The notes below the pieces were generated by a model, which searched no databases, had not been told where the DNA came from, and saw nothing but the letters and a program-made list of their open reading frames with translations. DNA of 64,000 nt from Pelagibacteraceae bacterium AG-319-F18 (GTDB lineage: Bacteria > Pseudomonadota > Alphaproteobacteria > Pelagibacterales > Pelagibacteraceae): positions 62,001 to 126,000 of the forward strand of contig QBXA01000001.1 in the NCBI GenBank assembly GCA_003283905.1, read 5' to 3'. Position numbers and translations under genes: made by a program. Below, piece by piece: positions 1 to 64,000 of this stretch (positions are counted from its first letter, which is position 1; each line of letters opens with the position of its first letter).

Positions 1-821
1 AGATGTATGGAAAAGATTTGATAGAAAGCGCAATTTTATCTACAAAAATAATAAATTTATTAGGAAAGAAAAACCCATCTGGCTTTGCCTATGAGTTGTT
101 TTTGGATGAAAAAGGTGAAAAAATTTCTAAATCAAAAGGAAATGGAATTACAATTGATCAATGGTTAAAATATGCATCACCAGAAAGTTTATCTTTGTAT
201 ATGTATCAAAATCCAAAAAGGGCAAAAAAACTATATAAAGAAATAGTTCCTAAAGCCGTAGATGAGTACTTAGATTGTATTGAAAAATCAAAAAATCAAA
301 ATGAGCTACAGTTATTAATGAATCCTGTTTGGCATGTTCATAATGGAAATATTCCAAAAGAAGAAATGATTATGACATTTTCAATGTTACTTAATTTAGT
401 TGAAACTAGTAATGCTGATAACAAGGATTTATTATGGAAGTTTGTTAAAAAATATAAGTCAGATATTTTTGAAAAAAATTTTCCAATTTTTGATGACCTA
501 GTAGGTTATGCAATTAAATATTTTAATGATGTAATTAAAGCTCAAAAAAAATATAAAACGCCAAATGAGTCAGAAAAACTAGCACTTGAGGCATTAGTGA
601 AAACTCTTGAAAAATGTACAGATGAAATGTCCCCAGAAGATATTCAAACTTTGATTTATTCCACTGGAAAGGAAAATGGTTATGCAGATAACCTTAGAGA
701 TTGGTTCAAATTAATATATGAGGTAGTTTTTGGTGATGAAAATGGACCTCGAATGGGATTTTTTATAAGTTTTTTTGGTGTAAAAGAAACTACCGAGTTG
801 TTAACAAATAAATTAAAATAA
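1..821 (+). CDS. lysK: Class I lysyl-tRNA synthetase, C-terminal part (5' end outside window)
   Basis: Charges tRNA-Lys with lysine in the cytoplasm. The reading frame is open from the left window edge (first complete codon at position 3), so the true start lies upstream and the Met at position 3 is internal. The 272 visible residues hold the KMSKS-like loop (KISKS, visible residues 40-44) followed by a helical anticodon-binding region, as expected for the C-terminal half of the class I (archaeal-type) LysRS used by many alphaproteobacteria. The stop codon shares one base with the pyrD start (TAATG), so the two are probably co-transcribed. Confidence 0.9.
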   Translation, partial: MYGKDLIESAILSTKIINLLGKKNPSGFAYELFLDEKGEKISKSKGNGITIDQWLKYASPESLSLYMYQNPKRAKKLYKEIVPKAVDEYLDCIEKSKNQNELQLLMNPVWHVHNGNIPKEEMIMTFSMLLNLVETSNADNKDLLWKFVKKYKSDIFEKNFPIFDDLVGYAIKYFNDVIKAQKKYKTPNESEKLALEALVKTLEKCTDEMSPEDIQTLIYSTGKENGYADNLRDWFKLIYEVVFGDENGPRMGFFISFFGVKETTELLTNKLK

Positions 822-1873
822 TGTTTTCTAAATTAAGACCGCTAATATTTAAAGTAGATCCTGAAAAAGCACATACTCTAGCAATAAAATCATTAAAATT
901 TAATTTAATTCCTAATGTATTTGATGACAGTAAAAATGATCCTATTTTTCAAACAAAAATTTTTGATAAAGAATTAGATAATCCAATCGGAATGGCAGCT
1001 GGTTTTGATAAAAATGCAGAAGTATACAACTCATTATTTAAATTAGGATTTGGATTTGTAGAGGTTGGAACGATTACACCTTTGAAACAATATGGAAATC
1101 CTAAACCTAGAGTGTTTAGATTAATAGAAGATGAGGCATTAATTAATAGACTAGGCTTTAATAATCATGGTGCTGAAATTGTTAAAGACCGCATTAAGCG
1201 TAATACCAAGATAGGCTTACTTGGTATTAATATAGGACCTAATAAAGACTCTAAGGATAGATTGAATGATTATTTAATTGGATTAAAAACTTTCTATGAT
1301 GATGCAGATTATATAACAATCAATATTTCATCACCAAACACAGAAAATTTAAGAACATTTCACGAAGGTAATAAATTGCAAGATTTGCTTAAGTCTATTA
1401 TGACAGAAAAAAAAAATTTAAAATCAAATATTCCTATCGCCGTAAAAATTTCACCAGATATAGATGAAAACCAAGTTAACCTAATTTCTGAAATTCTTTT
1501 GGAATATGAAATAAAAGCAATCATCATTTCAAACACTTCAGATGCAACAAGAGATAAACTGAGCAATATCCAAAGACATCAAAAAGGGGGCTTGTCTGGA
1601 AAGCCAATTGAAGAAAAATCTAATATTGTAATAAATAGATTTTATAAATTGTTAAAAGGAAAAATAAAAATTATAGGTGTTGGTGGAGTCGATTCTGGTA
1701 AGGCAGCTTATGACAAGTTTACAGTTGGTGCAGATTATGTACAGCTATATACAGGTATGGTTTTTAAAGGTCCAAATATTGCAGGAATTATAAAAAAAGA
1801 CCTAAAAGAATTATTAATTAGAGATGGAGTTAAAAATTATAGTGAAATTGTAGGAAATAAAACTCTATCTTAA
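821..1873 (+). CDS. pyrD: Dihydroorotate dehydrogenase (quinone), class 2
   Basis: Oxidises dihydroorotate to orotate in pyrimidine synthesis, passing electrons to membrane quinone through FMN. The 350-residue length and the N-terminal helical extension before the barrel (about residues 1-45) fit class 2 enzymes. Visible motifs are the [12 protein letters not shown] stretch near residue 55, the FMN and catalytic-loop [11 protein letters not shown] near residue 167, and the phosphate-binding IGVGGV near residue 285. It overlaps lysK by 1 bp and nothing looks damaged. Confidence 0.95.
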
Positions 1874-1884
1874 ATCTATTAAAC

Positions 1885-1913
1885 TTGACGCTTTCCATAT
1901 CTCCCCTTATATA
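1885..1913 (+). promoter_or_regulatory. Sigma-70 type promoter for rpmB
   Basis: A -35 box TTGACG (1885-1890) and a -10 box TATATA (1908-1913) are separated by exactly 17 bp in the short pyrD-rpmB gap. Transcription would start about 6 bases before the rpmB ATG at 1926, giving a very short leader. This is inferred from motif match and spacing only. Confidence 0.6.
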
Positions 1914-1925
1914 GGCACTATTATT

Positions 1926-2237
1926 ATGTCTAAAAAATGTGAATTAACCGGAAAAATCCCAATGAAAGGTCATAACGTTAGTCATGCTAACAACAAGACT
2001 AAGAGAAGATTTTTGCCAAATTTAAAAAAAGTAAAATTCACAAGTGAATTAATGAAGAGAAGCTTAAAGTTAACAGTAAGCAATTCTGGTGTTAGATCTG
2101 TTGATAAAAAAGGAAGCTTCGATGAATTTCTCAAGGTAGTTAAAAACAAAAATCTGTCCCCAAGATTAAAAAAGTTAAAAAAAAGTATTTTAATTAAATC
2201 TCCATTTAAGAAAAAACCTGTAGCAAAAACTGCTTAA
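1926..2237 (+). CDS. rpmB: 50S ribosomal protein L28
   Basis: Structural protein of the large ribosomal subunit. The N-terminus ([10 protein letters not shown], then the [13 protein letters not shown] stretch) is the family signature, and the protein is highly basic. At 103 residues it is longer than the roughly 78-residue E. coli protein because of a lysine-rich C-terminal extension (about residues 75-103), which is usual in alphaproteobacteria. A good promoter sits just upstream, and the stop overlaps the next start by one base. Confidence 0.95.
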
Positions 2238-2785
2238 TGAGTAAACTTTTTATTACCCTGTCAATTTTGATGGGAGTTGTTGTTTTATCTTCAAATTATC
2301 TTGTTCAATTTCCAATTAATTATTATGGATTAAGTGAAAATCTCACTTATGGAGCTTTTAGTTATCCAGTAGCTTTTTTGATTACAGATTTAGCTAATAG
2401 ATTTTATGGTAAATTTGTTGCTAGAAAAATTGTATATTTTGGATTTTTTATAGGAATTATTTTTACTCTTTTATTCTCAACTAATTTTGCTGATTTAATT
2501 TCTATAAGAATAGCAATTGGATCTGGAACTGCTTTTCTTACAGCGCAACTATTAGATATTCAAATTTTTGACCGTTTAAGAAAAAAAGAGTGGTTTATAG
2601 CCCCTCTAACTTCATCTGTTATAGGATCTACAGTTGACACTTTTTTATTTTTTTCGATTTCATTCTATGCAACGGGTGTGCCTTGGATAACGTTATCATT
2701 GGGTGATTTATCAGTAAAACTATTTGTATCTCTAGTAATGTTAGTGCCATTTAAAATTTTACTTAAGATCAGTAAGCCAATCTAA
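2237..2785 (+). CDS. Queuosine-precursor transporter, VUT/YhhQ family
   Basis: Integral membrane protein of 182 residues with about five or six hydrophobic segments. The stretch YGAFSYPVAFLITDLANRFYGK and the later DTFLFFSISFY fit the VUT family (YhhQ), whose characterised members import queuosine precursors such as preQ0/preQ1 for tRNA modification. The start overlaps the rpmB stop (TAATG), so it is translated from the same message. The substrate is inferred from the family. The 3' end converges on speB with a 2-base gap. Confidence 0.75.
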   Translation: MSKLFITLSILMGVVVLSSNYLVQFPINYYGLSENLTYGAFSYPVAFLITDLANRFYGKFVARKIVYFGFFIGIIFTLLFSTNFADLISIRIAIGSGTAFLTAQLLDIQIFDRLRKKEWFIAPLTSSVIGSTVDTFLFFSISFYATGVPWITLSLGDLSVKLFVSLVMLVPFKILLKISKPI

Positions 2786-2787
2786 AC

Positions 2788-3663
2788 TTAATATAAAAAT
2801 TTATAAGATAAAATTTTGTAAGCTAGTTTTGCTACAAGAAAGTTATATGAGTTAAAGCCTTTTATTGGCGATAATTCATTAATATCTGCACCAACAATTT
2901 TAGAACTTTTTGCCGCAATTCTAATAATATTTAAAGTTTCATCCCATAACAATCCACCAGGCTCAGGAGTTCCAGTGGCTGGCATAATACTCGAGTCTAG
3001 CCCGTCAACATCAAAGGTTAGATAAACTGTTTTATTCTTAATTAATTTTTTAAATCTATTAAGATTCCATTTACTTTTATCTTTTGCCCAAAATATATTA
3101 ATTCTTGATGAGTTTTTCTTTAAAAAAGGAATCTCACTTTCTGATATATTTCTTATACCGAAAGAAATCACCGAAACATTTGGATGGTCTAAACATCTTT
3201 TTATAGCTGAGGCATGTGAGAATTTTTCTCCATTATAACTTTCACGCAAATCTGCATGAGCATCAAAGTGTAGAAGGCAAATATCTTTATATTTTTTAAC
3301 AAAGGGAGCTATACACCCAGGAGTGATTGAATGTTCGCCACCAAAAGTCATTGGAAAAAGTTTTTTATCTAAAATTTCTTTATTAATTTTAGACATCGTT
3401 CCAAGTGCTTTTTTGATATCTTTATCTATCTTAAATGGCCTTAACGTTTTGATACCTATTGTTTTATATGGTTCACAATTTAATTCTTCATCATAAAGCT
3501 CTACTTGATGTGAGGCTTTTATAATTTCTTTTGGTCCATTTTTTGTTCCTCCACCATAACTAACAGTTTTTTCTAGGCCAAATGGAACTATGACAACTTT
3601 TTCTTTGAAATTAACTTTATTGTCAATTCCTAGAAATCCATTTTTATTTGAAAGATATTTCAA
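2788..3663 (-). CDS. speB: Agmatinase-family ureohydrolase
   Basis: Arginase/agmatinase-fold enzyme of 291 residues. The binuclear manganese ligands are visible in FGGEHS (about residue 106), DAHAD (about 133) and DVDGLD (about 218), and the C-terminal part holds the PEPGG stretch. Family members release urea from agmatine or related guanidino compounds. It is the last gene of a minus-strand operon behind a decarboxylase and a DHS-like enzyme (2-base gap), which ties it to polyamine synthesis. The true substrate could be agmatine or a larger guanidino polyamine; sequence alone does not decide. Confidence 0.85.
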   Translation of the reverse strand: MKYLSNKNGFLGIDNKVNFKEKVVIVPFGLEKTVSYGGGTKNGPKEIIKASHQVELYDEELNCEPYKTIGIKTLRPFKIDKDIKKALGTMSKINKEILDKKLFPMTFGGEHSITPGCIAPFVKKYKDICLLHFDAHADLRESYNGEKFSHASAIKRCLDHPNVSVISFGIRNISESEIPFLKKNSSRINIFWAKDKSKWNLNRFKKLIKNKTVYLTFDVDGLDSSIMPATGTPEPGGLLWDETLNIIRIAAKSSKIVGADINELSPIKGFNSYNFLVAKLAYKILSYKFLY

Positions 3664-3665
3664 TT

Positions 3666-4709
3666 TTATTTAAAAATTTTTGTAAAGTTTTTTCTATCTC
3701 TATTTTTCCACTCACCTTTATGATAAGCGTCACTTGCAATCAAAGGTAATACACTCGTTGCCTCTGCAAATACCATTTGTTCTTTTGTAACATCTACTTT
3801 CCCCCAAGAACTAGCTTCCTTTAAAGTAGAGCTACTGCAAGCACCATCTCGACTATCAGCAACAGTTATTTGTACAGCATATTTATGCATATCAATCTCT
3901 TTGCCTAATAGTTCAGCACAAATTACTGTGTCCTGAATAAAATTTTTTGGTACACCTCCACCGATCATAAATAGTCCCGAGCCTTTAGATTTAATCTTTA
4001 TTTCTGTTAACTCTCTGAATTCCCTTACAGAGTCTATAGTCATGTGTTGTTTTGGATTTTTTTCTTGATGAATCACCAACCCAAAACCGGCACTTGAATC
4101 TGTGAAAGCTGGACAAAAAATTGGTACATTATTATCAAAAGCTGTTTCGATTAAAGAGTCTTTCTTTTTAGAGTTCTTCTTTAAATATTTTCCCATTTCA
4201 TAAACAAATTCTCTTGATGTGTAACTTCTTGGCTCTAATCCATCAGCAATGTCACAAATAATTTTATCACACATTTGAAGTTCTTCTTCATCAATATAAG
4301 TGTCATATATTCTATCTATATAATTATTTCTTAGTTCAGTATCATCTTGAAATTGAGAACCTTGATAGTGTTTAAATCCAAGTGCTTCAAAAAAATCCAT
4401 ATCTACTATAGATGCTCCAGTTGCAACAATCGCATCAACCATATTGTATTTCACAAGATCTTTGTAAATATTCATACATCCAGCAGCTGATGTTGATCCA
4501 GCTAAAGTTAGAAATATTGTACAATCTTTATCTTTCAGCATAGCATTATAAATATTGGCAGCATTAGCTGTTTCTCTTGAAACAAAGGACATTTTCTCCA
4601 TTGAAGAAATTATTTTTCTAGAGTCGAATGAAGTAATATCGATATGTTCAACAGGGTTTTTTAAAAAATCTTTTTTACTATTATGGCCTGGGTTGTTATG
4701 ATTTGACAT
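3666..4709 (-). CDS. Deoxyhypusine-synthase-like protein (probable homospermidine-type synthase)
   Basis: A 347-residue member of the deoxyhypusine synthase family. NAD-binding elements (LTLAGSTSAAG near residue 67, and a later DSSAGFGL) and the lysine that forms the covalent imine intermediate (in SSWGKV, Lys304) are present, so it looks catalytically competent. Bacteria lack eIF5A, so the classical substrate is absent. Bacterial DHS homologues are known to transfer aminobutyl groups to polyamines, for example making homospermidine. It lies between a decarboxylase (1-base overlap) and a ureohydrolase, supporting a polyamine role. Confidence 0.8.
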   Translation of the reverse strand: MSNHNNPGHNSKKDFLKNPVEHIDITSFDSRKIISSMEKMSFVSRETANAANIYNAMLKDKDCTIFLTLAGSTSAAGCMNIYKDLVKYNMVDAIVATGASIVDMDFFEALGFKHYQGSQFQDDTELRNNYIDRIYDTYIDEEELQMCDKIICDIADGLEPRSYTSREFVYEMGKYLKKNSKKKDSLIETAFDNNVPIFCPAFTDSSAGFGLVIHQEKNPKQHMTIDSVREFRELTEIKIKSKGSGLFMIGGGVPKNFIQDTVICAELLGKEIDMHKYAVQITVADSRDGACSSSTLKEASSWGKVDVTKEQMVFAEATSVLPLIASDAYHKGEWKNRDRKNFTKIFK

Positions 4710-5893
4710 TAAGCAACCAAGGTAGCTTTGTTAATGTCTTTATCATACATTGTCATGATTGTTTTATCTTCAACTTCAAATATTTCATCTGAGTAATAAC
4801 CGTTAAATTGAGTTCTAAATGTTAAACCATAGGCACCAAGTTGGCCAAGTTCAATATAATCATTTTCTTTTATATTATTTGGAAGAAGAAAAGGACCTTT
4901 CATATAATCCATGCTATCACATGTTGGTCCAAAAAAATCAAAAGCAGTTAATTTTTTTGATATTATTTTATTTGAATTTTCTTTAATCATTTTAGAAGGA
5001 AACACTATATTTGGAGTCCCGCCATCAAACAAAGTTCCATAAGTCCCATCATTTATATAAAGTTTTTGTTTTTTTCTTAAATTAACTCTCACAATTGTAG
5101 AACCACTTTCAGCAACTAAAGCTCTTCCTGGTTCACAAATAATTTCAGGTAATTTTTCAAGTTTTAAATTTGTTAAACCTTTTTTAATTTCATTAAAATA
5201 ACTATCCATAGATTGAGGTATTAAGTCTGGATAAATTGTTGGAAACCCTCCTCCAACATTAATGTAATCAGGTAAAATTTTTGTTTTTTTAATTATATTT
5301 CCAATTTCATTAATGCCCTTTGAATATGAAATTGGATGCATACACTGAGAACCAACATGAAAACTTAGTCCAACTTTTTTTGCGTGATGTTTTGCTAATC
5401 TTAATAATCCTGCTGCTTCTGAATTTAGAGCACCAAATTTCTTTGAAAGATCTATTTCAGCATGTTCATTAGAAACTGCAACTCTAACAAATAATTCTAA
5501 ATCTTTTGCACCATTTGTACTTTCTATAATTTTTATTAGTTCATCCTTAGTATCTAGTGAGAATGTTTTAACTCCATAATTAAAGTAAGCTTCTTCAATA
5601 CTCTCTCTACTTTTTACTGTATGCATATATGAACATTTTGCTGATTTGCTAAAATTTCTTATGCTCTTAATTTCCTCTATGGAAGCAACATCAAATTGCT
5701 CTACACCATTATCTATAATTGTTTGTATTACAGCAGGATGAGGATTTGTCTTTACTGCGTAAAGGATTTTACCAGGAAAATTTTTGATGAAATATTTTGT
5801 TGCAGATCGAATAGAATTCTTTCTTATACAGTATACTGGTTTTTCAGGTTTCAGTTGACTTATTATTTGCTCAACTGATTTAAATTTTTGCAT
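4709..5893 (-). CDS. Ornithine/lysine/arginine-type decarboxylase, fold-III PLP enzyme
   Basis: A 394-residue decarboxylase of the eukaryotic-like ODC family. The PLP-lysine motif YAVKTN (Lys48), HVGSQ, the glycine-rich GGGFP phosphate loop, CEPGRALVAESG and the dimer-interface catalytic cysteine in GPTCDSMD (Cys325) are all visible. It probably makes putrescine from ornithine, the donor for the DHS-like enzyme encoded next. Substrate choice between ornithine, lysine and arginine cannot be read here. A GGAGG ribosome-binding site lies about 9 bases before the start, behind a leader of about 145 bases. Confidence 0.88.
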   Translation of the reverse strand: MQKFKSVEQIISQLKPEKPVYCIRKNSIRSATKYFIKNFPGKILYAVKTNPHPAVIQTIIDNGVEQFDVASIEEIKSIRNFSKSAKCSYMHTVKSRESIEEAYFNYGVKTFSLDTKDELIKIIESTNGAKDLELFVRVAVSNEHAEIDLSKKFGALNSEAAGLLRLAKHHAKKVGLSFHVGSQCMHPISYSKGINEIGNIIKKTKILPDYINVGGGFPTIYPDLIPQSMDSYFNEIKKGLTNLKLEKLPEIICEPGRALVAESGSTIVRVNLRKKQKLYINDGTYGTLFDGGTPNIVFPSKMIKENSNKIISKKLTAFDFFGPTCDSMDYMKGPFLLPNNIKENDYIELGQLGAYGLTFRTQFNGYYSDEIFEVEDKTIMTMYDKDINKATLVA

Positions 5894-6040
5894 TTAAAAT
5901 GCCTCCAAAAAAAAATTTAATAAAAAAAAGCTTTTTATCTCTAAAAAAATTTAAAATTTCCTCCTATTAAGCCTATAGATTAATAATGTAAAGCAAATAA
6001 TAGATATTGATTTATTTTTGCCAATCACCATATAAGCTTC

Positions 6041-6604
6041 ATGAAAGAACAGGTTGTCCTTAAAAATATCAACGATTTCAAGAATAAATCTCTACTTATA
6101 GTTGATGATGATAATCCTTTTAGAGAGAGACTAGCTAGAGCTATGGAAAAAAAAGGATTCCAAGTTACTCAAGCAGAAAGTGTACAAAAAGGTGTAGAAT
6201 CAGTCAAAGTTAAGAAGCCTGGTTTTGCAGTAGTAGACTTAAGACTTGGAGATGGTAACGGACTAGAGGTTGTAAAAGAAATACAAACTTCAAACAATGA
6301 AAGCAGAATAATCATGTTAACTGGTTATGGAAATATTCCAACAGCAGTAGCAGCCATTAAAGAGGGTGCTATAGATTATCTTGCAAAGCCTGCTGATGCT
6401 GAAGATGTTGAAAAAGCTTTACTTGCAGATCCTGCCAAAAAAGCTGCTCCTCCAGAAAATCCAATGTCAGCAGATAGAGTAAAATGGGAACACATTCATA
6501 GAGTATTTGAATTATGTAATAGAAATGTTTCTGAAACTGCTAGAAGACTTAAAATGCATAGAAGAACTCTTCAAAGAATCCTTTCTAAAAGATCACCTAG
6601 ATAA
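6041..6604 (+). CDS. regA: RegA/PrrA/ActR-type response regulator
   Basis: A 187-residue two-component regulator. The N-terminal receiver has the acidic pocket VDDD (21-24), the phospho-acceptor Asp66 (VVDLRLGDG) and a conserved lysine in YLAKPADAEDV. A proline-rich linker leads to a Fis-type helix-turn-helix ending in NVSETARRLKMHRRTLQRIL. This matches the alphaproteobacterial RegA/PrrA/ActR family, which governs redox- and respiration-linked genes. No partner RegB kinase is nearby. A possible promoter (TTGATT at 6007, TATAAG at 6031) lies so close to the ATG that the message would be nearly leaderless. Confidence 0.9.
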   Translation: MKEQVVLKNINDFKNKSLLIVDDDNPFRERLARAMEKKGFQVTQAESVQKGVESVKVKKPGFAVVDLRLGDGNGLEVVKEIQTSNNESRIIMLTGYGNIPTAVAAIKEGAIDYLAKPADAEDVEKALLADPAKKAAPPENPMSADRVKWEHIHRVFELCNRNVSETARRLKMHRRTLQRILSKRSPR

Positions 6605-7148
6605 AATTTCTTATTTTTAAAATTTGTTTTGTTATTAAAGCTAAAAGTAATACTTTAAAAATCTCTGCTAGTAAAAATGGTTGAGCTCCTAAAGTTATAA
6701 TTGGCTTGTCCCATCCAATAAGTGTGCCAAGCCATAATAATCCTAATACATAAATTGTAGAAGTTGCTATTATGAGTTTAAGTAAAACAATCAAAAAATT
6801 ATCTTTAACATTTACTTTTGAGGCCAAATATCCTGCGGTTAAAAAACCAATCAAATAACCCATAGTTGGACCTGTAAAATAAATTAATCCAACACCTTTT
6901 TCAGGAGAGTTTGAGAAAACTGGTATACCCATAATTCCTTCAAACAAGTATAATCCGATACTTGCAAGTCCAATTTTATACCCAAGACTTACACCTAAAA
7001 ATAGAACCACAAATGTTTGCATAGTCATTGGAACTGGATAAAAAGGTATTTTGATTTTAGCTGATATTGTTAATGCTATAGATCCAAGTATTACTACTAA
7101 TACTGATTTTATTATTTTAGTATGAGATATATTTTTAGTTAATTCCAT
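6597..7148 (-). CDS. bioY: Biotin transporter S component BioY
   Basis: Hydrophobic protein of 183 residues with about six membrane segments. The stretch IPFYPVPMTMQTFVVLFLG near the N-terminus and the later GPTMGYLIGF are BioY signatures. BioY captures biotin as the substrate-binding part of an ECF transporter or alone. No bioM or bioN partner is in the window. It converges on the regA-type gene with an 8-base 3' overlap and is divergent from polA. Confidence 0.9.
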   Translation of the reverse strand: MELTKNISHTKIIKSVLVVILGSIALTISAKIKIPFYPVPMTMQTFVVLFLGVSLGYKIGLASIGLYLFEGIMGIPVFSNSPEKGVGLIYFTGPTMGYLIGFLTAGYLASKVNVKDNFLIVLLKLIIATSTIYVLGLLWLGTLIGWDKPIITLGAQPFLLAEIFKVLLLALITKQILKIRNFI

Positions 7149-7264
7149 GATTAGATTATACTATTTAAGTTTAAAATAATCTAGATATAATTAATTATCT
7201 TAAAAATAAGTAAATTTTTTTATATACAGATTTTAATACGACTGTAGTATTTAACTTTATTTTA

Positions 7265-10039
7265 ATGGATAAAATTCAAAAAACAGATCATTTTTATCTT
7301 ATTGATGGTTCAGGATATATTTTTAGAGCTTATTATGCTTTACCACCACTTACTAGAAAAAGTGATGGATTGCCTACAGGGGCTGTCAGTGGTTTTTGTA
7401 GTATGCTTTTTAAACTACTTGAAGATTCAAAGTCAGACCAAAATTTACAAAAACCAACTCATTTTGCAGTAATTTTTGACTCTGCAAGAAAGACATTCAG
7501 GAATGATATTTATAATGATTATAAGGCTAACCGCTCAGAAGCACCTGATGATTTGGCTCCTCAATTTGAATATATTAGAAAGTCTGTACTAGCTTTTAAC
7601 TTACCTTCAGTTGATTTACCTAATTATGAGGCAGATGATTTAATTGCTACTTATGTTGAAAAAATACTAAAGAAAGGTGCCAAAGTTACAATTGTTTCAT
7701 CAGACAAAGATCTAATGCAATTATATAAAAAAGGTGTTCGTATTTTTGACCCTATGAAAAATAAATTTATTTTAGAAGAGGATATTTTTACAAAATTTGG
7801 AGTCGATGCTACAAAAGTAATAGATGTGCAGTCTCTAGCAGGTGATAGTAGCGATAATGTTCCAGGCGTACCAGGAATAGGAGTTAAAACTGCAGCAGAA
7901 CTAATTAATAAGTATGGAACTTTGGAAAAGCTTTTAAAGTCTGCAGGAGAGATAAAACAAAACAAAAGAAGAGAAACATTAATTGAAAATAAAGATAAAG
8001 CATTAATTAGTAAACAGCTTGTAACTTTAATGAAAGATGCTCCGATTAACAGAGAGTTGAAAGAGTTTAAATTAAAAGAGATAGACAAAGATAAACTTTA
8101 TGCTTTTTTAAGAGAGATGGAATTTAACAGACTTTTGAGCTCTGTTATTTCTGCGTATGGTGAACCAAAATTATCAAATACACCTAACGAAATAAAATCA
8201 TTAGATAAACAACAAGCAATTAATAACAAAAATTATCATTTAATTACAAATTCTGAGGAAATAGATGATTGGATAAAAGAGGCTGAAGAGTTAGGAGAGG
8301 TCGCAGTGGATACAGAAACAAATTCTTTAGATCCACATCAAGCAGATTTAGTAGGTGTTTCTCTATGTTCCAAAATTGGCAAAGCTTGTTATATTCCAAT
8401 TGGACACAAATCATCAAAATGTATTAAAAAAGATGTTGTTATTAAAAAATTAAAACCTTTGTTAGAAGATCCCAGTGTCAAAAAGATTGGTCAAAATATT
8501 AAGTTTGATTTTATAGTTTTATATAAACAGGGAATAAAAATTACATCAATGGAAGACACAATGCTTATGTCATATGTATTAGATGCAGGAAAAAACAGAC
8601 ATAACATGGATACGTTATCAGAAATTCATTTGGGCCATAAAACAATTTCTTTTAAAGAAATCGTTGGAACAGGAAAAAAAGAGATAAATTTTAGCGATGT
8701 TGAGATCAATAAAGCTAAAGATTATGCTGCTGAAGACGCAGATATTACTTTTAGATTGTATAAAAAATTTATTAAAAATTTAAAGTTAGAGAAAATGATA
8801 AATATTTATGAAATATTTGAAAAACCGTTAATTAAAATTCTTGCTTTTATGGAAATGGAAGGAATTGAAGTTGATAGTAAATTTCTTAAATCGCTTTCTT
8901 TGAAATTCGAAAAAAAAATTAATAATTTAGAAAAAAAAATTTTTAAAATTTCAAAAAAAGAATTTAATATTGCATCACCCAAACAGTTAGGAGAAATTAT
9001 TTATAATGATCTTAAGATAGCAGGTTTAAAAAAAACTAAAAAGGGTAGTTTCGCAACAAGCGCAAGTGTTCTAGAAGATTTGGCTTTTAAAGGTCGTGAA
9101 TTTCCACAATTAGTTTTAGACTGGAGACAAGTATCAAAACTTAAAAATACTTATTCAGACTCTTTGCCAGAACACATTAACCCTTCAACAAAAAGGGTTC
9201 ATACTTCATTTTTATTGGCAGCTACTACAACTGGCAGATTAGCATCCAGTGATCCAAATTTACAAAATATTCCAATAAAATCAGAAGATGGAAAAGATAT
9301 TAGAAAAGCTTTTGCTGCTAAAAAAGATCATTTACTAATTTCAGCAGATTACAATCAAATTGAAATGAGAATCTTGGCAGATCTTGCAGATGTTAAGGAG
9401 CTTAAAAAAGCTTTTAAAAATAATGAGGATATCCACTCTTTAACAGCTAGTCAGATTTTCAACATAGATATTAAAAAAGTAAATCAAGATCATCGAAGAA
9501 AAGCCAAAGCAATTAATTTTGGAATTATTTATGGAATTTCACAGTATGGTCTAGCAAAACAGATTAATGTTTCAAATTATGAAGCAGAAGAATTCCTAAA
9601 CGCATATTTTGCTAAATTTCCAGAGATAAAAGTTTACATGGATAACACAATTAAGTTTTGTAGAAAAAGTGGCTATGTAAATAATATTTTTGGTAGACGA
9701 TCTCATTTTAATGAAATTAATGATAAAAATTTTAATGTTAGAAATTTTCAAGAGCGGGCTGCAATTAATGCTCCTATACAAGGCTCTGCGTCAGAAATAA
9801 TGCGCTTAGCAATGATTAGATTAGATAAAAGATTGTTAGAACAAAAAAACATTAAATCTAAAATGCTTTTACAAATTCATGATGAGTTAATATTTGAGAT
9901 ACCAAAAAAAGATGAAAAAATAATGGTTAAATTGATAAAAGAAGAAATGACCAGTGTTGCTCAAAGTGACCATCATTCATTTTCAACTCCATTAACTGTT
10001 GATATTAATGTTGGAGATAATTGGGGAATGCTCCATTAA
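7265..10039 (+). CDS. polA: DNA polymerase I
   Basis: A 924-residue, three-domain repair and Okazaki-fragment polymerase. The 5'-3' exonuclease domain occupies about residues 1-290 (YEADDLIATY, GDSSDNVPGVPGIG). The proofreading 3'-5' exonuclease is about 330-510 and keeps its acidic residues (DTETNSLD), so proofreading is probably active. The polymerase domain fills the rest: motif A SADYNQIEMRILA, the O-helix RRKAKAINFGIIYG, and motif C QIHDELIFE. Length and domains are complete. The start follows an AT-rich divergent region shared with bioY. Confidence 0.97.
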   Translation: MDKIQKTDHFYLIDGSGYIFRAYYALPPLTRKSDGLPTGAVSGFCSMLFKLLEDSKSDQNLQKPTHFAVIFDSARKTFRNDIYNDYKANRSEAPDDLAPQFEYIRKSVLAFNLPSVDLPNYEADDLIATYVEKILKKGAKVTIVSSDKDLMQLYKKGVRIFDPMKNKFILEEDIFTKFGVDATKVIDVQSLAGDSSDNVPGVPGIGVKTAAELINKYGTLEKLLKSAGEIKQNKRRETLIENKDKALISKQLVTLMKDAPINRELKEFKLKEIDKDKLYAFLREMEFNRLLSSVISAYGEPKLSNTPNEIKSLDKQQAINNKNYHLITNSEEIDDWIKEAEELGEVAVDTETNSLDPHQADLVGVSLCSKIGKACYIPIGHKSSKCIKKDVVIKKLKPLLEDPSVKKIGQNIKFDFIVLYKQGIKITSMEDTMLMSYVLDAGKNRHNMDTLSEIHLGHKTISFKEIVGTGKKEINFSDVEINKAKDYAAEDADITFRLYKKFIKNLKLEKMINIYEIFEKPLIKILAFMEMEGIEVDSKFLKSLSLKFEKKINNLEKKIFKISKKEFNIASPKQLGEIIYNDLKIAGLKKTKKGSFATSASVLEDLAFKGREFPQLVLDWRQVSKLKNTYSDSLPEHINPSTKRVHTSFLLAATTTGRLASSDPNLQNIPIKSEDGKDIRKAFAAKKDHLLISADYNQIEMRILADLADVKELKKAFKNNEDIHSLTASQIFNIDIKKVNQDHRRKAKAINFGIIYGISQYGLAKQINVSNYEAEEFLNAYFAKFPEIKVYMDNTIKFCRKSGYVNNIFGRRSHFNEINDKNFNVRNFQERAAINAPIQGSASEIMRLAMIRLDKRLLEQKNIKSKMLLQIHDELIFEIPKKDEKIMVKLIKEEMTSVAQSDHHSFSTPLTVDINVGDNWGMLH

Positions 10040-10088
10040 TTTAATTAGATTGCCCAATTTAGAACAATTTAGTATTTTTATATAAGGA

Positions 10089-10796
10089 ATGCATAAACAA
10101 ACTATAGCTTTAATAGATGATGATAGAAATATTCTAACTAGCTTAAGCATTGCCTTAGAAAAAGAGGGTTTTAAAGTTCAAACTTATATTGATGGTGAAA
10201 GTGCATTAATTGGTCTAACCAGAACACCTCCTGATTTAGCAGTGGTTGATATAAAGATGCCTAAGATGGATGGAGAGGAGTTACTTAAAAAGCTTAGAAA
10301 AAAAACATCATTGCCAGTAATTTTTTTGACATCAAAAGACGATGAGATTGATGAGTTGTTAGGATTAAAACTAGGTGCAGATGATTTTGTAAAAAAATCT
10401 GGAGGTTTTTCAATTAAAGTTTTGATTGAAAGAATTAGAGTTCAGCTAAGAAAAAAAGACTCAAATAATAACTTAGAGGAAAATAAAAGTTTAATATCAC
10501 ACGGAAGGCTAAAATTGGATCCATCTCAACTAGAATGTGAGTGGAATAATAAACAACTTCCAGATAAACTGACTACAACAGAATTTTTAATTGTTAAAGA
10601 GTTGGCAAAAAGACCAGGAATTATTAAAGAACGAGCTCAATTAATGGATATTGCTTACAGAGAAGATACCGATATTGAAGATAGAACTATCGATAGTCAT
10701 GTTAAAAGAATTCGTAAAAAATTTAAAAAAGTAGACCCTGATTTTTCAGCTATTGAAACTAGATATGGTAGTGGATATAGATGGAATGTTAGCTAA
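10089..10796 (+). CDS. chvI: OmpR-family response regulator, ChvI type
   Basis: A 235-residue regulator with an N-terminal receiver (IDDDR, Asp54 in VVDIKMPKMDG, KKSGG lysine region) and a C-terminal winged-helix domain (RTIDSHVKRIRKKFK, ETRYGSGYRW). The pairing with the next gene and similarity in layout point to ChvI, which in alphaproteobacteria controls envelope and acid-stress genes with ChvG. An AAGGA ribosome-binding site precedes the ATG. Its stop overlaps the kinase start by one base. Confidence 0.88.
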   Translation: MHKQTIALIDDDRNILTSLSIALEKEGFKVQTYIDGESALIGLTRTPPDLAVVDIKMPKMDGEELLKKLRKKTSLPVIFLTSKDDEIDELLGLKLGADDFVKKSGGFSIKVLIERIRVQLRKKDSNNNLEENKSLISHGRLKLDPSQLECEWNNKQLPDKLTTTEFLIVKELAKRPGIIKERAQLMDIAYREDTDIEDRTIDSHVKRIRKKFKKVDPDFSAIETRYGSGYRWNVS

Positions 10797-12337
10797 TGTT
10801 TAGTAAATACTTAAAAAGTCTATCTATATTAAAAAAATTTTTATTTATAAATTTTATAATTTTTACAATTATTAGTTTATTTACATTTATTTATTTAAAT
10901 AACGTCCAGCCCAATCTAATTAAAAAGAAATCAGTAAATCACTTAAAAGTAATAGATAATACAATTAATAGTCTTGTAAGATTAGATATAAAATTTGATG
11001 CCGATGATATTAGAAAGTTTTTATTTTCAACACGATTTATATTTCAAAACCTTGATAGGGTAATCTTTTTTGATAATGATTTAAATATAGTTGGTGATAC
11101 AGATACTTTAGACCTTGATCCAAGATCTTTTTCTACAAGATTAGATGAAATTGAATTTGAAAGTTTAAATGAGAATGAAAATGATAAAAACGATAAAAAT
11201 GATAATGTTAATTTAACTGAGAATAAAAATTTATCTTTTAAAGATATTTTAAATGAGTATTTAAATTCTGATACTTACGGAAATTTTTACACATTTATAC
11301 AGGAAGATCTTAATCAATTTAAATTAATTACAATTAAAAATGTAATTAAAGATAATTTAAATATTGGATACATTGCTATTACAGAAAATGCTAATGATAT
11401 CAAAATAGCTACTGATGAGAGAAAAGCTTTTGTTGTTAGAACAGCAATTGCTGTGGGTTTTGTAATTCTAATTTTTTCTTTTGTTTTGAGCAAATATTTT
11501 ATTAAACCAATCCAAAATCTTGTAAGTTATACAAAAGTTATTAAAGACAAAAGTCAAACCAAAACAAATATTGAAAGTCTAAAAAGTCGAAATGATGAAT
11601 TAGGACTTTTATCAAATTCACTGGATGATATGACAATTGAACTTCAAAAAAGAGTTGCTCATGCTGAAAATTTTTCCACAGATCTAGTTCATGAAATAAG
11701 AAACCCATTGGCATCTCTTAAAAGTGCTTCTGAGATACTGCAAGATACTAATAACTCTGAACAAAGATTAAAATTATTAAATATTCTTAGCCACGATGTT
11801 TTGAGAATTGAAAGATTAATAACTGATTATTCTCAAATGTTAAAAGATGAAGTGGCTCTTAGTAAAGAAAAAATGAAAAAAATTAATATAGAGCCAATTA
11901 TTAAATCTGTTGTAGAAGATTATAATAATATCCAAAAGGTTAAAAAAAATATCAAAATCAATTATGAAAATGATGGTAATGAAAAATATATTATTAATGG
12001 TATTGAAAACAGAATTGAGCAAATAATTGCTAATTTATTGGATAATTCAATTTCATTTTGTAAAGAAGGTGAAAACATTTTTGTGAATATATCAAACACT
12101 GTAGATAAAAAAATTTTAGTAAAGATTATTGATGACGGCCAAGGATTTAAAGAGAAAGATACGTCAAAAATATTCAAAAGATTTTATAGCAATAGACCAG
12201 ATAAATTTGGAGAACACTCAGGTCTTGGACTAAATATTGTTAAAAATTTAGTTGATCTTCACGAAGGTAAAATTGTAGCATCAAATCGATTAGATAGAGA
12301 TGGTGCAATTGTGGAAATAAGGTTTCCAAGCTTATAA
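10796..12337 (+). CDS. chvG: Sensor histidine kinase, ChvG type
   Basis: A 513-residue inner-membrane kinase. One transmembrane helix lies near residues 13-37, followed by a periplasmic domain with an Asn/Asp-rich low-complexity stretch (about residues 122-143), and a second helix near 207-228. Then come HAMP, the dimerisation/phospho-acceptor helix (LVHEIRNPLASLKSASE, His about 299) and an HATPase domain (N box LLDNSISF, G1 IIDDGQGF, G2 SGLGLNIVKNL). It overlaps chvI by 1 bp and should phosphorylate it. The signal sensed is not evident. Confidence 0.88.
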   Translation: MFSKYLKSLSILKKFLFINFIIFTIISLFTFIYLNNVQPNLIKKKSVNHLKVIDNTINSLVRLDIKFDADDIRKFLFSTRFIFQNLDRVIFFDNDLNIVGDTDTLDLDPRSFSTRLDEIEFESLNENENDKNDKNDNVNLTENKNLSFKDILNEYLNSDTYGNFYTFIQEDLNQFKLITIKNVIKDNLNIGYIAITENANDIKIATDERKAFVVRTAIAVGFVILIFSFVLSKYFIKPIQNLVSYTKVIKDKSQTKTNIESLKSRNDELGLLSNSLDDMTIELQKRVAHAENFSTDLVHEIRNPLASLKSASEILQDTNNSEQRLKLLNILSHDVLRIERLITDYSQMLKDEVALSKEKMKKINIEPIIKSVVEDYNNIQKVKKNIKINYENDGNEKYIINGIENRIEQIIANLLDNSISFCKEGENIFVNISNTVDKKILVKIIDDGQGFKEKDTSKIFKRFYSNRPDKFGEHSGLGLNIVKNLVDLHEGKIVASNRLDRDGAIVEIRFPSL

Positions 12338-12380
12338 ACTTAACTTGATTTGTTAATTGTTAACTGTATAAAACCTTTCA

Positions 12381-13667
12381 ATGGAAGATTTTAAAGTCAA
12401 AGATATATCATCAGCTGAATTTGGTAGAAAAGAAATCTCGATAGCAGAGAGTGAAATGCCGGGGTTAATGGCTTTAAGAGAAGAATATTCTAAAACTAAA
12501 CCTTTAAAAGGTGCAAGAATTATTGGTTGTTTACATATGACTATTCAAACAGCTGTATTAATAGAAACAATAGTTGCTTTAGGAGCTGAAGTGAGATGGT
12601 CTTCATGTAATATTTTTTCAACCCAAGATCATGCTGCTGCTGCAATTGCAAAAGCAGGAATACCTGTTTACGCATGGAAAGGTGAGACCGAAGAGGAATA
12701 TCTATGGTGTATTAAACAAACCATTGTTGGCAAACCTGATTGGAAGCCAAATATGCTTTTAGACGATGGCGGTGACTTAACTGCAATTATGCATAATAAA
12801 TATAAAGATTTAATGAAAGATATAAAAGGAGTTTCAGAAGAAACGACTACTGGAATAAAAGCTTTAAATAAGATGGAAAAAGATAATTCTCTTTTGGTGC
12901 CAGCGATCAATGTTAATGACTCAGTCACTAAATCAAAATTTGATAATTTGTATGGTTGTAGAGAAAGTCTAGTTGATGGAATTAGAAGAGCAACAGATGT
13001 AATGATGTCAGGAAAAATTGCAATCGTAGCAGGCTTTGGAGATGTTGGCAAGGGAAGTGCAGCATCACTAAGACAAAGTGGAGCGAGAGTTTTAGTTACG
13101 GAAGCAGATCCAATCTGCGCATTGCAGGCTGCAATGGAAGGATATGAAGTCGTTTTAATGGAAGAAGCTATTAGTAGAGCAGATATTATTGTAACAGCTA
13201 CGGGGAACAAAGATATAGTTACTGCTGATCATATGAGAGATATGAAGGATAGAGCAATTTTATGCAATATTGGTCACTTTGATAATGAAATTCAAGTTGA
13301 AGCTCTAAAAAACTATAAATGGAGTGAAGTTAAACCACAGGTTCACGAAATAGAATTGCCAAGTAAAAAAAGAATTATTCTATTAGCAGAGGGAAGATTA
13401 GTTAATTTAGGATGTGCAACTGGACATCCAAGTTTTGTTATGAGTGCTTCATTTACAAACCAAGTAATTGCACAGATTGAGCTTTGGAATAATCATAAAA
13501 ATTATGAAAATAAAGTTTATGTACTTCCTAAACATTTAGATGAAAAAGTTGCAACTCTTCATTTAAAAAAAGTTGGTGCTAAACTTACTAAATTATCCAA
13601 AGAACAAGCAGATTATATAAGCGTTGGGACTGAAGGTCCATTCAAACCAGATGCCTATCGCTATTAA
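12381..13667 (+). CDS. ahcY: S-adenosylhomocysteine hydrolase
   Basis: Splits S-adenosylhomocysteine into adenosine and homocysteine, clearing the product of methyltransferases. The 428-residue protein shows the active-site [13 protein letters not shown] region, the Rossmann NAD motif [10 protein letters not shown] and the conserved C-terminal tail KPDAYRY. The 43-base gap upstream is too short for a typical SAH riboswitch. The 3' end overlaps tsaE by 17 bases in another frame, so translation is likely coupled. Confidence 0.96.
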
Positions 13668-14106
13668 AAATAGCATAATAGATATATCTTCAGAAGAGAC
13701 GACCAGAGAATTAGCTAAAGATTTTTCAAATTATCTAACAGGGGGAGAGATAATTTTTTTATATGGAGAAATGGGGGTAGGCAAAACTACTTTTGTAAAA
13801 TATTTGATTAATCAATTTCAAATAAAAAAAAAATTACAAATTACTGAAGTAACGAGTCCAACATTTAACTTACTTAATGAGTACGAGGCAGATGATTTGA
13901 TAATCAAACACTATGATTTATTTAGATTAAAAGATAAATCTGAAGTTAAAAATTTAGATCTGTTTGATAAAAATGAAAATACAATAACACTCATTGAGTG
14001 GCCTGAATTAATTAATAAAGAAAACTTTAAAAAGACTATAGATTTGATGTTTAATTATGAAAATGAATTAAATAATAGATCTGTTAAAATTGATGGTTTA
14101 GACTGA
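13651..14106 (+). CDS. tsaE: tRNA threonylcarbamoyladenosine ATPase TsaE
   Basis: Small P-loop protein that works with TsaB and TsaD to make t6A in tRNAs. The Walker A GEMGVGKT lies about 40 residues from the ATG at 13651, and a Walker B-like ITLIEWPE lies near the C-terminus. I chose the ATG at 13651 (151 residues) over a TTG at 13624 because it gives the usual distance to the P-loop. It is followed by kinase and nucleotidyltransferase genes, the common alphaproteobacterial order tsaE-amgK-murU. Confidence 0.9.
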
Positions 14107-14115
14107 TCCTTTAAT

Positions 14116-15066
14116 ATGAAACTTTCAAAAGATTTTAGGAAAATTAAAGGAGATGCATCTTTTAGAAAATTTTATAGAAATATCAAAAAAAATTCAATTA
14201 TAGTATTTGCAAATAGAGAAAAAATTAAAAATTTATTAATTTATGACACAATTAATAAAATCTTAATCAAAAATAATATAATCGCTCCTAAATTATTAAG
14301 TCAAAATTATAAAAAAAATTATATTGAAATACAAGATTTAGGAAACAAAACAATTTATCAAATATTTTTAAAAAATAAAAAAAATCAATATTCAATATTT
14401 AAAAAAGTAATTAATGTTTTGAATAAAATTCAATTAGTTAAAAATAAAAAAATCAAAAATTTCAGAAATGAATTATACCTGATTAAAGATTATAAAAATA
14501 AGATCTTATTAGATGAGACAAAGTTATTTAATTATTGGTATGTTCCAAAAAAATTAAATAAAAAAAAAATCAATACATTTAACAGTAAATTTAATAAAGA
14601 AATTAAGTTATTACTATCTAAATTAAATTTTAGAAATGATACTTTTGTCCATAGAGATTTTCATGTTTCAAACCTAATCATCAATTTAAAAAATCAAATT
14701 GGATTAATTGATAATCAAGATGCTCTTATTGGGAATAAGGCCTACGATTTAGCTTCTTTGATAGATGATGTTAGATACAAAACATCCAATTCACTAAAAG
14801 ACAAAGTTTACAAGTATTATTTAAAGACTAATAAACAAATTGATGCAGATAAATTCAAAAATGATTTTGATATTTTGTCAGTTCTTAGAAATTTGAAGAT
14901 TATTGGTATATTTATGAGGCTAGCAGAGCGAGATAAGAAAAGAAAATACTTAAAACTTATTCCCTATGCGTGGAAGATGATTGATAACAGGATGAGTAAA
15001 AATAAAGTTTTGGATAATTTGAAGTTTTTATTAGCATCTAATTTTCCTAAATTTATAACTAAATAA
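14116..15066 (+). CDS. amgK: Aminoglycoside-phosphotransferase-fold sugar kinase, AmgK-like
   Basis: A 316-residue kinase with the APH fold. The catalytic loop FVHRDFHVSNLI and the metal-binding IGLIDNQDA are present. In other Gram-negatives the AmgK enzyme in this tsaE-linked position phosphorylates the anomeric carbon of MurNAc or GlcNAc to recycle cell wall. The next gene encodes a matching nucleotidyltransferase 1 base away. The symbol rests on synteny plus fold; this copy is lysine-rich and divergent. Confidence 0.7.
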   Translation: MKLSKDFRKIKGDASFRKFYRNIKKNSIIVFANREKIKNLLIYDTINKILIKNNIIAPKLLSQNYKKNYIEIQDLGNKTIYQIFLKNKKNQYSIFKKVINVLNKIQLVKNKKIKNFRNELYLIKDYKNKILLDETKLFNYWYVPKKLNKKKINTFNSKFNKEIKLLLSKLNFRNDTFVHRDFHVSNLIINLKNQIGLIDNQDALIGNKAYDLASLIDDVRYKTSNSLKDKVYKYYLKTNKQIDADKFKNDFDILSVLRNLKIIGIFMRLAERDKKRKYLKLIPYAWKMIDNRMSKNKVLDNLKFLLASNFPKFITK

Positions 15067-15067
15067 C

Positions 15068-15757
15068 ATGAAAATTAATACAGCCTTAATTTTGTGCGCA
15101 GGATTTGGAAAAAGATTAAATCCACTAACGTTAGATAGTCCAAAACCTTTGATCAAATTGAATAATATTACAGTACTTGAAACTTGCATTAAATTAATTG
15201 AAAGTTTGGGTATACAAGAAATTATTCTCAATACATTTTATCTAAAAGATCAAATTCATAATTTTATAAATCATAAAAAATTTAAATCTAAAATTACAAT
15301 TATTGAAGATGGTAAGAATATTCTTAATACAGGTGGTGGCATAAACAATATGATGCATCATACGAATGAGGATGATTTTTTAATATTTAATCCAGATACA
15401 ATATGGAAAACACATTATTCTAAAGAAATTATTGAGATGGAAAAGATATATTTTTCTAAAAAATTAAAAAATATACTTTTATTAGTTAAAAAAGAATTAA
15501 GTTTTGATAAGAATTTGAACGGGGATTTTGATCTCAAAGATAATTTAATTATAAAAAATAATGAAAGAAAGTTTATTTATACAGGATGCCAAATAATGAA
15601 TAAAAAACTTCTTTCTGATTATAAAGATGAAAATTTTTCAATAACAAATGTATGGAATGATCTTATTAAAAAAAAAGAATTATATGGCTACGAGACTAAT
15701 AATGATTTTTATCATTTAACAGATCTTGAAACTTTTAGAAAACTACAAGATCTTTAG
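15068..15757 (+). CDS. murU: Sugar-1-phosphate nucleotidyltransferase, MurU-like
   Basis: A 229-residue nucleotidyltransferase. The N-terminal signature (LCAGFGKRLNPLT, then SPKPLIKL) binds the nucleotide, and FNPDTIW is the metal-binding motif. Beside the AmgK-like kinase it most likely makes UDP-MurNAc from MurNAc-1-phosphate, bypassing de novo synthesis. An alternative is a general UTP/CTP sugar-phosphate transferase. Its 3' end overlaps the convergent gpmA by 23 bases. Confidence 0.72.
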   Translation: MKINTALILCAGFGKRLNPLTLDSPKPLIKLNNITVLETCIKLIESLGIQEIILNTFYLKDQIHNFINHKKFKSKITIIEDGKNILNTGGGINNMMHHTNEDDFLIFNPDTIWKTHYSKEIIEMEKIYFSKKLKNILLLVKKELSFDKNLNGDFDLKDNLIIKNNERKFIYTGCQIMNKKLLSDYKDENFSITNVWNDLIKKKELYGYETNNDFYHLTDLETFRKLQDL

Positions 15758-16448
15758 CTCTTTCTTTATCTAAGTATTTACAATCTATAATTTTCTTTTC
15801 TTTATCTAAATTTATTAATAGTGGATTTCCAGTTGGAATCTCTAATTTAGATATTTGATTTTCATCTAATTTAAATAAATATTTACATAACGCTCTTATT
15901 GAGTTTCCGTGTGCAGAAATTAAAATATTATTATTTGAAGTTTTATTTTCAAGTTTTTGTTTATAAAATTCTAGCACTCTTTCATAAGTATCTTTAAGAG
16001 ACTCTGTATCGGGGATAAGATTAATTGGTATTTCTTTATAGGTTTCAATATTTATAGGATGGTAAGGATTATTTTTATCTAGAGGATCAGGTCGTAAATC
16101 CCAAGAACGTCTAAATTGATGAACTTTTTTTTCTCCAAGTTTGATTTTCATTTCATCTTTATTTAGACCAGTAAGCGACCCATAGTGTCTTTCGTTTAAT
16201 TGCCAAGCTTCATAAGAAATTTTTTTATCTTGTAATATTTCTTTTATCAATTTTAGTGTATTTTTAGCTCTTAATTGAAAAGATGAATAATAAATATCAA
16301 TATTAATATTATTTGATTTTATTAATTTACCCGCCTTTCTAGCCTCTGACTTTCCATTTTCTGTCAAATCTACATCAACCCATCCAGTGAATTTCTTTTC
16401 AAGATTCCACACACTTTGGCCATGTCTAACTAAAATTAAATAACTCAT
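15735..16448 (-). CDS. gpmA: 2,3-bisphosphoglycerate-dependent phosphoglycerate mutase
   Basis: Interconverts 3- and 2-phosphoglycerate in central carbon metabolism. The phosphohistidine signature LVRHGQSVWN is at residues 6-15, and the second catalytic histidine is in ISAHGNSIRAL. The ERHYG stretch and 237-residue length fit the cofactor-dependent dPGM class rather than a general histidine phosphatase. It stands alone on the minus strand. Confidence 0.93.
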   Translation of the reverse strand: MSYLILVRHGQSVWNLEKKFTGWVDVDLTENGKSEARKAGKLIKSNNINIDIYYSSFQLRAKNTLKLIKEILQDKKISYEAWQLNERHYGSLTGLNKDEMKIKLGEKKVHQFRRSWDLRPDPLDKNNPYHPINIETYKEIPINLIPDTESLKDTYERVLEFYKQKLENKTSNNNILISAHGNSIRALCKYLFKLDENQISKLEIPTGNPLLINLDKEKKIIDCKYLDKERAKDLVVF

Positions 16449-16494
16449 TTGTTTATCTTTTAAAGTAATTTATAAAATAAGACTATATAATTTA

Positions 16495-16890
16495 ATGATT
16501 AATTTTTTCTCAAAATATAAATTTATTTTTTATCTATCCAATTTTATTTTGATACTTTTATATTTATTTCCTGGAAGTTTATTAGGTTGTTATTTATATG
16601 ATGATTGCAAATCTCAACCGCAAATAACACCAGATTTTATTGTTTCAACCAATCATCTTTACGCTTTTGTGGTTCTTTCAATTTTAGGTTATTTAACTTT
16701 TAAAAAATCAACCCAATTTATTTTTTTGAGTTTTTACTTGATATTTTTATCCATAATACTTGAAATATTGCATTACTTTATACCAGAGAGAAGTTTCGAA
16801 TTCTCTGATTTATTTGGAAATCTTGCAGGTGTAATTATAGTCATATTTATATTTTACTTTTTTAAAAAAAATGAAAATTTTAAAAATTAA
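16495..16890 (+). CDS. VanZ-like small membrane protein
   Basis: A 131-residue protein with four hydrophobic segments. The last third, with EILHYFIPERSFEFSDLFGNLAGV, carries the VanZ-family pattern (acidic residue in a helix, then an R...D...N..G loop). The family is loosely linked to envelope traits; no activity can be assigned here. It overlaps the lipoprotein gene downstream by 20 bases, suggesting coupling with a cell-wall gene. Confidence 0.6.
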   Translation: MINFFSKYKFIFYLSNFILILLYLFPGSLLGCYLYDDCKSQPQITPDFIVSTNHLYAFVVLSILGYLTFKKSTQFIFLSFYLIFLSIILEILHYFIPERSFEFSDLFGNLAGVIIVIFIFYFFKKNENFKN

Positions 16891-17470
16891 TTATTTATTT
16901 CTTTTAGTTATTTTAATTTCAGGCTGCTCTTCTGTACCTAGCAATACATCAAATAGTTGTTCGATATTTAGCGAAAGATATATGTGGTATAAACATGCAA
17001 AAAAAGCTGAGAAAAAATGGGGGACTCCTATTTATTTACAGCTTGCAATTATAAAAATGGAGTCCAGCTTTGACTGGTTAGCAAAGCCACCAAGACAGAA
17101 ACTATTTAAAGTAGTCCCCTATAAAAGACCATCAAGCTCTTTTGGTTATTCACAAGCTGTTAAGGGAACATGGAAACAATATAAAAATGAAACAGGAAAT
17201 AAATATGCTACAAGATCGAGATTTAAAGACAGCGTAGATTTTATTGGTTGGTATACAAATAAAACTGAAAAAATTTTAAAAGTTTCAAAAAAAGATGCAT
17301 TCAAACAGTATATTGCTTATCATGAAGGGTGGGGAAATTTTAAAAATTATAAGAGCAATAAAAAAGTAATAAACTTAGCTAAAAGAGTTGAAAAACAATC
17401 AAATATTTACAAACAACAGTTATCAGAATGTAAAAATTCTTTATCCTTAAAAAAATATATTATCTTTTAA
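16871..17470 (+). CDS. Lytic-transglycosylase-like lipoprotein
   Basis: A 199-residue lipoprotein: a signal peptide ends in the lipobox ISGC near residue 19. The mature part resembles an SLT lysozyme-fold domain, with a candidate catalytic glutamate in IKMESSFDW and the following SSFGYSQAVKGTW, typical of the GxxQ region of transglycosylases. It would cut peptidoglycan at the outer membrane. The nearby amgK/murU pair would recycle such products. The exact family is uncertain. Confidence 0.65.
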   Translation: MKILKINYLFLLVILISGCSSVPSNTSNSCSIFSERYMWYKHAKKAEKKWGTPIYLQLAIIKMESSFDWLAKPPRQKLFKVVPYKRPSSSFGYSQAVKGTWKQYKNETGNKYATRSRFKDSVDFIGWYTNKTEKILKVSKKDAFKQYIAYHEGWGNFKNYKSNKKVINLAKRVEKQSNIYKQQLSECKNSLSLKKYIIF

Positions 17471-20400
17471 TCTAGCTGATTTTTTAACTCAATATCTACC
17501 GCATCAATACGCTTAGTATTTTTTGCAAGAGTTAAATACATTGTGGGAGTTACATACAAAGTAAAGAAAGTTGAAATTATCATTCCTCCTAAAATTGTAG
17601 CCCCAACAGCTAATCTTGATCCTTCTCCTGCACCAGGTCCAATATTACCAATAACCAATGGCAACATTGCTATCATTGTGCTCAAAGAGGTCATAATGAT
17701 TGGTCTAATTCTAAGCTTACATGCTTCAATCAAAGCATCTTGTATTTTCACTCCAGTTGTTCTTATTTGATTAGTGTAATCTACAATTAAAATACTATTT
17801 TTCGTAGAAATACCAATTAAAATGATTAAAGCAATTTGTGAAAATATATTAATTGAGCTGTTTAAAAGTAAAATAAAAACTAATCCACCAAAGACTGCAA
17901 GTGGAACAGTTAGGATAATTATAAATGGGTGAACAAAAGAATTAAATGTTGCTGCCATTACTAAGTAGGCAGTTAATAACGCAAGTGCAAAAATTAAATA
18001 TATTTCATTTGTTGTTTCTTTTAATTCTTCTGATTTTCCTTTCCATGTAATCTGATTTTGAGGAGCAACTCTAATCATAACATTCTCTAGGTATTTTATT
18101 GCTTCTGTTAATGTATAATCCTCTGAAAGTGCTGCTGAAATAGTAACGGCTCTCTGACGATTATATCTTGGTAATGCTTCTGCAGTTCCTTTTTCTTTGA
18201 ATTCAACAAGGCTTGCAACAGAAACTAGTTTGCCTGTAGTTTCAGACCTAACAAAAATCTTTGATAACCCATCTTTGTCTCTTCTATCAGCTAAATATTG
18301 TTGTAAAATGATTGGATATTCTCTTCCTTCTTTACTAAAAGAAGTTACCCTTTTTCCACCATATAAAGTTTCAAGAGTTCTTCCAATATTTTCAGTAGAT
18401 ACACCTAAATCATTAGCTCGATTTTTATTTGTGATTAATTTAACTTCGGGTTTATTTTTTGTGTAATCACTATCTATTCGAAACATGTTTCTGTTTTTTC
18501 TGAGTTCTCTTAAAACATTGCTTTTGATTTCTTCAAGTTCCTCATAACTAGATCCATAAATAACCATTTGTACTGGTTTGTTATAACTCGAAACCCTTAT
18601 TCCTTGAGGAGATATTGGGAAAGCAAAAGTTTCAGGGACCGAAACTACTTGTCCAATTGCTTCTCTAAGAACAGTTTGGCTACTTTTTTCTCTGTTTTTC
18701 CATTCGTCTAGTAAAGCAATTATAATAAATGTATTATAGGTTGTTGCAGATCTACCAAAACCTGGAACTCTCATTATTAGTCTTTCATATGGGCTATCAT
18801 CTGCTTGCAATAGCCTCAATATTCTACTTTCGATTATTTGAGCTTTTTCTTGAGTGTATTCGAATGAGCTCCCTTCATCAGTTGATCCTATTATTAAATA
18901 AGAGCCTCTATCTTCCGTCGGTAATAACTCTTTTTTTGAAAAATTAAAAAGATATGCAGATGCACAAATGATCAAGATTATAAATATTGAAATAGTTTTT
19001 TGCTTATTAATCCAATATTGAAGTGAATCAATATAAAATCCAGTAAAAGATCTAAACCCATTGTTAAATTTTTTTACAAAAAAATTAATTTTATCTTTTT
19101 TATTTAAGAACTTACTCCCTAGCATTGGTGATAAAGTTAATGCAACAAAAGATGACACCACAATAGAGAAGGATAATGCTATTGCAGTTTCTTTAAATAA
19201 TGTTCCAGAAATTCCTTTTATAAAAATTAATGGTAAGAATACTGCAACTAAAATCAATGTAGTTGCAATAATAGCAAAAGTAATTTGTTTAGAACCTTTA
19301 TATGCAGCTACTAATGGTGTTTCACCATTTTCTATCCTTGTATAAATAGCATCAGTCATAATTACAGAGTCATCAGTAATTATTCCAATTGCTAAAATAA
19401 AACTTAGTAATACAAAAATATTTATAGATAAATCAAATATGTATAATCCAAGAAATGAACCAATTAAACTAACTGGTAATGCTACTGCTGGTACAATTAC
19501 AGCTTTAAGATTACCTAGAAAAAGATAAATAATTAAAACAACCAAAACAAAAGCAATAACCAAACTTTTATATACTTCTTCAATTGCAGCACCAATGTAG
19601 GTAGCTCTATTAAATGCTACTTCTAATTTTAATCCATCTGGTAAAGTTTTATTAAGTTCTTTAATTTTGACTTTTATTTGCTTAGACAGTTCTACTGTTG
19701 AAGCCCCACTTTTTGCATAAATTCCAATTCCAACAGTTTTTAAATTCACTGCATTTTTTCTTTGTGCTTTGAATAAAGTTTTTTCTGAAACAGGCCCAAA
19801 CTCAACATTTGCAACATCAGAAAGAATTATTACTTTGTCTTTATTTTTTCTAAGAGGAAGCTGCTTTATTGTATCTATGTTAGTGTAAGATTTATCAATA
19901 TTTAGAGTTAAATCTTTATTATTTGCCTCTAATGTCCCTGCGGGAAGGTTAATATTTTCGTTTCTTAAAGCTCTTTCTACCTCTTGAATTGTTAGATTAT
20001 TTGCTGCTAATTTAATTGGGTCTATCCAAACTCTGACACTAAGTTCTCTTAAACCACCAACTAAAATTCTACCAACATTTGGTACACTTGAAAATGCATC
20101 TATAAGATATCTTTCAGCATAATCTCCAAGATCTAGATCATCCCAATTAGGTGATGATAGTGATACCCACATAGTAGTCGTGAAACCCGCTGCTTGTTTT
20201 AAAATTTGTGGTGGATTTGACTCGCTGGGTAAATTATCCACAACACGCGCAACTCTTTCTCTTATATCATTTGCTGCATCGTCTAAGTCTATATCTGTAT
20301 TAAATTGAATATTAATTCTGCTTCTTCCATTTAAAGAGCTTGAGTCAATATTTTTAATACCTTCTGCTCCACCAATAACATCTTCAAGTTTTTGAGTTAT

Positions 20401-20589
20401 TTCTTCATCAACTATTTCTGCTGATGCAGATTTATAATCTGTTTGAACTTGAACTACAGGAGGTTGAATACCATCAGGAAGCTCTCTTACCGGCAACTCT
20501 GAAAAAACAAATATACCAAAAATAATTAAGATTAAAGACATGACCCAAGCTACAACAGGTCGTTTAATACTGACTTCGGTTATATACAT
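17467..20589 (-). CDS. RND-family efflux pump, inner-membrane permease
   Basis: A 1040-residue AcrB/MexF-class transporter with two repeats of the RND plan: a single helix, a large periplasmic loop and a bundle of helices, twice. The N-terminus (IKRPVVAWVMSL) and the proton-relay helix with ITDDSV (paired acidic residues near 400) are typical. The partner adaptor is encoded 4 bases upstream. No TolC-like outer-membrane gene is present, so an unlinked one must serve. Substrates cannot be told from sequence. Confidence 0.92.
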   Translation of the reverse strand: MYITEVSIKRPVVAWVMSLILIIFGIFVFSELPVRELPDGIQPPVVQVQTDYKSASAEIVDEEITQKLEDVIGGAEGIKNIDSSSLNGRSRINIQFNTDIDLDDAANDIRERVARVVDNLPSESNPPQILKQAAGFTTTMWVSLSSPNWDDLDLGDYAERYLIDAFSSVPNVGRILVGGLRELSVRVWIDPIKLAANNLTIQEVERALRNENINLPAGTLEANNKDLTLNIDKSYTNIDTIKQLPLRKNKDKVIILSDVANVEFGPVSEKTLFKAQRKNAVNLKTVGIGIYAKSGASTVELSKQIKVKIKELNKTLPDGLKLEVAFNRATYIGAAIEEVYKSLVIAFVLVVLIIYLFLGNLKAVIVPAVALPVSLIGSFLGLYIFDLSINIFVLLSFILAIGIITDDSVIMTDAIYTRIENGETPLVAAYKGSKQITFAIIATTLILVAVFLPLIFIKGISGTLFKETAIALSFSIVVSSFVALTLSPMLGSKFLNKKDKINFFVKKFNNGFRSFTGFYIDSLQYWINKQKTISIFIILIICASAYLFNFSKKELLPTEDRGSYLIIGSTDEGSSFEYTQEKAQIIESRILRLLQADDSPYERLIMRVPGFGRSATTYNTFIIIALLDEWKNREKSSQTVLREAIGQVVSVPETFAFPISPQGIRVSSYNKPVQMVIYGSSYEELEEIKSNVLRELRKNRNMFRIDSDYTKNKPEVKLITNKNRANDLGVSTENIGRTLETLYGGKRVTSFSKEGREYPIILQQYLADRRDKDGLSKIFVRSETTGKLVSVASLVEFKEKGTAEALPRYNRQRAVTISAALSEDYTLTEAIKYLENVMIRVAPQNQITWKGKSEELKETTNEIYLIFALALLTAYLVMAATFNSFVHPFIIILTVPLAVFGGLVFILLLNSSINIFSQIALIILIGISTKNSILIVDYTNQIRTTGVKIQDALIEACKLRIRPIIMTSLSTMIAMLPLVIGNIGPGAGEGSRLAVGATILGGMIISTFFTLYVTPTMYLTLAKNTKRIDAVDIELKNQLD

Positions 20590-20593
20590 TTAA

Positions 20594-21589
20594 TTATTTT
20601 TTTTCTTTTTCAGATTTTTTAAAAATATTTTTTAACCAATCAAATTTACCTTTTTTTGTTTCACCTTTTTTTAATTTTTTTTTCTTACCCCAACTAGAGT
20701 TTCCTTGTTTTTTTTTAGCACCTTTTTCAATTGGTCTTATAGTTAGATTTGGTCTAACTTTTTTTGTTCCTTCGGCAACAATTTTATCACCATTATTTAA
20801 TCCATCTAGAATTTCTACAAAGCCTAAATATCTATCACCTATAGTTACTTTTGTTTTCATTACTTTGTTTTTTTCGTCAACTTTATAAATAAATACATTT
20901 TCACCTTCTACTATTGTACTTGTATCAGGTGCACTTAAACCGTCTCTTACATCATACTTAATTGAAATTTCTAGAAATGAACCAGGTAGTATTTCGCTAG
21001 ACATATTGTCCATCTTTATTCTGGTAGCTAAAGATCTTGTATCTTCACTTATTCTGCTCGCAAAAGAGTCAACAACTCCTTTATAAATTTTATTTTTATA
21101 ACCAGAAAATTTAATATTTACTGGTAAACCAACTTTAATAAATGGCACGAAAATTTCGGGTATATCTACATCACAATAAATCGAACTAGTATCTTCAAGA
21201 TTAATTAATATCGAAGATTTTGAAACCTCTATATCTTCAGAGAATTCTCTTTTTCCTATAACACCATCGAATTGCGCTATAATCTTTCTATTTTTAAGGT
21301 TAGCTATTACATCTCCTTTTTTGACTCTTTGATTAAAGTTTATTGGTTTTAATATTTCATATTTTTCAATTTTGAATGATTGTGTTTGAATTGGAGCTGC
21401 AGTCCCATATGTGCTGATAACATTTTCAAAAACTCTCTCTTGTGTTGTAGTTACTATTATTCCTGGAGGCGGTCTTTTACTAAATTTTTTTTTAAAGTGA
21501 CTTCCAATCATTGTTCTACCAATAATTACGGTTGCGATAATTAGGAAAAATATAATTACTATACTTGTGATTTTTGTAGATGTTTTCAT
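20594..21589 (-). CDS. RND efflux periplasmic adaptor (HlyD/MFP family)
   Basis: A 331-residue membrane-fusion protein with one N-terminal anchor helix (about residues 8-26), lipoyl-like half-motifs and a beta-barrel region. It bridges the RND pump to an outer-membrane channel. The helical hairpin is short. The last 45 or so residues form a lysine-rich tail (KKKQG, WGKKKKLKKGE and similar), unusual for a periplasmic adaptor. It is co-operonic with the pump. Confidence 0.85.
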   Translation of the reverse strand: MKTSTKITSIVIIFFLIIATVIIGRTMIGSHFKKKFSKRPPPGIIVTTTQERVFENVISTYGTAAPIQTQSFKIEKYEILKPINFNQRVKKGDVIANLKNRKIIAQFDGVIGKREFSEDIEVSKSSILINLEDTSSIYCDVDIPEIFVPFIKVGLPVNIKFSGYKNKIYKGVVDSFASRISEDTRSLATRIKMDNMSSEILPGSFLEISIKYDVRDGLSAPDTSTIVEGENVFIYKVDEKNKVMKTKVTIGDRYLGFVEILDGLNNGDKIVAEGTKKVRPNLTIRPIEKGAKKKQGNSSWGKKKKLKKGETKKGKFDWLKNIFKKSEKEKK

Positions 21590-21592
21590 TTG

Positions 21593-22405
21593 CTAATTCT
21601 TTCCATACTCAGCCCAAGAGCCATCGTATATTGTGGGCATATATTTAGCATTTATTAGGGAATAAGCTAGTGCCAATACACTAGCAGTAACTCCCGAACC
21701 ACATGAAAATACTACATTTTTACCATGGTCAAGTTTAATTGAATCAAATTTTTTTATGATATTATCTTTGCTAACAAATGTATGATCTTCATTAATTAGT
21801 TCTGAAAAGGGCAAGCAAAAAGAATTTTGTATTGATCCACTTCTTAAACTTTTTCTTGGTTCAGCAACTTTGCCTTCAAATCTATTTCTGCTTCTTGCGT
21901 CAACAACATCAAAATCATTTATATTAATATTCTTATCTATCTGTTTTTTATTTTTAACAAGTTCTATATTTTCTTTGCAAGAATAATTAGAAGTTTTAGT
22001 GATCACATTTTCATTATTTGTAATTTTATTTTCTTTTTTCCATTTTTTTAATCCTCCGTCTAGTACATGAACCAGTTTTGGATCATGACCAAAATAAATT
22101 AAATTATACCAACATCTACAAGAACTGATAACATCAGAGTTGTCATAAACTACTATTCGATCACTATTTTCTATACCCATTTTGCTAATTATTTTTTTCC
22201 AAGATTTAATGTCAGTCAACATATGTGGTAAGTCTGTATCTAACTTTGAATTTTTATCTAAATCAAAAAAAATTGCATTTAATATATGCTCTTTACTATA
22301 CTCTTCAAAACCATTTCTTTTTGTTTGAGGCATATGCCATGAGCAATCAATAATTTTTACTTTATCAATATTATTTTCTAACCAGTTCGTATCTACTAAA
22401 GACAT
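21593..22405 (-). CDS. sseA: Thiosulfate/3-mercaptopyruvate sulfurtransferase
   Basis: A two-domain rhodanese of 270 residues. The catalytic cysteine is in the loop FSCGSGVTAS near residue 235; CGSGVT-type loops are typical of 3-mercaptopyruvate sulfurtransferases. The N-terminal domain is the inactive rhodanese repeat, and the interdomain ARSRNRF is conserved. It moves sulfur from mercaptopyruvate to a thiol acceptor. It sits 1 base after msrA and 3 bases before the RND adaptor. Confidence 0.85.
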   Translation of the reverse strand: MSLVDTNWLENNIDKVKIIDCSWHMPQTKRNGFEEYSKEHILNAIFFDLDKNSKLDTDLPHMLTDIKSWKKIISKMGIENSDRIVVYDNSDVISSCRCWYNLIYFGHDPKLVHVLDGGLKKWKKENKITNNENVITKTSNYSCKENIELVKNKKQIDKNININDFDVVDARSRNRFEGKVAEPRKSLRSGSIQNSFCLPFSELINEDHTFVSKDNIIKKFDSIKLDHGKNVVFSCGSGVTASVLALAYSLINAKYMPTIYDGSWAEYGKN

Positions 22406-22406
22406 T

Positions 22407-22850
22407 TTATCTTTTTTCTAAATATTTTTGATGATATTCCTCAGCTGGACAATAATTTTTAGTTAAAGAAGTTTTTGTTACAACTTTCCCTGACAATTTA
22501 ATATTTTCTTTTTCAATCAATTTTTCAGCAATATTTTTTTGCTGATCATTTAAATAAAATATTTCACTTCTGTATTGGGTTCCAAAATCAGGCCCTTGAG
22601 AATTTAAAGTAGTTGGATTATGAATTTCAAAAAAGTATTCAATAACTTTTTCATAAGATATAACTTTAGGGTCAAAATCTAATTTAACTACTTCTGCATG
22701 ATTTGTTGTGCCTGAACATACTTCTTTATAATTAGTCTTAGAATTATTGCCTCCACAATAGCCAACCTCAGTTTTAATAACTCCATCAAGTTTACTAAAC
22801 TTAATTTCTGGCCCCCAAAAACATCCCAATCCTAAAATTGCTATTTCCAT
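22407..22850 (-). CDS. msrA: Peptide methionine-S-sulfoxide reductase
   Basis: Repairs oxidised methionine. The catalytic motif GCFWGPE is at residues 9-15, followed by the conserved GTQYRSEIFY and the C-terminal YCPAEEYHQKYL. At 147 residues it is shorter than many MsrA proteins and lacks the cysteine-bearing C-terminal tail, so resolution of the sulfenic acid may use a different partner. It is divergent from an EamA transporter across a 34-base gap holding an inverted repeat. Confidence 0.92.
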   Translation of the reverse strand: MEIAILGLGCFWGPEIKFSKLDGVIKTEVGYCGGNNSKTNYKEVCSGTTNHAEVVKLDFDPKVISYEKVIEYFFEIHNPTTLNSQGPDFGTQYRSEIFYLNDQQKNIAEKLIEKENIKLSGKVVTKTSLTKNYCPAEEYHQKYLEKR

Positions 22851-22855
22851 TGATA

Positions 22856-22881
22856 ATTAACTTAATTAATTTAAAGTTAAT
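22856..22881. promoter_or_regulatory. Inverted repeat between divergent msrA and EamA genes
   Basis: ATTAACTT at 22856-22863 and its exact reverse complement AAGTTAAT at 22874-22881 are separated by 10 bases and fill the 34-base divergent gap. It could be a regulator site for both genes or a weak hairpin. AT-rich palindromes arise easily by chance here. Confidence 0.25.
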
Positions 22882-22884
22882 CAC

Positions 22885-23766
22885 ATGTTATCAAAAAATC
22901 AATTAGGCTTTTTTTACATGTTCATTTCAGTATGCGCATTTTCCTTAATGGATGTGATAGTCAAATGGTCAGATGCTTACCCAGTCGGACAGGTTTTATT
23001 TTTTAGGGGTTTTTGTGGAATAATTCCTATACTATTTCTTATTCCAAAAGATAGATTTATTGATTTTTATAAAACCAGTAGACCTTTTTTGCACTTTAAA
23101 AGATGCTTAGCTGGATTAATAGCTCTAATATCAATATTTATTGCTTTAAGGAATTTACCTTTGGCAACAGTAGTAAGTATTTCATTTGCCGCACCTATAT
23201 TTACAACAATCTTTTCAATTTTTTTATTAAATGAAAAAGTAGGCTTCTACAGGTGGTTAGCGGTTTTGGTTGGCTTTGTAGGAATAATTATTATTTCAGA
23301 ACCAGGATTTAGTTCATTAAATTTTTATTATATTTATCCAATAGTTTTTTGTTTAGGCTTATCATATGTCGCAATTGCTATCAGAAAACTATCTTCTACG
23401 GAACCAGTTTGGCTAATAAGTTTTTTCTTTTCATTTTCAATAATGCTTTTAAGTTTTTTTACTTTTTATCAAAGTTGGATTATGCCAAGCTTTAAAGATT
23501 TATTTTTATTATCTATGATAGGAATATTGGGAGGACTCGCAAACTTATGGTTATCCCAATCTTATAAATTATCTGAAGTAAGCTTAGTATCACCACTTAA
23601 GTACCTTGCTTTAATTTTTGCAATAATTTTTGGCTATTTAATTTGGGAAGAAATACCTACTGTAAAAACTTTAATGGGAGCTTCACTAGTAATTTTTTCT
23701 TCATTTATAATATTTAAAAGAGAAATGACTTTAAAGAAACGCGTATCAGTTGCTAGGCATGAGTAA
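22885..23766 (+). CDS. EamA/DMT-family membrane transporter
   Basis: A 293-residue protein with ten predicted membrane helices in two EamA repeats. The first repeat contains the RGFCGIIPILFL and NLPLATVVSISFAAPIF stretches, typical of RhaT/DMT permeases. The substrate is unknown; relatives export amino acids or small metabolites. The stop overlaps the next start (ATGAGTAA region, 8 bases). Confidence 0.85.
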   Translation: MLSKNQLGFFYMFISVCAFSLMDVIVKWSDAYPVGQVLFFRGFCGIIPILFLIPKDRFIDFYKTSRPFLHFKRCLAGLIALISIFIALRNLPLATVVSISFAAPIFTTIFSIFLLNEKVGFYRWLAVLVGFVGIIIISEPGFSSLNFYYIYPIVFCLGLSYVAIAIRKLSSTEPVWLISFFFSFSIMLLSFFTFYQSWIMPSFKDLFLLSMIGILGGLANLWLSQSYKLSEVSLVSPLKYLALIFAIIFGYLIWEEIPTVKTLMGASLVIFSSFIIFKREMTLKKRVSVARHE

Positions 23767-24394
23767 AACACCAGCATATTGGAATACAGCAAAAAGATAT
23801 TTATCAAAAAAGGATAAAGTTATGGCTTCTTTAATCAAAAAATATAAATCGCCCTCTGAAACTGTTTTAACTTCCAGAAAAAATGTTTTTTTTTCTTTAT
23901 GTAAAAGTATTATTGGACAACAAATTAGTGTTGCAGCAGCGAATTCAGTTTTTTTGAAGTTTAAAAAAAAATGTAAAAATAAAATTAATGCAAAAACTGT
24001 CAATAAATTATCAATTATTCAATTGAAAAGTTGCGGGTTAAGTAGACAAAAAGTTAAAGGTATAAAAAATTTATCGCAACAAATATTAAATAAAACTTTT
24101 AATCCAAAACTAATTTCAAAAATGTCAGATGAGGATGCTATTGTATATCTTTGTCGATTAAGACAAATTGGAAGATGGTCAGCTGAAATGATTTTATTAT
24201 TTACTTATAACCGTTCAAACATTTGGCCGATACAAGATATAGGTTTACTTAGGGCAATATCTAAAAATTATAAAAAGAAATACTTACCACCAGAAAACTA
24301 TGTGAAGTTATTGAATAAAAGATTTTCACCTTATTGTTCAGTTGCGACTTGGTATTTATGGAGAAGTATAGATCCTGAGCCTATTCAGTACTAA
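23759..24394 (+). CDS. DNA-3-methyladenine glycosylase II, HhH-GPD family
   Basis: Base-excision repair enzyme of 211 residues. The helix-hairpin-helix (LRQIGRWSAEMIL) is followed by the catalytic aspartate in WPIQDIGL, as in the AlkA family. The QISVAAANSVFLKF helix near residue 60 is also typical. I use the ATG at 23759 rather than the TTG at 23750. The E. coli AlkA N-terminal domain is absent, as in many bacterial short AlkA forms. Confidence 0.85.
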   Translation: MSKTPAYWNTAKRYLSKKDKVMASLIKKYKSPSETVLTSRKNVFFSLCKSIIGQQISVAAANSVFLKFKKKCKNKINAKTVNKLSIIQLKSCGLSRQKVKGIKNLSQQILNKTFNPKLISKMSDEDAIVYLCRLRQIGRWSAEMILLFTYNRSNIWPIQDIGLLRAISKNYKKKYLPPENYVKLLNKRFSPYCSVATWYLWRSIDPEPIQY

Positions 24395-24680
24395 AACCTT
24401 CAATTACTTGCATGTGTCTAATAGTTGTATCTTTCGCCAAATCCCATCCTGCCTGATATTCTTTAGAATTGTGACATTCCATAGCTTTCTCATAATTTGG
24501 AAATTCCCAAACAACTGTTCTTATAAAATCATTACCATCAAAAGTTTTGTGTTCACCTCCTCTTATTAGAGGAACTCCCCCAAAACTTTTGATTATAGGA
24601 GTTACTACCTCAGAATATTTTTTTAAGTTTTCTTGATTTTCAACTTTTGAATATAAACTAATCCAGTAACCTTTTTTCAT
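24381..24680 (-). CDS. DUF1330 family protein (copy 1)
   Basis: A 99-residue protein of the DUF1330 ferredoxin-like dimeric alpha/beta-barrel family, recognised by the N-terminal KGYWISLYSKVEN, a central FGGVPLIRGGEHKTFDG and the FPNYEKAMECHNSKEYQ stretch. No catalytic role is established. It is downstream of the split xdhC genes and has a paralogue at 25783-26070 on the other side of them, so it may serve purine catabolism. Its 3' end overlaps the glycosylase gene by 14 bases. Confidence 0.75.
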   Translation of the reverse strand: MKKGYWISLYSKVENQENLKKYSEVVTPIIKSFGGVPLIRGGEHKTFDGNDFIRTVVWEFPNYEKAMECHNSKEYQAGWDLAKDTTIRHMQVIEGFSTE

Positions 24681-24697
24681 TCACTTAATTTATTTTT

Positions 24698-25396
24698 TTA
24701 ATTACTAGATTTCAATGATATTTTGTTTGTTTTGGAAACTAGTTGTGCAACAATTGATAAAGCTATTTCAGGAGCAGATTTGCCCCCAAGTTTTATACCT
24801 ATTGGACCATGTATAGAGTTAATCTCTTTATCATTGAATCCAGCTTCTTTTAATCTTTTACATCTATTTTCATGTGTTTTTTTACTTCCAAGAGCACCAA
24901 TATAAAAAAATTTATTTTTTAAAGCATGATTTAATGCTGGATCATCAATTTTTGGATCATGAGTTAAAGTAATTAATGCAAAATTGGAGTTTGTTTGAAT
25001 TTTTTCTAAAGCTTTGTTTGGCCATTCATTAATTATCTTAATATTTTGAAATCTTTGTTCAGTTGTGAAATATTCTCTTGGATCAATGATTGTAATAACA
25101 AAATTAAAATTTTTTATTAAATCAATTAAATACTGTGCAATATGAACTGCACCCACAATTATTACTTCAATTGGTTTAATATAATTTAAAATGAATATTT
25201 GTGTTCCATTAATTGTGCCATTTTTTTTTAAATTATAATAATTTTCTATTTCATTTTTATAATTTTCAAAATCTTTACTTAATGGTTTTCCAAACTCAAA
25301 TATTTCGCTATTACCATTTGATAAATTCGTTAAAATAGCAAATTGTTCTTTAGATGATTTTTTTTTAATTATTTCTTTAAGTATTTCTATTTTCAT
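24698..25396 (-). CDS. xdhC: XdhC C-terminal (Rossmann) domain protein
   Basis: A 232-residue protein equal to the C-terminal half of XdhC/CoxF-type proteins. It has the Rossmann stretch VIIVGAVHIAQYL, DPREYF, ALITLTHDPKIDDPAL and the closing GPIGIKLGGKSAPEIALSIVAQL. XdhC helps sulfurate and insert the molybdenum cofactor into xanthine dehydrogenase. Here the domain is a separate gene overlapping its N-terminal partner by 4 bases, and the XdhAB genes lie 4-6 kb away on the opposite strand. Confidence 0.85.
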   Translation of the reverse strand: MKIEILKEIIKKKSSKEQFAILTNLSNGNSEIFEFGKPLSKDFENYKNEIENYYNLKKNGTINGTQIFILNYIKPIEVIIVGAVHIAQYLIDLIKNFNFVITIIDPREYFTTEQRFQNIKIINEWPNKALEKIQTNSNFALITLTHDPKIDDPALNHALKNKFFYIGALGSKKTHENRCKRLKEAGFNDKEINSIHGPIGIKLGGKSAPEIALSIVAQLVSKTNKISLKSSN

Positions 25397-25722
25397 AAAT
25401 TAATTTCTTCTATAAAAACTGCCATTTTTCCTCCACATGCAAGACCCACACTCCAGGCATTCTCATCTAAAATTGTAAATTCTATTTTTTTGAATGAATT
25501 CTTGCTCTTTATTAACTCCATGCATTCATTTATTACGTTTGCTTCTACACAACCTCCTGAAACTGATCCTAAAAAGTCACCTTTTTCGTTAACAATCATT
25601 CTACTTCCAACTTGACAAGGAGAAGATCCCCAAGTTTGGATTACTGTTGCCAAAACTACTTTTTGGCTAGACTCAATCCACGAATTTGCCTCTTCCAATA
25701 TTATTTCAAATGATTTTGACAT
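25393..25722 (-). CDS. xdhC: XdhC/CoxI N-terminal domain protein
   Basis: A 109-residue protein equal to the N-terminal XdhC_CoxI domain: VLATVIQTWGSSPCQVGSRM, then GSVSGGCVEANVI and VGLACGGKM. It is encoded just before the Rossmann part, with a 4-base overlap, so the two probably form one maturation factor. The conserved cysteines in SGGCVE and ACGG are kept. The split is clean, with its own start and no leftover linker, and does not look like a mutation. Confidence 0.82.
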   Translation of the reverse strand: MSKSFEIILEEANSWIESSQKVVLATVIQTWGSSPCQVGSRMIVNEKGDFLGSVSGGCVEANVINECMELIKSKNSFKKIEFTILDENAWSVGLACGGKMAVFIEEINL

Positions 25723-25782
25723 TTAGTAAAATTTTTTGTTAAGAACTTTAAAAGTATAAATTAGTATAATTTCCTATTTATT

Positions 25783-26070
25783 TTACATCCCTTCAAAGAT
25801 TATATGTTCTCTAATAACATTTTTTTCTAAATGTTTTCTAGCTTCAATATACTCTTCAGAATTGTAGCAATTTCTTGCAGCTTCAATATCTGGAAATTCT
25901 GCAAGAGCTACTCTGACCATTTCTCTACCTTCCAAAGTTACGTTATTTGCGCTTCTTGCTAATATTCTTCCAGAATATTTTTCAACAGCTTCTTTAGCTT
26001 TTACAGCGTATTTTTTAAGTCTTTCTGTATCTTTTATTTCGGTATAATTTGCAACCCAATATGCTTTCAT
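25783..26070 (-). CDS. DUF1330 family protein (copy 2)
   Basis: A 95-residue paralogue of the DUF1330 gene at 24381-24680, with matching KAYWVANYTEIKD start, SGRILARSANNVTLEG centre and FPDIEAARNCYNSEEY. A GGAGAA ribosome-binding site lies just before the ATG. It is first in the minus-strand group DUF1330, XdhC-N, XdhC-C, DUF1330 and divergent from the cytochrome c gene. Function unknown; context suggests an accessory role in purine use. Confidence 0.75.
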   Translation of the reverse strand: MKAYWVANYTEIKDTERLKKYAVKAKEAVEKYSGRILARSANNVTLEGREMVRVALAEFPDIEAARNCYNSEEYIEARKHLEKNVIREHIIFEGM

Positions 26071-26113
26071 AATTCTCCTTTTTAATTTTTTTTAATTATG
26101 ATACCAAATTTAA

Positions 26114-26437
26114 GTGAAAAAATTATTTTTAAATTTCTGTAGTACTTTATTATTTTTAATGTTTGCATCTATTATTCAAGCTAATGCTGATGAATTATTT
26201 AATAAGGGAAAAAAAGTATTTCTTGAAGCAGGTAATTGTGCTGCGTGCCACACTCTATTAGACGCAGGATCAATTGGTGATATTGGTCCAAATCTAAACC
26301 AAATAAGACCAAATGTTGAAAGAATTCTTATGGCTGTTAGAAATGGGATAGGAGTAATGCCTGCAATGGAAGGCTTATTATCTAATGAGGAAATAGAAGC
26401 AGTTGCTCATTATGTTTCTATAAGTGCTGATCAATAA
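26114..26437 (+). CDS. Periplasmic monohaem c-type cytochrome
   Basis: A 107-residue exported class I cytochrome c. A signal peptide runs to about residue 25 (QANA then DELF). One haem site CAACH is near residue 43, with a probable methionine ligand in GIGVMPAMEG. The start is taken as GTG at 26114, because no ATG is in frame before the signal peptide. It lies inside the purine locus, where PuuD lacks its own cytochrome domain, so it may accept electrons from urate oxidation; a general respiratory role is also possible. Confidence 0.85.
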   Translation: MKKLFLNFCSTLLFLMFASIIQANADELFNKGKKVFLEAGNCAACHTLLDAGSIGDIGPNLNQIRPNVERILMAVRNGIGVMPAMEGLLSNEEIEAVAHYVSISADQ

Positions 26438-26448
26438 AAATACTTTGA

Positions 26449-27351
26449 CTATAAATTGTAATGTTTAATCCAGTGTTTCGCTATATCTACTCTTTTACAA
26501 ATCCATATGTCTTTAAATTTTGACACATAATTTAAAAATTTCTTGAGTGATTGTATTCTACCAGGTCTTCCAATTAATCTACAATGCAAACCAACAGACA
26601 TCATTTTTGGCGAAGTTTTTCCTTCTTCATAAAGAGCATCAAAGCTGTCTTTTAAATAATTGTAAAATTGTTCTCCAGAGTTGAATCCTTGATTAGTTGC
26701 AAATCTCATATCATTGTTATCAAGAGTGTAAGGAACCATTAGTTGTTTTTTATTACCTTTTTTTATCCAATATGGAAGATCGTCACTGTATGTATCACTA
26801 CAGTATAAAAAATTACCATTATCAATTACCAAATCCAAAGTATTTGTACTGCATCTCCCGGTATACCAACCAGCAGGTTGAGCACCAAAATTTTTTTTTA
26901 TAGATTTCACTGCAAGTTTCATATCATTCTTTTCTTTTTTCTTTGATACATTTTGATAATCAATCCACCTCCACCCATGACTAGCAACTTCATAATTAGC
27001 TTTTTTTATAGCTGAACAAATTTCTTTATTTCTTTCTAATGCCATTCCAACACCAAAAATAGTTAGTGGGATTTTTTTTTTATTAAATAAATCATGAATT
27101 CTCCAAAATCCTCTTCTTGAACCATATTCATAAATTGACTCCATATTTAAGTGTCGACCTTTAATTGGTTTTGCTCCTATAATTTCTGATAAAAATACCT
27201 CTGAGGTTTTATCGCCATGAAGAATACAGTTCTCTGCTCCTTCTTCATAATTAAGCACAAATTGTAAAGCTAACTTGGCATTACCAGGCCACTTTACCTT
27301 TATTTTTTTGGAACCATATCCTACCAAATCTCTTGGATATTTTTTTTTCAT
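26449..27351 (-). CDS. puuE: Allantoinase, polysaccharide-deacetylase type (PuuE)
   Basis: A 300-residue NodB-fold hydrolase that opens allantoin to allantoate. The N-terminus carries the PuuE signatures RDLVGYG, LQFVLNYEEGAE, and MESIYEYGSRRGFWRI. Later ASHGWRWIDYQ and GWYTGRCS mark the active site. It heads the 3' side of a minus-strand run with 4-base overlaps: uraD, allantoicase, ureidoglycolate lyase, puuE. Confidence 0.9.
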   Translation of the reverse strand: MKKKYPRDLVGYGSKKIKVKWPGNAKLALQFVLNYEEGAENCILHGDKTSEVFLSEIIGAKPIKGRHLNMESIYEYGSRRGFWRIHDLFNKKKIPLTIFGVGMALERNKEICSAIKKANYEVASHGWRWIDYQNVSKKKEKNDMKLAVKSIKKNFGAQPAGWYTGRCSTNTLDLVIDNGNFLYCSDTYSDDLPYWIKKGNKKQLMVPYTLDNNDMRFATNQGFNSGEQFYNYLKDSFDALYEEGKTSPKMMSVGLHCRLIGRPGRIQSLKKFLNYVSKFKDIWICKRVDIAKHWIKHYNL

Positions 27352-27839
27352 TTTTTTAAAATAATTTTATCTTTTTTAAATTTATAAATAACAAGATTGT
27401 TTCCTTTTCCTTTTCTATCAACAATTAGAAAATTCATATTTTTCACAGAAATAAGCGGAAAGTGCCAAATGCCAGCTTTGTAATTCACTCCAGTTTGTTT
27501 AGGAACTAAAAAGGATTGGATTTTATTTATATCAGGTTTATCTCCTCTTGGAGCTACAAATACTAAAAATTTTGTGTCTTCCATTGGTATAAAGGCTTGG
27601 CTTCCTAAAGGATGTTTTTCCATCATATCAATTTTCATAGGAAATTTTCTTTTTTTTGCTTTAAAAATACTAACTATTGCCTTTCCCTTTTTTTTTGAGG
27701 TATCTATGTTTATTAAATTATCAAACCTTTTTGCATATCCATCGTTAATATTTATAGGATTTTTTTTAGATGTATTTATTAATTGTCCAAACTTAGAAAA
27801 TTTTTTTTTAGTTATATTTTTTGCTTTTACAACTTTCAT
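27348..27839 (-). CDS. allA: Ureidoglycolate lyase
   Basis: A 163-residue cupin-like enzyme that splits ureidoglycolate into glyoxylate and urea. FSKFGQLI near the N-terminus, the MEKHPLGSQAFIPM metal/active-site strand and the KAGIWHFPL strand are family features. Overlaps allantoicase and puuE by 4 bases each. The product glyoxylate can enter central metabolism; no urease gene is in this window for the urea. Confidence 0.88.
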   Translation of the reverse strand: MKVVKAKNITKKKFSKFGQLINTSKKNPININDGYAKRFDNLINIDTSKKKGKAIVSIFKAKKRKFPMKIDMMEKHPLGSQAFIPMEDTKFLVFVAPRGDKPDINKIQSFLVPKQTGVNYKAGIWHFPLISVKNMNFLIVDRKGKGNNLVIYKFKKDKIILKK

Positions 27840-28822
27840 TTTACAAAATTTCCAAATGCTCTAATTCTTGAAATTCCACCATCTGGATGGATATTTATTC
27901 TAAGGTAATTTTCTTTATTTCTCTTTACTAAAAATTTTTTAAAAACGTGCTTTTTATTTGCTGAAAGTTTGGATTTATTTAAAATAAATTTCCAATTTTT
28001 TGAATTATTAGCAATTAATTTATTTGATAGATTTTTTGAAATATTTGCAGTTTGAATAGAGCAAGTATCAGGGTAGTTTCCCTTGAAATGATGTGTATCT
28101 ATCTCTAATTTTTTTATTAAGCCTGGTTTTCCAAATTTTATTATAAGCCAATCATAGTTTTTTCCTCTACTTCTTCTTGTCTCCCAACCATCACCCATAT
28201 TTTTTCCCTTACCAGGAGCTATTATATTTTCAGCTCTTCCAAAATGTTCATTATTACAACCAACAATTGAAGCACCGTTTAAAACAGATGTTAAATTTAT
28301 ATTGTTATTATTAAAAATGCTTTTTTCCATTTCAATTTTTCCATAAAGTCTAAGTCTTGCAACTCCACCATCGGGAAAGATATTTAGTTTTATATAATTA
28401 AAAACAGACTTGTTTTGTGATTTAAAGCTGTGGTTTTTGTTGGGCCCAAGTTTTTTTTTACCTATTAAGTGAATCCATTTTGTCTTTTTATTAGGTTTGG
28501 ATCTACTAAAACAACCCTCCACTGATGCGTGAGTAGGTTGATTTCCATTAAAGTGTGTTGTGTCAATGTCTATATCAAAGATCTTTCCAGGTTTGCCTAA
28601 TTTTAAAATTAAATAATCAAAACCTTTTGATCTTCTTCTTCTAGTTTCCCACCCATCCATCCATTTACCATGTTTGTCAAATAGTCCATCTTTAAAAACT
28701 GGAGTATCTATGTTTAAAATTCTGTGAGCAGCTGCAAAAAAATCATCAGTCTTAAATATAATTTTAGATCCGATTCTTGGATCAGTTAAATTAATCATTT
28801 TTGAATTTATAAAATTTTTCAT
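27836..28822 (-). CDS. alc: Allantoicase
   Basis: Hydrolyses allantoate to ureidoglycolate and urea. The 328-residue protein has the two allantoicase repeats, each with a DGWETRRRR or DGWETRRSR stretch, a DTTHF/DTHHF strand and a closing PDGG(V/I)(A/S)R(L/I)R motif. The double repeat and length match the family, and the N-terminal INLTDPRIGSKIIF is typical. It overlaps uraD and allA by 4 bases. Confidence 0.93.
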   Translation of the reverse strand: MKNFINSKMINLTDPRIGSKIIFKTDDFFAAAHRILNIDTPVFKDGLFDKHGKWMDGWETRRRRSKGFDYLILKLGKPGKIFDIDIDTTHFNGNQPTHASVEGCFSRSKPNKKTKWIHLIGKKKLGPNKNHSFKSQNKSVFNYIKLNIFPDGGVARLRLYGKIEMEKSIFNNNNINLTSVLNGASIVGCNNEHFGRAENIIAPGKGKNMGDGWETRRSRGKNYDWLIIKFGKPGLIKKLEIDTHHFKGNYPDTCSIQTANISKNLSNKLIANNSKNWKFILNKSKLSANKKHVFKKFLVKRNKENYLRINIHPDGGISRIRAFGNFVK

Positions 28823-29316
28823 TTTTTATTTATTTCATTAAGACGAAAGGTTGCAATTTTTTTTACTTGTTTTTTTGCCTCTTGGAATTCACTTTCTACA
28901 TCACTTTGTATTCTTTGTCTAAAATTATTCAATATTTCATTTTTATTTTTGCCTTTTACAGCAATTATAAATGGAAAATTAAACTTTTTTTTATATTCTG
29001 AATTTAATTTTTTGAATTCTTCATATTCCTCATTAGAACATTCATTTAATTTTGCAGAAGCTTGTTCTGATATAGACTCCGAAGTCATTCTTTTTGCCAC
29101 AGCAAGCTCAGGGTGAGCATTTAATATTTCTAAAATTTTATCTTTTTTATAACTTTCGTAAATATTCAGCATTTTAAACATAATATCTTCGAGGTTTTTA
29201 AATGGTTTTGACTCAAAAGCCTCTGAAGCCACTGACTCAGTTTTTTCAAAAACATTACCAAATATTGACAAAAAATCAGACTTGTTAAGATCGTTAATGT
29301 TATCTATTGTTCTCAT
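28819..29316 (-). CDS. uraD: OHCU decarboxylase
   Basis: Converts 2-oxo-4-hydroxy-4-carboxy-5-ureidoimidazoline to S-allantoin. The 165-residue helical protein has the active-site NAHPELA, the SEQASA stretch and FPFIIAVKGKN, all family features. It is divergent from uraH across about 50 bases, so the two enzymes acting after urate oxidation may share control. Confidence 0.92.
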   Translation of the reverse strand: MRTIDNINDLNKSDFLSIFGNVFEKTESVASEAFESKPFKNLEDIMFKMLNIYESYKKDKILEILNAHPELAVAKRMTSESISEQASAKLNECSNEEYEEFKKLNSEYKKKFNFPFIIAVKGKNKNEILNNFRQRIQSDVESEFQEAKKQVKKIATFRLNEINKK

Positions 29317-29364
29317 ATAATTTTAAATAATTTAAGTTTGAAATTTAAATGATACTATAATTTT

Positions 29365-29715
29365 ATGACTAAGCTCACAACTCATGTTTTAGATGTATAT
29401 TCAGGTAAACCTGGAAAGGGTATCTTAGTTGAGTTGTTTTACTTAAATGATTCAGAGAGAAAAAAAATAACTTCAATAAAACTTAATGATGATGGGAGAG
29501 CAAGCTCTCCATTAGCAGAGGGAGATATTTTTGTTAAGGGTAAGTATGAATTAGTTTTTTATATTGGTGATTATTTTAAAAATATATCACCAGTAAGTGA
29601 TGTACCATTCTTGGATGATGTAATTATCAGATTTGGTATTTCAGATCCCTCACAGCATTATCATGTACCTTTATTAGTCTCACCATGGAGTTATTCTACT
29701 TATAGAGGCAGTTAA
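29365..29715 (+). CDS. uraH: 5-hydroxyisourate hydrolase
   Basis: Transthyretin-like enzyme of 116 residues that hydrolyses 5-hydroxyisourate to OHCU. The N-terminal THVLDVYSGKPGKG and the C-terminal SPWSYSTYRGS tetrapeptide are diagnostic. No signal peptide, so it is cytoplasmic. It leads the plus-strand run uraH, xdhA, xdhB, guanine deaminase, puuD, with xdhA starting on the very next base. Confidence 0.95.
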   Translation: MTKLTTHVLDVYSGKPGKGILVELFYLNDSERKKITSIKLNDDGRASSPLAEGDIFVKGKYELVFYIGDYFKNISPVSDVPFLDDVIIRFGISDPSQHYHVPLLVSPWSYSTYRGS

Positions 29716-31152
29716 GTGATATCAAACTCAGTAAAATTCTTATTAAACGATAAGATTCTAGAAATTAAAAACCCTGATCCAAATCAAACAATTCTTAATT
29801 ACATTAGAACTGAACTAAAAAAAACTGGAACTAAAGAGGGATGCTCAGAAGGTGGTTGTGGAGCATGTACTATCGTTTTGGGTGAGTTAGTTAACAATGA
29901 TATAAAATATAGTTCAATAAATTCTTGTATTTCATTTGTGCCATCTTTAAATGGTAAACAACTTTTGATTGTAGAGGATTTGGTTTCTAAAGAAGGAAAA
30001 TTCCATCCAGTTCAAGAAGCGATGGTAAAATTTCATGGATCACAATGTGGATTTTGTACTCCAGGGTTTGTTATGTCTTTGTTTTCAATGTTTAAAAATA
30101 ATAAAAGTTATAACCACGAATTAATAGCAGACTCAATATCGGGAAATTTGTGTCGTTGTACTGGCTATAGACCCATTATTGATGCTGCCAAAAGTTTAAA
30201 TAAGACCAATAAGACAGATGAGTTTACTAAAAATAAAAATAAAATTATAAAATTATTAAAAAATATTAGACCAAAAAATATTTTTATTAAAAAAGACGAT
30301 AAAATTTATTTCTCACCTAAAAATATTAAAGATTTAAAAAGTATAATTAAAAATAACTCAAATTTTAATTTTCTTGCTGGTGGAACAGATTTATCTTTAA
30401 TAGTTACAAAAGAAAGAAAAGAAATTCCATTTATAATTGATTTAAAAGAGGTTAAAGAATTAGATTTTATAAAGGTAAGTAAAAATTACCTAGAGATTGG
30501 AGCCGCCACTCCTCTAATAAAATTTGAAAATGAAATTAAAAAATATTATCCAGATTTTTATTCTGTTCTAAAGAGATATGGCTCAGTTCAAATTAGAAAT
30601 GTAGGTACTATAGGAGGTAATATTGCAACTGCATCACCAATTGGTGACTCGTTACCGATTTTACTATCTTTAAATGCTGAGATTTTAATAGAGAGTTTTA
30701 ATGAAAGAAAAGTTTTATCGATAAATAATTTTTTCATAGATTATAGAAAAACTAAATTAAAAAAAAATGAATTTATTCGATCAATAAAAATACCATTATT
30801 TAAAAAAAATATATTTAAAGCATTTAAAATTTCAAAAAGATTTGATGATGATATTTCATCTGTTTGTGGTTCTTTTAATTTCGAAATTAATAATAATAAA
30901 ATTAAAGAAGTATATATTGCGTATGGGGGTATGGCAGCTGTACCGAAAAGAGCTAAAGCATGTGAGAAAATTCTTAAAAATAAGCCTCTTAATATCAATA
31001 CTTTTGACCAAGCAAAAAATTATTTAGAAAAAGATTTAAGTCCTATTGGAGATATGAGGGCAAGTAAAGAATACAGACTAGAGATAGCAAAAAATTTGTT
31101 AATGAAATGTTTTGTAGAAATAAATTCTAATAAGCTAACAAGAGTAAATTAA
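29716..31152 (+). CDS. xdhA: Xanthine dehydrogenase small subunit (FeS and FAD)
   Basis: A 478-residue subunit carrying two [2Fe-2S] clusters and FAD. The plant-type cluster cysteines are in CSEGGCGACTIV, the second cluster in CGFCTPGF and CRCTGYRP, and the FAD domain has FLAGGTDLSL and RNVGTIGGNIATASPIGD. It moves electrons from the molybdenum site of XdhB to NAD. Start is GTG at 29716, directly after the uraH stop. Both subunits share a 1-base junction. Confidence 0.94.
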   Translation: MISNSVKFLLNDKILEIKNPDPNQTILNYIRTELKKTGTKEGCSEGGCGACTIVLGELVNNDIKYSSINSCISFVPSLNGKQLLIVEDLVSKEGKFHPVQEAMVKFHGSQCGFCTPGFVMSLFSMFKNNKSYNHELIADSISGNLCRCTGYRPIIDAAKSLNKTNKTDEFTKNKNKIIKLLKNIRPKNIFIKKDDKIYFSPKNIKDLKSIIKNNSNFNFLAGGTDLSLIVTKERKEIPFIIDLKEVKELDFIKVSKNYLEIGAATPLIKFENEIKKYYPDFYSVLKRYGSVQIRNVGTIGGNIATASPIGDSLPILLSLNAEILIESFNERKVLSINNFFIDYRKTKLKKNEFIRSIKIPLFKKNIFKAFKISKRFDDDISSVCGSFNFEINNNKIKEVYIAYGGMAAVPKRAKACEKILKNKPLNINTFDQAKNYLEKDLSPIGDMRASKEYRLEIAKNLLMKCFVEINSNKLTRVN

Positions 31153-33469
31153 ATGAGTAAAGAGAATTATATTGAGGAAATAAGACCACACGATAGTGCT
31201 TACAAACATGTAAGTGGATACGCTGAGTATATTGATGATATTAATGAACCGAAAAATACAATTTATGGTGCTATTGGTTTAAGCAAAAAAGCACATGCAA
31301 TTATTAAAAAAATAGATTTAACTGAGGTAAAAAAAAGTGAGGGTGTTATTTCAGTAGTTACACAAAGTGATATTACTGGTAGAAATGATGTGGGACCTGT
31401 TTTTTGATGGTGATCCTATTTTTCCAACAAAAAAAGTTGAGTTTTATGGCCAACCATTGTTTGCTGTTGCTGCTATAACGACAGAACTTGCAAGAAAAGC
31501 AGTATTAAAAGCTAAGATAAATTATAAAGAGTTAAAACCTGTTATTACAATTAAAGAAGCTTTAAATAAAAAACAGTTCTTATTTAAACCTAGAAAAATA
31601 AAAAAAGGTAATCCTTTAAAGAAAATAAAAATATCAAAAAATATTTTAAAAGGTAATTTTACAACAGGAAGTCAAGAACACTTTTATTTAGAAGGTCAAG
31701 CAGCTTTTGTTATTCCTAAAGAAGACGATAATTTTTTAGTTTATAGCTCAACACAACATCCTTCAGAGACACAACAATTAATTGCAAAAATGTTCAATCA
31801 AAAAAGCAATTCAATTAATGTTGAGGTAAGAAGAATTGGAGGTGGGTTTGGGGGAAAAGAAACAAATTTCATGACAGCTTGTATTTGTTCGTTATTAGCT
31901 AAAAAATCAGGTCAGCCTGTCAAATTAAGACTAGACAGAGATGACGATATAATATTGACAGGTAAAAGACATGAATTTTTATCTGAATATGAAGTTGGTT
32001 TTAATGATGAAGGAATTATTGAAGGATTAAAAATAAACCTATCTTCAAATTGTGGAATGTCACCCGATTTATCAGCGGCAATAAACGAAAGAGCTTTGCT
32101 TCATATAGACAACGCATATTACATTTCAGATATTGAGGTAACAAACAATTTATGTAAGACAAATATTCCAACTTCAACTGCATTTAGAGGCTTTGGTGGA
32201 AACCAAGGAATGATGGCTATAGAAAATATTATAGATAATATCTCAAGATACTTAAAAAAAGATCCTATAGAAGTTAGAAAGAAAAATTTTTATCAAAAAG
32301 ATAAAAAAAACGTAACTCATTATGGGATGACTATTGAAGATAACGTAATTAATGAAATATTTAAAGATTTAGAAAATAAATCTAATTATAAGAAAAGATA
32401 TTCAGATATAAGAAGATTTAATGAAAAAAATAAATTTAAAAAAAAAGGTATAGCTATTACACCGTTAAAATTTGGTATTTCATTTACAACAATTCATTTA
32501 AACCAAGCCGGAGCTTTAGTCCATATTTACACAGATGGAAGCGTATATTTGAACCATGGCGGTATAGAAATGGGTCAAGGTACCCATACAAAAATTGCTC
32601 AATTAGTGGCAAATTCTTTTGGATTACCCTATAATTTAGTTCATATTTCATCAACGAATACATCTAAAGTTCCAAATACATCAGCCAGTGCTGCTTCATC
32701 AACTACAGATCTTAATGGAGCCGCAGCATTAAATGCAGTAGCAAAAATTAAATCAAATTTAGAAAAATTTATTAAGAAAAAATATAAGATCTATAATCAT
32801 GAAGCAGTCTATAAAGATCAATATATAATATTTGGAAATAGACAATTTGAATTTAAAAGCATTATTCAAGAGGCATATTTAAATAGAATTTCTCTTTCTT
32901 CTTCAGGTTTTTATTCAACACCAAAAATTAATTTTGATAAAAAAAAATTTAGAGGAAGACCCTTTTATTATTTTTGTTATGGTGCAGCTGTTTCAGAAGT
33001 AACTATTGATACATTAACTGGTGAAAATGTTTTAGAAAGAGTTGATATTTTGCATGATGCTGGAAAACCAATAAATCCAGCACTTGAACTAGGTCAGATT
33101 GAAGGTGGTTTTGTACAAGGACAAGGTTGGTTGACTATTGAAGAGCTTAATTGGAAATCAAATGGACAGATTACAACTTTTTCTCCATCAACATACAAAA
33201 TACCTGCGGTAAGTGATATCCCAAAAAAATTTAATGTAGAAATTTTTAAAGAAGGATCAAATAATGAAAAAGTTGTTAATAAAGCAAAGACAACTGGAGA
33301 ACCTCCTTTAATGCTAGCTATGAGTGTTTTTTATGCAATAAAAGATGCAGTTGCTTCAATTGGAAATTATCAGATTGCACCAGAACTTAATGCACCAGCA
33401 ACTCCTGAAAGAATTTTAATGAGTGTTAACAAGATCAAAAATAAAATAAAAAATCTAAATGGAAGATAA
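31153..33469 (+). CDS. xdhB: Xanthine dehydrogenase large (molybdopterin) subunit, interrupted by an apparent +1 frameshift
   Basis: Oxidises hypoxanthine/xanthine to urate at a molybdenum centre. The first frame (31153-31407) encodes 84 residues to GRNDVGPVF, then TGA. The rest continues from DGDPIFPTKKVEFYGQP in the +1 frame, codons from 31406 to the stop at 33469. Dropping one T from the T6 run at 31400-31405 restores a 771-residue protein, the normal size. Cofactor and active-site parts are intact: GGGFGGKE, AFRGFGGNQGM with its arginine, and the catalytic glutamate in TTGEPPLMLAMS. No other lesion is visible, so this is a sequencing error, a very recent mutation, or a slippage site (TTT TGA). 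Confidence 0.85.
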
Positions 33470-33929
33470 AAAAAAATTTATGGCAAAAGCTATTGAACTT
33501 TCTGTAAATAGCGCAAACACTATTGGCGGACCCTTTGGAAGTGTCATAGTTAAGGATAACAAGATTATTTCAGAGGGTTCTAATAAAGTGACTTTTTCAA
33601 ATGATCCAACTGCTCATGGAGAGGTTGTAGCAATTCGAGAAGCTTGTAAAAAATTAAATACTTTTGATCTGTCGGGTTGTGAGATTTATACATCATGTGA
33701 ACCTTGTCCAATGTGTCTTTCCGCAATTTATTGGTCAAGATTAGATAAAATATATTATGCAAATACAAGAGAAGATGCAAAAAATATAGACTTTGATGAC
33801 TCATTTATTTATTTAGAGATTCCAAAAAAAATAAGTGATAGAAAAATTAAAATGACACAAATGCTTAGAGATGATGCTTTAAAAGCATTTGAAATTTGGG
33901 ATAAAAAAGTAGATAAAATAAAATATTGA
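33459..33929 (+). CDS. guaD: Guanine deaminase, cytidine-deaminase fold
   Basis: A 156-residue zinc deaminase. The HGEVVAIREAC and CEPCPMCLSAIYW motifs supply the zinc ligands and catalytic glutamate, and the GGPFGSVIV start is typical of GuaD-like proteins. It would make xanthine from guanine, feeding XdhAB. It overlaps xdhB by 11 bases and puuD by 1 base. A tRNA adenosine deaminase is the main alternative, but context favours guanine. Confidence 0.85.
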   Translation: MEDKKKFMAKAIELSVNSANTIGGPFGSVIVKDNKIISEGSNKVTFSNDPTAHGEVVAIREACKKLNTFDLSGCEIYTSCEPCPMCLSAIYWSRLDKIYYANTREDAKNIDFDDSFIYLEIPKKISDRKIKMTQMLRDDALKAFEIWDKKVDKIKY

Positions 33930-34837
33930 TGGAATTTTTACCTTATACAATAAAATGGTTTGAAGTTATTCTTAGATGGGGCCATGTATTATTTGCAATA
34001 TTATGGGTAGGTAATAGTTTTTTATTTAATTACTTAGACAACAATTTAAATAAAAATATAACAAGTGATGATATTGATGGTGAAGGATATCTGATGCATT
34101 CTGGTTTTTTTTATAAACTATCAAGGTTAAAAACATCACCACCGCAAGATTATTTAAATAGATTAGTAATCTTTAAATGGCAAAGTTATTTAACTTTTGT
34201 AACTGGAATGTTGCTACTAGTTGTAATTTATTATTATAACGCTGGTGTATTAATGATTGATAAACGTGTTTTGTTAATACCTCCTAGTTATGCCATTGTT
34301 ATCTCACTTTTATCATTAATTGTTTCTTGGTTTGTTTATGATTTTTTATGTAAATCTAAATTGATTGAAAATAATATATTATTTATTTCTACAGCAATCA
34401 TTTTGCTAGCACTTGTTTCTTTTGGTCTGACTAAATTATTTGGACCGAAATTTGCAATTTTAAGTGTTGGATTGATTATAGGTACTAATATGTTTGGTAA
34501 TGTTTTTACAGTAATTATACCTAATCAAATGAATATAATTAGTAGTAGCGAAAGAGGTGAAAAATTTGATATGAGCCTATCCTTAGCAGCCAAACAAAGA
34601 TCAATTCATAATAATTATTCCACTTTTTTAGTATTGTTTATAATGCTTTCAGGGCACTCAAGTTTCTTAGTTTATCACAAGTATAACTGGTTAATTTTAT
34701 GTGCGGTTGGCGTGATCTCTGCAGTTGCTAGACACTATTTCAATTTAAGAGGAAGAAACATTCACAGGTTGTATATTTTAATTTCTTCAATAATAGCACT
34801 TATCGTTCTTGCAGTTTTAGTTTTATTATTTAAATAA
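33929..34837 (+). CDS. puuD: Urate hydroxylase PuuD, membrane domain only
   Basis: Integral-membrane urate oxidase of 302 residues with about eight helices. WGHVLFAILWVGNSFLFNYLD near the N-terminus and MHSGFFYKLSRLKTSP followed by FKWQSYLTFVTGMLL are PuuD signatures. It makes 5-hydroxyisourate. Known PuuD proteins carry an extra C-terminal cytochrome c domain; here the protein stops after the last helix, with no CxxCH. The ATG at 33929 (TGATG with the deaminase stop) is preferred over TTG at 33926. Confidence 0.88.
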   Translation: MEFLPYTIKWFEVILRWGHVLFAILWVGNSFLFNYLDNNLNKNITSDDIDGEGYLMHSGFFYKLSRLKTSPPQDYLNRLVIFKWQSYLTFVTGMLLLVVIYYYNAGVLMIDKRVLLIPPSYAIVISLLSLIVSWFVYDFLCKSKLIENNILFISTAIILLALVSFGLTKLFGPKFAILSVGLIIGTNMFGNVFTVIIPNQMNIISSSERGEKFDMSLSLAAKQRSIHNNYSTFLVLFIMLSGHSSFLVYHKYNWLILCAVGVISAVARHYFNLRGRNIHRLYILISSIIALIVLAVLVLLFK

Positions 34838-34852
34838 TTAATTATAAAAATT

Positions 34853-35377
34853 ATGTCAGAAAAATTAATTATAAGTTGGGATGAATATAATAAGACAGTA
34901 GAAAAATTGGCAATCCAAATTCATGAAAGTGGTTACAAGCCAACAATACTAATTGGAATTATGCGAGGAGCTGCACCAATGATAGATGTCTTAAGTAGAA
35001 TTTTCAAATTGAAATGTGCTTATCTTGCAGTTGAGTCTTATAGTGGAAAAGGGGTTGAAGACGAACAAGGTGATTTAGTTTTTTCAAGAGAGATGAGTTC
35101 AATTGCACCAAGCATGGGTGGAAGAATTCTTTTATGTGATGATCTATCTGACACAGGAATTACTTTTAATAAAAGTGTTGATTGGTTAAAAAAATATGAA
35201 CCAATAAAAAATAAAATTGAGGATATAAAAACAGCTACCCTTTTTAAAAAAAAACAATCAACTTTTGAGCCAGACTTTTGTGCCAATAAACTTCCTGACA
35301 ATCCGTGGATTGTCCAGCCTTTCGAAATTTATGAAGATTTAAGAATAGAAGAAATAAAAAAAAGACACCAGAAATAA
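34853..35377 (+). CDS. Purine phosphoribosyltransferase, xanthine/guanine type
   Basis: A 174-residue PRTase with the PRPP-binding loop ILLCDDLSDTGIT and an N-terminal IMRGAAPMIDVLSR. It resembles Gpt-like salvage enzymes that attach xanthine or guanine to PRPP. As the last gene of the plus-strand purine run it offers salvage as an alternative to breakdown. The exact base is inferred from context. Confidence 0.78.
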   Translation: MSEKLIISWDEYNKTVEKLAIQIHESGYKPTILIGIMRGAAPMIDVLSRIFKLKCAYLAVESYSGKGVEDEQGDLVFSREMSSIAPSMGGRILLCDDLSDTGITFNKSVDWLKKYEPIKNKIEDIKTATLFKKKQSTFEPDFCANKLPDNPWIVQPFEIYEDLRIEEIKKRHQK

Positions 35378-35405
35378 AAAAGGCCAGTATAAAAACTGGC
35401 CTTTT
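35378..35405. terminator. Bidirectional intrinsic terminator
   Basis: An 11-bp perfect stem, AAAAGGCCAGT (35378-35388) with ACTGGCCTTTT (35395-35405), around a 6-base loop, flanked by A and T runs on both sides. It lies between the convergent PRTase and BMP-protein genes and can serve both strands. Confidence 0.85.
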
Positions 35406-35429
35406 AAATTTTAAATTATTTTGTAAAAA

Positions 35430-36500
35430 TTATTTAGGTATATCTCCCTCAACACCTTTTACATAAGTCATCATTCCTGCAAGCATACCATCATCAGCGG
35501 TTTTACCTTCAGCAACCATTAAACCACCTTTCTGATCATAAATAGGTCCAGTGAAAGCATGAACTTTACCAGATGCTAAATCTGCTTGAAGTTTTTTAAC
35601 TTTAGCCTGTAAATCAGAAGGAATTGCAGAGTCAAGATCAGATATAACCACCATACCATCGCCGATGCCATGCCAAGTATCTTTTTGACTCCATGTTCCA
35701 TTTGCTACAGCTTTGACTCTATCAACATAGTAAGGTCCCCAGTTATTTTCAACTGAAGTCAATACCGCTTTAGGCGCAAATTTATCCATATCGCTTGCTT
35801 GACCAAAAGCATAAACTCCTGCTTTTTCTGCAATCTGAACAATAGCAGTACTGTCAGTATGTTGAGCAATTATGTCAGCACCCTGGTCAATTAAAGCTTT
35901 AGCCGCTTCAGATTCTTTACCTGGGTCATACCAAGTAAAAGCCCAAACAATTTTTGTTTTGATATTTGGATTTACTTTTTGAGCCGCTAAAGTAAATGAA
36001 TTAATTCCTCTTATCACTTCTGGAATTGGAAAAGAAGCCACATACCCAATAACATTAGATTTTGTCATCGACCCAGCTATTGTTCCCAAGATAGCTCTAC
36101 CTTCATAGAATCTAGCAGCGTAAGTTGAAACATTTGGATGTTCTCTTTTGTATCCAGTAGCATGTTCAAATTTTACGTTTGGAAACTCTTTTGCAACTTT
36201 GTTAGTTGGATTCATATATCCAAAACTAGTTGTAAAAATAACATCATGACCAGAATTAGCTAATTGTCTAAGAACTCTCTCAGCATCAGCACTTTCTGGA
36301 ACACCTTCCACATATGTAGTTTTATATCCGGCAGCTTCTACAGCTTTTCTCCCTACATCATGCTGATATGTCCATCCATGGTCACCCGTTGGACCAATGT
36401 AAACAAATGCTGCTTTAACATCTTTTGCAACAGCAGAAACAGTTAATGTAAAAAAGAAAACTAACGAAGAAACCAAAGATCTGGTAAATATTTTATGCAT
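35430..36500 (-). CDS. BMP-family ABC transporter substrate-binding protein
   Basis: A 356-residue periplasmic protein with a cleavable signal peptide (to about residue 25, VSAVAKD) and no lipobox. The family's YIGPTGDHGWTYQHD, GHDVIFTTSFGYM and QHTDSTAIVQIAE motifs are clear. BMP proteins of this type bind nucleosides or nucleobases. It closes the minus-strand operon deaminase, ATPase, two permeases, binding protein. A 77-base AT-rich gap before it could help give it extra expression. Confidence 0.88.
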   Translation of the reverse strand: MHKIFTRSLVSSLVFFFTLTVSAVAKDVKAAFVYIGPTGDHGWTYQHDVGRKAVEAAGYKTTYVEGVPESADAERVLRQLANSGHDVIFTTSFGYMNPTNKVAKEFPNVKFEHATGYKREHPNVSTYAARFYEGRAILGTIAGSMTKSNVIGYVASFPIPEVIRGINSFTLAAQKVNPNIKTKIVWAFTWYDPGKESEAAKALIDQGADIIAQHTDSTAIVQIAEKAGVYAFGQASDMDKFAPKAVLTSVENNWGPYYVDRVKAVANGTWSQKDTWHGIGDGMVVISDLDSAIPSDLQAKVKKLQADLASGKVHAFTGPIYDQKGGLMVAEGKTADDGMLAGMMTYVKGVEGDIPK

Positions 36501-36577
36501 AAATTTATATCCCTTTTAGTTTTTTTTAAAAATTAAGCTTAAATTAAATTAATTAAAAAAAAATAATTATTTTAAAA

Positions 36578-37510
36578 TTAATTGTCTTTATAAAAGGATT
36601 TACCTAATGAACTTGGTGTACTTAATCTTATTTTTCTACTATCACGAGAAATTACAACCAATACTACTATTGTAACAATATAGGGAAGAGCAGTTAAAAA
36701 TTGTACAGGTATTCTTACACCTATAGCTTGCATATGAAATTGAATTATTGTTAATCCACCAAAAATCATCGCACCGATTAAAATTTTAATAGGATTCCAT
36801 GTAGAAAATACTACAAGTGCTAATGCAATCCAGCCTCTACCACCTGTCATATTTTCAATCCATTGTGGAGTATATATCATTGATAAATACGCACCCGCAA
36901 GTCCACACATTGCTCCTCCGTAAAGTATGCAGCTATAACGAACTAATTTAACATTTATACCTTGGTTAGATGCTGATTCAGGAGAATCTCCTACAGCCCT
37001 TACAATTAATCCTATCTTTGTTTTTTTTAAAAAATAATTAGTAAAAAACGGTAAAGCAAAAGCAAAATAAAATACAATTGAGTGTCCAAACAATATTGGG
37101 CTTAAAAAAGGTATCGTATCTTTTAAACTTTTAAACAAAACAGGGAACTCTTTTCCAGGAATACCAACAAAGTTTTTCCCAATCATTGCAGAAATACCGA
37201 TCCCAAATATTGTAAGTGCTAAACCAGTTGCTACGTGATTTGTAATTAAAGTTTGGGTAAGGAATGCAAAAATAGTAGAAATTAAAACTCCGCCTAACAT
37301 TGCGCCAATAACTGCTATAAATAAGCTTCCTGTAACTGTCATTAAAGCAAAACCAGATATAGCCCCAATTATCATCATTCCTTCAACACCTAAATTCAGA
37401 ACTCCCGATCTTTCAGTAATGAGCTCACCACAAGATGCTAAAATTAAAGGCACAGCAGAAGCCATAATTGAAGCAATTATTAGTCCAACGAAATTTATAT
37501 CAAATATCAT
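36578..37510 (-). CDS. ABC transporter permease (BMP/nucleoside type), subunit 2
   Basis: A 310-residue integral membrane protein with about eight helices. SCGELITERSGVLNLGVEGMMIIGA near residue 25 is the signature of the NupQ/YufQ-like permeases that pair with BMP proteins. It overlaps the other permease by 4 bases. Confidence 0.9.
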   Translation of the reverse strand: MIFDINFVGLIIASIMASAVPLILASCGELITERSGVLNLGVEGMMIIGAISGFALMTVTGSLFIAVIGAMLGGVLISTIFAFLTQTLITNHVATGLALTIFGIGISAMIGKNFVGIPGKEFPVLFKSLKDTIPFLSPILFGHSIVFYFAFALPFFTNYFLKKTKIGLIVRAVGDSPESASNQGINVKLVRYSCILYGGAMCGLAGAYLSMIYTPQWIENMTGGRGWIALALVVFSTWNPIKILIGAMIFGGLTIIQFHMQAIGVRIPVQFLTALPYIVTIVVLVVISRDSRKIRLSTPSSLGKSFYKDN

Positions 37511-38571
37511 TTTTTTAAACCTGTGAATTTAATTTTGAAAAATAGTAAATAGTCTGAAGCTAGAAGAAAAAATAAAATCATTCCCTGAAATACTTGGCCT
37601 GTGTATTTAGGAATTTGCATAAATATTTGAGCTGTTTCGGCACCCAAATAAGTAATTGCCACAATTAATGAAGCAAAAATTATTCCAACAGGATGTAAGC
37701 GACCTAAAAATGCTACTATTATTGCAGTAAAACCATAATCTGGAGATACTTCTCTATGAAGTTGACCGATTGGTCCTGTTATTTCTCCAACTCCAGCCAG
37801 ACCAGCACAAGCGCCACTAATTAAAAAAACTAGAATGATCATTTTCTTACCTTTATAACCAGCGTACTTTGCTGTTTTTAAACTAAATCCAGAAACTTTC
37901 ATTTGGAAGCCCAAGTATGTCTTGTAAAAAATAAACCAACTTACAACAACTGCAGCTAAAGCTAAAAAAATACCTGCATGAATTCTTAATCCTTCAAATA
38001 ATAAAGGAAGCCTTGCAGAGTAACTAAACTGTCTAGTTTCTGGAAAATTAAACCCTTCAGGATTACTCCAAGGTCCTACAACAAGATAGTCTAAAATTAA
38101 TTTTGAAACATACACTAGCATAAGACTAACTAATATTTCATTTGTGTTAAAATAAGTTTTTAAGATTGCAGGTATTGATGCATAAAGCATGCCACCTATT
38201 GCTCCAGCTAGTATTACTATTGGAAGAATGTAAAAACCTTCTTGGTTATAAAAAAGTAAAGCTACACCTCCAGAGACTATAGCTCCAAAAGTTAGTTGAC
38301 CTTCTGCTCCTATGTTCCAATTATTACTTTTAAAACAAAAAGACAAACCTATTGCTATTAAGCAAAGAGGTGTTGCTTTTAAAAGTAATTCACTTAAACC
38401 ATACATATCTGCTATTGGAACTATGAAAAAAAACTTAAGAGCCTCAAAAGGTTTGAAGCCTAAAATATAAAAAATTAGACCTCCCGCAAATAATGTAAGA
38501 AAAATTGCCAAAACAGGCGTAAGAAAAAAAATTGCTCTTGAGGGTTGATTTCTTTTTACAATTTTAATCAA
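37507..38571 (-). CDS. ABC transporter permease (BMP/nucleoside type), subunit 1
   Basis: A 354-residue permease with about ten helices and the NWNIGAEGQLTFGAI motif. The frame stays open to an ATG at 38625 deep inside the ATPase gene, but I place the start at TTG 38571. It overlaps the ATPase stop and is preceded at ideal spacing by a strong GGAGGAGGAG ribosome-binding site, and the mature sequence then begins with the expected short cytoplasmic basic stretch. Partner of the 36578-37510 permease. Confidence 0.85.
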   Translation of the reverse strand: MIKIVKRNQPSRAIFFLTPVLAIFLTLFAGGLIFYILGFKPFEALKFFFIVPIADMYGLSELLLKATPLCLIAIGLSFCFKSNNWNIGAEGQLTFGAIVSGGVALLFYNQEGFYILPIVILAGAIGGMLYASIPAILKTYFNTNEILVSLMLVYVSKLILDYLVVGPWSNPEGFNFPETRQFSYSARLPLLFEGLRIHAGIFLALAAVVVSWFIFYKTYLGFQMKVSGFSLKTAKYAGYKGKKMIILVFLISGACAGLAGVGEITGPIGQLHREVSPDYGFTAIIVAFLGRLHPVGIIFASLIVAITYLGAETAQIFMQIPKYTGQVFQGMILFFLLASDYLLFFKIKFTGLKK

Positions 38572-40060
38572 TTTCTCCTCCTCCCATAAGCACACCAAGT
38601 TTTTCTGAAGTAACTTCATCAGCATTCATAATTTTTGATAATTTTCCTTTATGTATTACTGAAATTTTATCACTTAATTTTAATAACTCATCAGTATCTG
38701 TTGAGATCAATATTATTGATTTGTCTTGTTCATTAATTTTAATCAGTGTTTCATGAATATAATTTATAGCTCCAATATCTAGGCCCCATGTCGGGTTGAA
38801 ACAAATCAATAAGTCAGGGGATGTAATTAATTCTCTACCAATAATAAGTTTTTGTAAATTTCCTCCTGATAAAAACTGGCTTTTTAGTTCAATATTATCT
38901 GTATTAACATTAAAATCAGATATAATTTTTTTTGCATGCTCTTTAATTTTGTTTTCATTTATTAAACCATTTTTAAAAAAATTTGATGACTTAAAATTAT
39001 TTAAAGCAACATTTTCAAAAATTTTCATTTGTGGTACTGCAGCTTGTTCAAGCCTATCTTCTGGAGAAAAGGCCATTAAATACTCTCTTCTCTCTTGAGG
39101 ATTTAGATCTCCAATATAATTTTTATTGAATTCTATAGATTTCTTATCTGAAATAATTTCTCCACTTAAAATTTGAAATAATTCGCTTTGCCCATTTCCC
39201 GATATACCAGCAATTCCCAAACACTCACCTCGATTAACAGAAAAATTAATATTATTTAAATTAGTTTCAAAAGGATCTTCACTTATAAAATTAAGATTAG
39301 TGATCTTAATTAATTGATCTGATGATGTTTCTACTTTTTTTTTCTTAATTGTTTTTAAATTTTGACCTACCATTTTTTTTGCAAGTGTTTCAATATTTTC
39401 ATTTTTTATTTCACTTACAGAAACTAATTTCCCTTTTCTCATTACAGCTACTTCATCACACAGCAGCATTACTTCTTTAAGTTTATGAGTTATATAAATA
39501 ATTAAAATTCCTTCTTCTGAAAATTTTTTTAAAGACAAAAACAATTCACTAGTTTCTTGTTCTGTTAAAACAGATGTTGGCTCATCCATAATAAGTACTT
39601 TAGGATTTCTTATTAAACATCTAATTATTTCTACTTTCTGTTTTTGACCTGCTGAAAGATTTAATACTGGAACATCAAGATTAATTAAAAAATTATATTT
39701 TTTCATAATTAATTCAATTTTTTCTCTTAGATTTTCTTTTTTTTCATCAGAGTCTATAATTAGATTTTCAAATACAGATAGTGTTTCAAAAAGATTGAAG
39801 TGCTGAAAAACCATTCCGATATCATTTTTCTTTGCATCAAGAGGAGAATTTAATTTTAAAATATTTTTATTTAAAAATATGTCACCTTGGTCCGGTATAA
39901 TTACACCAGATAAAATTTTTACTAATGTTGATTTACCAGCTCCATTTTCTCCCAGCAATGCATAGATTTTTCCACTTTCAAACTCTAAAGAAACATTGTC
40001 GTTTGCAATACATCCTGGATAAATTTTAGTTACATTTGAAACTTTTAGATTAGTGTTCAT
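38564..40060 (-). CDS. ABC transporter ATP-binding protein, duplicated-domain (BMP/RbsA type)
   Basis: A 498-residue protein with two ATPase domains. The first has Walker A GENGAGKST, signature LSAGQKQKVE and Walker B VLIMDEPTSVL. The second has a degenerate P-loop (GISGNGQSEL) and signature LSGGNLQK, as in sugar/nucleoside importers of the RbsA class. The strong SD of the next gene is encoded by its own C-terminal Gly-Gly-Gly-Glu codons. Part of the purine uptake operon. Confidence 0.92.
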   Translation of the reverse strand: MNTNLKVSNVTKIYPGCIANDNVSLEFESGKIYALLGENGAGKSTLVKILSGVIIPDQGDIFLNKNILKLNSPLDAKKNDIGMVFQHFNLFETLSVFENLIIDSDEKKENLREKIELIMKKYNFLINLDVPVLNLSAGQKQKVEIIRCLIRNPKVLIMDEPTSVLTEQETSELFLSLKKFSEEGILIIYITHKLKEVMLLCDEVAVMRKGKLVSVSEIKNENIETLAKKMVGQNLKTIKKKKVETSSDQLIKITNLNFISEDPFETNLNNINFSVNRGECLGIAGISGNGQSELFQILSGEIISDKKSIEFNKNYIGDLNPQERREYLMAFSPEDRLEQAAVPQMKIFENVALNNFKSSNFFKNGLINENKIKEHAKKIISDFNVNTDNIELKSQFLSGGNLQKLIIGRELITSPDLLICFNPTWGLDIGAINYIHETLIKINEQDKSIILISTDTDELLKLSDKISVIHKGKLSKIMNADEVTSEKLGVLMGGGEID

Positions 40061-40063
40061 AGA

Positions 40064-40654
40064 TTATTTTAAAGGTATAAAATTTTTATTTTTAGACATT
40101 TGATATTTATTTGATAAAGCAATGTAATTTTTTTTAATTTCTTTTAATTGGTTTATAAATTTTTCTTTTTTTGAGGATGATAAATTTTCAATTAACATAT
40201 TAACATTATGACTTTTCCAATAAGAGTTTTCTTTATTATACTCTCCATTATTTATTTTAAAAACTTCTTTAAGTATTTTTAAATCATGGGGAATATCAAA
40301 CTCATCTTTTGTCGTTTCATATGGAAAAAGATAATAAAAATTATCAAATCCTGAAAAGGTTATTGCACTAAGACATAAACTGCACGGCTCATGTGAAGAT
40401 AAGAAAATACAGTCTTTTTCACTTGGTCGTGTGTCCTTATTTATTTCGTAAAATTTTTTAAGTGTATGAGTTTCCCCATGCCACAACGGATTCTCTATTT
40501 CATTATTTGATCCTGCAACCACTAAAGAGAAATCGTCTTTTTTAAGTATTGCTGCACCAAATATTTTATTTCCAATATTAACCCCTTTTTCTGTAAGAGG
40601 TAAAATTTCTTTATTAAATATATCTAGAAATTTTTCTAAGGTTTTTTCTGTCAT
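40064..40654 (-). CDS. Nucleobase/nucleoside deaminase-like protein
   Basis: A 196-residue cytidine-deaminase-fold protein with HGETHTLKKF and SSHEPCSLCLSAITFSGF zinc motifs. It is the first gene of the purine ABC operon, 3 bases before the ATPase gene, and a second deaminase besides the guanine deaminase at 33459. The C-terminal 70 residues have no counterpart in that gene. Substrate unknown; a nucleobase imported by the transporter is likely. The ATG at 40654 is chosen over a TTG at 40684. Confidence 0.7.
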   Translation of the reverse strand: MTEKTLEKFLDIFNKEILPLTEKGVNIGNKIFGAAILKKDDFSLVVAGSNNEIENPLWHGETHTLKKFYEINKDTRPSEKDCIFLSSHEPCSLCLSAITFSGFDNFYYLFPYETTKDEFDIPHDLKILKEVFKINNGEYNKENSYWKSHNVNMLIENLSSSKKEKFINQLKEIKKNYIALSNKYQMSKNKNFIPLK

Positions 40655-40780
40655 ATTGTTTGAATTAACAAATAAAGAACACAATTGTTAATATAATTAA
40701 ACTTAAAATTAATGAGAATAAATAATTTATACAACTTAAAAGTTAATACTTACTAAATGATAAAAATGTTAATTTAAACA

Positions 40781-41086
40781 ATGTTGAAATTAAAGACTAT
40801 AATAAGCTTTTTTGTAATCTTACTCTTTTTTTCAGGATGTCAAACAGTTAAAGAAAAAACTGATGCTATTGTTGAAAAAGAAAATGAAAAATTAAGTAAA
40901 TTTCTTGGAAAATCAGCGAGTGAACTACAGATGAAGCTAGGAAAACCAGATGAAGATTTCAAAAATGCTAAAGGAAATTTTGAACTAATTTATAATAGTA
41001 AAAAATATCTGGTACCTTGTGAAAGAAGGTTTGAAATTAATTCAGATAAGATTGTTATAGGTTTTGTGTCAAATGGTTGCTTTTAA
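40781..41086 (+). CDS. Small lipoprotein of unknown function
   Basis: A 101-residue protein with a signal peptide ending in a lipobox (FFSGC, cysteine near residue 20), a charged helical stretch rich in Glu and Lys, and a compact C-terminal part with two cysteines (VPCERRF and NGCF). The KLGKPDEDF stretch recalls SmpA/OmlA-type repeat lipoproteins, but the match is weak. Monocistronic, ahead of the NCS2 permease. Confidence 0.65.
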   Translation: MLKLKTIISFFVILLFFSGCQTVKEKTDAIVEKENEKLSKFLGKSASELQMKLGKPDEDFKNAKGNFELIYNSKKYLVPCERRFEINSDKIVIGFVSNGCF

Positions 41087-41232
41087 AATCAATTTACGAA
41101 AATAATAAATTAATATTTTTCTTTTAATAGTTGAATTTAATCTGCTCATTATAGGTTTTTTCAACCTTCTAAAATAGACATATTCCAAACTAAACTGTTT
41201 TTTTTATATAAATTGACAACTAATAATGTAAC

Positions 41233-41257
41233 GTCCTCCTAATTAACGACGGAGGAT
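41233..41257 (+). promoter_or_regulatory. Hairpin sequestering the ribosome-binding site of the NCS2 permease
   Basis: TCCTCC (41234-41239) is the exact complement of the GGAGGA ribosome-binding site (41251-41256), with a G-U pair extending the stem (41233/41257) and an 11-base loop. The ATG follows at 41260. Pairing would hide the start, so translation may be switched by a ligand, protein or temperature. No known riboswitch core was recognised. Confidence 0.45.
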
Positions 41258-41259
41258 AA

Positions 41260-42582
41260 ATGGTTTCAAGTAAAACACAAAAGGGCTCTACAAGCAGTCC
41301 AGACAAGAAACTTCCATTAAATAAATCCATACCTTTAGGAATTCAGCACGTGCTAGCAATGTTTGCTGGCAATATAACTGTTCCTATTATTGTGGCTGGA
41401 GTTTTTGGTCAAACGCCTGAAGAAAAAATATTTTTGATTCAAATGGCTTTGTTTGTAGCGGGAGTAGCAACAATTATTCAAACTGTTGGATATAAAGAAA
41501 TTGGTGCAAGACTACCTATAATTCAAGGTACAAGTTTTGCATTTATACCAATAATGCTACCATTTAAAGCCGCAGGTTTAGGCGCAGTATTTACAGCAGC
41601 ATTTATTGGAGGAATTTTCCAAATTTTTATTGGGAAAATTTTAAAACCTATAAGGCATCTTTTTCCACCATTAGTCACAGGAATAGTCGTGTTAATGATA
41701 GGATTTAGTTTGCTCAAAGTTGGGTTCATGTATGCTGGTGGAGGTGGATGGTTAATGAACAACAAACCTGAAATTTTTGCAAATGCAAATCACTTAACTG
41801 TTGCCTTTACTGTTTTTATAGTTGCTATTGGTTTTAATATTAAAGGTAAAGGGATGGCTTCTTCAGCTTCAATTTTAATTGGAATAGTAGCTGGTTTCAT
41901 CGTTGCTGCAGCACTAGGAATGGTTAACTACGGCAAAATTGAATCTGCATCATGGTTTGCACTTCCAATGCCTCTTCAATATGGAATTGATTTTGTTCCA
42001 GGAGCAATAATTCTAATGTTGTTTATGTCAATTGTTACAACAATTGAGACAATAGGAGACATAAGTGCTACGACAATGGGTGGTGCTAAACGAGAAGCAA
42101 CTGACAAGGAATTATCAGGTGGAATAATGGGAGATGGAGTTGGAACAGCATTTGGTGCATTATTTAATGCAATGCCAAATACTTCCTATTCACAAAACGC
42201 AGGACTAGTTGCATTTACAGGAGTAATAAGTCGACATGTTGGAACTATAGCTGGAATAATTTTAGTTTTAATGGGTCTATTTCCAAAATTAGGTGGAATA
42301 ATTGCTGCAATGCCAGAGTCAGTTATTGGTGGAGCAGCGATCATTATGTTTGGTATGATAGCGGCTGCTGGGATTAAATTGATTTCAAAAGCAGAAATGG
42401 ATCAAAGAAATTTATTAATCTTAGCTCTTTCATTATCTTTTGGAATTGGAATGTCATTATTGCCTGACTTTGTAAAAAATATTCCAGATTTTGGAATAAG
42501 TTTGAAACTATTGTTAACTACTGGACTTATACCTGCTGGATTATTGGCATTTGTTTTAAATGCTATAATGGCAAAAAAATAA
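41260..42582 (+). CDS. NCS2-family nucleobase permease, probably xanthine/urate
   Basis: A 440-residue transporter with the NAT/NCS2 fold. The QHVLAMF start motif and the signature QNAGLVAFTG are present; a leading Gln and closing Gly in this signature fit the xanthine/uric acid group (XanQ/PbuX) rather than uracil permeases, which have Glu and Arg. It would give a second, proton-driven purine uptake route beside the ABC system. A hairpin covers its ribosome-binding site. Confidence 0.88.
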   Translation: MVSSKTQKGSTSSPDKKLPLNKSIPLGIQHVLAMFAGNITVPIIVAGVFGQTPEEKIFLIQMALFVAGVATIIQTVGYKEIGARLPIIQGTSFAFIPIMLPFKAAGLGAVFTAAFIGGIFQIFIGKILKPIRHLFPPLVTGIVVLMIGFSLLKVGFMYAGGGGWLMNNKPEIFANANHLTVAFTVFIVAIGFNIKGKGMASSASILIGIVAGFIVAAALGMVNYGKIESASWFALPMPLQYGIDFVPGAIILMLFMSIVTTIETIGDISATTMGGAKREATDKELSGGIMGDGVGTAFGALFNAMPNTSYSQNAGLVAFTGVISRHVGTIAGIILVLMGLFPKLGGIIAAMPESVIGGAAIIMFGMIAAAGIKLISKAEMDQRNLLILALSLSFGIGMSLLPDFVKNIPDFGISLKLLLTTGLIPAGLLAFVLNAIMAKK

Positions 42583-42594
42583 TTAATAATTTAA

Positions 42595-42618
42595 CTTGTG
42601 GGGAGAAATCCCCACAAG
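42595..42618. terminator. Terminator-like hairpin between convergent genes
   Basis: CTTGTGGGG (42595-42603) pairs perfectly with CCCCACAAG (42610-42618) around a 6-base loop. It lies between the NCS2 permease (plus) and hsp20 (minus). U runs after the stem are weak on both sides, so it may act as a Rho-independent terminator or only as a 3'-end stabiliser. Confidence 0.6.
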
Positions 42619-42629
42619 CAAGGTTAAAC

Positions 42630-43076
42630 TTATTTAATTTCGATAAGTTTTTTCTTTTTATGTTCTGGAATTATTCTTTCACAAGATATTGTTAAAAGAC
42701 CATCTTTAAGTTCAGCACCATTGACTTTTACATCATCAGCAATAGTAAATGATCTTGCAAATTGTCTTTGAGAGATACCTTTGTGAATAATTTCTCCATC
42801 AACATTATTTTCCTCAGATTTATTAATCTGTTTAGTTCTTACTGTTAATAAATTATCTTCAAACTCAACCTCTACATCATTTTTGTTAAAACCAGCTAAT
42901 GCTACTTCAATAGCATAATTGTCCTTACTAGTTTTTCTGATGTTGTAAGGTGGGTAATTTGACTGCATTGTCAAATTTCCATTTCCAAGCATATTTTCAA
43001 ATTGATCAAACATGTCGTCGAAACCAACTGAAAAAGGCCTTAGAGAGTTAAATATAGATAGATCCTTACTTGTCAT
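42630..43076 (-). CDS. Small heat-shock protein, Hsp20/IbpA type
   Basis: A 148-residue holding chaperone with an alpha-crystallin domain. PPYNIRKTSKDNYAIEVALAGF starts the domain, DNLLTVRT and GISQRQFARSFTIADDV lie in it, and a short tail (EIK) follows the GLLTI strand. The N-terminus DLSIFNSLRPFSVGFDDMF is IbpA-like. A sigma-32 type promoter and a ROSE-like hairpin precede it, fitting heat control at both levels. Confidence 0.93.
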   Translation of the reverse strand: MTSKDLSIFNSLRPFSVGFDDMFDQFENMLGNGNLTMQSNYPPYNIRKTSKDNYAIEVALAGFNKNDVEVEFEDNLLTVRTKQINKSEENNVDGEIIHKGISQRQFARSFTIADDVKVNGAELKDGLLTISCERIIPEHKKKKLIEIK

Positions 43077-43081
43077 AATAT

Positions 43082-43102
43082 CCTCCTTATTTGTTAAGCA
43101 AG
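43082..43102 (-). promoter_or_regulatory. ROSE-like RNA thermometer hairpin over the hsp20 ribosome-binding site
   Basis: In the hsp20 leader, CUUGCUU (43102-43096) can pair with the ribosome-binding site AAGGAGG (43088-43082) across a 7-base loop, with a G-G opposition inside the stem. ROSE elements of alphaproteobacterial small heat-shock genes use the same UYGCU anti-SD with a G-G pair that melts on warming. A second possible stem (GCC/GGC, 43110-43125 region) lies upstream. Not tested by folding. Confidence 0.45.
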
Positions 43103-43139
43103 TTTATTTTATGCAAGCCCCATTAGGCGACTTACAAGA

Positions 43140-43170
43140 GTTATTTAGGAACTAGTTTAAATATTTCAAG
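43140..43170 (-). promoter_or_regulatory. Possible RpoH (sigma-32) promoter of hsp20
   Basis: On the minus strand CTTGAAA (43170-43164) is followed, 17 bases after its CTTG core, by CCTAAAT (43149-43143). This is close to the alphaproteobacterial RpoH pattern CTTG-N17-CYTATNT with one mismatch in the -10 core. It would give a leader of about 57 bases, long enough to hold the ROSE-like hairpin. Confidence 0.4.
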
Positions 43171-43180
43171 ATAGAAAATA

Positions 43181-45256
43181 TTAAATTTTATTAGATATTT
43201 TTAAAGCAAAGGCATAATCAATTGCAATTTCTTCAATAGCACCATCTCTACCAGATTTTCCACCATGACCTGCATTCATTTCTGTTTTTAAAAGTAGTAA
43301 ATTATTATCAGTTTTGTAGTCACGTAATTTAGCAGTAAATTTTGTAGGCTCATCAAACAAAACTCTATTATCACTTAAACTAGTAGTGATTAACATATGA
43401 GGATAATCCATTTTCTTAATATTATTATATGGAGCGTAAGAGAATATATAATCAAAATGTTCTTTGTTATCTTTAGCGTTACCAAATTCATCAAATTCTC
43501 CAACAGTCAAAGGAAGTGAATGATCTAGATTGGTAGTTAATGAGTCCACGAATGGGACAGCCATAATAATTCCTAAAAATAATTCTGGGGCTTGATTGAC
43601 GACTGCACCCATTAATAAACCTCCTGCAGATCCACCCATTCCAATTATTTTTCCTTTTGAAGAGTATTTGTGATCAATTAAGTATTTGGTAGCAAAGATG
43701 TAGTCTTCAAATGTATTTTTTTTATTTGTTAGCTTTCCTTCTTTCCACCACTTCATTCCTTTTTCCATGCCGCCTCTTATATGTGCGGTTGCCCATATTA
43801 TATCTCTGTCAATTAAACTTAGTCTTGTTGAAGAAAAGTTTGGACTCATAGAACTGCCATATGAGCCATATCCATAAAGTAATAAATTTGCTGTTCCGTC
43901 AATTTTTGTGTTTTTGTGTCTGGTAATTGTCAAAGGAACTAGTCTTCCATCATGAGACTCATATTCTATTCTTTCTACAATGTAATCATTTGAATTATGA
44001 CCTGAGGGAATCTTCTGTTCTTTAACAAGTTTTTTTGATTTTGTTGATAAATTGTAAAGATACACTCTTGATGGTGTTTTGGGTGATGAATATCCAAGAT
44101 AAACATTATCAGTATTTCTATCTTTCTGAGTTAAAGAAATTCCAGGAACACAAATTTTTTCATCGGATATAATTAATTCCTTTTCTTTTCCAGTAGAAAT
44201 ATTTTTGATAAAAATTTTGTCCAATGCATTAGAGGTTTCTGATCTTATGATCCAATCTTTTAAAAAGGTACAACCACCAATTAAAACTTCATTTTTGGAC
44301 TCGATAAAAGTTTTCCAATTTTGAACTTCTAGACTATCTGAAATATCAATTTTAAAATCTTCTGCATTTTTATTTGTATGATTGTAAAATTTACCATCCC
44401 AAGAGCTAATAGAGTACAAAACTCCTTTTTTTCTTTTGATTATTAATTTAGGTGTTGGATTTTCTTCATCAACTTTAAAATAATATTGTTCAGAAGTGTT
44501 ATGATCTGAAGTATTAATAAAATAATATTTTTCATCTGAACTTAGACCTATGCTTACTGTGAATGCTTCACTTTTTTCTTCAAAGATTAATTTATCCTCA
44601 TCTTTAAAGTTTCCAATCTCATGTCTATAAATTTTTCTAGCTCTATGATTTTCATCAAGTTTTGAATAAAAAATATATTTGTCGTCTAGGCTAAAAGTAA
44701 TACCCCCTGATGTTTCAGATATTTCTTTTGAAATAATTTTATTTGATCTAATGTCTCTTATAAAAATTGTGTAATATTCAGATCCTTTGGTATCTAATGA
44801 ATAACCAAGATATTTATCGTTGTTACTTACCTCTAAATCACCAACACCAAAATATTCGGTATTTAACTTTTTTTTTTCCTCATCACCATTCCAAATTTCT
44901 TCAACATTATCTGTATCAATTTTTTTTCTAAGTTTAATTGAGTAATTTCCAGTAGCTGTGGTTTTGGTCCAATATTCGTAGGTATGATCTTTATATGGAA
45001 GAGATTCATCATCTAATTTTATTCTTCCTTTAATCTCATCAAATAATTTTTTTTGAACATTTTTAGTATCTTTTAAATGGTGCTCCGCATAAGAATTTTC
45101 TTCATTTAAATAATTTTTGACCTCTGGATCTAGTTTGGATTTATCTTTTAAAACCTCTAAGATATTTTGTTGATGTATCCAGCTATAATTATCTTCCCAT
45201 GCAACATCATGACAAGATTTTAACTCTATCTTTTTTTTTAGATATGGTATTTTCAT
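43181..45256 (-). CDS. ptrB: Oligopeptidase B (prolyl oligopeptidase family)
   Basis: A 691-residue serine peptidase: an N-terminal beta-propeller gate (about residues 70-400) and a C-terminal alpha/beta-hydrolase domain. The catalytic serine is in GMGGSAGGLLMGA and the histidine in NAGHGGKSG; YGYGSYG and HIRGGMEKGMKWW are family stretches. It cleaves short peptides after basic residues. No signal peptide, so cytoplasmic. Confidence 0.9.
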   Translation of the reverse strand: MKIPYLKKKIELKSCHDVAWEDNYSWIHQQNILEVLKDKSKLDPEVKNYLNEENSYAEHHLKDTKNVQKKLFDEIKGRIKLDDESLPYKDHTYEYWTKTTATGNYSIKLRKKIDTDNVEEIWNGDEEKKKLNTEYFGVGDLEVSNNDKYLGYSLDTKGSEYYTIFIRDIRSNKIISKEISETSGGITFSLDDKYIFYSKLDENHRARKIYRHEIGNFKDEDKLIFEEKSEAFTVSIGLSSDEKYYFINTSDHNTSEQYYFKVDEENPTPKLIIKRKKGVLYSISSWDGKFYNHTNKNAEDFKIDISDSLEVQNWKTFIESKNEVLIGGCTFLKDWIIRSETSNALDKIFIKNISTGKEKELIISDEKICVPGISLTQKDRNTDNVYLGYSSPKTPSRVYLYNLSTKSKKLVKEQKIPSGHNSNDYIVERIEYESHDGRLVPLTITRHKNTKIDGTANLLLYGYGSYGSSMSPNFSSTRLSLIDRDIIWATAHIRGGMEKGMKWWKEGKLTNKKNTFEDYIFATKYLIDHKYSSKGKIIGMGGSAGGLLMGAVVNQAPELFLGIIMAVPFVDSLTTNLDHSLPLTVGEFDEFGNAKDNKEHFDYIFSYAPYNNIKKMDYPHMLITTSLSDNRVLFDEPTKFTAKLRDYKTDNNLLLLKTEMNAGHGGKSGRDGAIEEIAIDYAFALKISNKI

Positions 45257-45271
45257 TATTAGAGGAAATAT

Positions 45272-45775
45272 ATGAATATTATAATTTATACAGTGTTATT
45301 TTTGATCAGTTTATATTTTTTACTTAAATTTTTTGCCAATATTGCTTCAAAAAAAATATCCCAAGGTTTAAGATTATTCTTGTTTGTGGGATTAGTCATT
45401 TTAGCTATTTTATTTGCTGTGGGTGGAAAATTTTTATTATCTTTACCATTAACAATTGTAAGTTTAGCTTTATTAAAACTCAAAGGACTCTCATTATTTC
45501 AATTAATTTCATTATTTAGGCTAATACAAACTCTAAGAAATTCTCAAAGATTTTCGTTTAAAAATAAAAATGCAGTTAATACTTCTTCTATGTCAGTTCC
45601 TGAAGCCTACAAAATACTTAATCTAGATCCAACTAAAAAATTAACTAAGGATGAGGTTAATAAAGCTTATATTAAAATACAAAAAAAAATACATCCTGAT
45701 GTGTCGCCTGAAACTGCAAGACTTTCATCAATAGTAAATGAAGCAAAAGATATAATACTTGATAGTTTAACCTAG
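45272..45775 (+). CDS. Membrane-anchored J-domain protein
   Basis: A 167-residue protein with an N-terminal hydrophobic region (two or three helices to about residue 80) and a C-terminal J-domain with the HPD tripeptide in KIHPDV. It would present clients to DnaK at the membrane, like DjlC- or Tim14-type proteins. It diverges from oligopeptidase B by 15 bases, and its 3' end overlaps the GT9 gene by 4 bases. Confidence 0.82.
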   Translation: MNIIIYTVLFLISLYFLLKFFANIASKKISQGLRLFLFVGLVILAILFAVGGKFLLSLPLTIVSLALLKLKGLSLFQLISLFRLIQTLRNSQRFSFKNKNAVNTSSMSVPEAYKILNLDPTKKLTKDEVNKAYIKIQKKIHPDVSPETARLSSIVNEAKDIILDSLT

Positions 45776-46710
45776 TTCTTAAATTGTTTAATAGTTTTAA
45801 TAACCTCTTCCACAGTTATTAGGTTTGGATCAGCGTTAGTTCCATGAGATATTTTCTCAATGTCATATCCACTTGGCACCATTCGATGATAATTTTGACT
45901 GTAGTCTGTATATGCTTTCGGTGAGTCTAAAAGTATTACGATACTTTTTTTTCCATACTGAGAAGTTATGTGTGAACCAAAAGAGTCATTTCCAACATAC
46001 ATATCTGAAGCACACAGATAGGGAATTAAACTCTTAATATTTTTATTACTTAAAGTAATATAATTTTTTTTATTTAAATTTAATATAATCTCACTTTCAA
46101 TTTCTTTTTCATTAGGACCACAAAGTAGGAAAAAAAAATAATCATCTGACTCATTAAGTTTATTTATAAGTTCTGAAAAATTTTTTGATCCCCATCTAGT
46201 TGTAGGTCCTGATGACCCTGCACCAATTACTATTTTAAATTTACTTTTGTCACATTCATTATAAATCTTATCTAATTTTTCTTTAGTAATAAAAAAATTA
46301 GTTTCTGTAGGACAATTATTAATTTGCAGATAATCCTCAGTCAATTTTTTTGCAGTTTTTACTAAGTGTAAATTTTTCTTTTTAAAAAAATCGTAAATCC
46401 AAACATTCTTAATACCTGCCAATTTTGATGATAAATATAAGCGTATACTTGGATAAAAAATTAATAAATCTCTAAAATTAAAACTCTTTAAAATTTTTGC
46501 TAGACTAAAAACATCAATTAATTTTTTATGATATTGATCAATGTAAAAAACTTTTTCTATTAGAGGGTCATCAGCAAGTGCTGCCTCTAAATTTTTACAT
46601 AAAGTTATAATTGTTACAGGACCATTTTTTTTTGCAATTTGATGACAGTAAGATAGATGAAGTAGATTTGCCCCTAAACCCACATAACTTAAGTAAATAC
46701 CTGTTTTCAT
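45772..46710 (-). CDS. Glycosyltransferase family 9 (heptosyltransferase-like)
   Basis: A 312-residue GT-B enzyme resembling ADP-heptose:LPS heptosyltransferases. The IGAGSSGPTTRWGSKNFSELI nucleotide-binding loop and YVGNDSFGSHI near the C-terminus are typical. Its acceptor is not evident and no LPS-core operon surrounds it. Confidence 0.75.
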   Translation of the reverse strand: MKTGIYLSYVGLGANLLHLSYCHQIAKKNGPVTIITLCKNLEAALADDPLIEKVFYIDQYHKKLIDVFSLAKILKSFNFRDLLIFYPSIRLYLSSKLAGIKNVWIYDFFKKKNLHLVKTAKKLTEDYLQINNCPTETNFFITKEKLDKIYNECDKSKFKIVIGAGSSGPTTRWGSKNFSELINKLNESDDYFFFLLCGPNEKEIESEIILNLNKKNYITLSNKNIKSLIPYLCASDMYVGNDSFGSHITSQYGKKSIVILLDSPKAYTDYSQNYHRMVPSGYDIEKISHGTNADPNLITVEEVIKTIKQFKN

Positions 46711-46758
46711 AAATTTTTATTCATTTTTTTTTAAATTATATTATGCTTTAATAAATTT

Positions 46759-47622
46759 ATGAGTTTAATTAAAGGCATATATGCCGCTTCAATGTCGGTG
46801 TTAAATGATAATTTGACATTAAATGTATCAAAAACAATCAGGCATGCTGAAAAATTAATTGATAATGGTTGTCATGGAGTTGCAATGTTTGGAAGCACTG
46901 GACAAGCTCAACTCATACCAATTTCAGAAAAAATTGAATTATTAAATTATTTATCAAAAAGTAATTATAAAGATAAATTCATAATAGGAACAGGACTGAA
47001 TTCATTAGGTGAAACTATAAATTTAATGAAAGTTGCTCAGTCATTAAGTTTTAAAAAATTTTTAATCATGCCGCCGGCGTTCTATAGGTTTAGAGATATC
47101 GATGTAATTAACTATTATTCAAAGATTTTAGAAAAAGTTCCAGAATGTAAAATAATACTCTATAATTTTGAAAAGTTATGTGGCTACATGTTTAGTGTGG
47201 AATGCGTAAAAGAATTGGTAAAAAAATTTCCAAAACAAATTATTGGAGTTAAAGATAGTTCATACAACTTATTTGAAAATTTAAAATTAGATAATTTTTC
47301 AGTCTTGCCAGGCTCAGAGTCTAAACTATTAAAAGGTCTTGAACTGGGATGTTCAGGGATAATTACAGCAACCTGTAACATCTCATCTGAGATGGCGAGA
47401 AAGGTTTATGATGATTTTTTTAATGGAAAAGAACAAACTATAAATCAAAAGCTTTGCGATGTTAGAAATACATTTGAAAAATATAATTTAATATCAGCAC
47501 TTCATTCTTATTATTCAAAAAAAGACCCTATTTATAGAAATGTTTTACCACCATTATCAATTTTAAATTCTGAAGATAAAAAAGAGTTGACTAATAATTT
47601 AGAAAAATTAAATTTTCTATAA
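46759..47622 (+). CDS. Dihydrodipicolinate synthase/N-acetylneuraminate lyase family aldolase
   Basis: A 287-residue (beta/alpha)8 Schiff-base aldolase. The catalytic lysine is in IIGVKDSS (about residue 161) and the tyrosine in IILYNF. The substrate loop reads GSTGQ rather than the DapA GTTGE, so it is more likely a sugar-acid or 2-keto-acid aldolase than the true DapA. It precedes cfa by 18 bases, apparently in one transcript. Confidence 0.78.
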   Translation: MSLIKGIYAASMSVLNDNLTLNVSKTIRHAEKLIDNGCHGVAMFGSTGQAQLIPISEKIELLNYLSKSNYKDKFIIGTGLNSLGETINLMKVAQSLSFKKFLIMPPAFYRFRDIDVINYYSKILEKVPECKIILYNFEKLCGYMFSVECVKELVKKFPKQIIGVKDSSYNLFENLKLDNFSVLPGSESKLLKGLELGCSGIITATCNISSEMARKVYDDFFNGKEQTINQKLCDVRNTFEKYNLISALHSYYSKKDPIYRNVLPPLSILNSEDKKELTNNLEKLNFL

Positions 47623-47640
47623 AAAAAAATGGTAATTTAA

Positions 47641-48831
47641 ATGCAACTAGCAAGATTTTTAAATTCTATATTTAAGAAAGATGGTTTTATTTTAGTTGAT
47701 GCAAATTTAAAAAATTACATTATTGGAACACCAAAAAATGATAATCCAATTAAGTTAAAAATTTTAAATAAAAATCTCCATTACAAATTATTATTCCATC
47801 CAGACCTTTATTTTGGAGAGGCTTATACTAATGGAGAAATTATAATAGAAAATGGAAGTCTTACTGATTTTTTAGATTTAGCATTAATGAATTTTGGGAG
47901 AAATGATCTAAATTTTTTTAGTTATTTAATAAATAGACTAAGAGGTTCTTATAGGTACTTGACGAATTTTAACTTCATAAAAAAATCAAAAATGAATGTT
48001 TCCCATCATTATGATATCTCGGATGAGCTTTATGATTTATTTTTGGATCCAAAAAGACAATATTCTTGTGCATATTTTAAAGATGAAAACGATTCTTTAG
48101 AAACAGCACAAAACAATAAGATTCAACACATTATAAAGAAACTTAATATTAAACCTAAGCAAAAAGTACTTGATATAGGTTGTGGTTGGGGGTCATTAGC
48201 AATTGATATTGCTAAAAGCGCTAATTGTGAAGTAACAGGTATAACTTTGTCTGAAAATCAATTCAGGTATTGTCAAAAAAAAGCTAAAGAACTTAATTTA
48301 GAAAATCAAATAAAATTCAAATTAGTTGATTATAGAGAGCTTGACGAAAAATTTGATAGAATAGTCAGTGTTGGAATGTTTGAGCATGTAGGTAGAAAGT
48401 TTTATAAAAAGTTTTTTAAACAAGTTAATAAATTGCTTAAAGATGATGGAATTTCTTTAATTCATACAATTGGATCAGTAAATCCACCAAGAGATCCACA
48501 TCCTTGGATAACTAAATATATTTTTCCAGGCGGATATACTCCAAGTTTAAGTGAAGTTACTACACCTATTGAGAAAGCAGGTTTAATCGTTGCTGATGTA
48601 GAGGTATTAAAGCTTCATTATTCACATACACTTAGACATTGGAAAGAAAATTGTATTAAAAATAGAGAAAAAATTATTCAAATGTTTGATGAAAAGTTTT
48701 TTAAGATGTGGGAATTCTATTTAGCTGGATGTGAAATGGCATTTAAGTGGGGAGATCAGGTTGTATATCAGTTTCAACTGACAAAAAATTATACATCAAC
48801 ACCTGTTACAAGAGACTATATTTATCAATAA
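47641..48831 (+). CDS. cfa: Cyclopropane-fatty-acyl-phospholipid synthase
   Basis: A 396-residue SAM-dependent enzyme that adds a methylene bridge to unsaturated acyl chains in membrane lipids. An N-terminal lipid-binding domain (about residues 1-110) precedes the methyltransferase core: SHHYDISDELYDLFLD, the SAM motif VLDIGCGWGSLA and VSVGMFEHVG. Complete length. Confidence 0.92.
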   Translation: MQLARFLNSIFKKDGFILVDANLKNYIIGTPKNDNPIKLKILNKNLHYKLLFHPDLYFGEAYTNGEIIIENGSLTDFLDLALMNFGRNDLNFFSYLINRLRGSYRYLTNFNFIKKSKMNVSHHYDISDELYDLFLDPKRQYSCAYFKDENDSLETAQNNKIQHIIKKLNIKPKQKVLDIGCGWGSLAIDIAKSANCEVTGITLSENQFRYCQKKAKELNLENQIKFKLVDYRELDEKFDRIVSVGMFEHVGRKFYKKFFKQVNKLLKDDGISLIHTIGSVNPPRDPHPWITKYIFPGGYTPSLSEVTTPIEKAGLIVADVEVLKLHYSHTLRHWKENCIKNREKIIQMFDEKFFKMWEFYLAGCEMAFKWGDQVVYQFQLTKNYTSTPVTRDYIYQ

Positions 48832-48859
48832 ATTATTGATAGAAATACGTTTCTTAAAC

Positions 48860-49996
48860 ATGAAAAAATCAAAAAAAAAGAAAAATTCAGCTAAAAAGAA
48901 AAGTCCAGCTAAAAAGAAAAATTCAGCTAAAAAGAAAAGTCCAGTAAAAAAAACAAAAAAAAACAAAACAAAATTTTTTAAAGCTCAAAAAATTAAAAAA
49001 GAAAATTTCATTTTAAAGATAATTAATTTTCAAAACTCTTTAAAACCTGAAATTAAGTTAAAAATAAATTTTAGCTTAGAAAAATATATACAAGCATTCT
49101 TTGATAAAATTGCAAATACAATATTTGAATATAAAACTTTAAAAAAAGATGAGGCAAGAAGATTAAAATTAGAAAAACAAGAAAATGAAAGATCAGAAAA
49201 AATTGAACTTGAAAATATAAAGCAAAAAGATGAAGAATTAAAAACTAAATTAAAAGAACAAGCATTAAAAGATGAAATTAAATTAGAAAAACAGAGGACA
49301 AAAGACATCAAGCTTTTTTTAAGAAAAGAACAAGCATTGTTAAGAATCGAACAAGCTGAAAAACAAAAACAATTTTTAAAACAATTAAGATTAGAAAAAC
49401 AAATTGATAAATTTAGAATTAGAGAAGTTAAAGAACTTGAAAAGCTTGAAAGAATATCACTAAAAGAAAAAAGAGATGATTATGCTGGATTACAGCAAAG
49501 AATAGAAAAATTAAAAGAAAAATATCGAATTATTAGAGATCAAAAAATTAGAGAAAGAGTAGAGGCTTTAGGAGTAAAAATTCAAGGGAATGAAGATAGA
49601 GAAACATTATTACAAAAAGAGAAAGAATATACTATTGCAAGACAAAAAATAGAATTTGCTCTTGAAAGTTTTTATAGAAGTGCAAGTAGTTTGGTGTTTC
49701 AATTAAATAAACGTCATATTACACGACACATGTCAATATTTCGATGTATTGATAGAAGATTTGAGACTGGAGAGATTTTTATAAAATGGGACGAGTCGAT
49801 AGATGAAGAGTGGTTATTATTAATTTATATAAAAAATAACTCACCAGATGAGGGTATAGTTATTGAAGATAAAACCAATCCTGAGAAAAATATTTCTCAT
49901 GAGTTTAAAAACAATGAAATTTTTAAAGCTTCCGATATAATGGTTGACTCACTCACACAGCTAATAGCTAGAAAAAGAGCAAAAAATAATAATTAA
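48860..49996 (+). CDS. Lysine-rich coiled-coil protein of unknown function
   Basis: I do not recognise this 378-residue protein. The N-terminus holds a lysine-rich tandem repeat (units like KKNSAKKKSPA twice), resembling histone-H1-like or S/T-A-K-P tails. Next comes a long charged helical stretch, probably coiled coil (about residues 90-260, EKQ-rich). The last part is globular (FRCIDRRFETGEIFIKWDE). It might bind DNA, RNA or the cell envelope. The ATG at 48860 is used in place of TTG 48836. Confidence 0.7.
   Translation: MKKSKKKKNSAKKKSPAKKKNSAKKKSPVKKTKKNKTKFFKAQKIKKENFILKIINFQNSLKPEIKLKINFSLEKYIQAFFDKIANTIFEYKTLKKDEARRLKLEKQENERSEKIELENIKQKDEELKTKLKEQALKDEIKLEKQRTKDIKLFLRKEQALLRIEQAEKQKQFLKQLRLEKQIDKFRIREVKELEKLERISLKEKRDDYAGLQQRIEKLKEKYRIIRDQKIRERVEALGVKIQGNEDRETLLQKEKEYTIARQKIEFALESFYRSASSLVFQLNKRHITRHMSIFRCIDRRFETGEIFIKWDESIDEEWLLLIYIKNNSPDEGIVIEDKTNPEKNISHEFKNNEIFKASDIMVDSLTQLIARKRAKNNN
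48870..48945 (+). repeat. Tandem repeat encoding a lysine-rich tail
   Basis: A unit of about 36 bp coding for KKNSAKKKSPAK occurs nearly twice in tandem (AAAATTCAGCTAAAAAGAAA appears as a repeated core), in frame inside the coiled-coil gene. It gives the protein its lysine-rich N-terminus and may vary in copy number. Confidence 0.6.
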
Positions 49997-50026
49997 TTTT
50001 TTATCAATAATTAAGTAATATTTAGA

Positions 50027-50320
50027 ATGTTTTTTGGAACATTCACATTAATTATTTTATATTTAATTTTGAGATATATTTTAGCTTGGATCACTTATTT
50101 TAATAATTTAGATACTAGACTTGGTAATTACACTTGGCGCTGGAGTTATGACTATCATGTTGTAGGCGAAAGAGATATATCTGATTTAGATGAAAAAGCT
50201 TTTGTCAGGCTTAGAAGAAAAAAAAATAAAATAATCACTTTAATGTATTCGGTTGTAATGATTATGTTTATTGTTTCTATGTCTTTATTAAGTAAATTTT
50301 TGATATTTTTTACAAGTTAG
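50027..50320 (+). CDS. Small membrane protein of unknown function
   Basis: A 97-residue protein with one hydrophobic helix at each end (about residues 3-23 and 70-93) and a charged central loop (DTRLGNYTWRWSYDYHVVGERD). I do not recognise the family. It follows the coiled-coil gene by 30 bases and converges with the DUF393 gene with an 11-base overlap. The open frame and spacing support a real gene. Confidence 0.6.
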   Translation: MFFGTFTLIILYLILRYILAWITYFNNLDTRLGNYTWRWSYDYHVVGERDISDLDEKAFVRLRRKKNKIITLMYSVVMIMFIVSMSLLSKFLIFFTS

Positions 50321-50663
50321 TTTTAAGTTGTTTTTTATTTTTTAAATATAAAAAATAAGCAACAATTTCGTAACCAATTTTAAAAATTGTAAAAATTATT
50401 GTAAGTTTAAAAAAAGAATACAAAAGTTTGTATTTTGGAATTTTTTTCCAAACTAATAAAAAAGCTTCTGCTCCTCCAATAATTTTATTTCCATCTTTAA
50501 CATGCATTCTTCTTAAAAGTTCCTTATCATTTTTGAAAGTCTCTATTTCTGTATTTGAATTGTTTGTTATATCAACCCAATCAATTTCTTTAATATTTTC
50601 TTTTTTATATAAATTGATTTCAGCTCTACAGATTTTACAAGAGTTATTAAAGTAAACTTTCAT
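50310..50663 (-). CDS. DUF393 (DCC-type thiol-disulfide) protein
   Basis: A 117-residue protein with the N-terminal redox-like motif YFNNSCKICRAEI (CxxC at about residues 9-12) and a later GGAEAFLLVWKKIP. This matches the DUF393/DCC family, thioredoxin-like proteins of undetermined role. The C-terminus has a hydrophobic, probably membrane-associated helix. Confidence 0.7.
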   Translation of the reverse strand: MKVYFNNSCKICRAEINLYKKENIKEIDWVDITNNSNTEIETFKNDKELLRRMHVKDGNKIIGGAEAFLLVWKKIPKYKLLYSFFKLTIIFTIFKIGYEIVAYFLYLKNKKQLKTNL

Positions 50664-50752
50664 TATTTAAAGTTTTTTACATATAAGATTTAAAATTGTA
50701 CATGCGTAAAATGGTACATTGAAAAATTTACACAAACAACTATGTATTATCC

Positions 50753-52165
50753 ATGAGCAATTTTTTTGATAAATCAGATTTGACTAGAAAAGACGTTGAT
50801 GAAATAGTTTCCGATACTTTAAAGAATTGTGATGATGGTGAATTATATTTTGAGGACTCTAAATCAGAGTCAATCGTGCTAGATGATAATAAAATTAAAA
50901 GCTCAAATTATAGTTCCGATCTTGGTTTTGGATTTAGAGCTATTTCTGATGAGGTTGTTGCTTATTCCCATTCTAATGAAATATCAAAAGACTCATTAAA
51001 AAATTCTGCAAAAAGTCTTCAATCTACTCTTAAGTCGATAAAAGGAATTTATAATCATGAAATTCCTAAAACTAATAATAAATTTTATGATGATATTAAT
51101 CCAATCGAACAAAAAACGTTAGATGCAAAACTAGAAGTTCTTAATAAAGTAAATGACTATTTACGAAAAAAAGACTCAACAGTAAAGCAGGTTACGGCTA
51201 GTTTTAGTGGAGAAAAAAAATCTATTGAAATAATTCGATCTGGTGGTGAAGCTTTAACGGATGTTCGTCCTTTAATTAGATTTAACGTTTCTGTAATGCT
51301 TGAAAAAAATGGAAGAAAAGAAACAGGCGTTTATGGTATAGGTGGAAGACAGTCCTACGACGATTATTTAAAAAATGATAATTGGAAGAATGTTTGTGAA
51401 GAGGCGTTAAGAATTGCTTCAGTTAATTTAGATAGTAAGCCAGCTCCAGCAGGTGAAATGAAAGTTGTTTTAGGCCCAGGTTGGCCAGCCATATTAATTC
51501 ATGAGGCTATTGGCCATGGATTAGAGGGTGATTTTAATAGAAAAAAAACATCTGCATTTCATGATTTAATGGGTCAAAAAGTTGCTAGCGAGGGAGTTAC
51601 AATCGTCGATGATGGAACTATAGATAAAAGAAGAGGTAGCTTGACTATTGATGATGAGGGTACTCCTACAGAAAGAACAGTTTTAATCGAAAATGGAATT
51701 TTAAAAAACTTCATGCAAGATAGATTAAATGCAAGACTGATGAATACTAAATCTACAGGAAGTGGAAGAAGAGAAAGTTATAAACATATTGTTCTACCCA
51801 GAATGAGAAACACAATGATGTTGAGTGGAAAACAAACCCAAGATGAAATGATTAAGTCAGTTGACAAAGGAATATTTGCCGTCAGCTTTGGAGGAGGGCA
51901 AGTAGATATTACATCTGGAAAATTTGTTTTTAATTGTACTGAAGCTTATGAAATAAATAATGGAAAAATTGGTTCACCAATAAAGGGCGCAACTTTAATA
52001 GGAGATGGCCCTTCTATCTTAAAAGAAGTATCAATGGTTGGAAACGATATGATGATGGACCCAGGTATCGGAACTTGTGGTAAAGCAGGTCAGGGTGTTC
52101 CAGTTGGAGTAGCACAACCTTCAATTCTTATAGATAAAATGACTGTTGGTGGAACAAAACTATAA
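50753..52165 (+). CDS. tldD: Metalloprotease TldD
   Basis: A 470-residue catalytic subunit of the TldD/PmbA (TldE) peptidase. The zinc-site HEAIGHGLEGDF is near residue 247. TldD-TldE unfold and degrade small peptides and in E. coli process microcin B17 and the CcdA antitoxin. It sits 3 bases from pmbA. A direct repeat of GTACAT, 16 bases apart, is upstream (50698 and 50714). Confidence 0.93.
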   Translation: MSNFFDKSDLTRKDVDEIVSDTLKNCDDGELYFEDSKSESIVLDDNKIKSSNYSSDLGFGFRAISDEVVAYSHSNEISKDSLKNSAKSLQSTLKSIKGIYNHEIPKTNNKFYDDINPIEQKTLDAKLEVLNKVNDYLRKKDSTVKQVTASFSGEKKSIEIIRSGGEALTDVRPLIRFNVSVMLEKNGRKETGVYGIGGRQSYDDYLKNDNWKNVCEEALRIASVNLDSKPAPAGEMKVVLGPGWPAILIHEAIGHGLEGDFNRKKTSAFHDLMGQKVASEGVTIVDDGTIDKRRGSLTIDDEGTPTERTVLIENGILKNFMQDRLNARLMNTKSTGSGRRESYKHIVLPRMRNTMMLSGKQTQDEMIKSVDKGIFAVSFGGGQVDITSGKFVFNCTEAYEINNGKIGSPIKGATLIGDGPSILKEVSMVGNDMMMDPGIGTCGKAGQGVPVGVAQPSILIDKMTVGGTKL

Positions 52166-52168
52166 ATT

Positions 52169-53485
52169 ATGATTAAAGATCAAGAGTATTTAAAATCCAA
52201 AGCTTCCTATTGTTTAGATTTAGCTAAAAAACTTGGAGTAACTGACGCAAGTGTAACTGTCGGAAATTCAATTTCAGAGACAGTAAGTTTTAGAAATAAA
52301 GTTTTAGATGAGTCTAATAGATCTGATAGTTTGGCAGTAAGCATTGACACTTATTTAGGTAAAAAAAAATCATCAATATCTTCTTCAAATTTATTGGAAG
52401 AAAATTTGAAAATATTAATTGAAAAATGTTTTGAAACTACAAAAATTACTCCTGAGGATGAATTTAATTCTCTGCCAGATAAAGAGTTATTAGCAAAAAA
52501 TGTTAAAGATCTGAATTTGTATGATCAATCTCATATAGAAAATGAAAAAAAAATTGACTATTTAAAAGAATTAGAGGAAATAGCATCAATTGATAATAAA
52601 ATTATAAACACAGAGTCAGGTTTTACAGAAAATAAATCAAATTTTATCCTAGCTAATAGTGATGGTTTTTGTAACGGATACAAATCGTCATCATTTACAG
52701 CTTCTTGTGTTGCTGTTGCAAAAGATGATAATAGCATGGAAAGAGATTATGAATTTACAAGTAAATGTCACTTAAATGATATCTCTAATCCTTTAGAACT
52801 TGGAAAAATTGCAGCTGAACAAACTATAAAAAAACTTAGCCCTAAAAAAATTGGTAGTGATAAGTTAAGTATTATTTTTGATAAAAGAATTTCAAAAGGA
52901 TTTCTTAGCTCTTTTGCAGGTGCAATTTCAGCATCATCTATTGCAAGAGGAACATCGTTTCTTAAAGATAAATTAAACCAACAAATTTTTTCAAATTCAA
53001 TTAACGTAATCGATAAACCTGATTTGATTAAAGGTATGGGCTCAAAGTGTTTTGATTCTGAGGGAGTTAAAACAGATACATTAAAATTAGTAAGCAATGG
53101 AATTCTAAACAATTACCTGGTCGATACATATAATGGAAAAAAATTAAACTTAAAATCAAACGGAAGATGTGGAGGAAGTACTAATCTATATTTTGAAAAT
53201 GGAAATATCGATTTTGATAATTTACTAAAAAGCCACTCTAAAATTTTGTACGTAACCGAAACTATAGGTCATGGAGCAAATCTTGTAACCGGTGATTATT
53301 CAGTTGGTGCTACTGGTTTTTTAGTTGAAGATGGTAAATTTAAATATCCAGTAAATGAAATAACAATAGCTGGAAACTTTAAAGAAATGTTTAAAAATAT
53401 TACATTAGCGAATGATCTAGAATTTAAATACTCAGTGAATTCACCCACTATGATGATTGATGGTATGACTGTCGCTGGTAAATGA
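52169..53485 (+). CDS. pmbA: TldE/PmbA, non-catalytic TldD partner
   Basis: A 438-residue homologue of TldD that lacks the HExxxH metal site but keeps the fold and GHGANLVTGDYSVGATGF near the C-terminus. It forms the heterodimer with TldD, whose gene ends 3 bases before. Its stop overlaps a possible 28-codon ORF. Confidence 0.93.
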   Translation: MIKDQEYLKSKASYCLDLAKKLGVTDASVTVGNSISETVSFRNKVLDESNRSDSLAVSIDTYLGKKKSSISSSNLLEENLKILIEKCFETTKITPEDEFNSLPDKELLAKNVKDLNLYDQSHIENEKKIDYLKELEEIASIDNKIINTESGFTENKSNFILANSDGFCNGYKSSSFTASCVAVAKDDNSMERDYEFTSKCHLNDISNPLELGKIAAEQTIKKLSPKKIGSDKLSIIFDKRISKGFLSSFAGAISASSIARGTSFLKDKLNQQIFSNSINVIDKPDLIKGMGSKCFDSEGVKTDTLKLVSNGILNNYLVDTYNGKKLNLKSNGRCGGSTNLYFENGNIDFDNLLKSHSKILYVTETIGHGANLVTGDYSVGATGFLVEDGKFKYPVNEITIAGNFKEMFKNITLANDLEFKYSVNSPTMMIDGMTVAGK

Positions 53486-53568
53486 TATGTGTAGATTTGT
53501 TTGTGGGGCCAAGACTTGAAGCTGGTTGGATAAGTGCCAATAATCTTTATAAAAAAATTATTAAATAA
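53482..53568 (+). CDS. Possible small ORF after pmbA (28 residues)
   Basis: ATG at 53482 overlaps the pmbA stop (ATGA) and runs 28 codons to TAA at 53568. The product has a MICVDLFVGPRLEAGWISA start and a basic end. It ends 2 bases from the next gene's stop. The stop/start overlap is the same kind used by neighbouring operons, but the ORF is short and unrecognised; it could be a decayed gene. Confidence 0.3.
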   Translation: MICVDLFVGPRLEAGWISANNLYKKIIK

Positions 53569-53570
53569 AT

Positions 53571-54251
53571 TTATTTAAATTTTTTAACTCTATACTCCCA
53601 GTTTCCCATTCGAGAATAAGCAACTTTAAGAATTAAAGCATTTTTTTTATCGAACCAAATATCAAAGTTTAATCTTTTATCTTTAGGAAGAGACATATCT
53701 TTTGAAGTTAATTTAAAGTGCTCTACTTCATATAATTTTCCATATAATTCGATTTTTTTTTTTCCAATAAAAGTAACAACTTGTTCCTTAATACTTCCAG
53801 AAATTGGACTTATTTGAGAGTTTGTTTGAAGAATTTTATGACTCCACCAATTTCCAATCACGTTTTCTATTGATGCGCTACCTGTGTAAGATGATCCTTT
53901 AATATCGTATTTATTTTCTTTTTCATTTAACTTTAGTTGAACATATTTATCTTTTTTATTTTGACGAGTCTTTGAATTAAAAGAAATCAATTTATCTTTA
54001 ATATATTTTTCCTCACCAAAACTCTCTACTTCGAAAATAGTTGCTCCAAATAATTTAACAGTAAATTTTAATTGATTTGTGACCGTTGTATTCTCAGAGT
54101 CTTTCTTAAAAAAATAGTAATTGTAACCAATTACTTCACCATCCCTTAAAATTTCCATCTCTATTTTATTAAACTTATTATAGTGAGTCATATGAGCTTC
54201 ACTATTAAAAGAATATATTGAGAAAAATATGAACAATAAGAATTTTTTCAT
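53571..54251 (-). CDS. Exported protein of unknown function (DUF6134-like)
   Basis: A 226-residue protein with an N-terminal signal peptide (to about residue 20, ending near SEAH) and a beta-rich mature part. WWSHKILQTNSQISPISG and YEVEHFKLTSKD suggest the DUF6134-type periplasmic family; I am not certain of that family. No catalytic motif is seen. The ATG at 54251 is preferred over TTG at 54254. Confidence 0.6.
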   Translation of the reverse strand: MKKFLLFIFFSIYSFNSEAHMTHYNKFNKIEMEILRDGEVIGYNYYFFKKDSENTTVTNQLKFTVKLFGATIFEVESFGEEKYIKDKLISFNSKTRQNKKDKYVQLKLNEKENKYDIKGSSYTGSASIENVIGNWWSHKILQTNSQISPISGSIKEQVVTFIGKKKIELYGKLYEVEHFKLTSKDMSLPKDKRLNFDIWFDKKNALILKVAYSRMGNWEYRVKKFK

Positions 54252-54303
54252 CAAATCATTACTTTAATAGACTTTAATTTTAAAAGAAGTAATTTATTTA
54301 AAA

Positions 54304-54951
54304 ATGTTTTTAAAAATTAAAAATATACCAAAAGTACCTTGGAGTTCAGATAAACCACTAAATTTTAAACCAAAAATTTCAACATTTATTTTTTTATGCT
54401 TTGGATTAACCTTATTTGGCTTGGGAGAGGGTTTGTTAATTGTATCATTATCAGGAGCTTCACCGTGGTCAGTTTTAGCCCAAGGTATTTCTATAAAATC
54501 GGGACTTTCTGTTGGACTTCTTACATTTATTATAAGTATCTCTGCTTTAATTTTATGGATACCATTAAATCAGAAACCAGGAATAGGAACTATTCTTAAT
54601 GCTTTAATTGTTGCTGTAATGATTGATATTTGTATAAAATTTTTACCTTCTCCAGAAAATTATCTTTCTCAAATTTTATTAGGAGCTATCGCTGTGTTGA
54701 TAGTTGGTTTAGGGGGAGGTATTTATCTAATTGCAAATTTAGGAGCAGGACCAAGAGATGGATTAATGGTAGGACTTCAAATAAAAACAAATTTACCTAT
54801 TGCAGCAGTTAGGGCCTCTATGGAAATAACTGTGGTTTGTGTTGGATGGTATCTTGGTGGAATAGTTGGGATTGGAACTTTATTATTTGCTTTTGGAATT
54901 GGCCCTTGTGTTGCTCTAGGTTTGTTTTTAGTAAATAAAATTTTTAATTAG
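54304..54951 (+). CDS. YczE/YitT-type membrane protein
   Basis: A 215-residue protein with about five or six helices. The GASPWSVLAQGIS and GGGIYLIANLGAGPRDGLMVGLQ repeats are hallmarks of the YczE/YyaS family, whose function is undefined. The 3' end overlaps typA by 4 bases. Confidence 0.75.
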   Translation: MFLKIKNIPKVPWSSDKPLNFKPKISTFIFLCFGLTLFGLGEGLLIVSLSGASPWSVLAQGISIKSGLSVGLLTFIISISALILWIPLNQKPGIGTILNALIVAVMIDICIKFLPSPENYLSQILLGAIAVLIVGLGGGIYLIANLGAGPRDGLMVGLQIKTNLPIAAVRASMEITVVCVGWYLGGIVGIGTLLFAFGIGPCVALGLFLVNKIFN

Positions 54952-56774
54952 GCTGCAGCACCAGATTTTTCACTTTTTTTTCTTTCATGTGGATCAAGAA
55001 TTGCTTTCCTCAATCTACAAGAATCTGGAGTTATTTCCAAAGCTTCGTCAGTATTTAACAAGCTTAACTGCTCAGCTATAGACATTTTTCTAACTGGAGT
55101 TAAAACTACATTTTCATCAGTTCCTTGAGTTCTCATGTTAGTTAATTTTTTACCTTTCATAACATTAATAATCATATCACCAGGTTTTGGTGATAAGCCA
55201 ACAATCATACCTGGATATACAGGATCATTATGAGTTACAAACATTTCTCCCCTAGCTTGTAAATTAAAAATAGCAAAGGCAACAGCTTTACCTTTTTCCA
55301 TTGAAATTAAAGCACCGTTTCTTCTGCCTTCCATATCTCCCTCAAAAGGTCCATAATCGTAGAATATTCTATTAATTACACCATTTCCTTTTGTAAGAGT
55401 TAAAAACCTACTCGTATATCCCATTAAACCTCTAGTAGGAGCATGAAATATTAATCTTTTTTTATCTTTGCCAGTATCTTTTAAATCTATGAGCTTGCCT
55501 TTTCTTCTGTTCATTGAGTCTATGACTTTTGATGAATGCTCTTCATCTAAATCCATAGTTATTTCTTCAATGGGTTCTAGTTTATTTCCACTTCCGTCAG
55601 TTTTATATAATACTTTAGGAGGGCTTACTGTCATTTCAAAACCTTCTCTTCTCATTTGAGTAAGTAAAATTTCTAACATAAGTTCGCCACGTCCGCTTAC
55701 TTCGAATGAGTCGTTTCCATTATTTTCTGAAAAAGTAATACCAACATTATTTTGAGCTTCTTGAAGTAGCCTATCTCTAATTTGAGTACTAGTAAGTTTT
55801 TTACCTTCAGTTCCAGCTAAAGGAGAGGTGTTAACTGTAATCGTAATAGACATTGTTGGTGGATCTATAGGTGTTGCTGGAATTGGTTCATTCACCTCTG
55901 GATCACAAATAGTATCAGCAACATTAGCTTTTTCTAATCCAGCCACAACTACGATGTCACCAGCTTCACCAACTTCAATAGGAATTTTTTTTGTTCCTTC
56001 GTATCTAAAAATTTTAGTTAATTTACCTTCATCAACTTTTTCACCTTTTAAATTTATAGCTTTAATTGATTGATTAGCCTTAGCGGTTCCCTGAGTTATT
56101 CTTCCAACTAAACTTCTTCCTAAAAAACTATCAGCATAAAGAAGAGTTGAAAGCATTGCAAAAGGTTTTGATTTATCAAGTTCAGCAGGTTTTACATGAT
56201 TAACAATTAAATCTAAAAGAGGATTTAAATTTTCTCGAGGACCATGAACTTCTTTATCTGCCCATCCTGATCTTCCACTTGCGTATAAAACTGGAAAATC
56301 TAGTTGTTCTTCATTTGCATCTAAACTTACAAATAAATCAAAAGTTTCATCTAAAACTTCATTAGCTCTTTGGTCTGCTTTATCTAATTTGTTAATTACA
56401 ACGATTGGTTTTAATCCTTGTTTAAGAGCTTTTGATAATACAAATTTTGTTTGTGGCATCACACCCTCTGCTGAGTCGATAAGTAATAAAGCACCGTCTG
56501 CCATACTTAGTACTCTTTCAACCTCTGCAGCAAAATCCCTGTGTCCTGGGGTATCAATAATATTAATTCTAGAGTCTTTCCAGTTTATCGAAGCTGGTTT
56601 TGCTAAAATTGTAATACCTCTCTCTTTTTCAAGTTCACCAGAATCCATTAATCTTTCATCAACAACTTCGTTTTCTCTAAATGATCCACTTTGTTTCATT
56701 AGATTGTCTATCAAAGTAGTTTTGCCGTGGTCTACGTGGGCAATGATAGTGATGTTTCTGATATTGTTGCTCAT
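54948..56774 (-). CDS. typA: Ribosome-associated GTPase TypA/BipA
   Basis: A 608-residue translational GTPase active in ribosome assembly and stress. The P-loop IIAHVDHGKTTL, switch II DTPGHRDF, NKLD specificity motif and the C-terminal BipA-specific GLMGYTSRFLTLT region are all present. Complete. It diverges from the DEAD-box gene across a 177-base AT-rich gap with no clear signal. Confidence 0.95.
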   Translation of the reverse strand: MSNNIRNITIIAHVDHGKTTLIDNLMKQSGSFRENEVVDERLMDSGELEKERGITILAKPASINWKDSRINIIDTPGHRDFAAEVERVLSMADGALLLIDSAEGVMPQTKFVLSKALKQGLKPIVVINKLDKADQRANEVLDETFDLFVSLDANEEQLDFPVLYASGRSGWADKEVHGPRENLNPLLDLIVNHVKPAELDKSKPFAMLSTLLYADSFLGRSLVGRITQGTAKANQSIKAINLKGEKVDEGKLTKIFRYEGTKKIPIEVGEAGDIVVVAGLEKANVADTICDPEVNEPIPATPIDPPTMSITITVNTSPLAGTEGKKLTSTQIRDRLLQEAQNNVGITFSENNGNDSFEVSGRGELMLEILLTQMRREGFEMTVSPPKVLYKTDGSGNKLEPIEEITMDLDEEHSSKVIDSMNRRKGKLIDLKDTGKDKKRLIFHAPTRGLMGYTSRFLTLTKGNGVINRIFYDYGPFEGDMEGRRNGALISMEKGKAVAFAIFNLQARGEMFVTHNDPVYPGMIVGLSPKPGDMIINVMKGKKLTNMRTQGTDENVVLTPVRKMSIAEQLSLLNTDEALEITPDSCRLRKAILDPHERKKSEKSGAAA

Positions 56775-56951
56775 AAATTGTGGCTCTTATACATTAATTC
56801 TTTGATTTGAAAACTTAAAAAAAGTCAGTATTTACTTCATAAATAGACATTAACAAAAAATTCATTTCTTGTGATTGTTTAAAAAACATATAGATATCGC
56901 AATAAAATTAGCTGTAATAAAGAATCATTATCTATATTTCAAATTCATTAA

Positions 56952-58412
56952 ATGGAAAATTTTAAATTATTAAAAATAGAAGACTCATTAAAAAATTCAT
57001 TAAACAAAATGAATTTTACCAAACCAACTCCTATCCAAGGCATGGCGATCCCTGCTGCATTAGAGGGTAAAGATATTTTGGGAACCGCACAAACAGGAAC
57101 AGGAAAAACATTAGCATTTAGTATTCCATTAATTAATAAATTAATTTTAGATAAAAATGCTTTTGCGCTTGTGATGTGTCCTACAAGAGAATTAGCCACT
57201 CAAGTCATGGAAGCAATCAAAAGTATTATTAGTGATAAAATAAGCATCAAAACAGCTTTACTTATTGGCGGTGAGTCAATGCAGAAACAACTGAGACAAC
57301 TAGGAAATAGATCGAGAATAATAGTAGGTACACCCGGTAGAATTAATGATCATTTAAAGAGGAAAAGTTTAAACTTATCAGCAACAAAATATTTAGTGTT
57401 AGATGAAACAGATAGAATGTTAGATATGGGTTTTACCCCACAAATTGAAATGGTTTTAAAATTTGTACCAAAAGAACATCAAACATTACTGTTTTCAGCA
57501 ACATTGCCTCAAAATATTTTAAGAATTTCAGAAAGATATTTAAATAAACCTGAAAGAATTTCTACTGGAGCTACATCAGTTCCAATAGCTAAAATCAAAC
57601 AAGAAACACTTCAGGTTTTTAAAGAAAATAAATACGATGAATTAATAGATCAATTTTTAGCAAGAAAAGGATCAATTTTAGTTTTTGTTAAAACTAAAAG
57701 AAATGCAGATAAAATGGTTAAGCGTCTAAAAGAGGAAGGACATTCAGCAGATGCTATTCATGGAGACCTTAGACAAAGTAAAAGAGATCGCGTAATTAAT
57801 TCTTTTAGAAAAGGTTTAAAAAGGATTTTGATAGCAACTGATGTTGCAGCTAGAGGTCTAGATATCCCTTTAATTCAACATGTAATTAACTATGATCTTC
57901 CACAAGTCCCAGAAGATTATATTCATAGAATTGGAAGAACCGCTAGAGCTGGATCAGAGGGATCTGCTCTAACTTTTTTGACGCCAGATGATAGATCAAT
58001 ATGGAACGCAATAAATAAATTAATTGATCCAAATTTTAAACTAGCCCCTAGTAGTTTAAGAAGAAATTCAAAAAACAAAAGGAAAGGCAAAAGACCGAAT
58101 AATAAAAAAAGAAAATTAAGAGAAGAAAAGAAATTTAATTTCAAAGATAAAAGAAGATCTGAAAGGCCAAAAAGAGAGATAGAAAAAAAAGATTTTAGTT
58201 TTAAAAGAAAGAAAAAATTTTTTAAAAAGAAGCAAGCAAAACCAGCTGGATTTACAAACAACCCAAAATATCTTGAAAAAAAACACTCAGAAAGTCCATC
58301 ATCAGATGGAGAAAGAAAAAAATTTAGTTTTAAAGGCAAGAAAAAGTTTAAAAATAGACACAGTAGATCAAAAAAGTTTACATTTAAAAAACACAATAAA
58401 AAAAGAAGATAA
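56952..58412 (+). CDS. rhlE: DEAD-box RNA helicase, RhlE type
   Basis: A 486-residue helicase. The core (about residues 1-370) has the Q motif, AQTGTGKT, PTRELA, the DEAD-box variant VLDETDRMLD (DETD), SAT, and the HRIGRTARAG motif VI. The C-terminal 110 residues are lysine/arginine-rich low complexity with KKFSFK-like repeats. Such tails bind RNA. DETD in place of DEAD is a known variant and should not abolish activity. Confidence 0.93.
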   Translation: MENFKLLKIEDSLKNSLNKMNFTKPTPIQGMAIPAALEGKDILGTAQTGTGKTLAFSIPLINKLILDKNAFALVMCPTRELATQVMEAIKSIISDKISIKTALLIGGESMQKQLRQLGNRSRIIVGTPGRINDHLKRKSLNLSATKYLVLDETDRMLDMGFTPQIEMVLKFVPKEHQTLLFSATLPQNILRISERYLNKPERISTGATSVPIAKIKQETLQVFKENKYDELIDQFLARKGSILVFVKTKRNADKMVKRLKEEGHSADAIHGDLRQSKRDRVINSFRKGLKRILIATDVAARGLDIPLIQHVINYDLPQVPEDYIHRIGRTARAGSEGSALTFLTPDDRSIWNAINKLIDPNFKLAPSSLRRNSKNKRKGKRPNNKKRKLREEKKFNFKDKRRSERPKREIEKKDFSFKRKKKFFKKKQAKPAGFTNNPKYLEKKHSESPSSDGERKKFSFKGKKKFKNRHSRSKKFTFKKHNKKRR

Positions 58413-58414
58413 TT

Positions 58415-58528
58415 TTAAGATTTTTTAGCTTTTTCTTTTTTTATTTTTCTTTTTTCTTTTAGGCTTAATTTTGGTTTTTTGCTAACATTTGAGTCTTTAA
58501 ATGATTTTCCACTATATCTTTTTGACAT
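58415..58528 (-). CDS. Small basic protein, 37 residues
   Basis: ATG at 58528 to TAA at 58415. The product begins MSKRYSGKSF and ends in a run of lysines (about 15 Lys and Arg of 37). It occupies the gap after the helicase gene and looks like a conserved short basic ORF, possibly ribosome- or RNA-binding. Composition fits coding, but with no ribosome-binding site and such low complexity, chance cannot be excluded. Confidence 0.5.
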   Translation of the reverse strand: MSKRYSGKSFKDSNVSKKPKLSLKEKRKIKKEKAKKS

Positions 58529-58601
58529 TTGAATAGTTTATCATTCTTTAATGGATTTCTTATGATTTTTTCAAATATTTTTTAAAAGATTTTACATAAA
58601 A

Positions 58602-58675
58602 AAAAATGGCAGTAAAAACTACCCTTTTTGAATTTTGTTTTAAGTAAGAACGGTTACATGTGCATTCCACCCATT
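58602..58675 (-). repeat. Diverged copy of the groEL 3' end and terminator
   Basis: This stretch aligns without gaps to 59552-59625 (offset 950): the groEL terminator hairpin, the spacer, the stop codon and the last six codons. Its minus strand reads MGGMHM then TAA at 58656-58654, against MGGMGM in groEL. The hairpin copy keeps the loop and most of the stem but has two mismatches, so it may be weak. Upstream of the ATG it is followed by unrelated sequence and a stop. It flanks the 3' side of the FkbM gene. Confidence 0.75.
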
Positions 58676-58690
58676 TACTGTTAAATTTTT

Positions 58691-59437
58691 TTAATTTAAA
58701 GTATTAAGTATTTTTTTACCTTTATCGATCTCGTTTATAATTGATTTTCTTATAAAAAGTATATCAATTTGTGTGAGCACTTTGTCTATATAGTGAATTT
58801 CACATATATCGTATGGAACAAAGTTGATTAAATTTAAATAATTAATATATTCATTAAGATTTGGAGAATGTAAATTATAGTGAATTATTGGACACTCCAG
58901 AAGTAAAACCTTACAATTTTCAACAGTTTTTTTCCCGCCATTTAAAATATCAATTTCACTCCCCTGTGTGTCAATTTTAATAAAATCTGGAAAAGGTAAG
59001 TTATTTTTTTCTACAATATTATCAAGTGTATCTGTTTTTTTTATTTGGGGTAATAAATTTTTTTCATAAAAATTTGTTTGTTCTGGATAGTATGAGTCGC
59101 CAGTGTGTGCTTTAGAATAAAACTTTACTTCTTTTACTTTATCTGACAATACAGAAATAAAATATTTAAAATTTAATTTTTTTAAATACATTTCATTTTC
59201 TATGTTTGCTTCAAATAAAAAAAAATTTTTATTTTTTAATGAAGTATTATTTAAAAAAATACTCCAATTACCTTTAAATGCTCCAATATCATAAATATTT
59301 TGTATTTTAATTTTTTTCTTCATTAAATCTATTAAATTGCTATTTAATTTATGTCTGTAAAAAGAGTTAAATAGTTTGGAGAATTTTTTGGGGAAAAATT
59401 TAAATAATTTATAAGTTAATATGTGTTTTAATTTCAT
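58691..59437 (-). CDS. FkbM-family SAM-dependent methyltransferase
   Basis: A 248-residue methyltransferase with the SAM motif IYDIGAFKGNWSIF and the FkbM signature FIKIDTQGSEIDILNGG. Such enzymes often O-methylate sugars of surface polysaccharides. It is the only gene between groEL and a diverged second copy of groEL's 3' end, suggesting it came in by integration there. Three phased TTCATTG repeats lie upstream. Acceptor unknown. Confidence 0.82.
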   Translation of the reverse strand: MKLKHILTYKLFKFFPKKFSKLFNSFYRHKLNSNLIDLMKKKIKIQNIYDIGAFKGNWSIFLNNTSLKNKNFFLFEANIENEMYLKKLNFKYFISVLSDKVKEVKFYSKAHTGDSYYPEQTNFYEKNLLPQIKKTDTLDNIVEKNNLPFPDFIKIDTQGSEIDILNGGKKTVENCKVLLLECPIIHYNLHSPNLNEYINYLNLINFVPYDICEIHYIDKVLTQIDILFIRKSIINEIDKGKKILNTLN

Positions 59438-59498
59438 AAACTCCTATATTGTTTTTATCATTATTCAAAAAAAAAACCCCCTCTAATCATCTTAAATT

Positions 59499-59529
59499 GT
59501 TCATTGAACATTCATTGAAAAGTTCATTG
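59499..59529. promoter_or_regulatory. Three helically phased TTCATTG repeats upstream of the FkbM gene
   Basis: TTCATTG occurs at 59500, 59511 and 59523, 11 and 12 bases apart, so about one helical turn each. The first lies in an 11-bp palindrome GTTCATTGAAC (59499-59509). This is about 60-95 bases before the FkbM ATG and looks like a tandem operator; the regulator is unknown. A LexA-type GTTC-N7-GTTC reading matches only partly. Confidence 0.35.
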
Positions 59530-59551
59530 CAGATTTTTACGACAGGCAAAA

Positions 59552-59579
59552 AAAAAGGGCAGTAAAAACTGCCCTTTTT
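59552..59579 (-). terminator. Intrinsic terminator of groESL
   Basis: A 12-bp perfect stem (AAAAAGGGCAGT with ACTGCCCTTTTT) around an AAAA loop, 25 bases after the groEL stop, with a run of 9 U on the minus-strand transcript. Strong intrinsic terminator for the groES-groEL message. Confidence 0.88.
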
Positions 59580-59603
59580 GAATATTTAATTGGGTAGAAA
59601 TTT

Positions 59604-61283
<1,680 letters not shown>

Positions 61284-61288
61284 TTAAA

Positions 61289-61579
61289 TTATTTACCTGA
61301 AATACCCATAATGTCCGACTCTTTCATTATGCTGTATTCTTTACCATCAATTTTAACTTCAGTTCCTGACCATTTGCCAAATAAAACTTTGTCACCAACT
61401 TTAACATCCATTGGTATTAATTTACCATCTTCTGTTTTAGCTCCTCCTCCAACAGCAACTACTTTTCCTTCTTGGGGTTTTTCTTGTGCTGTATCTGGTA
61501 TGATTATTCCTCCTGCAGTTTTCTCACTGCTATCTAAAACTTCGATTAATACTCTGTCATGTAACGGTTTAAACTTCAT
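61289..61579 (-). CDS. groES: Co-chaperonin GroES
   Basis: A 96-residue GroEL lid. [30 protein letters not shown] with the mobile loop, and [15 protein letters not shown] are family-typical. A good AAGGAG ribosome-binding site and an RpoH-type promoter lie upstream; no CIRCE element (TTAGCACTC-N9-GAGTGCTAA) was found. Confidence 0.98.
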
Positions 61580-61603
61580 AAATTCTCCTTATTAAATATG
61601 AAC

Positions 61604-61634
61604 CTCATATAGATACTGACCAAGCTTTTTCAAG
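61604..61634 (-). promoter_or_regulatory. RpoH (sigma-32) promoter of groESL
   Basis: On the minus strand CTTGAAAAA (61634-61626) is the -35 and, 17 bases after the CTTG core, TCTATATGAG (61613-61604) is the -10. It fits the alphaproteobacterial RpoH consensus CTTG-N17-CYTATNTNNG at all but one position. The transcript would start about 20 bases before the groES ATG. Confidence 0.62.
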
Positions 61635-61701
61635 ATAATATGAAAAATAAGTTCTGAAAAATCCTAGGAAATTAAGGATTTTATGGTTTATACCTTAAAT
61701 T

Positions 61702-62520
61702 ATGACTAAAAATTTAGATTCTGAAGGCTTGCAGTCGATAGCTGAAAATTATGATCTTTTTTATATAGATCTATGGGGAGTAATTCATAATGGTATTAAA
61801 CTCCATGAAGGTGCTATTTTTACTCTTAAAAAATTATTGGAGATTAATAAAAATTTTGTTTTATTAACAAATGCGCCAAGACCAATTCAGCCAGTTAAAG
61901 AATTTTTAGAAAAAATGGGTATGGAAAAAAAATTTATAGATAAAGTTTTTACTTCCGGTGAAGCAGCTCTTAATTATCTCAAAAATTTTTATTCTTCAAA
62001 AAGATTTTATCACATAGGCCCTCCTAGAGATTTTGATTTATTTAATAACTTTAAAAATAATAAATCTAAAGATATTAATGAAAGCCAATATTTTTTATGT
62101 ACTGGTTTGTTTGATGATTATGATCAAGATTTAAATTATTATAAAGATTTATTAGAAAATCATATTGATAAAAAAATGATTTGTACAAATCCAGATTTAA
62201 TAGTTGATAAAGGAAATAAAAGAGAATTATGCGCAGGATCTGTTGCTATGGTGTTTGAAAAAATGGGAGGAGGTGTTGTATACTTTGGAAAACCTTATCC
62301 ACAGGTTTATAATCAATCAATAGACAATAAAAATAAAAAAATTCTATCAATTGGAGATAATCTCAATACTGATATTAAGGGTGCTAATCTATTAAATTAT
62401 GACTCTTTATTAATTTCTAATGGAGTGCATAAGAATGAAATACAAAACAATGGAATAGAAGCAGTATCAAAACAATATGAGTCAATTGTAAACTTTATAC
62501 AGTCAGATTTAAGATGGTAA
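61702..62520 (+). CDS. HAD-superfamily hydrolase, subfamily IIA
   Basis: A 272-residue hydrolase with the nucleophile motif FYIDLWGVIHNG, the TNAPRP motif, and IGDNLNTDIKGAN as the metal site. It matches the family of sugar- or nucleotide-phosphatase-like HADs often placed before ribF in alphaproteobacteria. Substrate unknown. It overlaps ribF by 7 bases and diverges from groES. Confidence 0.8.
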   Translation: MTKNLDSEGLQSIAENYDLFYIDLWGVIHNGIKLHEGAIFTLKKLLEINKNFVLLTNAPRPIQPVKEFLEKMGMEKKFIDKVFTSGEAALNYLKNFYSSKRFYHIGPPRDFDLFNNFKNNKSKDINESQYFLCTGLFDDYDQDLNYYKDLLENHIDKKMICTNPDLIVDKGNKRELCAGSVAMVFEKMGGGVVYFGKPYPQVYNQSIDNKNKKILSIGDNLNTDIKGANLLNYDSLLISNGVHKNEIQNNGIEAVSKQYESIVNFIQSDLRW

Positions 62521-63434
62521 AATTATATAAAAATTTTGATATTAATAAAAATCATAAAGAATCAATAATTCTAATTGGTAATTTTGATGGAGTACATTTA
62601 GGTCATCAAAAATTATTTAAATTAGCCAAATCATATAAAAAAAAACATAACTTAAAAATTGGTGTAATTAATTTTGATCCAATGCCAAAAATGTTTTTTA
62701 ACAAATCCTTAAAAAATTTCAGATTATCTAGCATTAATCAAAAACTCAATTTATTAAATAATCTTGGAGTTGATTTTATTGTAACTAAAAAATTTGATAA
62801 AACTTTTTCAAAAAAAAAATCAATTAATTTTATAAAAAATATTTTATCAAATAAATTAAAAGCAAGATTTATATTTGTCAGCAATAATTTTAGATTTGGA
62901 AATAAAAGAGAAGGAGATGTAAGGCTTTTAATTCAAAATGAGAATAAATATAATTATCAAGTTGTTAAACCAAAACCTCTTTTTATTAATAAAAAGATAG
63001 TTTCATCTTCTTTAATTAGAAGTTATTTGGAAAAAGGTTTCTTAGAAAAAACTAATAGATTGTTAAATAGAAGATGGTCTATTGATGGAATGGTACAAAA
63101 AGGCAGGCAAGTTGGAAAAAAAATTGGTTTTCCAACATGCAACATAGATATTAAAGATTATATTCTGGCCAAACCAGGTGTGTATGCGGTAAGGGTTTCA
63201 CGTAAAAATAATTTTAGAAATCTTAAAGGGATAGCAAATCTTGGTTATAGACCAACATTTAATCAAAAAAAAATCTTACTAGAGGTTCATTTGTTTAATT
63301 TTTCTGGAAATCTTTATAATAAGCACTTATCAGTTGAGTTTTTAAAATTTATAAGAAAAGAGAAAAAATTTAAAAATATTAATAAGTTGAAATCTCAAAT
63401 TAAGTTAGATTTAAAAAAAGCAAAGAGAGCATAA
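62514..63434 (+). CDS. ribF: Bifunctional riboflavin kinase/FAD synthetase
   Basis: Makes FMN and FAD from riboflavin. N-terminal adenylyltransferase with [14 protein letters not shown] (about residues 20-35), C-terminal kinase with [15 protein letters not shown] and the GVYAVRV and [11 protein letters not shown] motifs. 306 residues, complete. The stop overlaps the ileS start by one base. Confidence 0.95.
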
Positions 63435-64000
63435 TGAGTAATTCACAAATTAATCTTCCAAAAACAGCTTTTTCTATGAAGGCTAATTTACCAGTAAGAG
63501 AGCCAGAAATCTTAGAATACTGGAAAAAAATTAATTTGTATCAAGAGATTAGACAGTCTAGCAAAGGCAAAGAAAAGTTTGTCTTACATGATGGCCCACC
63601 GTATGCAAATGGTAATATTCACATGGGTACTGCTCTAAATAAAATTTTAAAAGACATCATAGTTAAATTTCATCAAATGGATGGGAAAGACTCGATATAT
63701 GTTCCAGGATGGGATTGTCATGGTTTGCCAATTGAGTGGAAAATAGAAGAGCAATATAAAAAAAATAAAAAAAATAAAAATGAAGTTCCAATAGTAGAGT
63801 TTAGAAAAGAATGTAGATCATTTGCAGAAAAATGGATTGAGGTTCACAAAGGACAATTTAAACGACTAGGCGTTATAGGTGATTGGGAAAATTATTACTC
63901 TACAATGAGTTATGATGCAGAAGCTCAGATTGTAAGAGAATTAGGAAAATTTTTGAAAGAAGGTAGTTTGTACCGAGGGTTCAAACCTGTTTTGTGGTCT
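63434..64000 (+). CDS. ileS: Isoleucyl-tRNA synthetase, N-terminal part (3' end outside window)
   Basis: The frame opens at ATG 63434, overlapping the ribF stop by one base, and runs off the right edge after 189 codons. The HIGH-type motif [18 protein letters not shown] and the [18 protein letters not shown] stretch identify IleRS. The editing domain and KMSKS loop lie beyond the window. Confidence 0.95.

Follow-up and report, generated by a model that had tools for sequence, protein, structure and literature searches.

A candidate ROSE-type RNA thermometer in the hsp20 leader of SAR11 bacteria, with a probable second partner of its anti-Shine-Dalgarno strand in the coding sequence

Results

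The hsp20 locus and its putative RpoH-type promoter

In the window, i.e. the entire stretch of 64,000 nucleotides that was analysed, a prolyl oligopeptidase gene is followed on the same strand, after 104 bases, by a gene (42630 to 43076, minus strand) encoding a small heat-shock protein of 148 amino acids (PF00011 HSP20, E = 3.6e-17), here referred to as hsp20. As an earlier note on this DNA had stated, this gene lies directly 3' of the leader described here (43136 to 43077, minus strand; UGUAAGUCGCCUAAUGGGGCUUGCAUAAAAUAAACUUGCUUAACAAAUAAGGAGGAUAUU), the AUG following immediately at 43076. The same genome contains a second, divergent Hsp20 gene (L031, G000:C28:2283-2672; PF00011, 45% identity to the first), and the UYGCU motif described below is absent from the leader of this second gene. 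Elsewhere in the window (48860 to 49996, plus strand), a protein has a very lysine-rich and repetitive N-terminus (KKKKNSAKKKSPAKKK) resembling a histone tail.

Upstream of the leader, CTTGAA at 43165 to 43170 (minus strand; TTGAA at 43169 to 43165) and a hexamer at 43143 to 43148 (minus strand), which starts 16 nt after TTGAA, constitute predicted -35 and -10 elements; we take a TTGAA-type -35 element to be recognized as an RpoH-type motif. An RpoH-like promoter had been proposed in the earlier note, and the comparison of leaders bears this out: TTGAA is present upstream of hairpin I (see below) in all of 101 distinct 120-nt leaders, compared to 10% of shuffled upstream stretches, and its distance to hairpin I is 34 nt in 95 of them; similarly, YYWNAT starts 16 nt past TTGAA in 101/101 leaders and is followed by 7 bases and then hairpin I in 95. 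Because this spacing is fixed, the predicted start of hsp20 transcription is at or next to the base of hairpin I, giving a leader of approximately 60 nt. The rpoH gene scored above cut-off in 25 of 31 genomes, including that of the window (359 bits; cut-off 323.1). Judged by sequence only, with the promoter motif and the rpoH gene both present, hsp20 would belong to the sigma-32 (RpoH) regulon.

The anti-SD strand faces the Shine-Dalgarno sequence

The strand CUUGCUU (43096 to 43102, minus strand), which contains the ROSE motif UYGCU, faces the Shine-Dalgarno (SD) sequence AAGGAGG (43082 to 43088, minus strand) across the 7-nt loop AACAAAU (43095 to 43089, minus strand), with the pairing order C-G, U-G, U-A, G.G, C-G, U-A and U-A. 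This hairpin (hairpin II) agrees exactly with the previous description and is reproduced by ViennaRNA with one extra A-U pair and thus a loop of 5 nt. The central G-G opposition is likewise as described, with G43099 opposite G43085; this G-G geometry is a hallmark of ROSE elements. The fold of 43067-43140 has an energy of -16.3 kcal/mol (z = -2.14) and 5 of 200 dinucleotide shuffles were equally low, which on its own is weak evidence.

Among the 107 same-genus leaders, of which 100 are distinct, CUUGCU is present in 100/100 distinct leaders and AGGAG in 99/100, the exception being UGGAG in L025. In this leader (L025:1948-2062), codon 4 of hsp20 is AGA, the complementarity of the anti-SD strand to the codons (see below) is just 5 bp and the Hsp20 protein has 154 residues; with both partners of the anti-SD strand weakened, control is possibly decaying. 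In genus g6, three of the four genomes with hsp20 have CUCGCU and the fourth has CUUGCU, i.e. the U/C alternative of ROSE elements. In all genera as well as the sister family, the leaders that were read retain UYGCU together with an SD.

Alignment A6, which has 93 distinct rows, comprises 100 of the 133 distinct leaders; L087, which lacks upstream sequence, and L031, the second hsp20, were omitted. The anti-SD G is present in all 93 rows and has a G opposite in 92. The core of hairpin II is nearly invariant and therefore shows almost no covariation, the only double change being from UA to CG in a single row. Thus, the covariation of the stem that the earlier note proposed to look for is almost lacking in the hairpin that it described but, as outlined next, is strong in a second hairpin that it did not mention.

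Hairpin I is supported by compensatory changes

Hairpin I (43112 to 43136, minus strand) has the common form GUAAGUC-G-CC-UAAU-GG-GGCUUAC, with a bulged G at 43128, a UAAU loop and the predicted transcription start at its base. In the 100 distinct same-genus leaders, 673 of the 700 cells of the seven outer pairs are paired and both-side changes occur in six of the seven pairs, compared to 304/700 paired cells when partners were slid by one base and at most 627 in 500 shuffles. This count was laid out from sequence anchors that contain GCC, and the bulged G was therefore checked separately; it is kept in 93/93 distinct rows. In the covariance-model alignment of the 93 distinct rows, both-side changes occur in 9 of 15 pairs and 58 cells, as opposed to 4.7 pairs and 11.8 cells in shuffles, none of 500 of which matched either value, and 32 cells in the best slid version; fitted to the structure, this alignment leans towards it. 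Parsimony on an hsp20 tree with 123 tips gave 22 double changes that preserve pairing; of the single changes, 48 preserve and 25 disrupt it. When partners were slid by one, 5 double changes were found alongside 26 single changes preserving and 22 disrupting pairing, and the slid versions had 5 and 1 double changes versus 22 for the true partners. A first alignment analysed with RNAalifold recovered just 6 pairs of hairpin I; MAFFT had misregistered two anti-SD variants.

Comparison of SAR11 genera, e.g. leaders L164, L163, L166 and L172, shows hairpin I with an enlarged loop and a rewritten stem, but in the aligned rows a G is unpaired two pairs beneath the loop. This unpaired G near the loop may be an unrecognized conserved feature of hairpin I in ROSE elements. 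In total, these comparative data argue that the leader forms a genuine and conserved RNA structure.

The leader accompanies hsp20 in most genomes of the order

Of the 297 genomes of the order, 219 match a covariance model built from 21 same-genus leaders (R1) at E <= 0.01, each with one copy, as in the genome of the window; one of these matches is false. The false match (L177 in G132) is at a locus without hsp20 and is the sole match outside family f1, in the sister family. By comparison, hsp20 is present at 46/46 of the R1 loci L131-L176. Of 16 R1-negative genomes examined among the 78, 15 have no Hsp20 match and the remaining one has only a fragment, located at the edge of a contig. G190, a single contig, as well as G075, G143, G124, G196 and others have neither the element nor this Hsp20, and the gene and its leader seem to have been lost together in several SAR11 genomes. 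In a scan of named genomes with hsp20, 80 of 483 loci encoding a relative were kept, 78 recorded as from Pelagibacteraceae, one from Candidatus Pelagibacter ubique and one from a Pelagibacterales bacterium; we take records under these names to be SAR11, and the window accordingly belongs to SAR11. In viral contigs, an exact search with one degenerate pattern gave no match.

R1 was not built to detect the form of the leader in sister family f2, in which the hsp20 leader has three hairpins. In this form, both-side changes occur in 9 of 27 pairs, all in the first two hairpins, while in the third (AAUC-G-CUU versus GAGGAUU) 8 of 10 pairs are invariant and the other two vary by unpaired cells only.

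The Rfam ROSE models gave a divided answer. The best match of the stretch is RF02523 (ROSE_3) over its full length, but at 28.8 bits (E = 7.6e-4 in 701 bases) it is below the curated gathering threshold of 43 bits, and for this reason the SAR11 leader was not assigned to RF02523. In the entire window, no Rfam family matched at its gathering threshold. Two of 39 scanned leaders of the order, including that of the window, match ROSE_3 at E <= 0.1, the 40th locus being the other hsp20 (L031), and a search with strict filters in 190 genomes from the same class gave one weak match to RF02523 and none above cut-off. RF02523 had no match at E <= 10 in a search of the whole genome of the window, although the direct search of the stretch gives 28.8 bits; presumably the genome-wide search misses the site through its quick first pass. 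As a control, the E. coli ibpA leader matched RF01832 (ROSE_2) with 100.4 bits.

Codons 2-4 of hsp20 are complementary to the anti-SD strand and synonymously invariant

When coding sequence was included in the folding, CUUGCUU also paired inside hsp20, namely with AAGUAAG of codons 2-4 (43065 to 43071, minus strand; 7 bp with one G-U), a complementarity that the earlier note had not remarked on. A complement to the anti-SD strand of 7 or 8 bp is present at codons 2-4 in 146 of 152 leaders, compared to 26 of 52029 positions elsewhere within genes. Genus g5 (8/8 genomes) and the single leader read from g7, both with different N-termini, also have it. It is short or missing in g10 (0 bp in the leader), in g6 (three leaders with 0 to 5 bp), in f2 (0 bp in 20 and 4 bp in one of 21 leaders) and in E. 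coli ibpA (0 bp).

Synonymous constancy was evaluated for codons whose residue is conserved and can be encoded in more than one way, a codon counting as invariant if no gene with that residue uses another. The 137 loci gave 123 distinct hsp20 genes, with identical sequences counted once and genes of other than exactly 148 codons, including that of L025, left out. Of 111 eligible codons, only three are invariant, and these are codons 2-4 (ACA AGT AAG); in a 26-gene subset, the fixed codons are again only 2-4, of 103. At the seven other Lys positions of hsp20, AAA is the commonest codon, and Ser residues elsewhere in the gene are encoded by AGT in a minority of cases. A natural K4R change in L009 uses AGG and in that way preserves pairing with the anti-SD strand. 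On the other hand, type 2 leaders (CCUUGCUA) retain ACA though its third base would be unpaired, which counts against the codon argument. The neighbouring genes were unsuited as controls, with too few loci or a variable N-terminus, and GroEL and TypA were used instead: fully conserved codons are scattered and form no run at the start in either GroEL (6 of 109 in 30 genes, with codon 3, AAA, among them) or TypA (4 of 117 in 28 genes). Since the first five TypA codons are ineligible, the start-proximal control depends mainly on GroEL. In f2, fixed codons are many and spread along the gene (43/109 in 19 closely related genes) and therefore have no bearing on this argument. The frozen codons 2-4, together with the lack of such a run in GroEL and TypA, suggest that the anti-SD strand probably has two competing partners, the SD and codons 2-4.

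Predicted balance between the two helices

In local context, nearest-neighbour energies make the codon helix the more favourable of the two in 145 of 152 leaders, and with 15 nt of coding sequence the SD is predicted to be unpaired in 108 leaders with a median probability of 0.76-0.84 from 5 to 40°C, i.e. with little response to temperature. Longer coding stretches favour the SD helix more, and the balance shifts with the chosen 3' end. For the window leader with 30 nt of coding sequence, pairing of the SD decreases from 0.81 to 0.23 between 5 and 45°C and pairing of the codons increases from 0.01 to 0.51; with 120 nt, the corresponding values are 0.69 to 0.24 and 0.17 to 0.52. With 15 nt, codon pairing dominates throughout the five temperatures; with 60 nt, both helices stay below half. 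In the same model, the E. coli ibpA control opens very little (0.11 at 35°C and 0.14 at 45°C). In the run with this control, leaders began upstream of the likely transcription start; a later run used the window leader and 40 others from the likely start. Given that the ranking varies with transcript length and that the E. coli control does not melt, the model decides neither which helix prevails nor at which temperature.

Discussion

Combining the conservation of the leader with its position between a predicted RpoH-type promoter and a small heat-shock gene, we consider it likely that the 60-nt hsp20 leader of SAR11 is a short ROSE-type RNA thermometer in which the anti-SD strand would pair either with the SD or with codons 2-4. 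The ROSE-like thermometer put forward in the earlier note is in this way supported by architecture, gene and promoter as well as by a leader length like that of short ROSE elements. The leader has three features of the class: (i) it is the 5'UTR of a small heat-shock gene, (ii) it has two hairpins, or three in f2, with the SD in the 3'-proximal one, and (iii) it has a U(U/C)GCU motif imperfectly paired with the SD with a G opposite a G.

In the mechanism that we envisage, RNA polymerase with RpoH would start at or beside hairpin I, which would be a stable 5' fold. In the cold, CUUGCUU would shut the ribosome-binding region in one of two mutually exclusive ways: either imperfectly paired with the SD AAGGAGG, with a G.G mismatch or bulged G in the ROSE arrangement, or paired with AAGUAAG of codons 2-4, forming a clamp whose loop would contain the SD and the AUG. 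Warming would weaken both helices, the 30S subunit would bind and Hsp20 would be made as proteins start to unfold. We infer this repression and its release by heat from the arrangement of the pairing strands, and likewise that codon pairing would act as an additional lock instead of freeing the SD. That the invariant strand is common to the SD and the frozen codons 2-4, making the coding sequence part of the thermosensor, is the reading that we lean towards with some reserve.

Alternatively, pairing of the anti-SD strand with codons 2-4 might free the SD, the RNA toggling between an SD-closed and an SD-open form. The folding predictions with 30 nt and 120 nt of coding sequence, in which warming shifts the ensemble of the window leader away from SD pairing and towards codon pairing, would agree with such a toggle, but the dominance of codon pairing throughout with 15 nt and the lack of a prevailing helix with 60 nt would not. 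Moreover, a helix at codons 2-4 falls within the ribosome footprint and should for that reason hinder initiation. We therefore regard a releasing function of the codon helix as unlikely.

It is also conceivable, if rather doubtful, that the hairpin between the anti-SD strand and the SD alone matters, as in a plain ROSE thermometer, and that codons 2-4 are fixed for other reasons, e.g. translation initiation. The universal presence of UYGCU and the SD in the leaders read, as opposed to the patchy codon complement in g6, g10 and the sister family, fits this explanation, as do the computed stability of the SD hairpin, which is higher than that of the codon helix in the three leaders examined from g6 and g10, and the full conservation of codon 3 in GroEL, although AAA is the preferred codon there. 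It does not account for the observations that the codons fixed in hsp20 are the complementary ones, that AGT and AAG are minority choices, that GroEL and TypA have no such run and that the K4R change in L009 keeps the pairing.

E. coli IbpA represses its own translation. Similarly, the SAR11 leader could mainly be a protein target, e.g. of an Hsp20 that represses its own translation, with temperature acting via that protein. Hairpin I with its bulged G is conserved more strongly than masking of the SD requires, as such a target might be; nevertheless, the SD/anti-SD hallmark is retained, and this explanation, which we consider improbable as the main function, is compatible with a thermometer rather than opposed to it. 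Finally, chance complementarity in an AT-rich leader, for which the shortness of the motifs and the z-score of only -2.14 for the window alone might speak, can be dismissed in view of conservation, covariation and distribution, and is refuted for hairpin I and the conservation of the motif.

We accordingly return to the two-partner thermometer and its relation to known systems. The leader resembles RF02523 (ROSE_3) in having an unpaired G at the same place in hairpin I and ACU-G-CU against the SD. According to the part of the study by Krajewski et al. (2013; PMC3669281) considered here, pairing of U(U/C)GCU with the SD is a hallmark of ROSE elements, and the Pseudomonas ibpA thermometers have two hairpins, are 62 and 61 nt long (62 nt for the mapped P. 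putida ibpA leader) and are sigma-32 dependent. They are thus similar to the SAR11 leader with respect to the small heat-shock gene that follows, the number of hairpins (with hairpin I stable), the length of approximately 60 nt, the sigma-32-type promoter and the pairing in the 3' hairpin. They differ in that the start codon is described as unpaired, and the same part of PMC3669281 names no coding partner. In SAR11 hsp20, by contrast, the anti-SD strand also complements constrained codons 2-4. The E. coli ibpA leader also has UCGCU against AGGAG, and its predicted first 5' hairpin has a cap, G-CC-UGAU-GG, similar to that of SAR11 hairpin I; unlike the SAR11 leader, it has more hairpins, and between its anti-SD strand and the first 15 coding bases there is no run of 4 bp or more. 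Participation of coding sequence in a temperature-dependent fold, as we suggest for hsp20, has a parallel in the thermosensors in the coding regions of E. coli rpoH and cspA, as summarized in the relevant section of a review (PMC4166951). Those folds are long and complex, whereas in SAR11 seven bases of codons 2-4 would compete for a ROSE anti-SD strand. The coding partner, argued for by codon choice and complementarity, would be the new part of the system.

The literature searched holds no description of such an element on SAR11 hsp20. A 2019 study of the SAR11 strain HIMB5 reports 'a possible RNA thermometer' and does not name the gene in its main text (PMC6429828); this candidate may be the hsp20 element. 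A term search of a 2009 RNA study of P. ubique (PMC2704228) found 'thermometer', 'heat shock' and 'hsp' absent, and RNA thermometer candidates are reported, but not named, in the portion of PMC11109978 considered. At its own threshold, Rfam leaves the SAR11 element unannotated, and the alignments together with R1 could extend it. Moreover, a ROSE anti-SD strand can, as the frozen codons suggest, have a second partner inside the gene, and other genes with ROSE elements may merit the same search.

Few cells in the sea are as abundant as those of SAR11, which have very few regulators, with two sigma factors (PMC13198564). Taken together, our data suggest that in these bacteria a heat protein is probably switched on through RNA folding. 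If the proposed thermometer is correct, few RNA thermometers in the ocean would, going by SAR11 cell numbers, be as numerous, and it would directly link ocean warming to the synthesis of a stress protein without a dedicated protein sensor.
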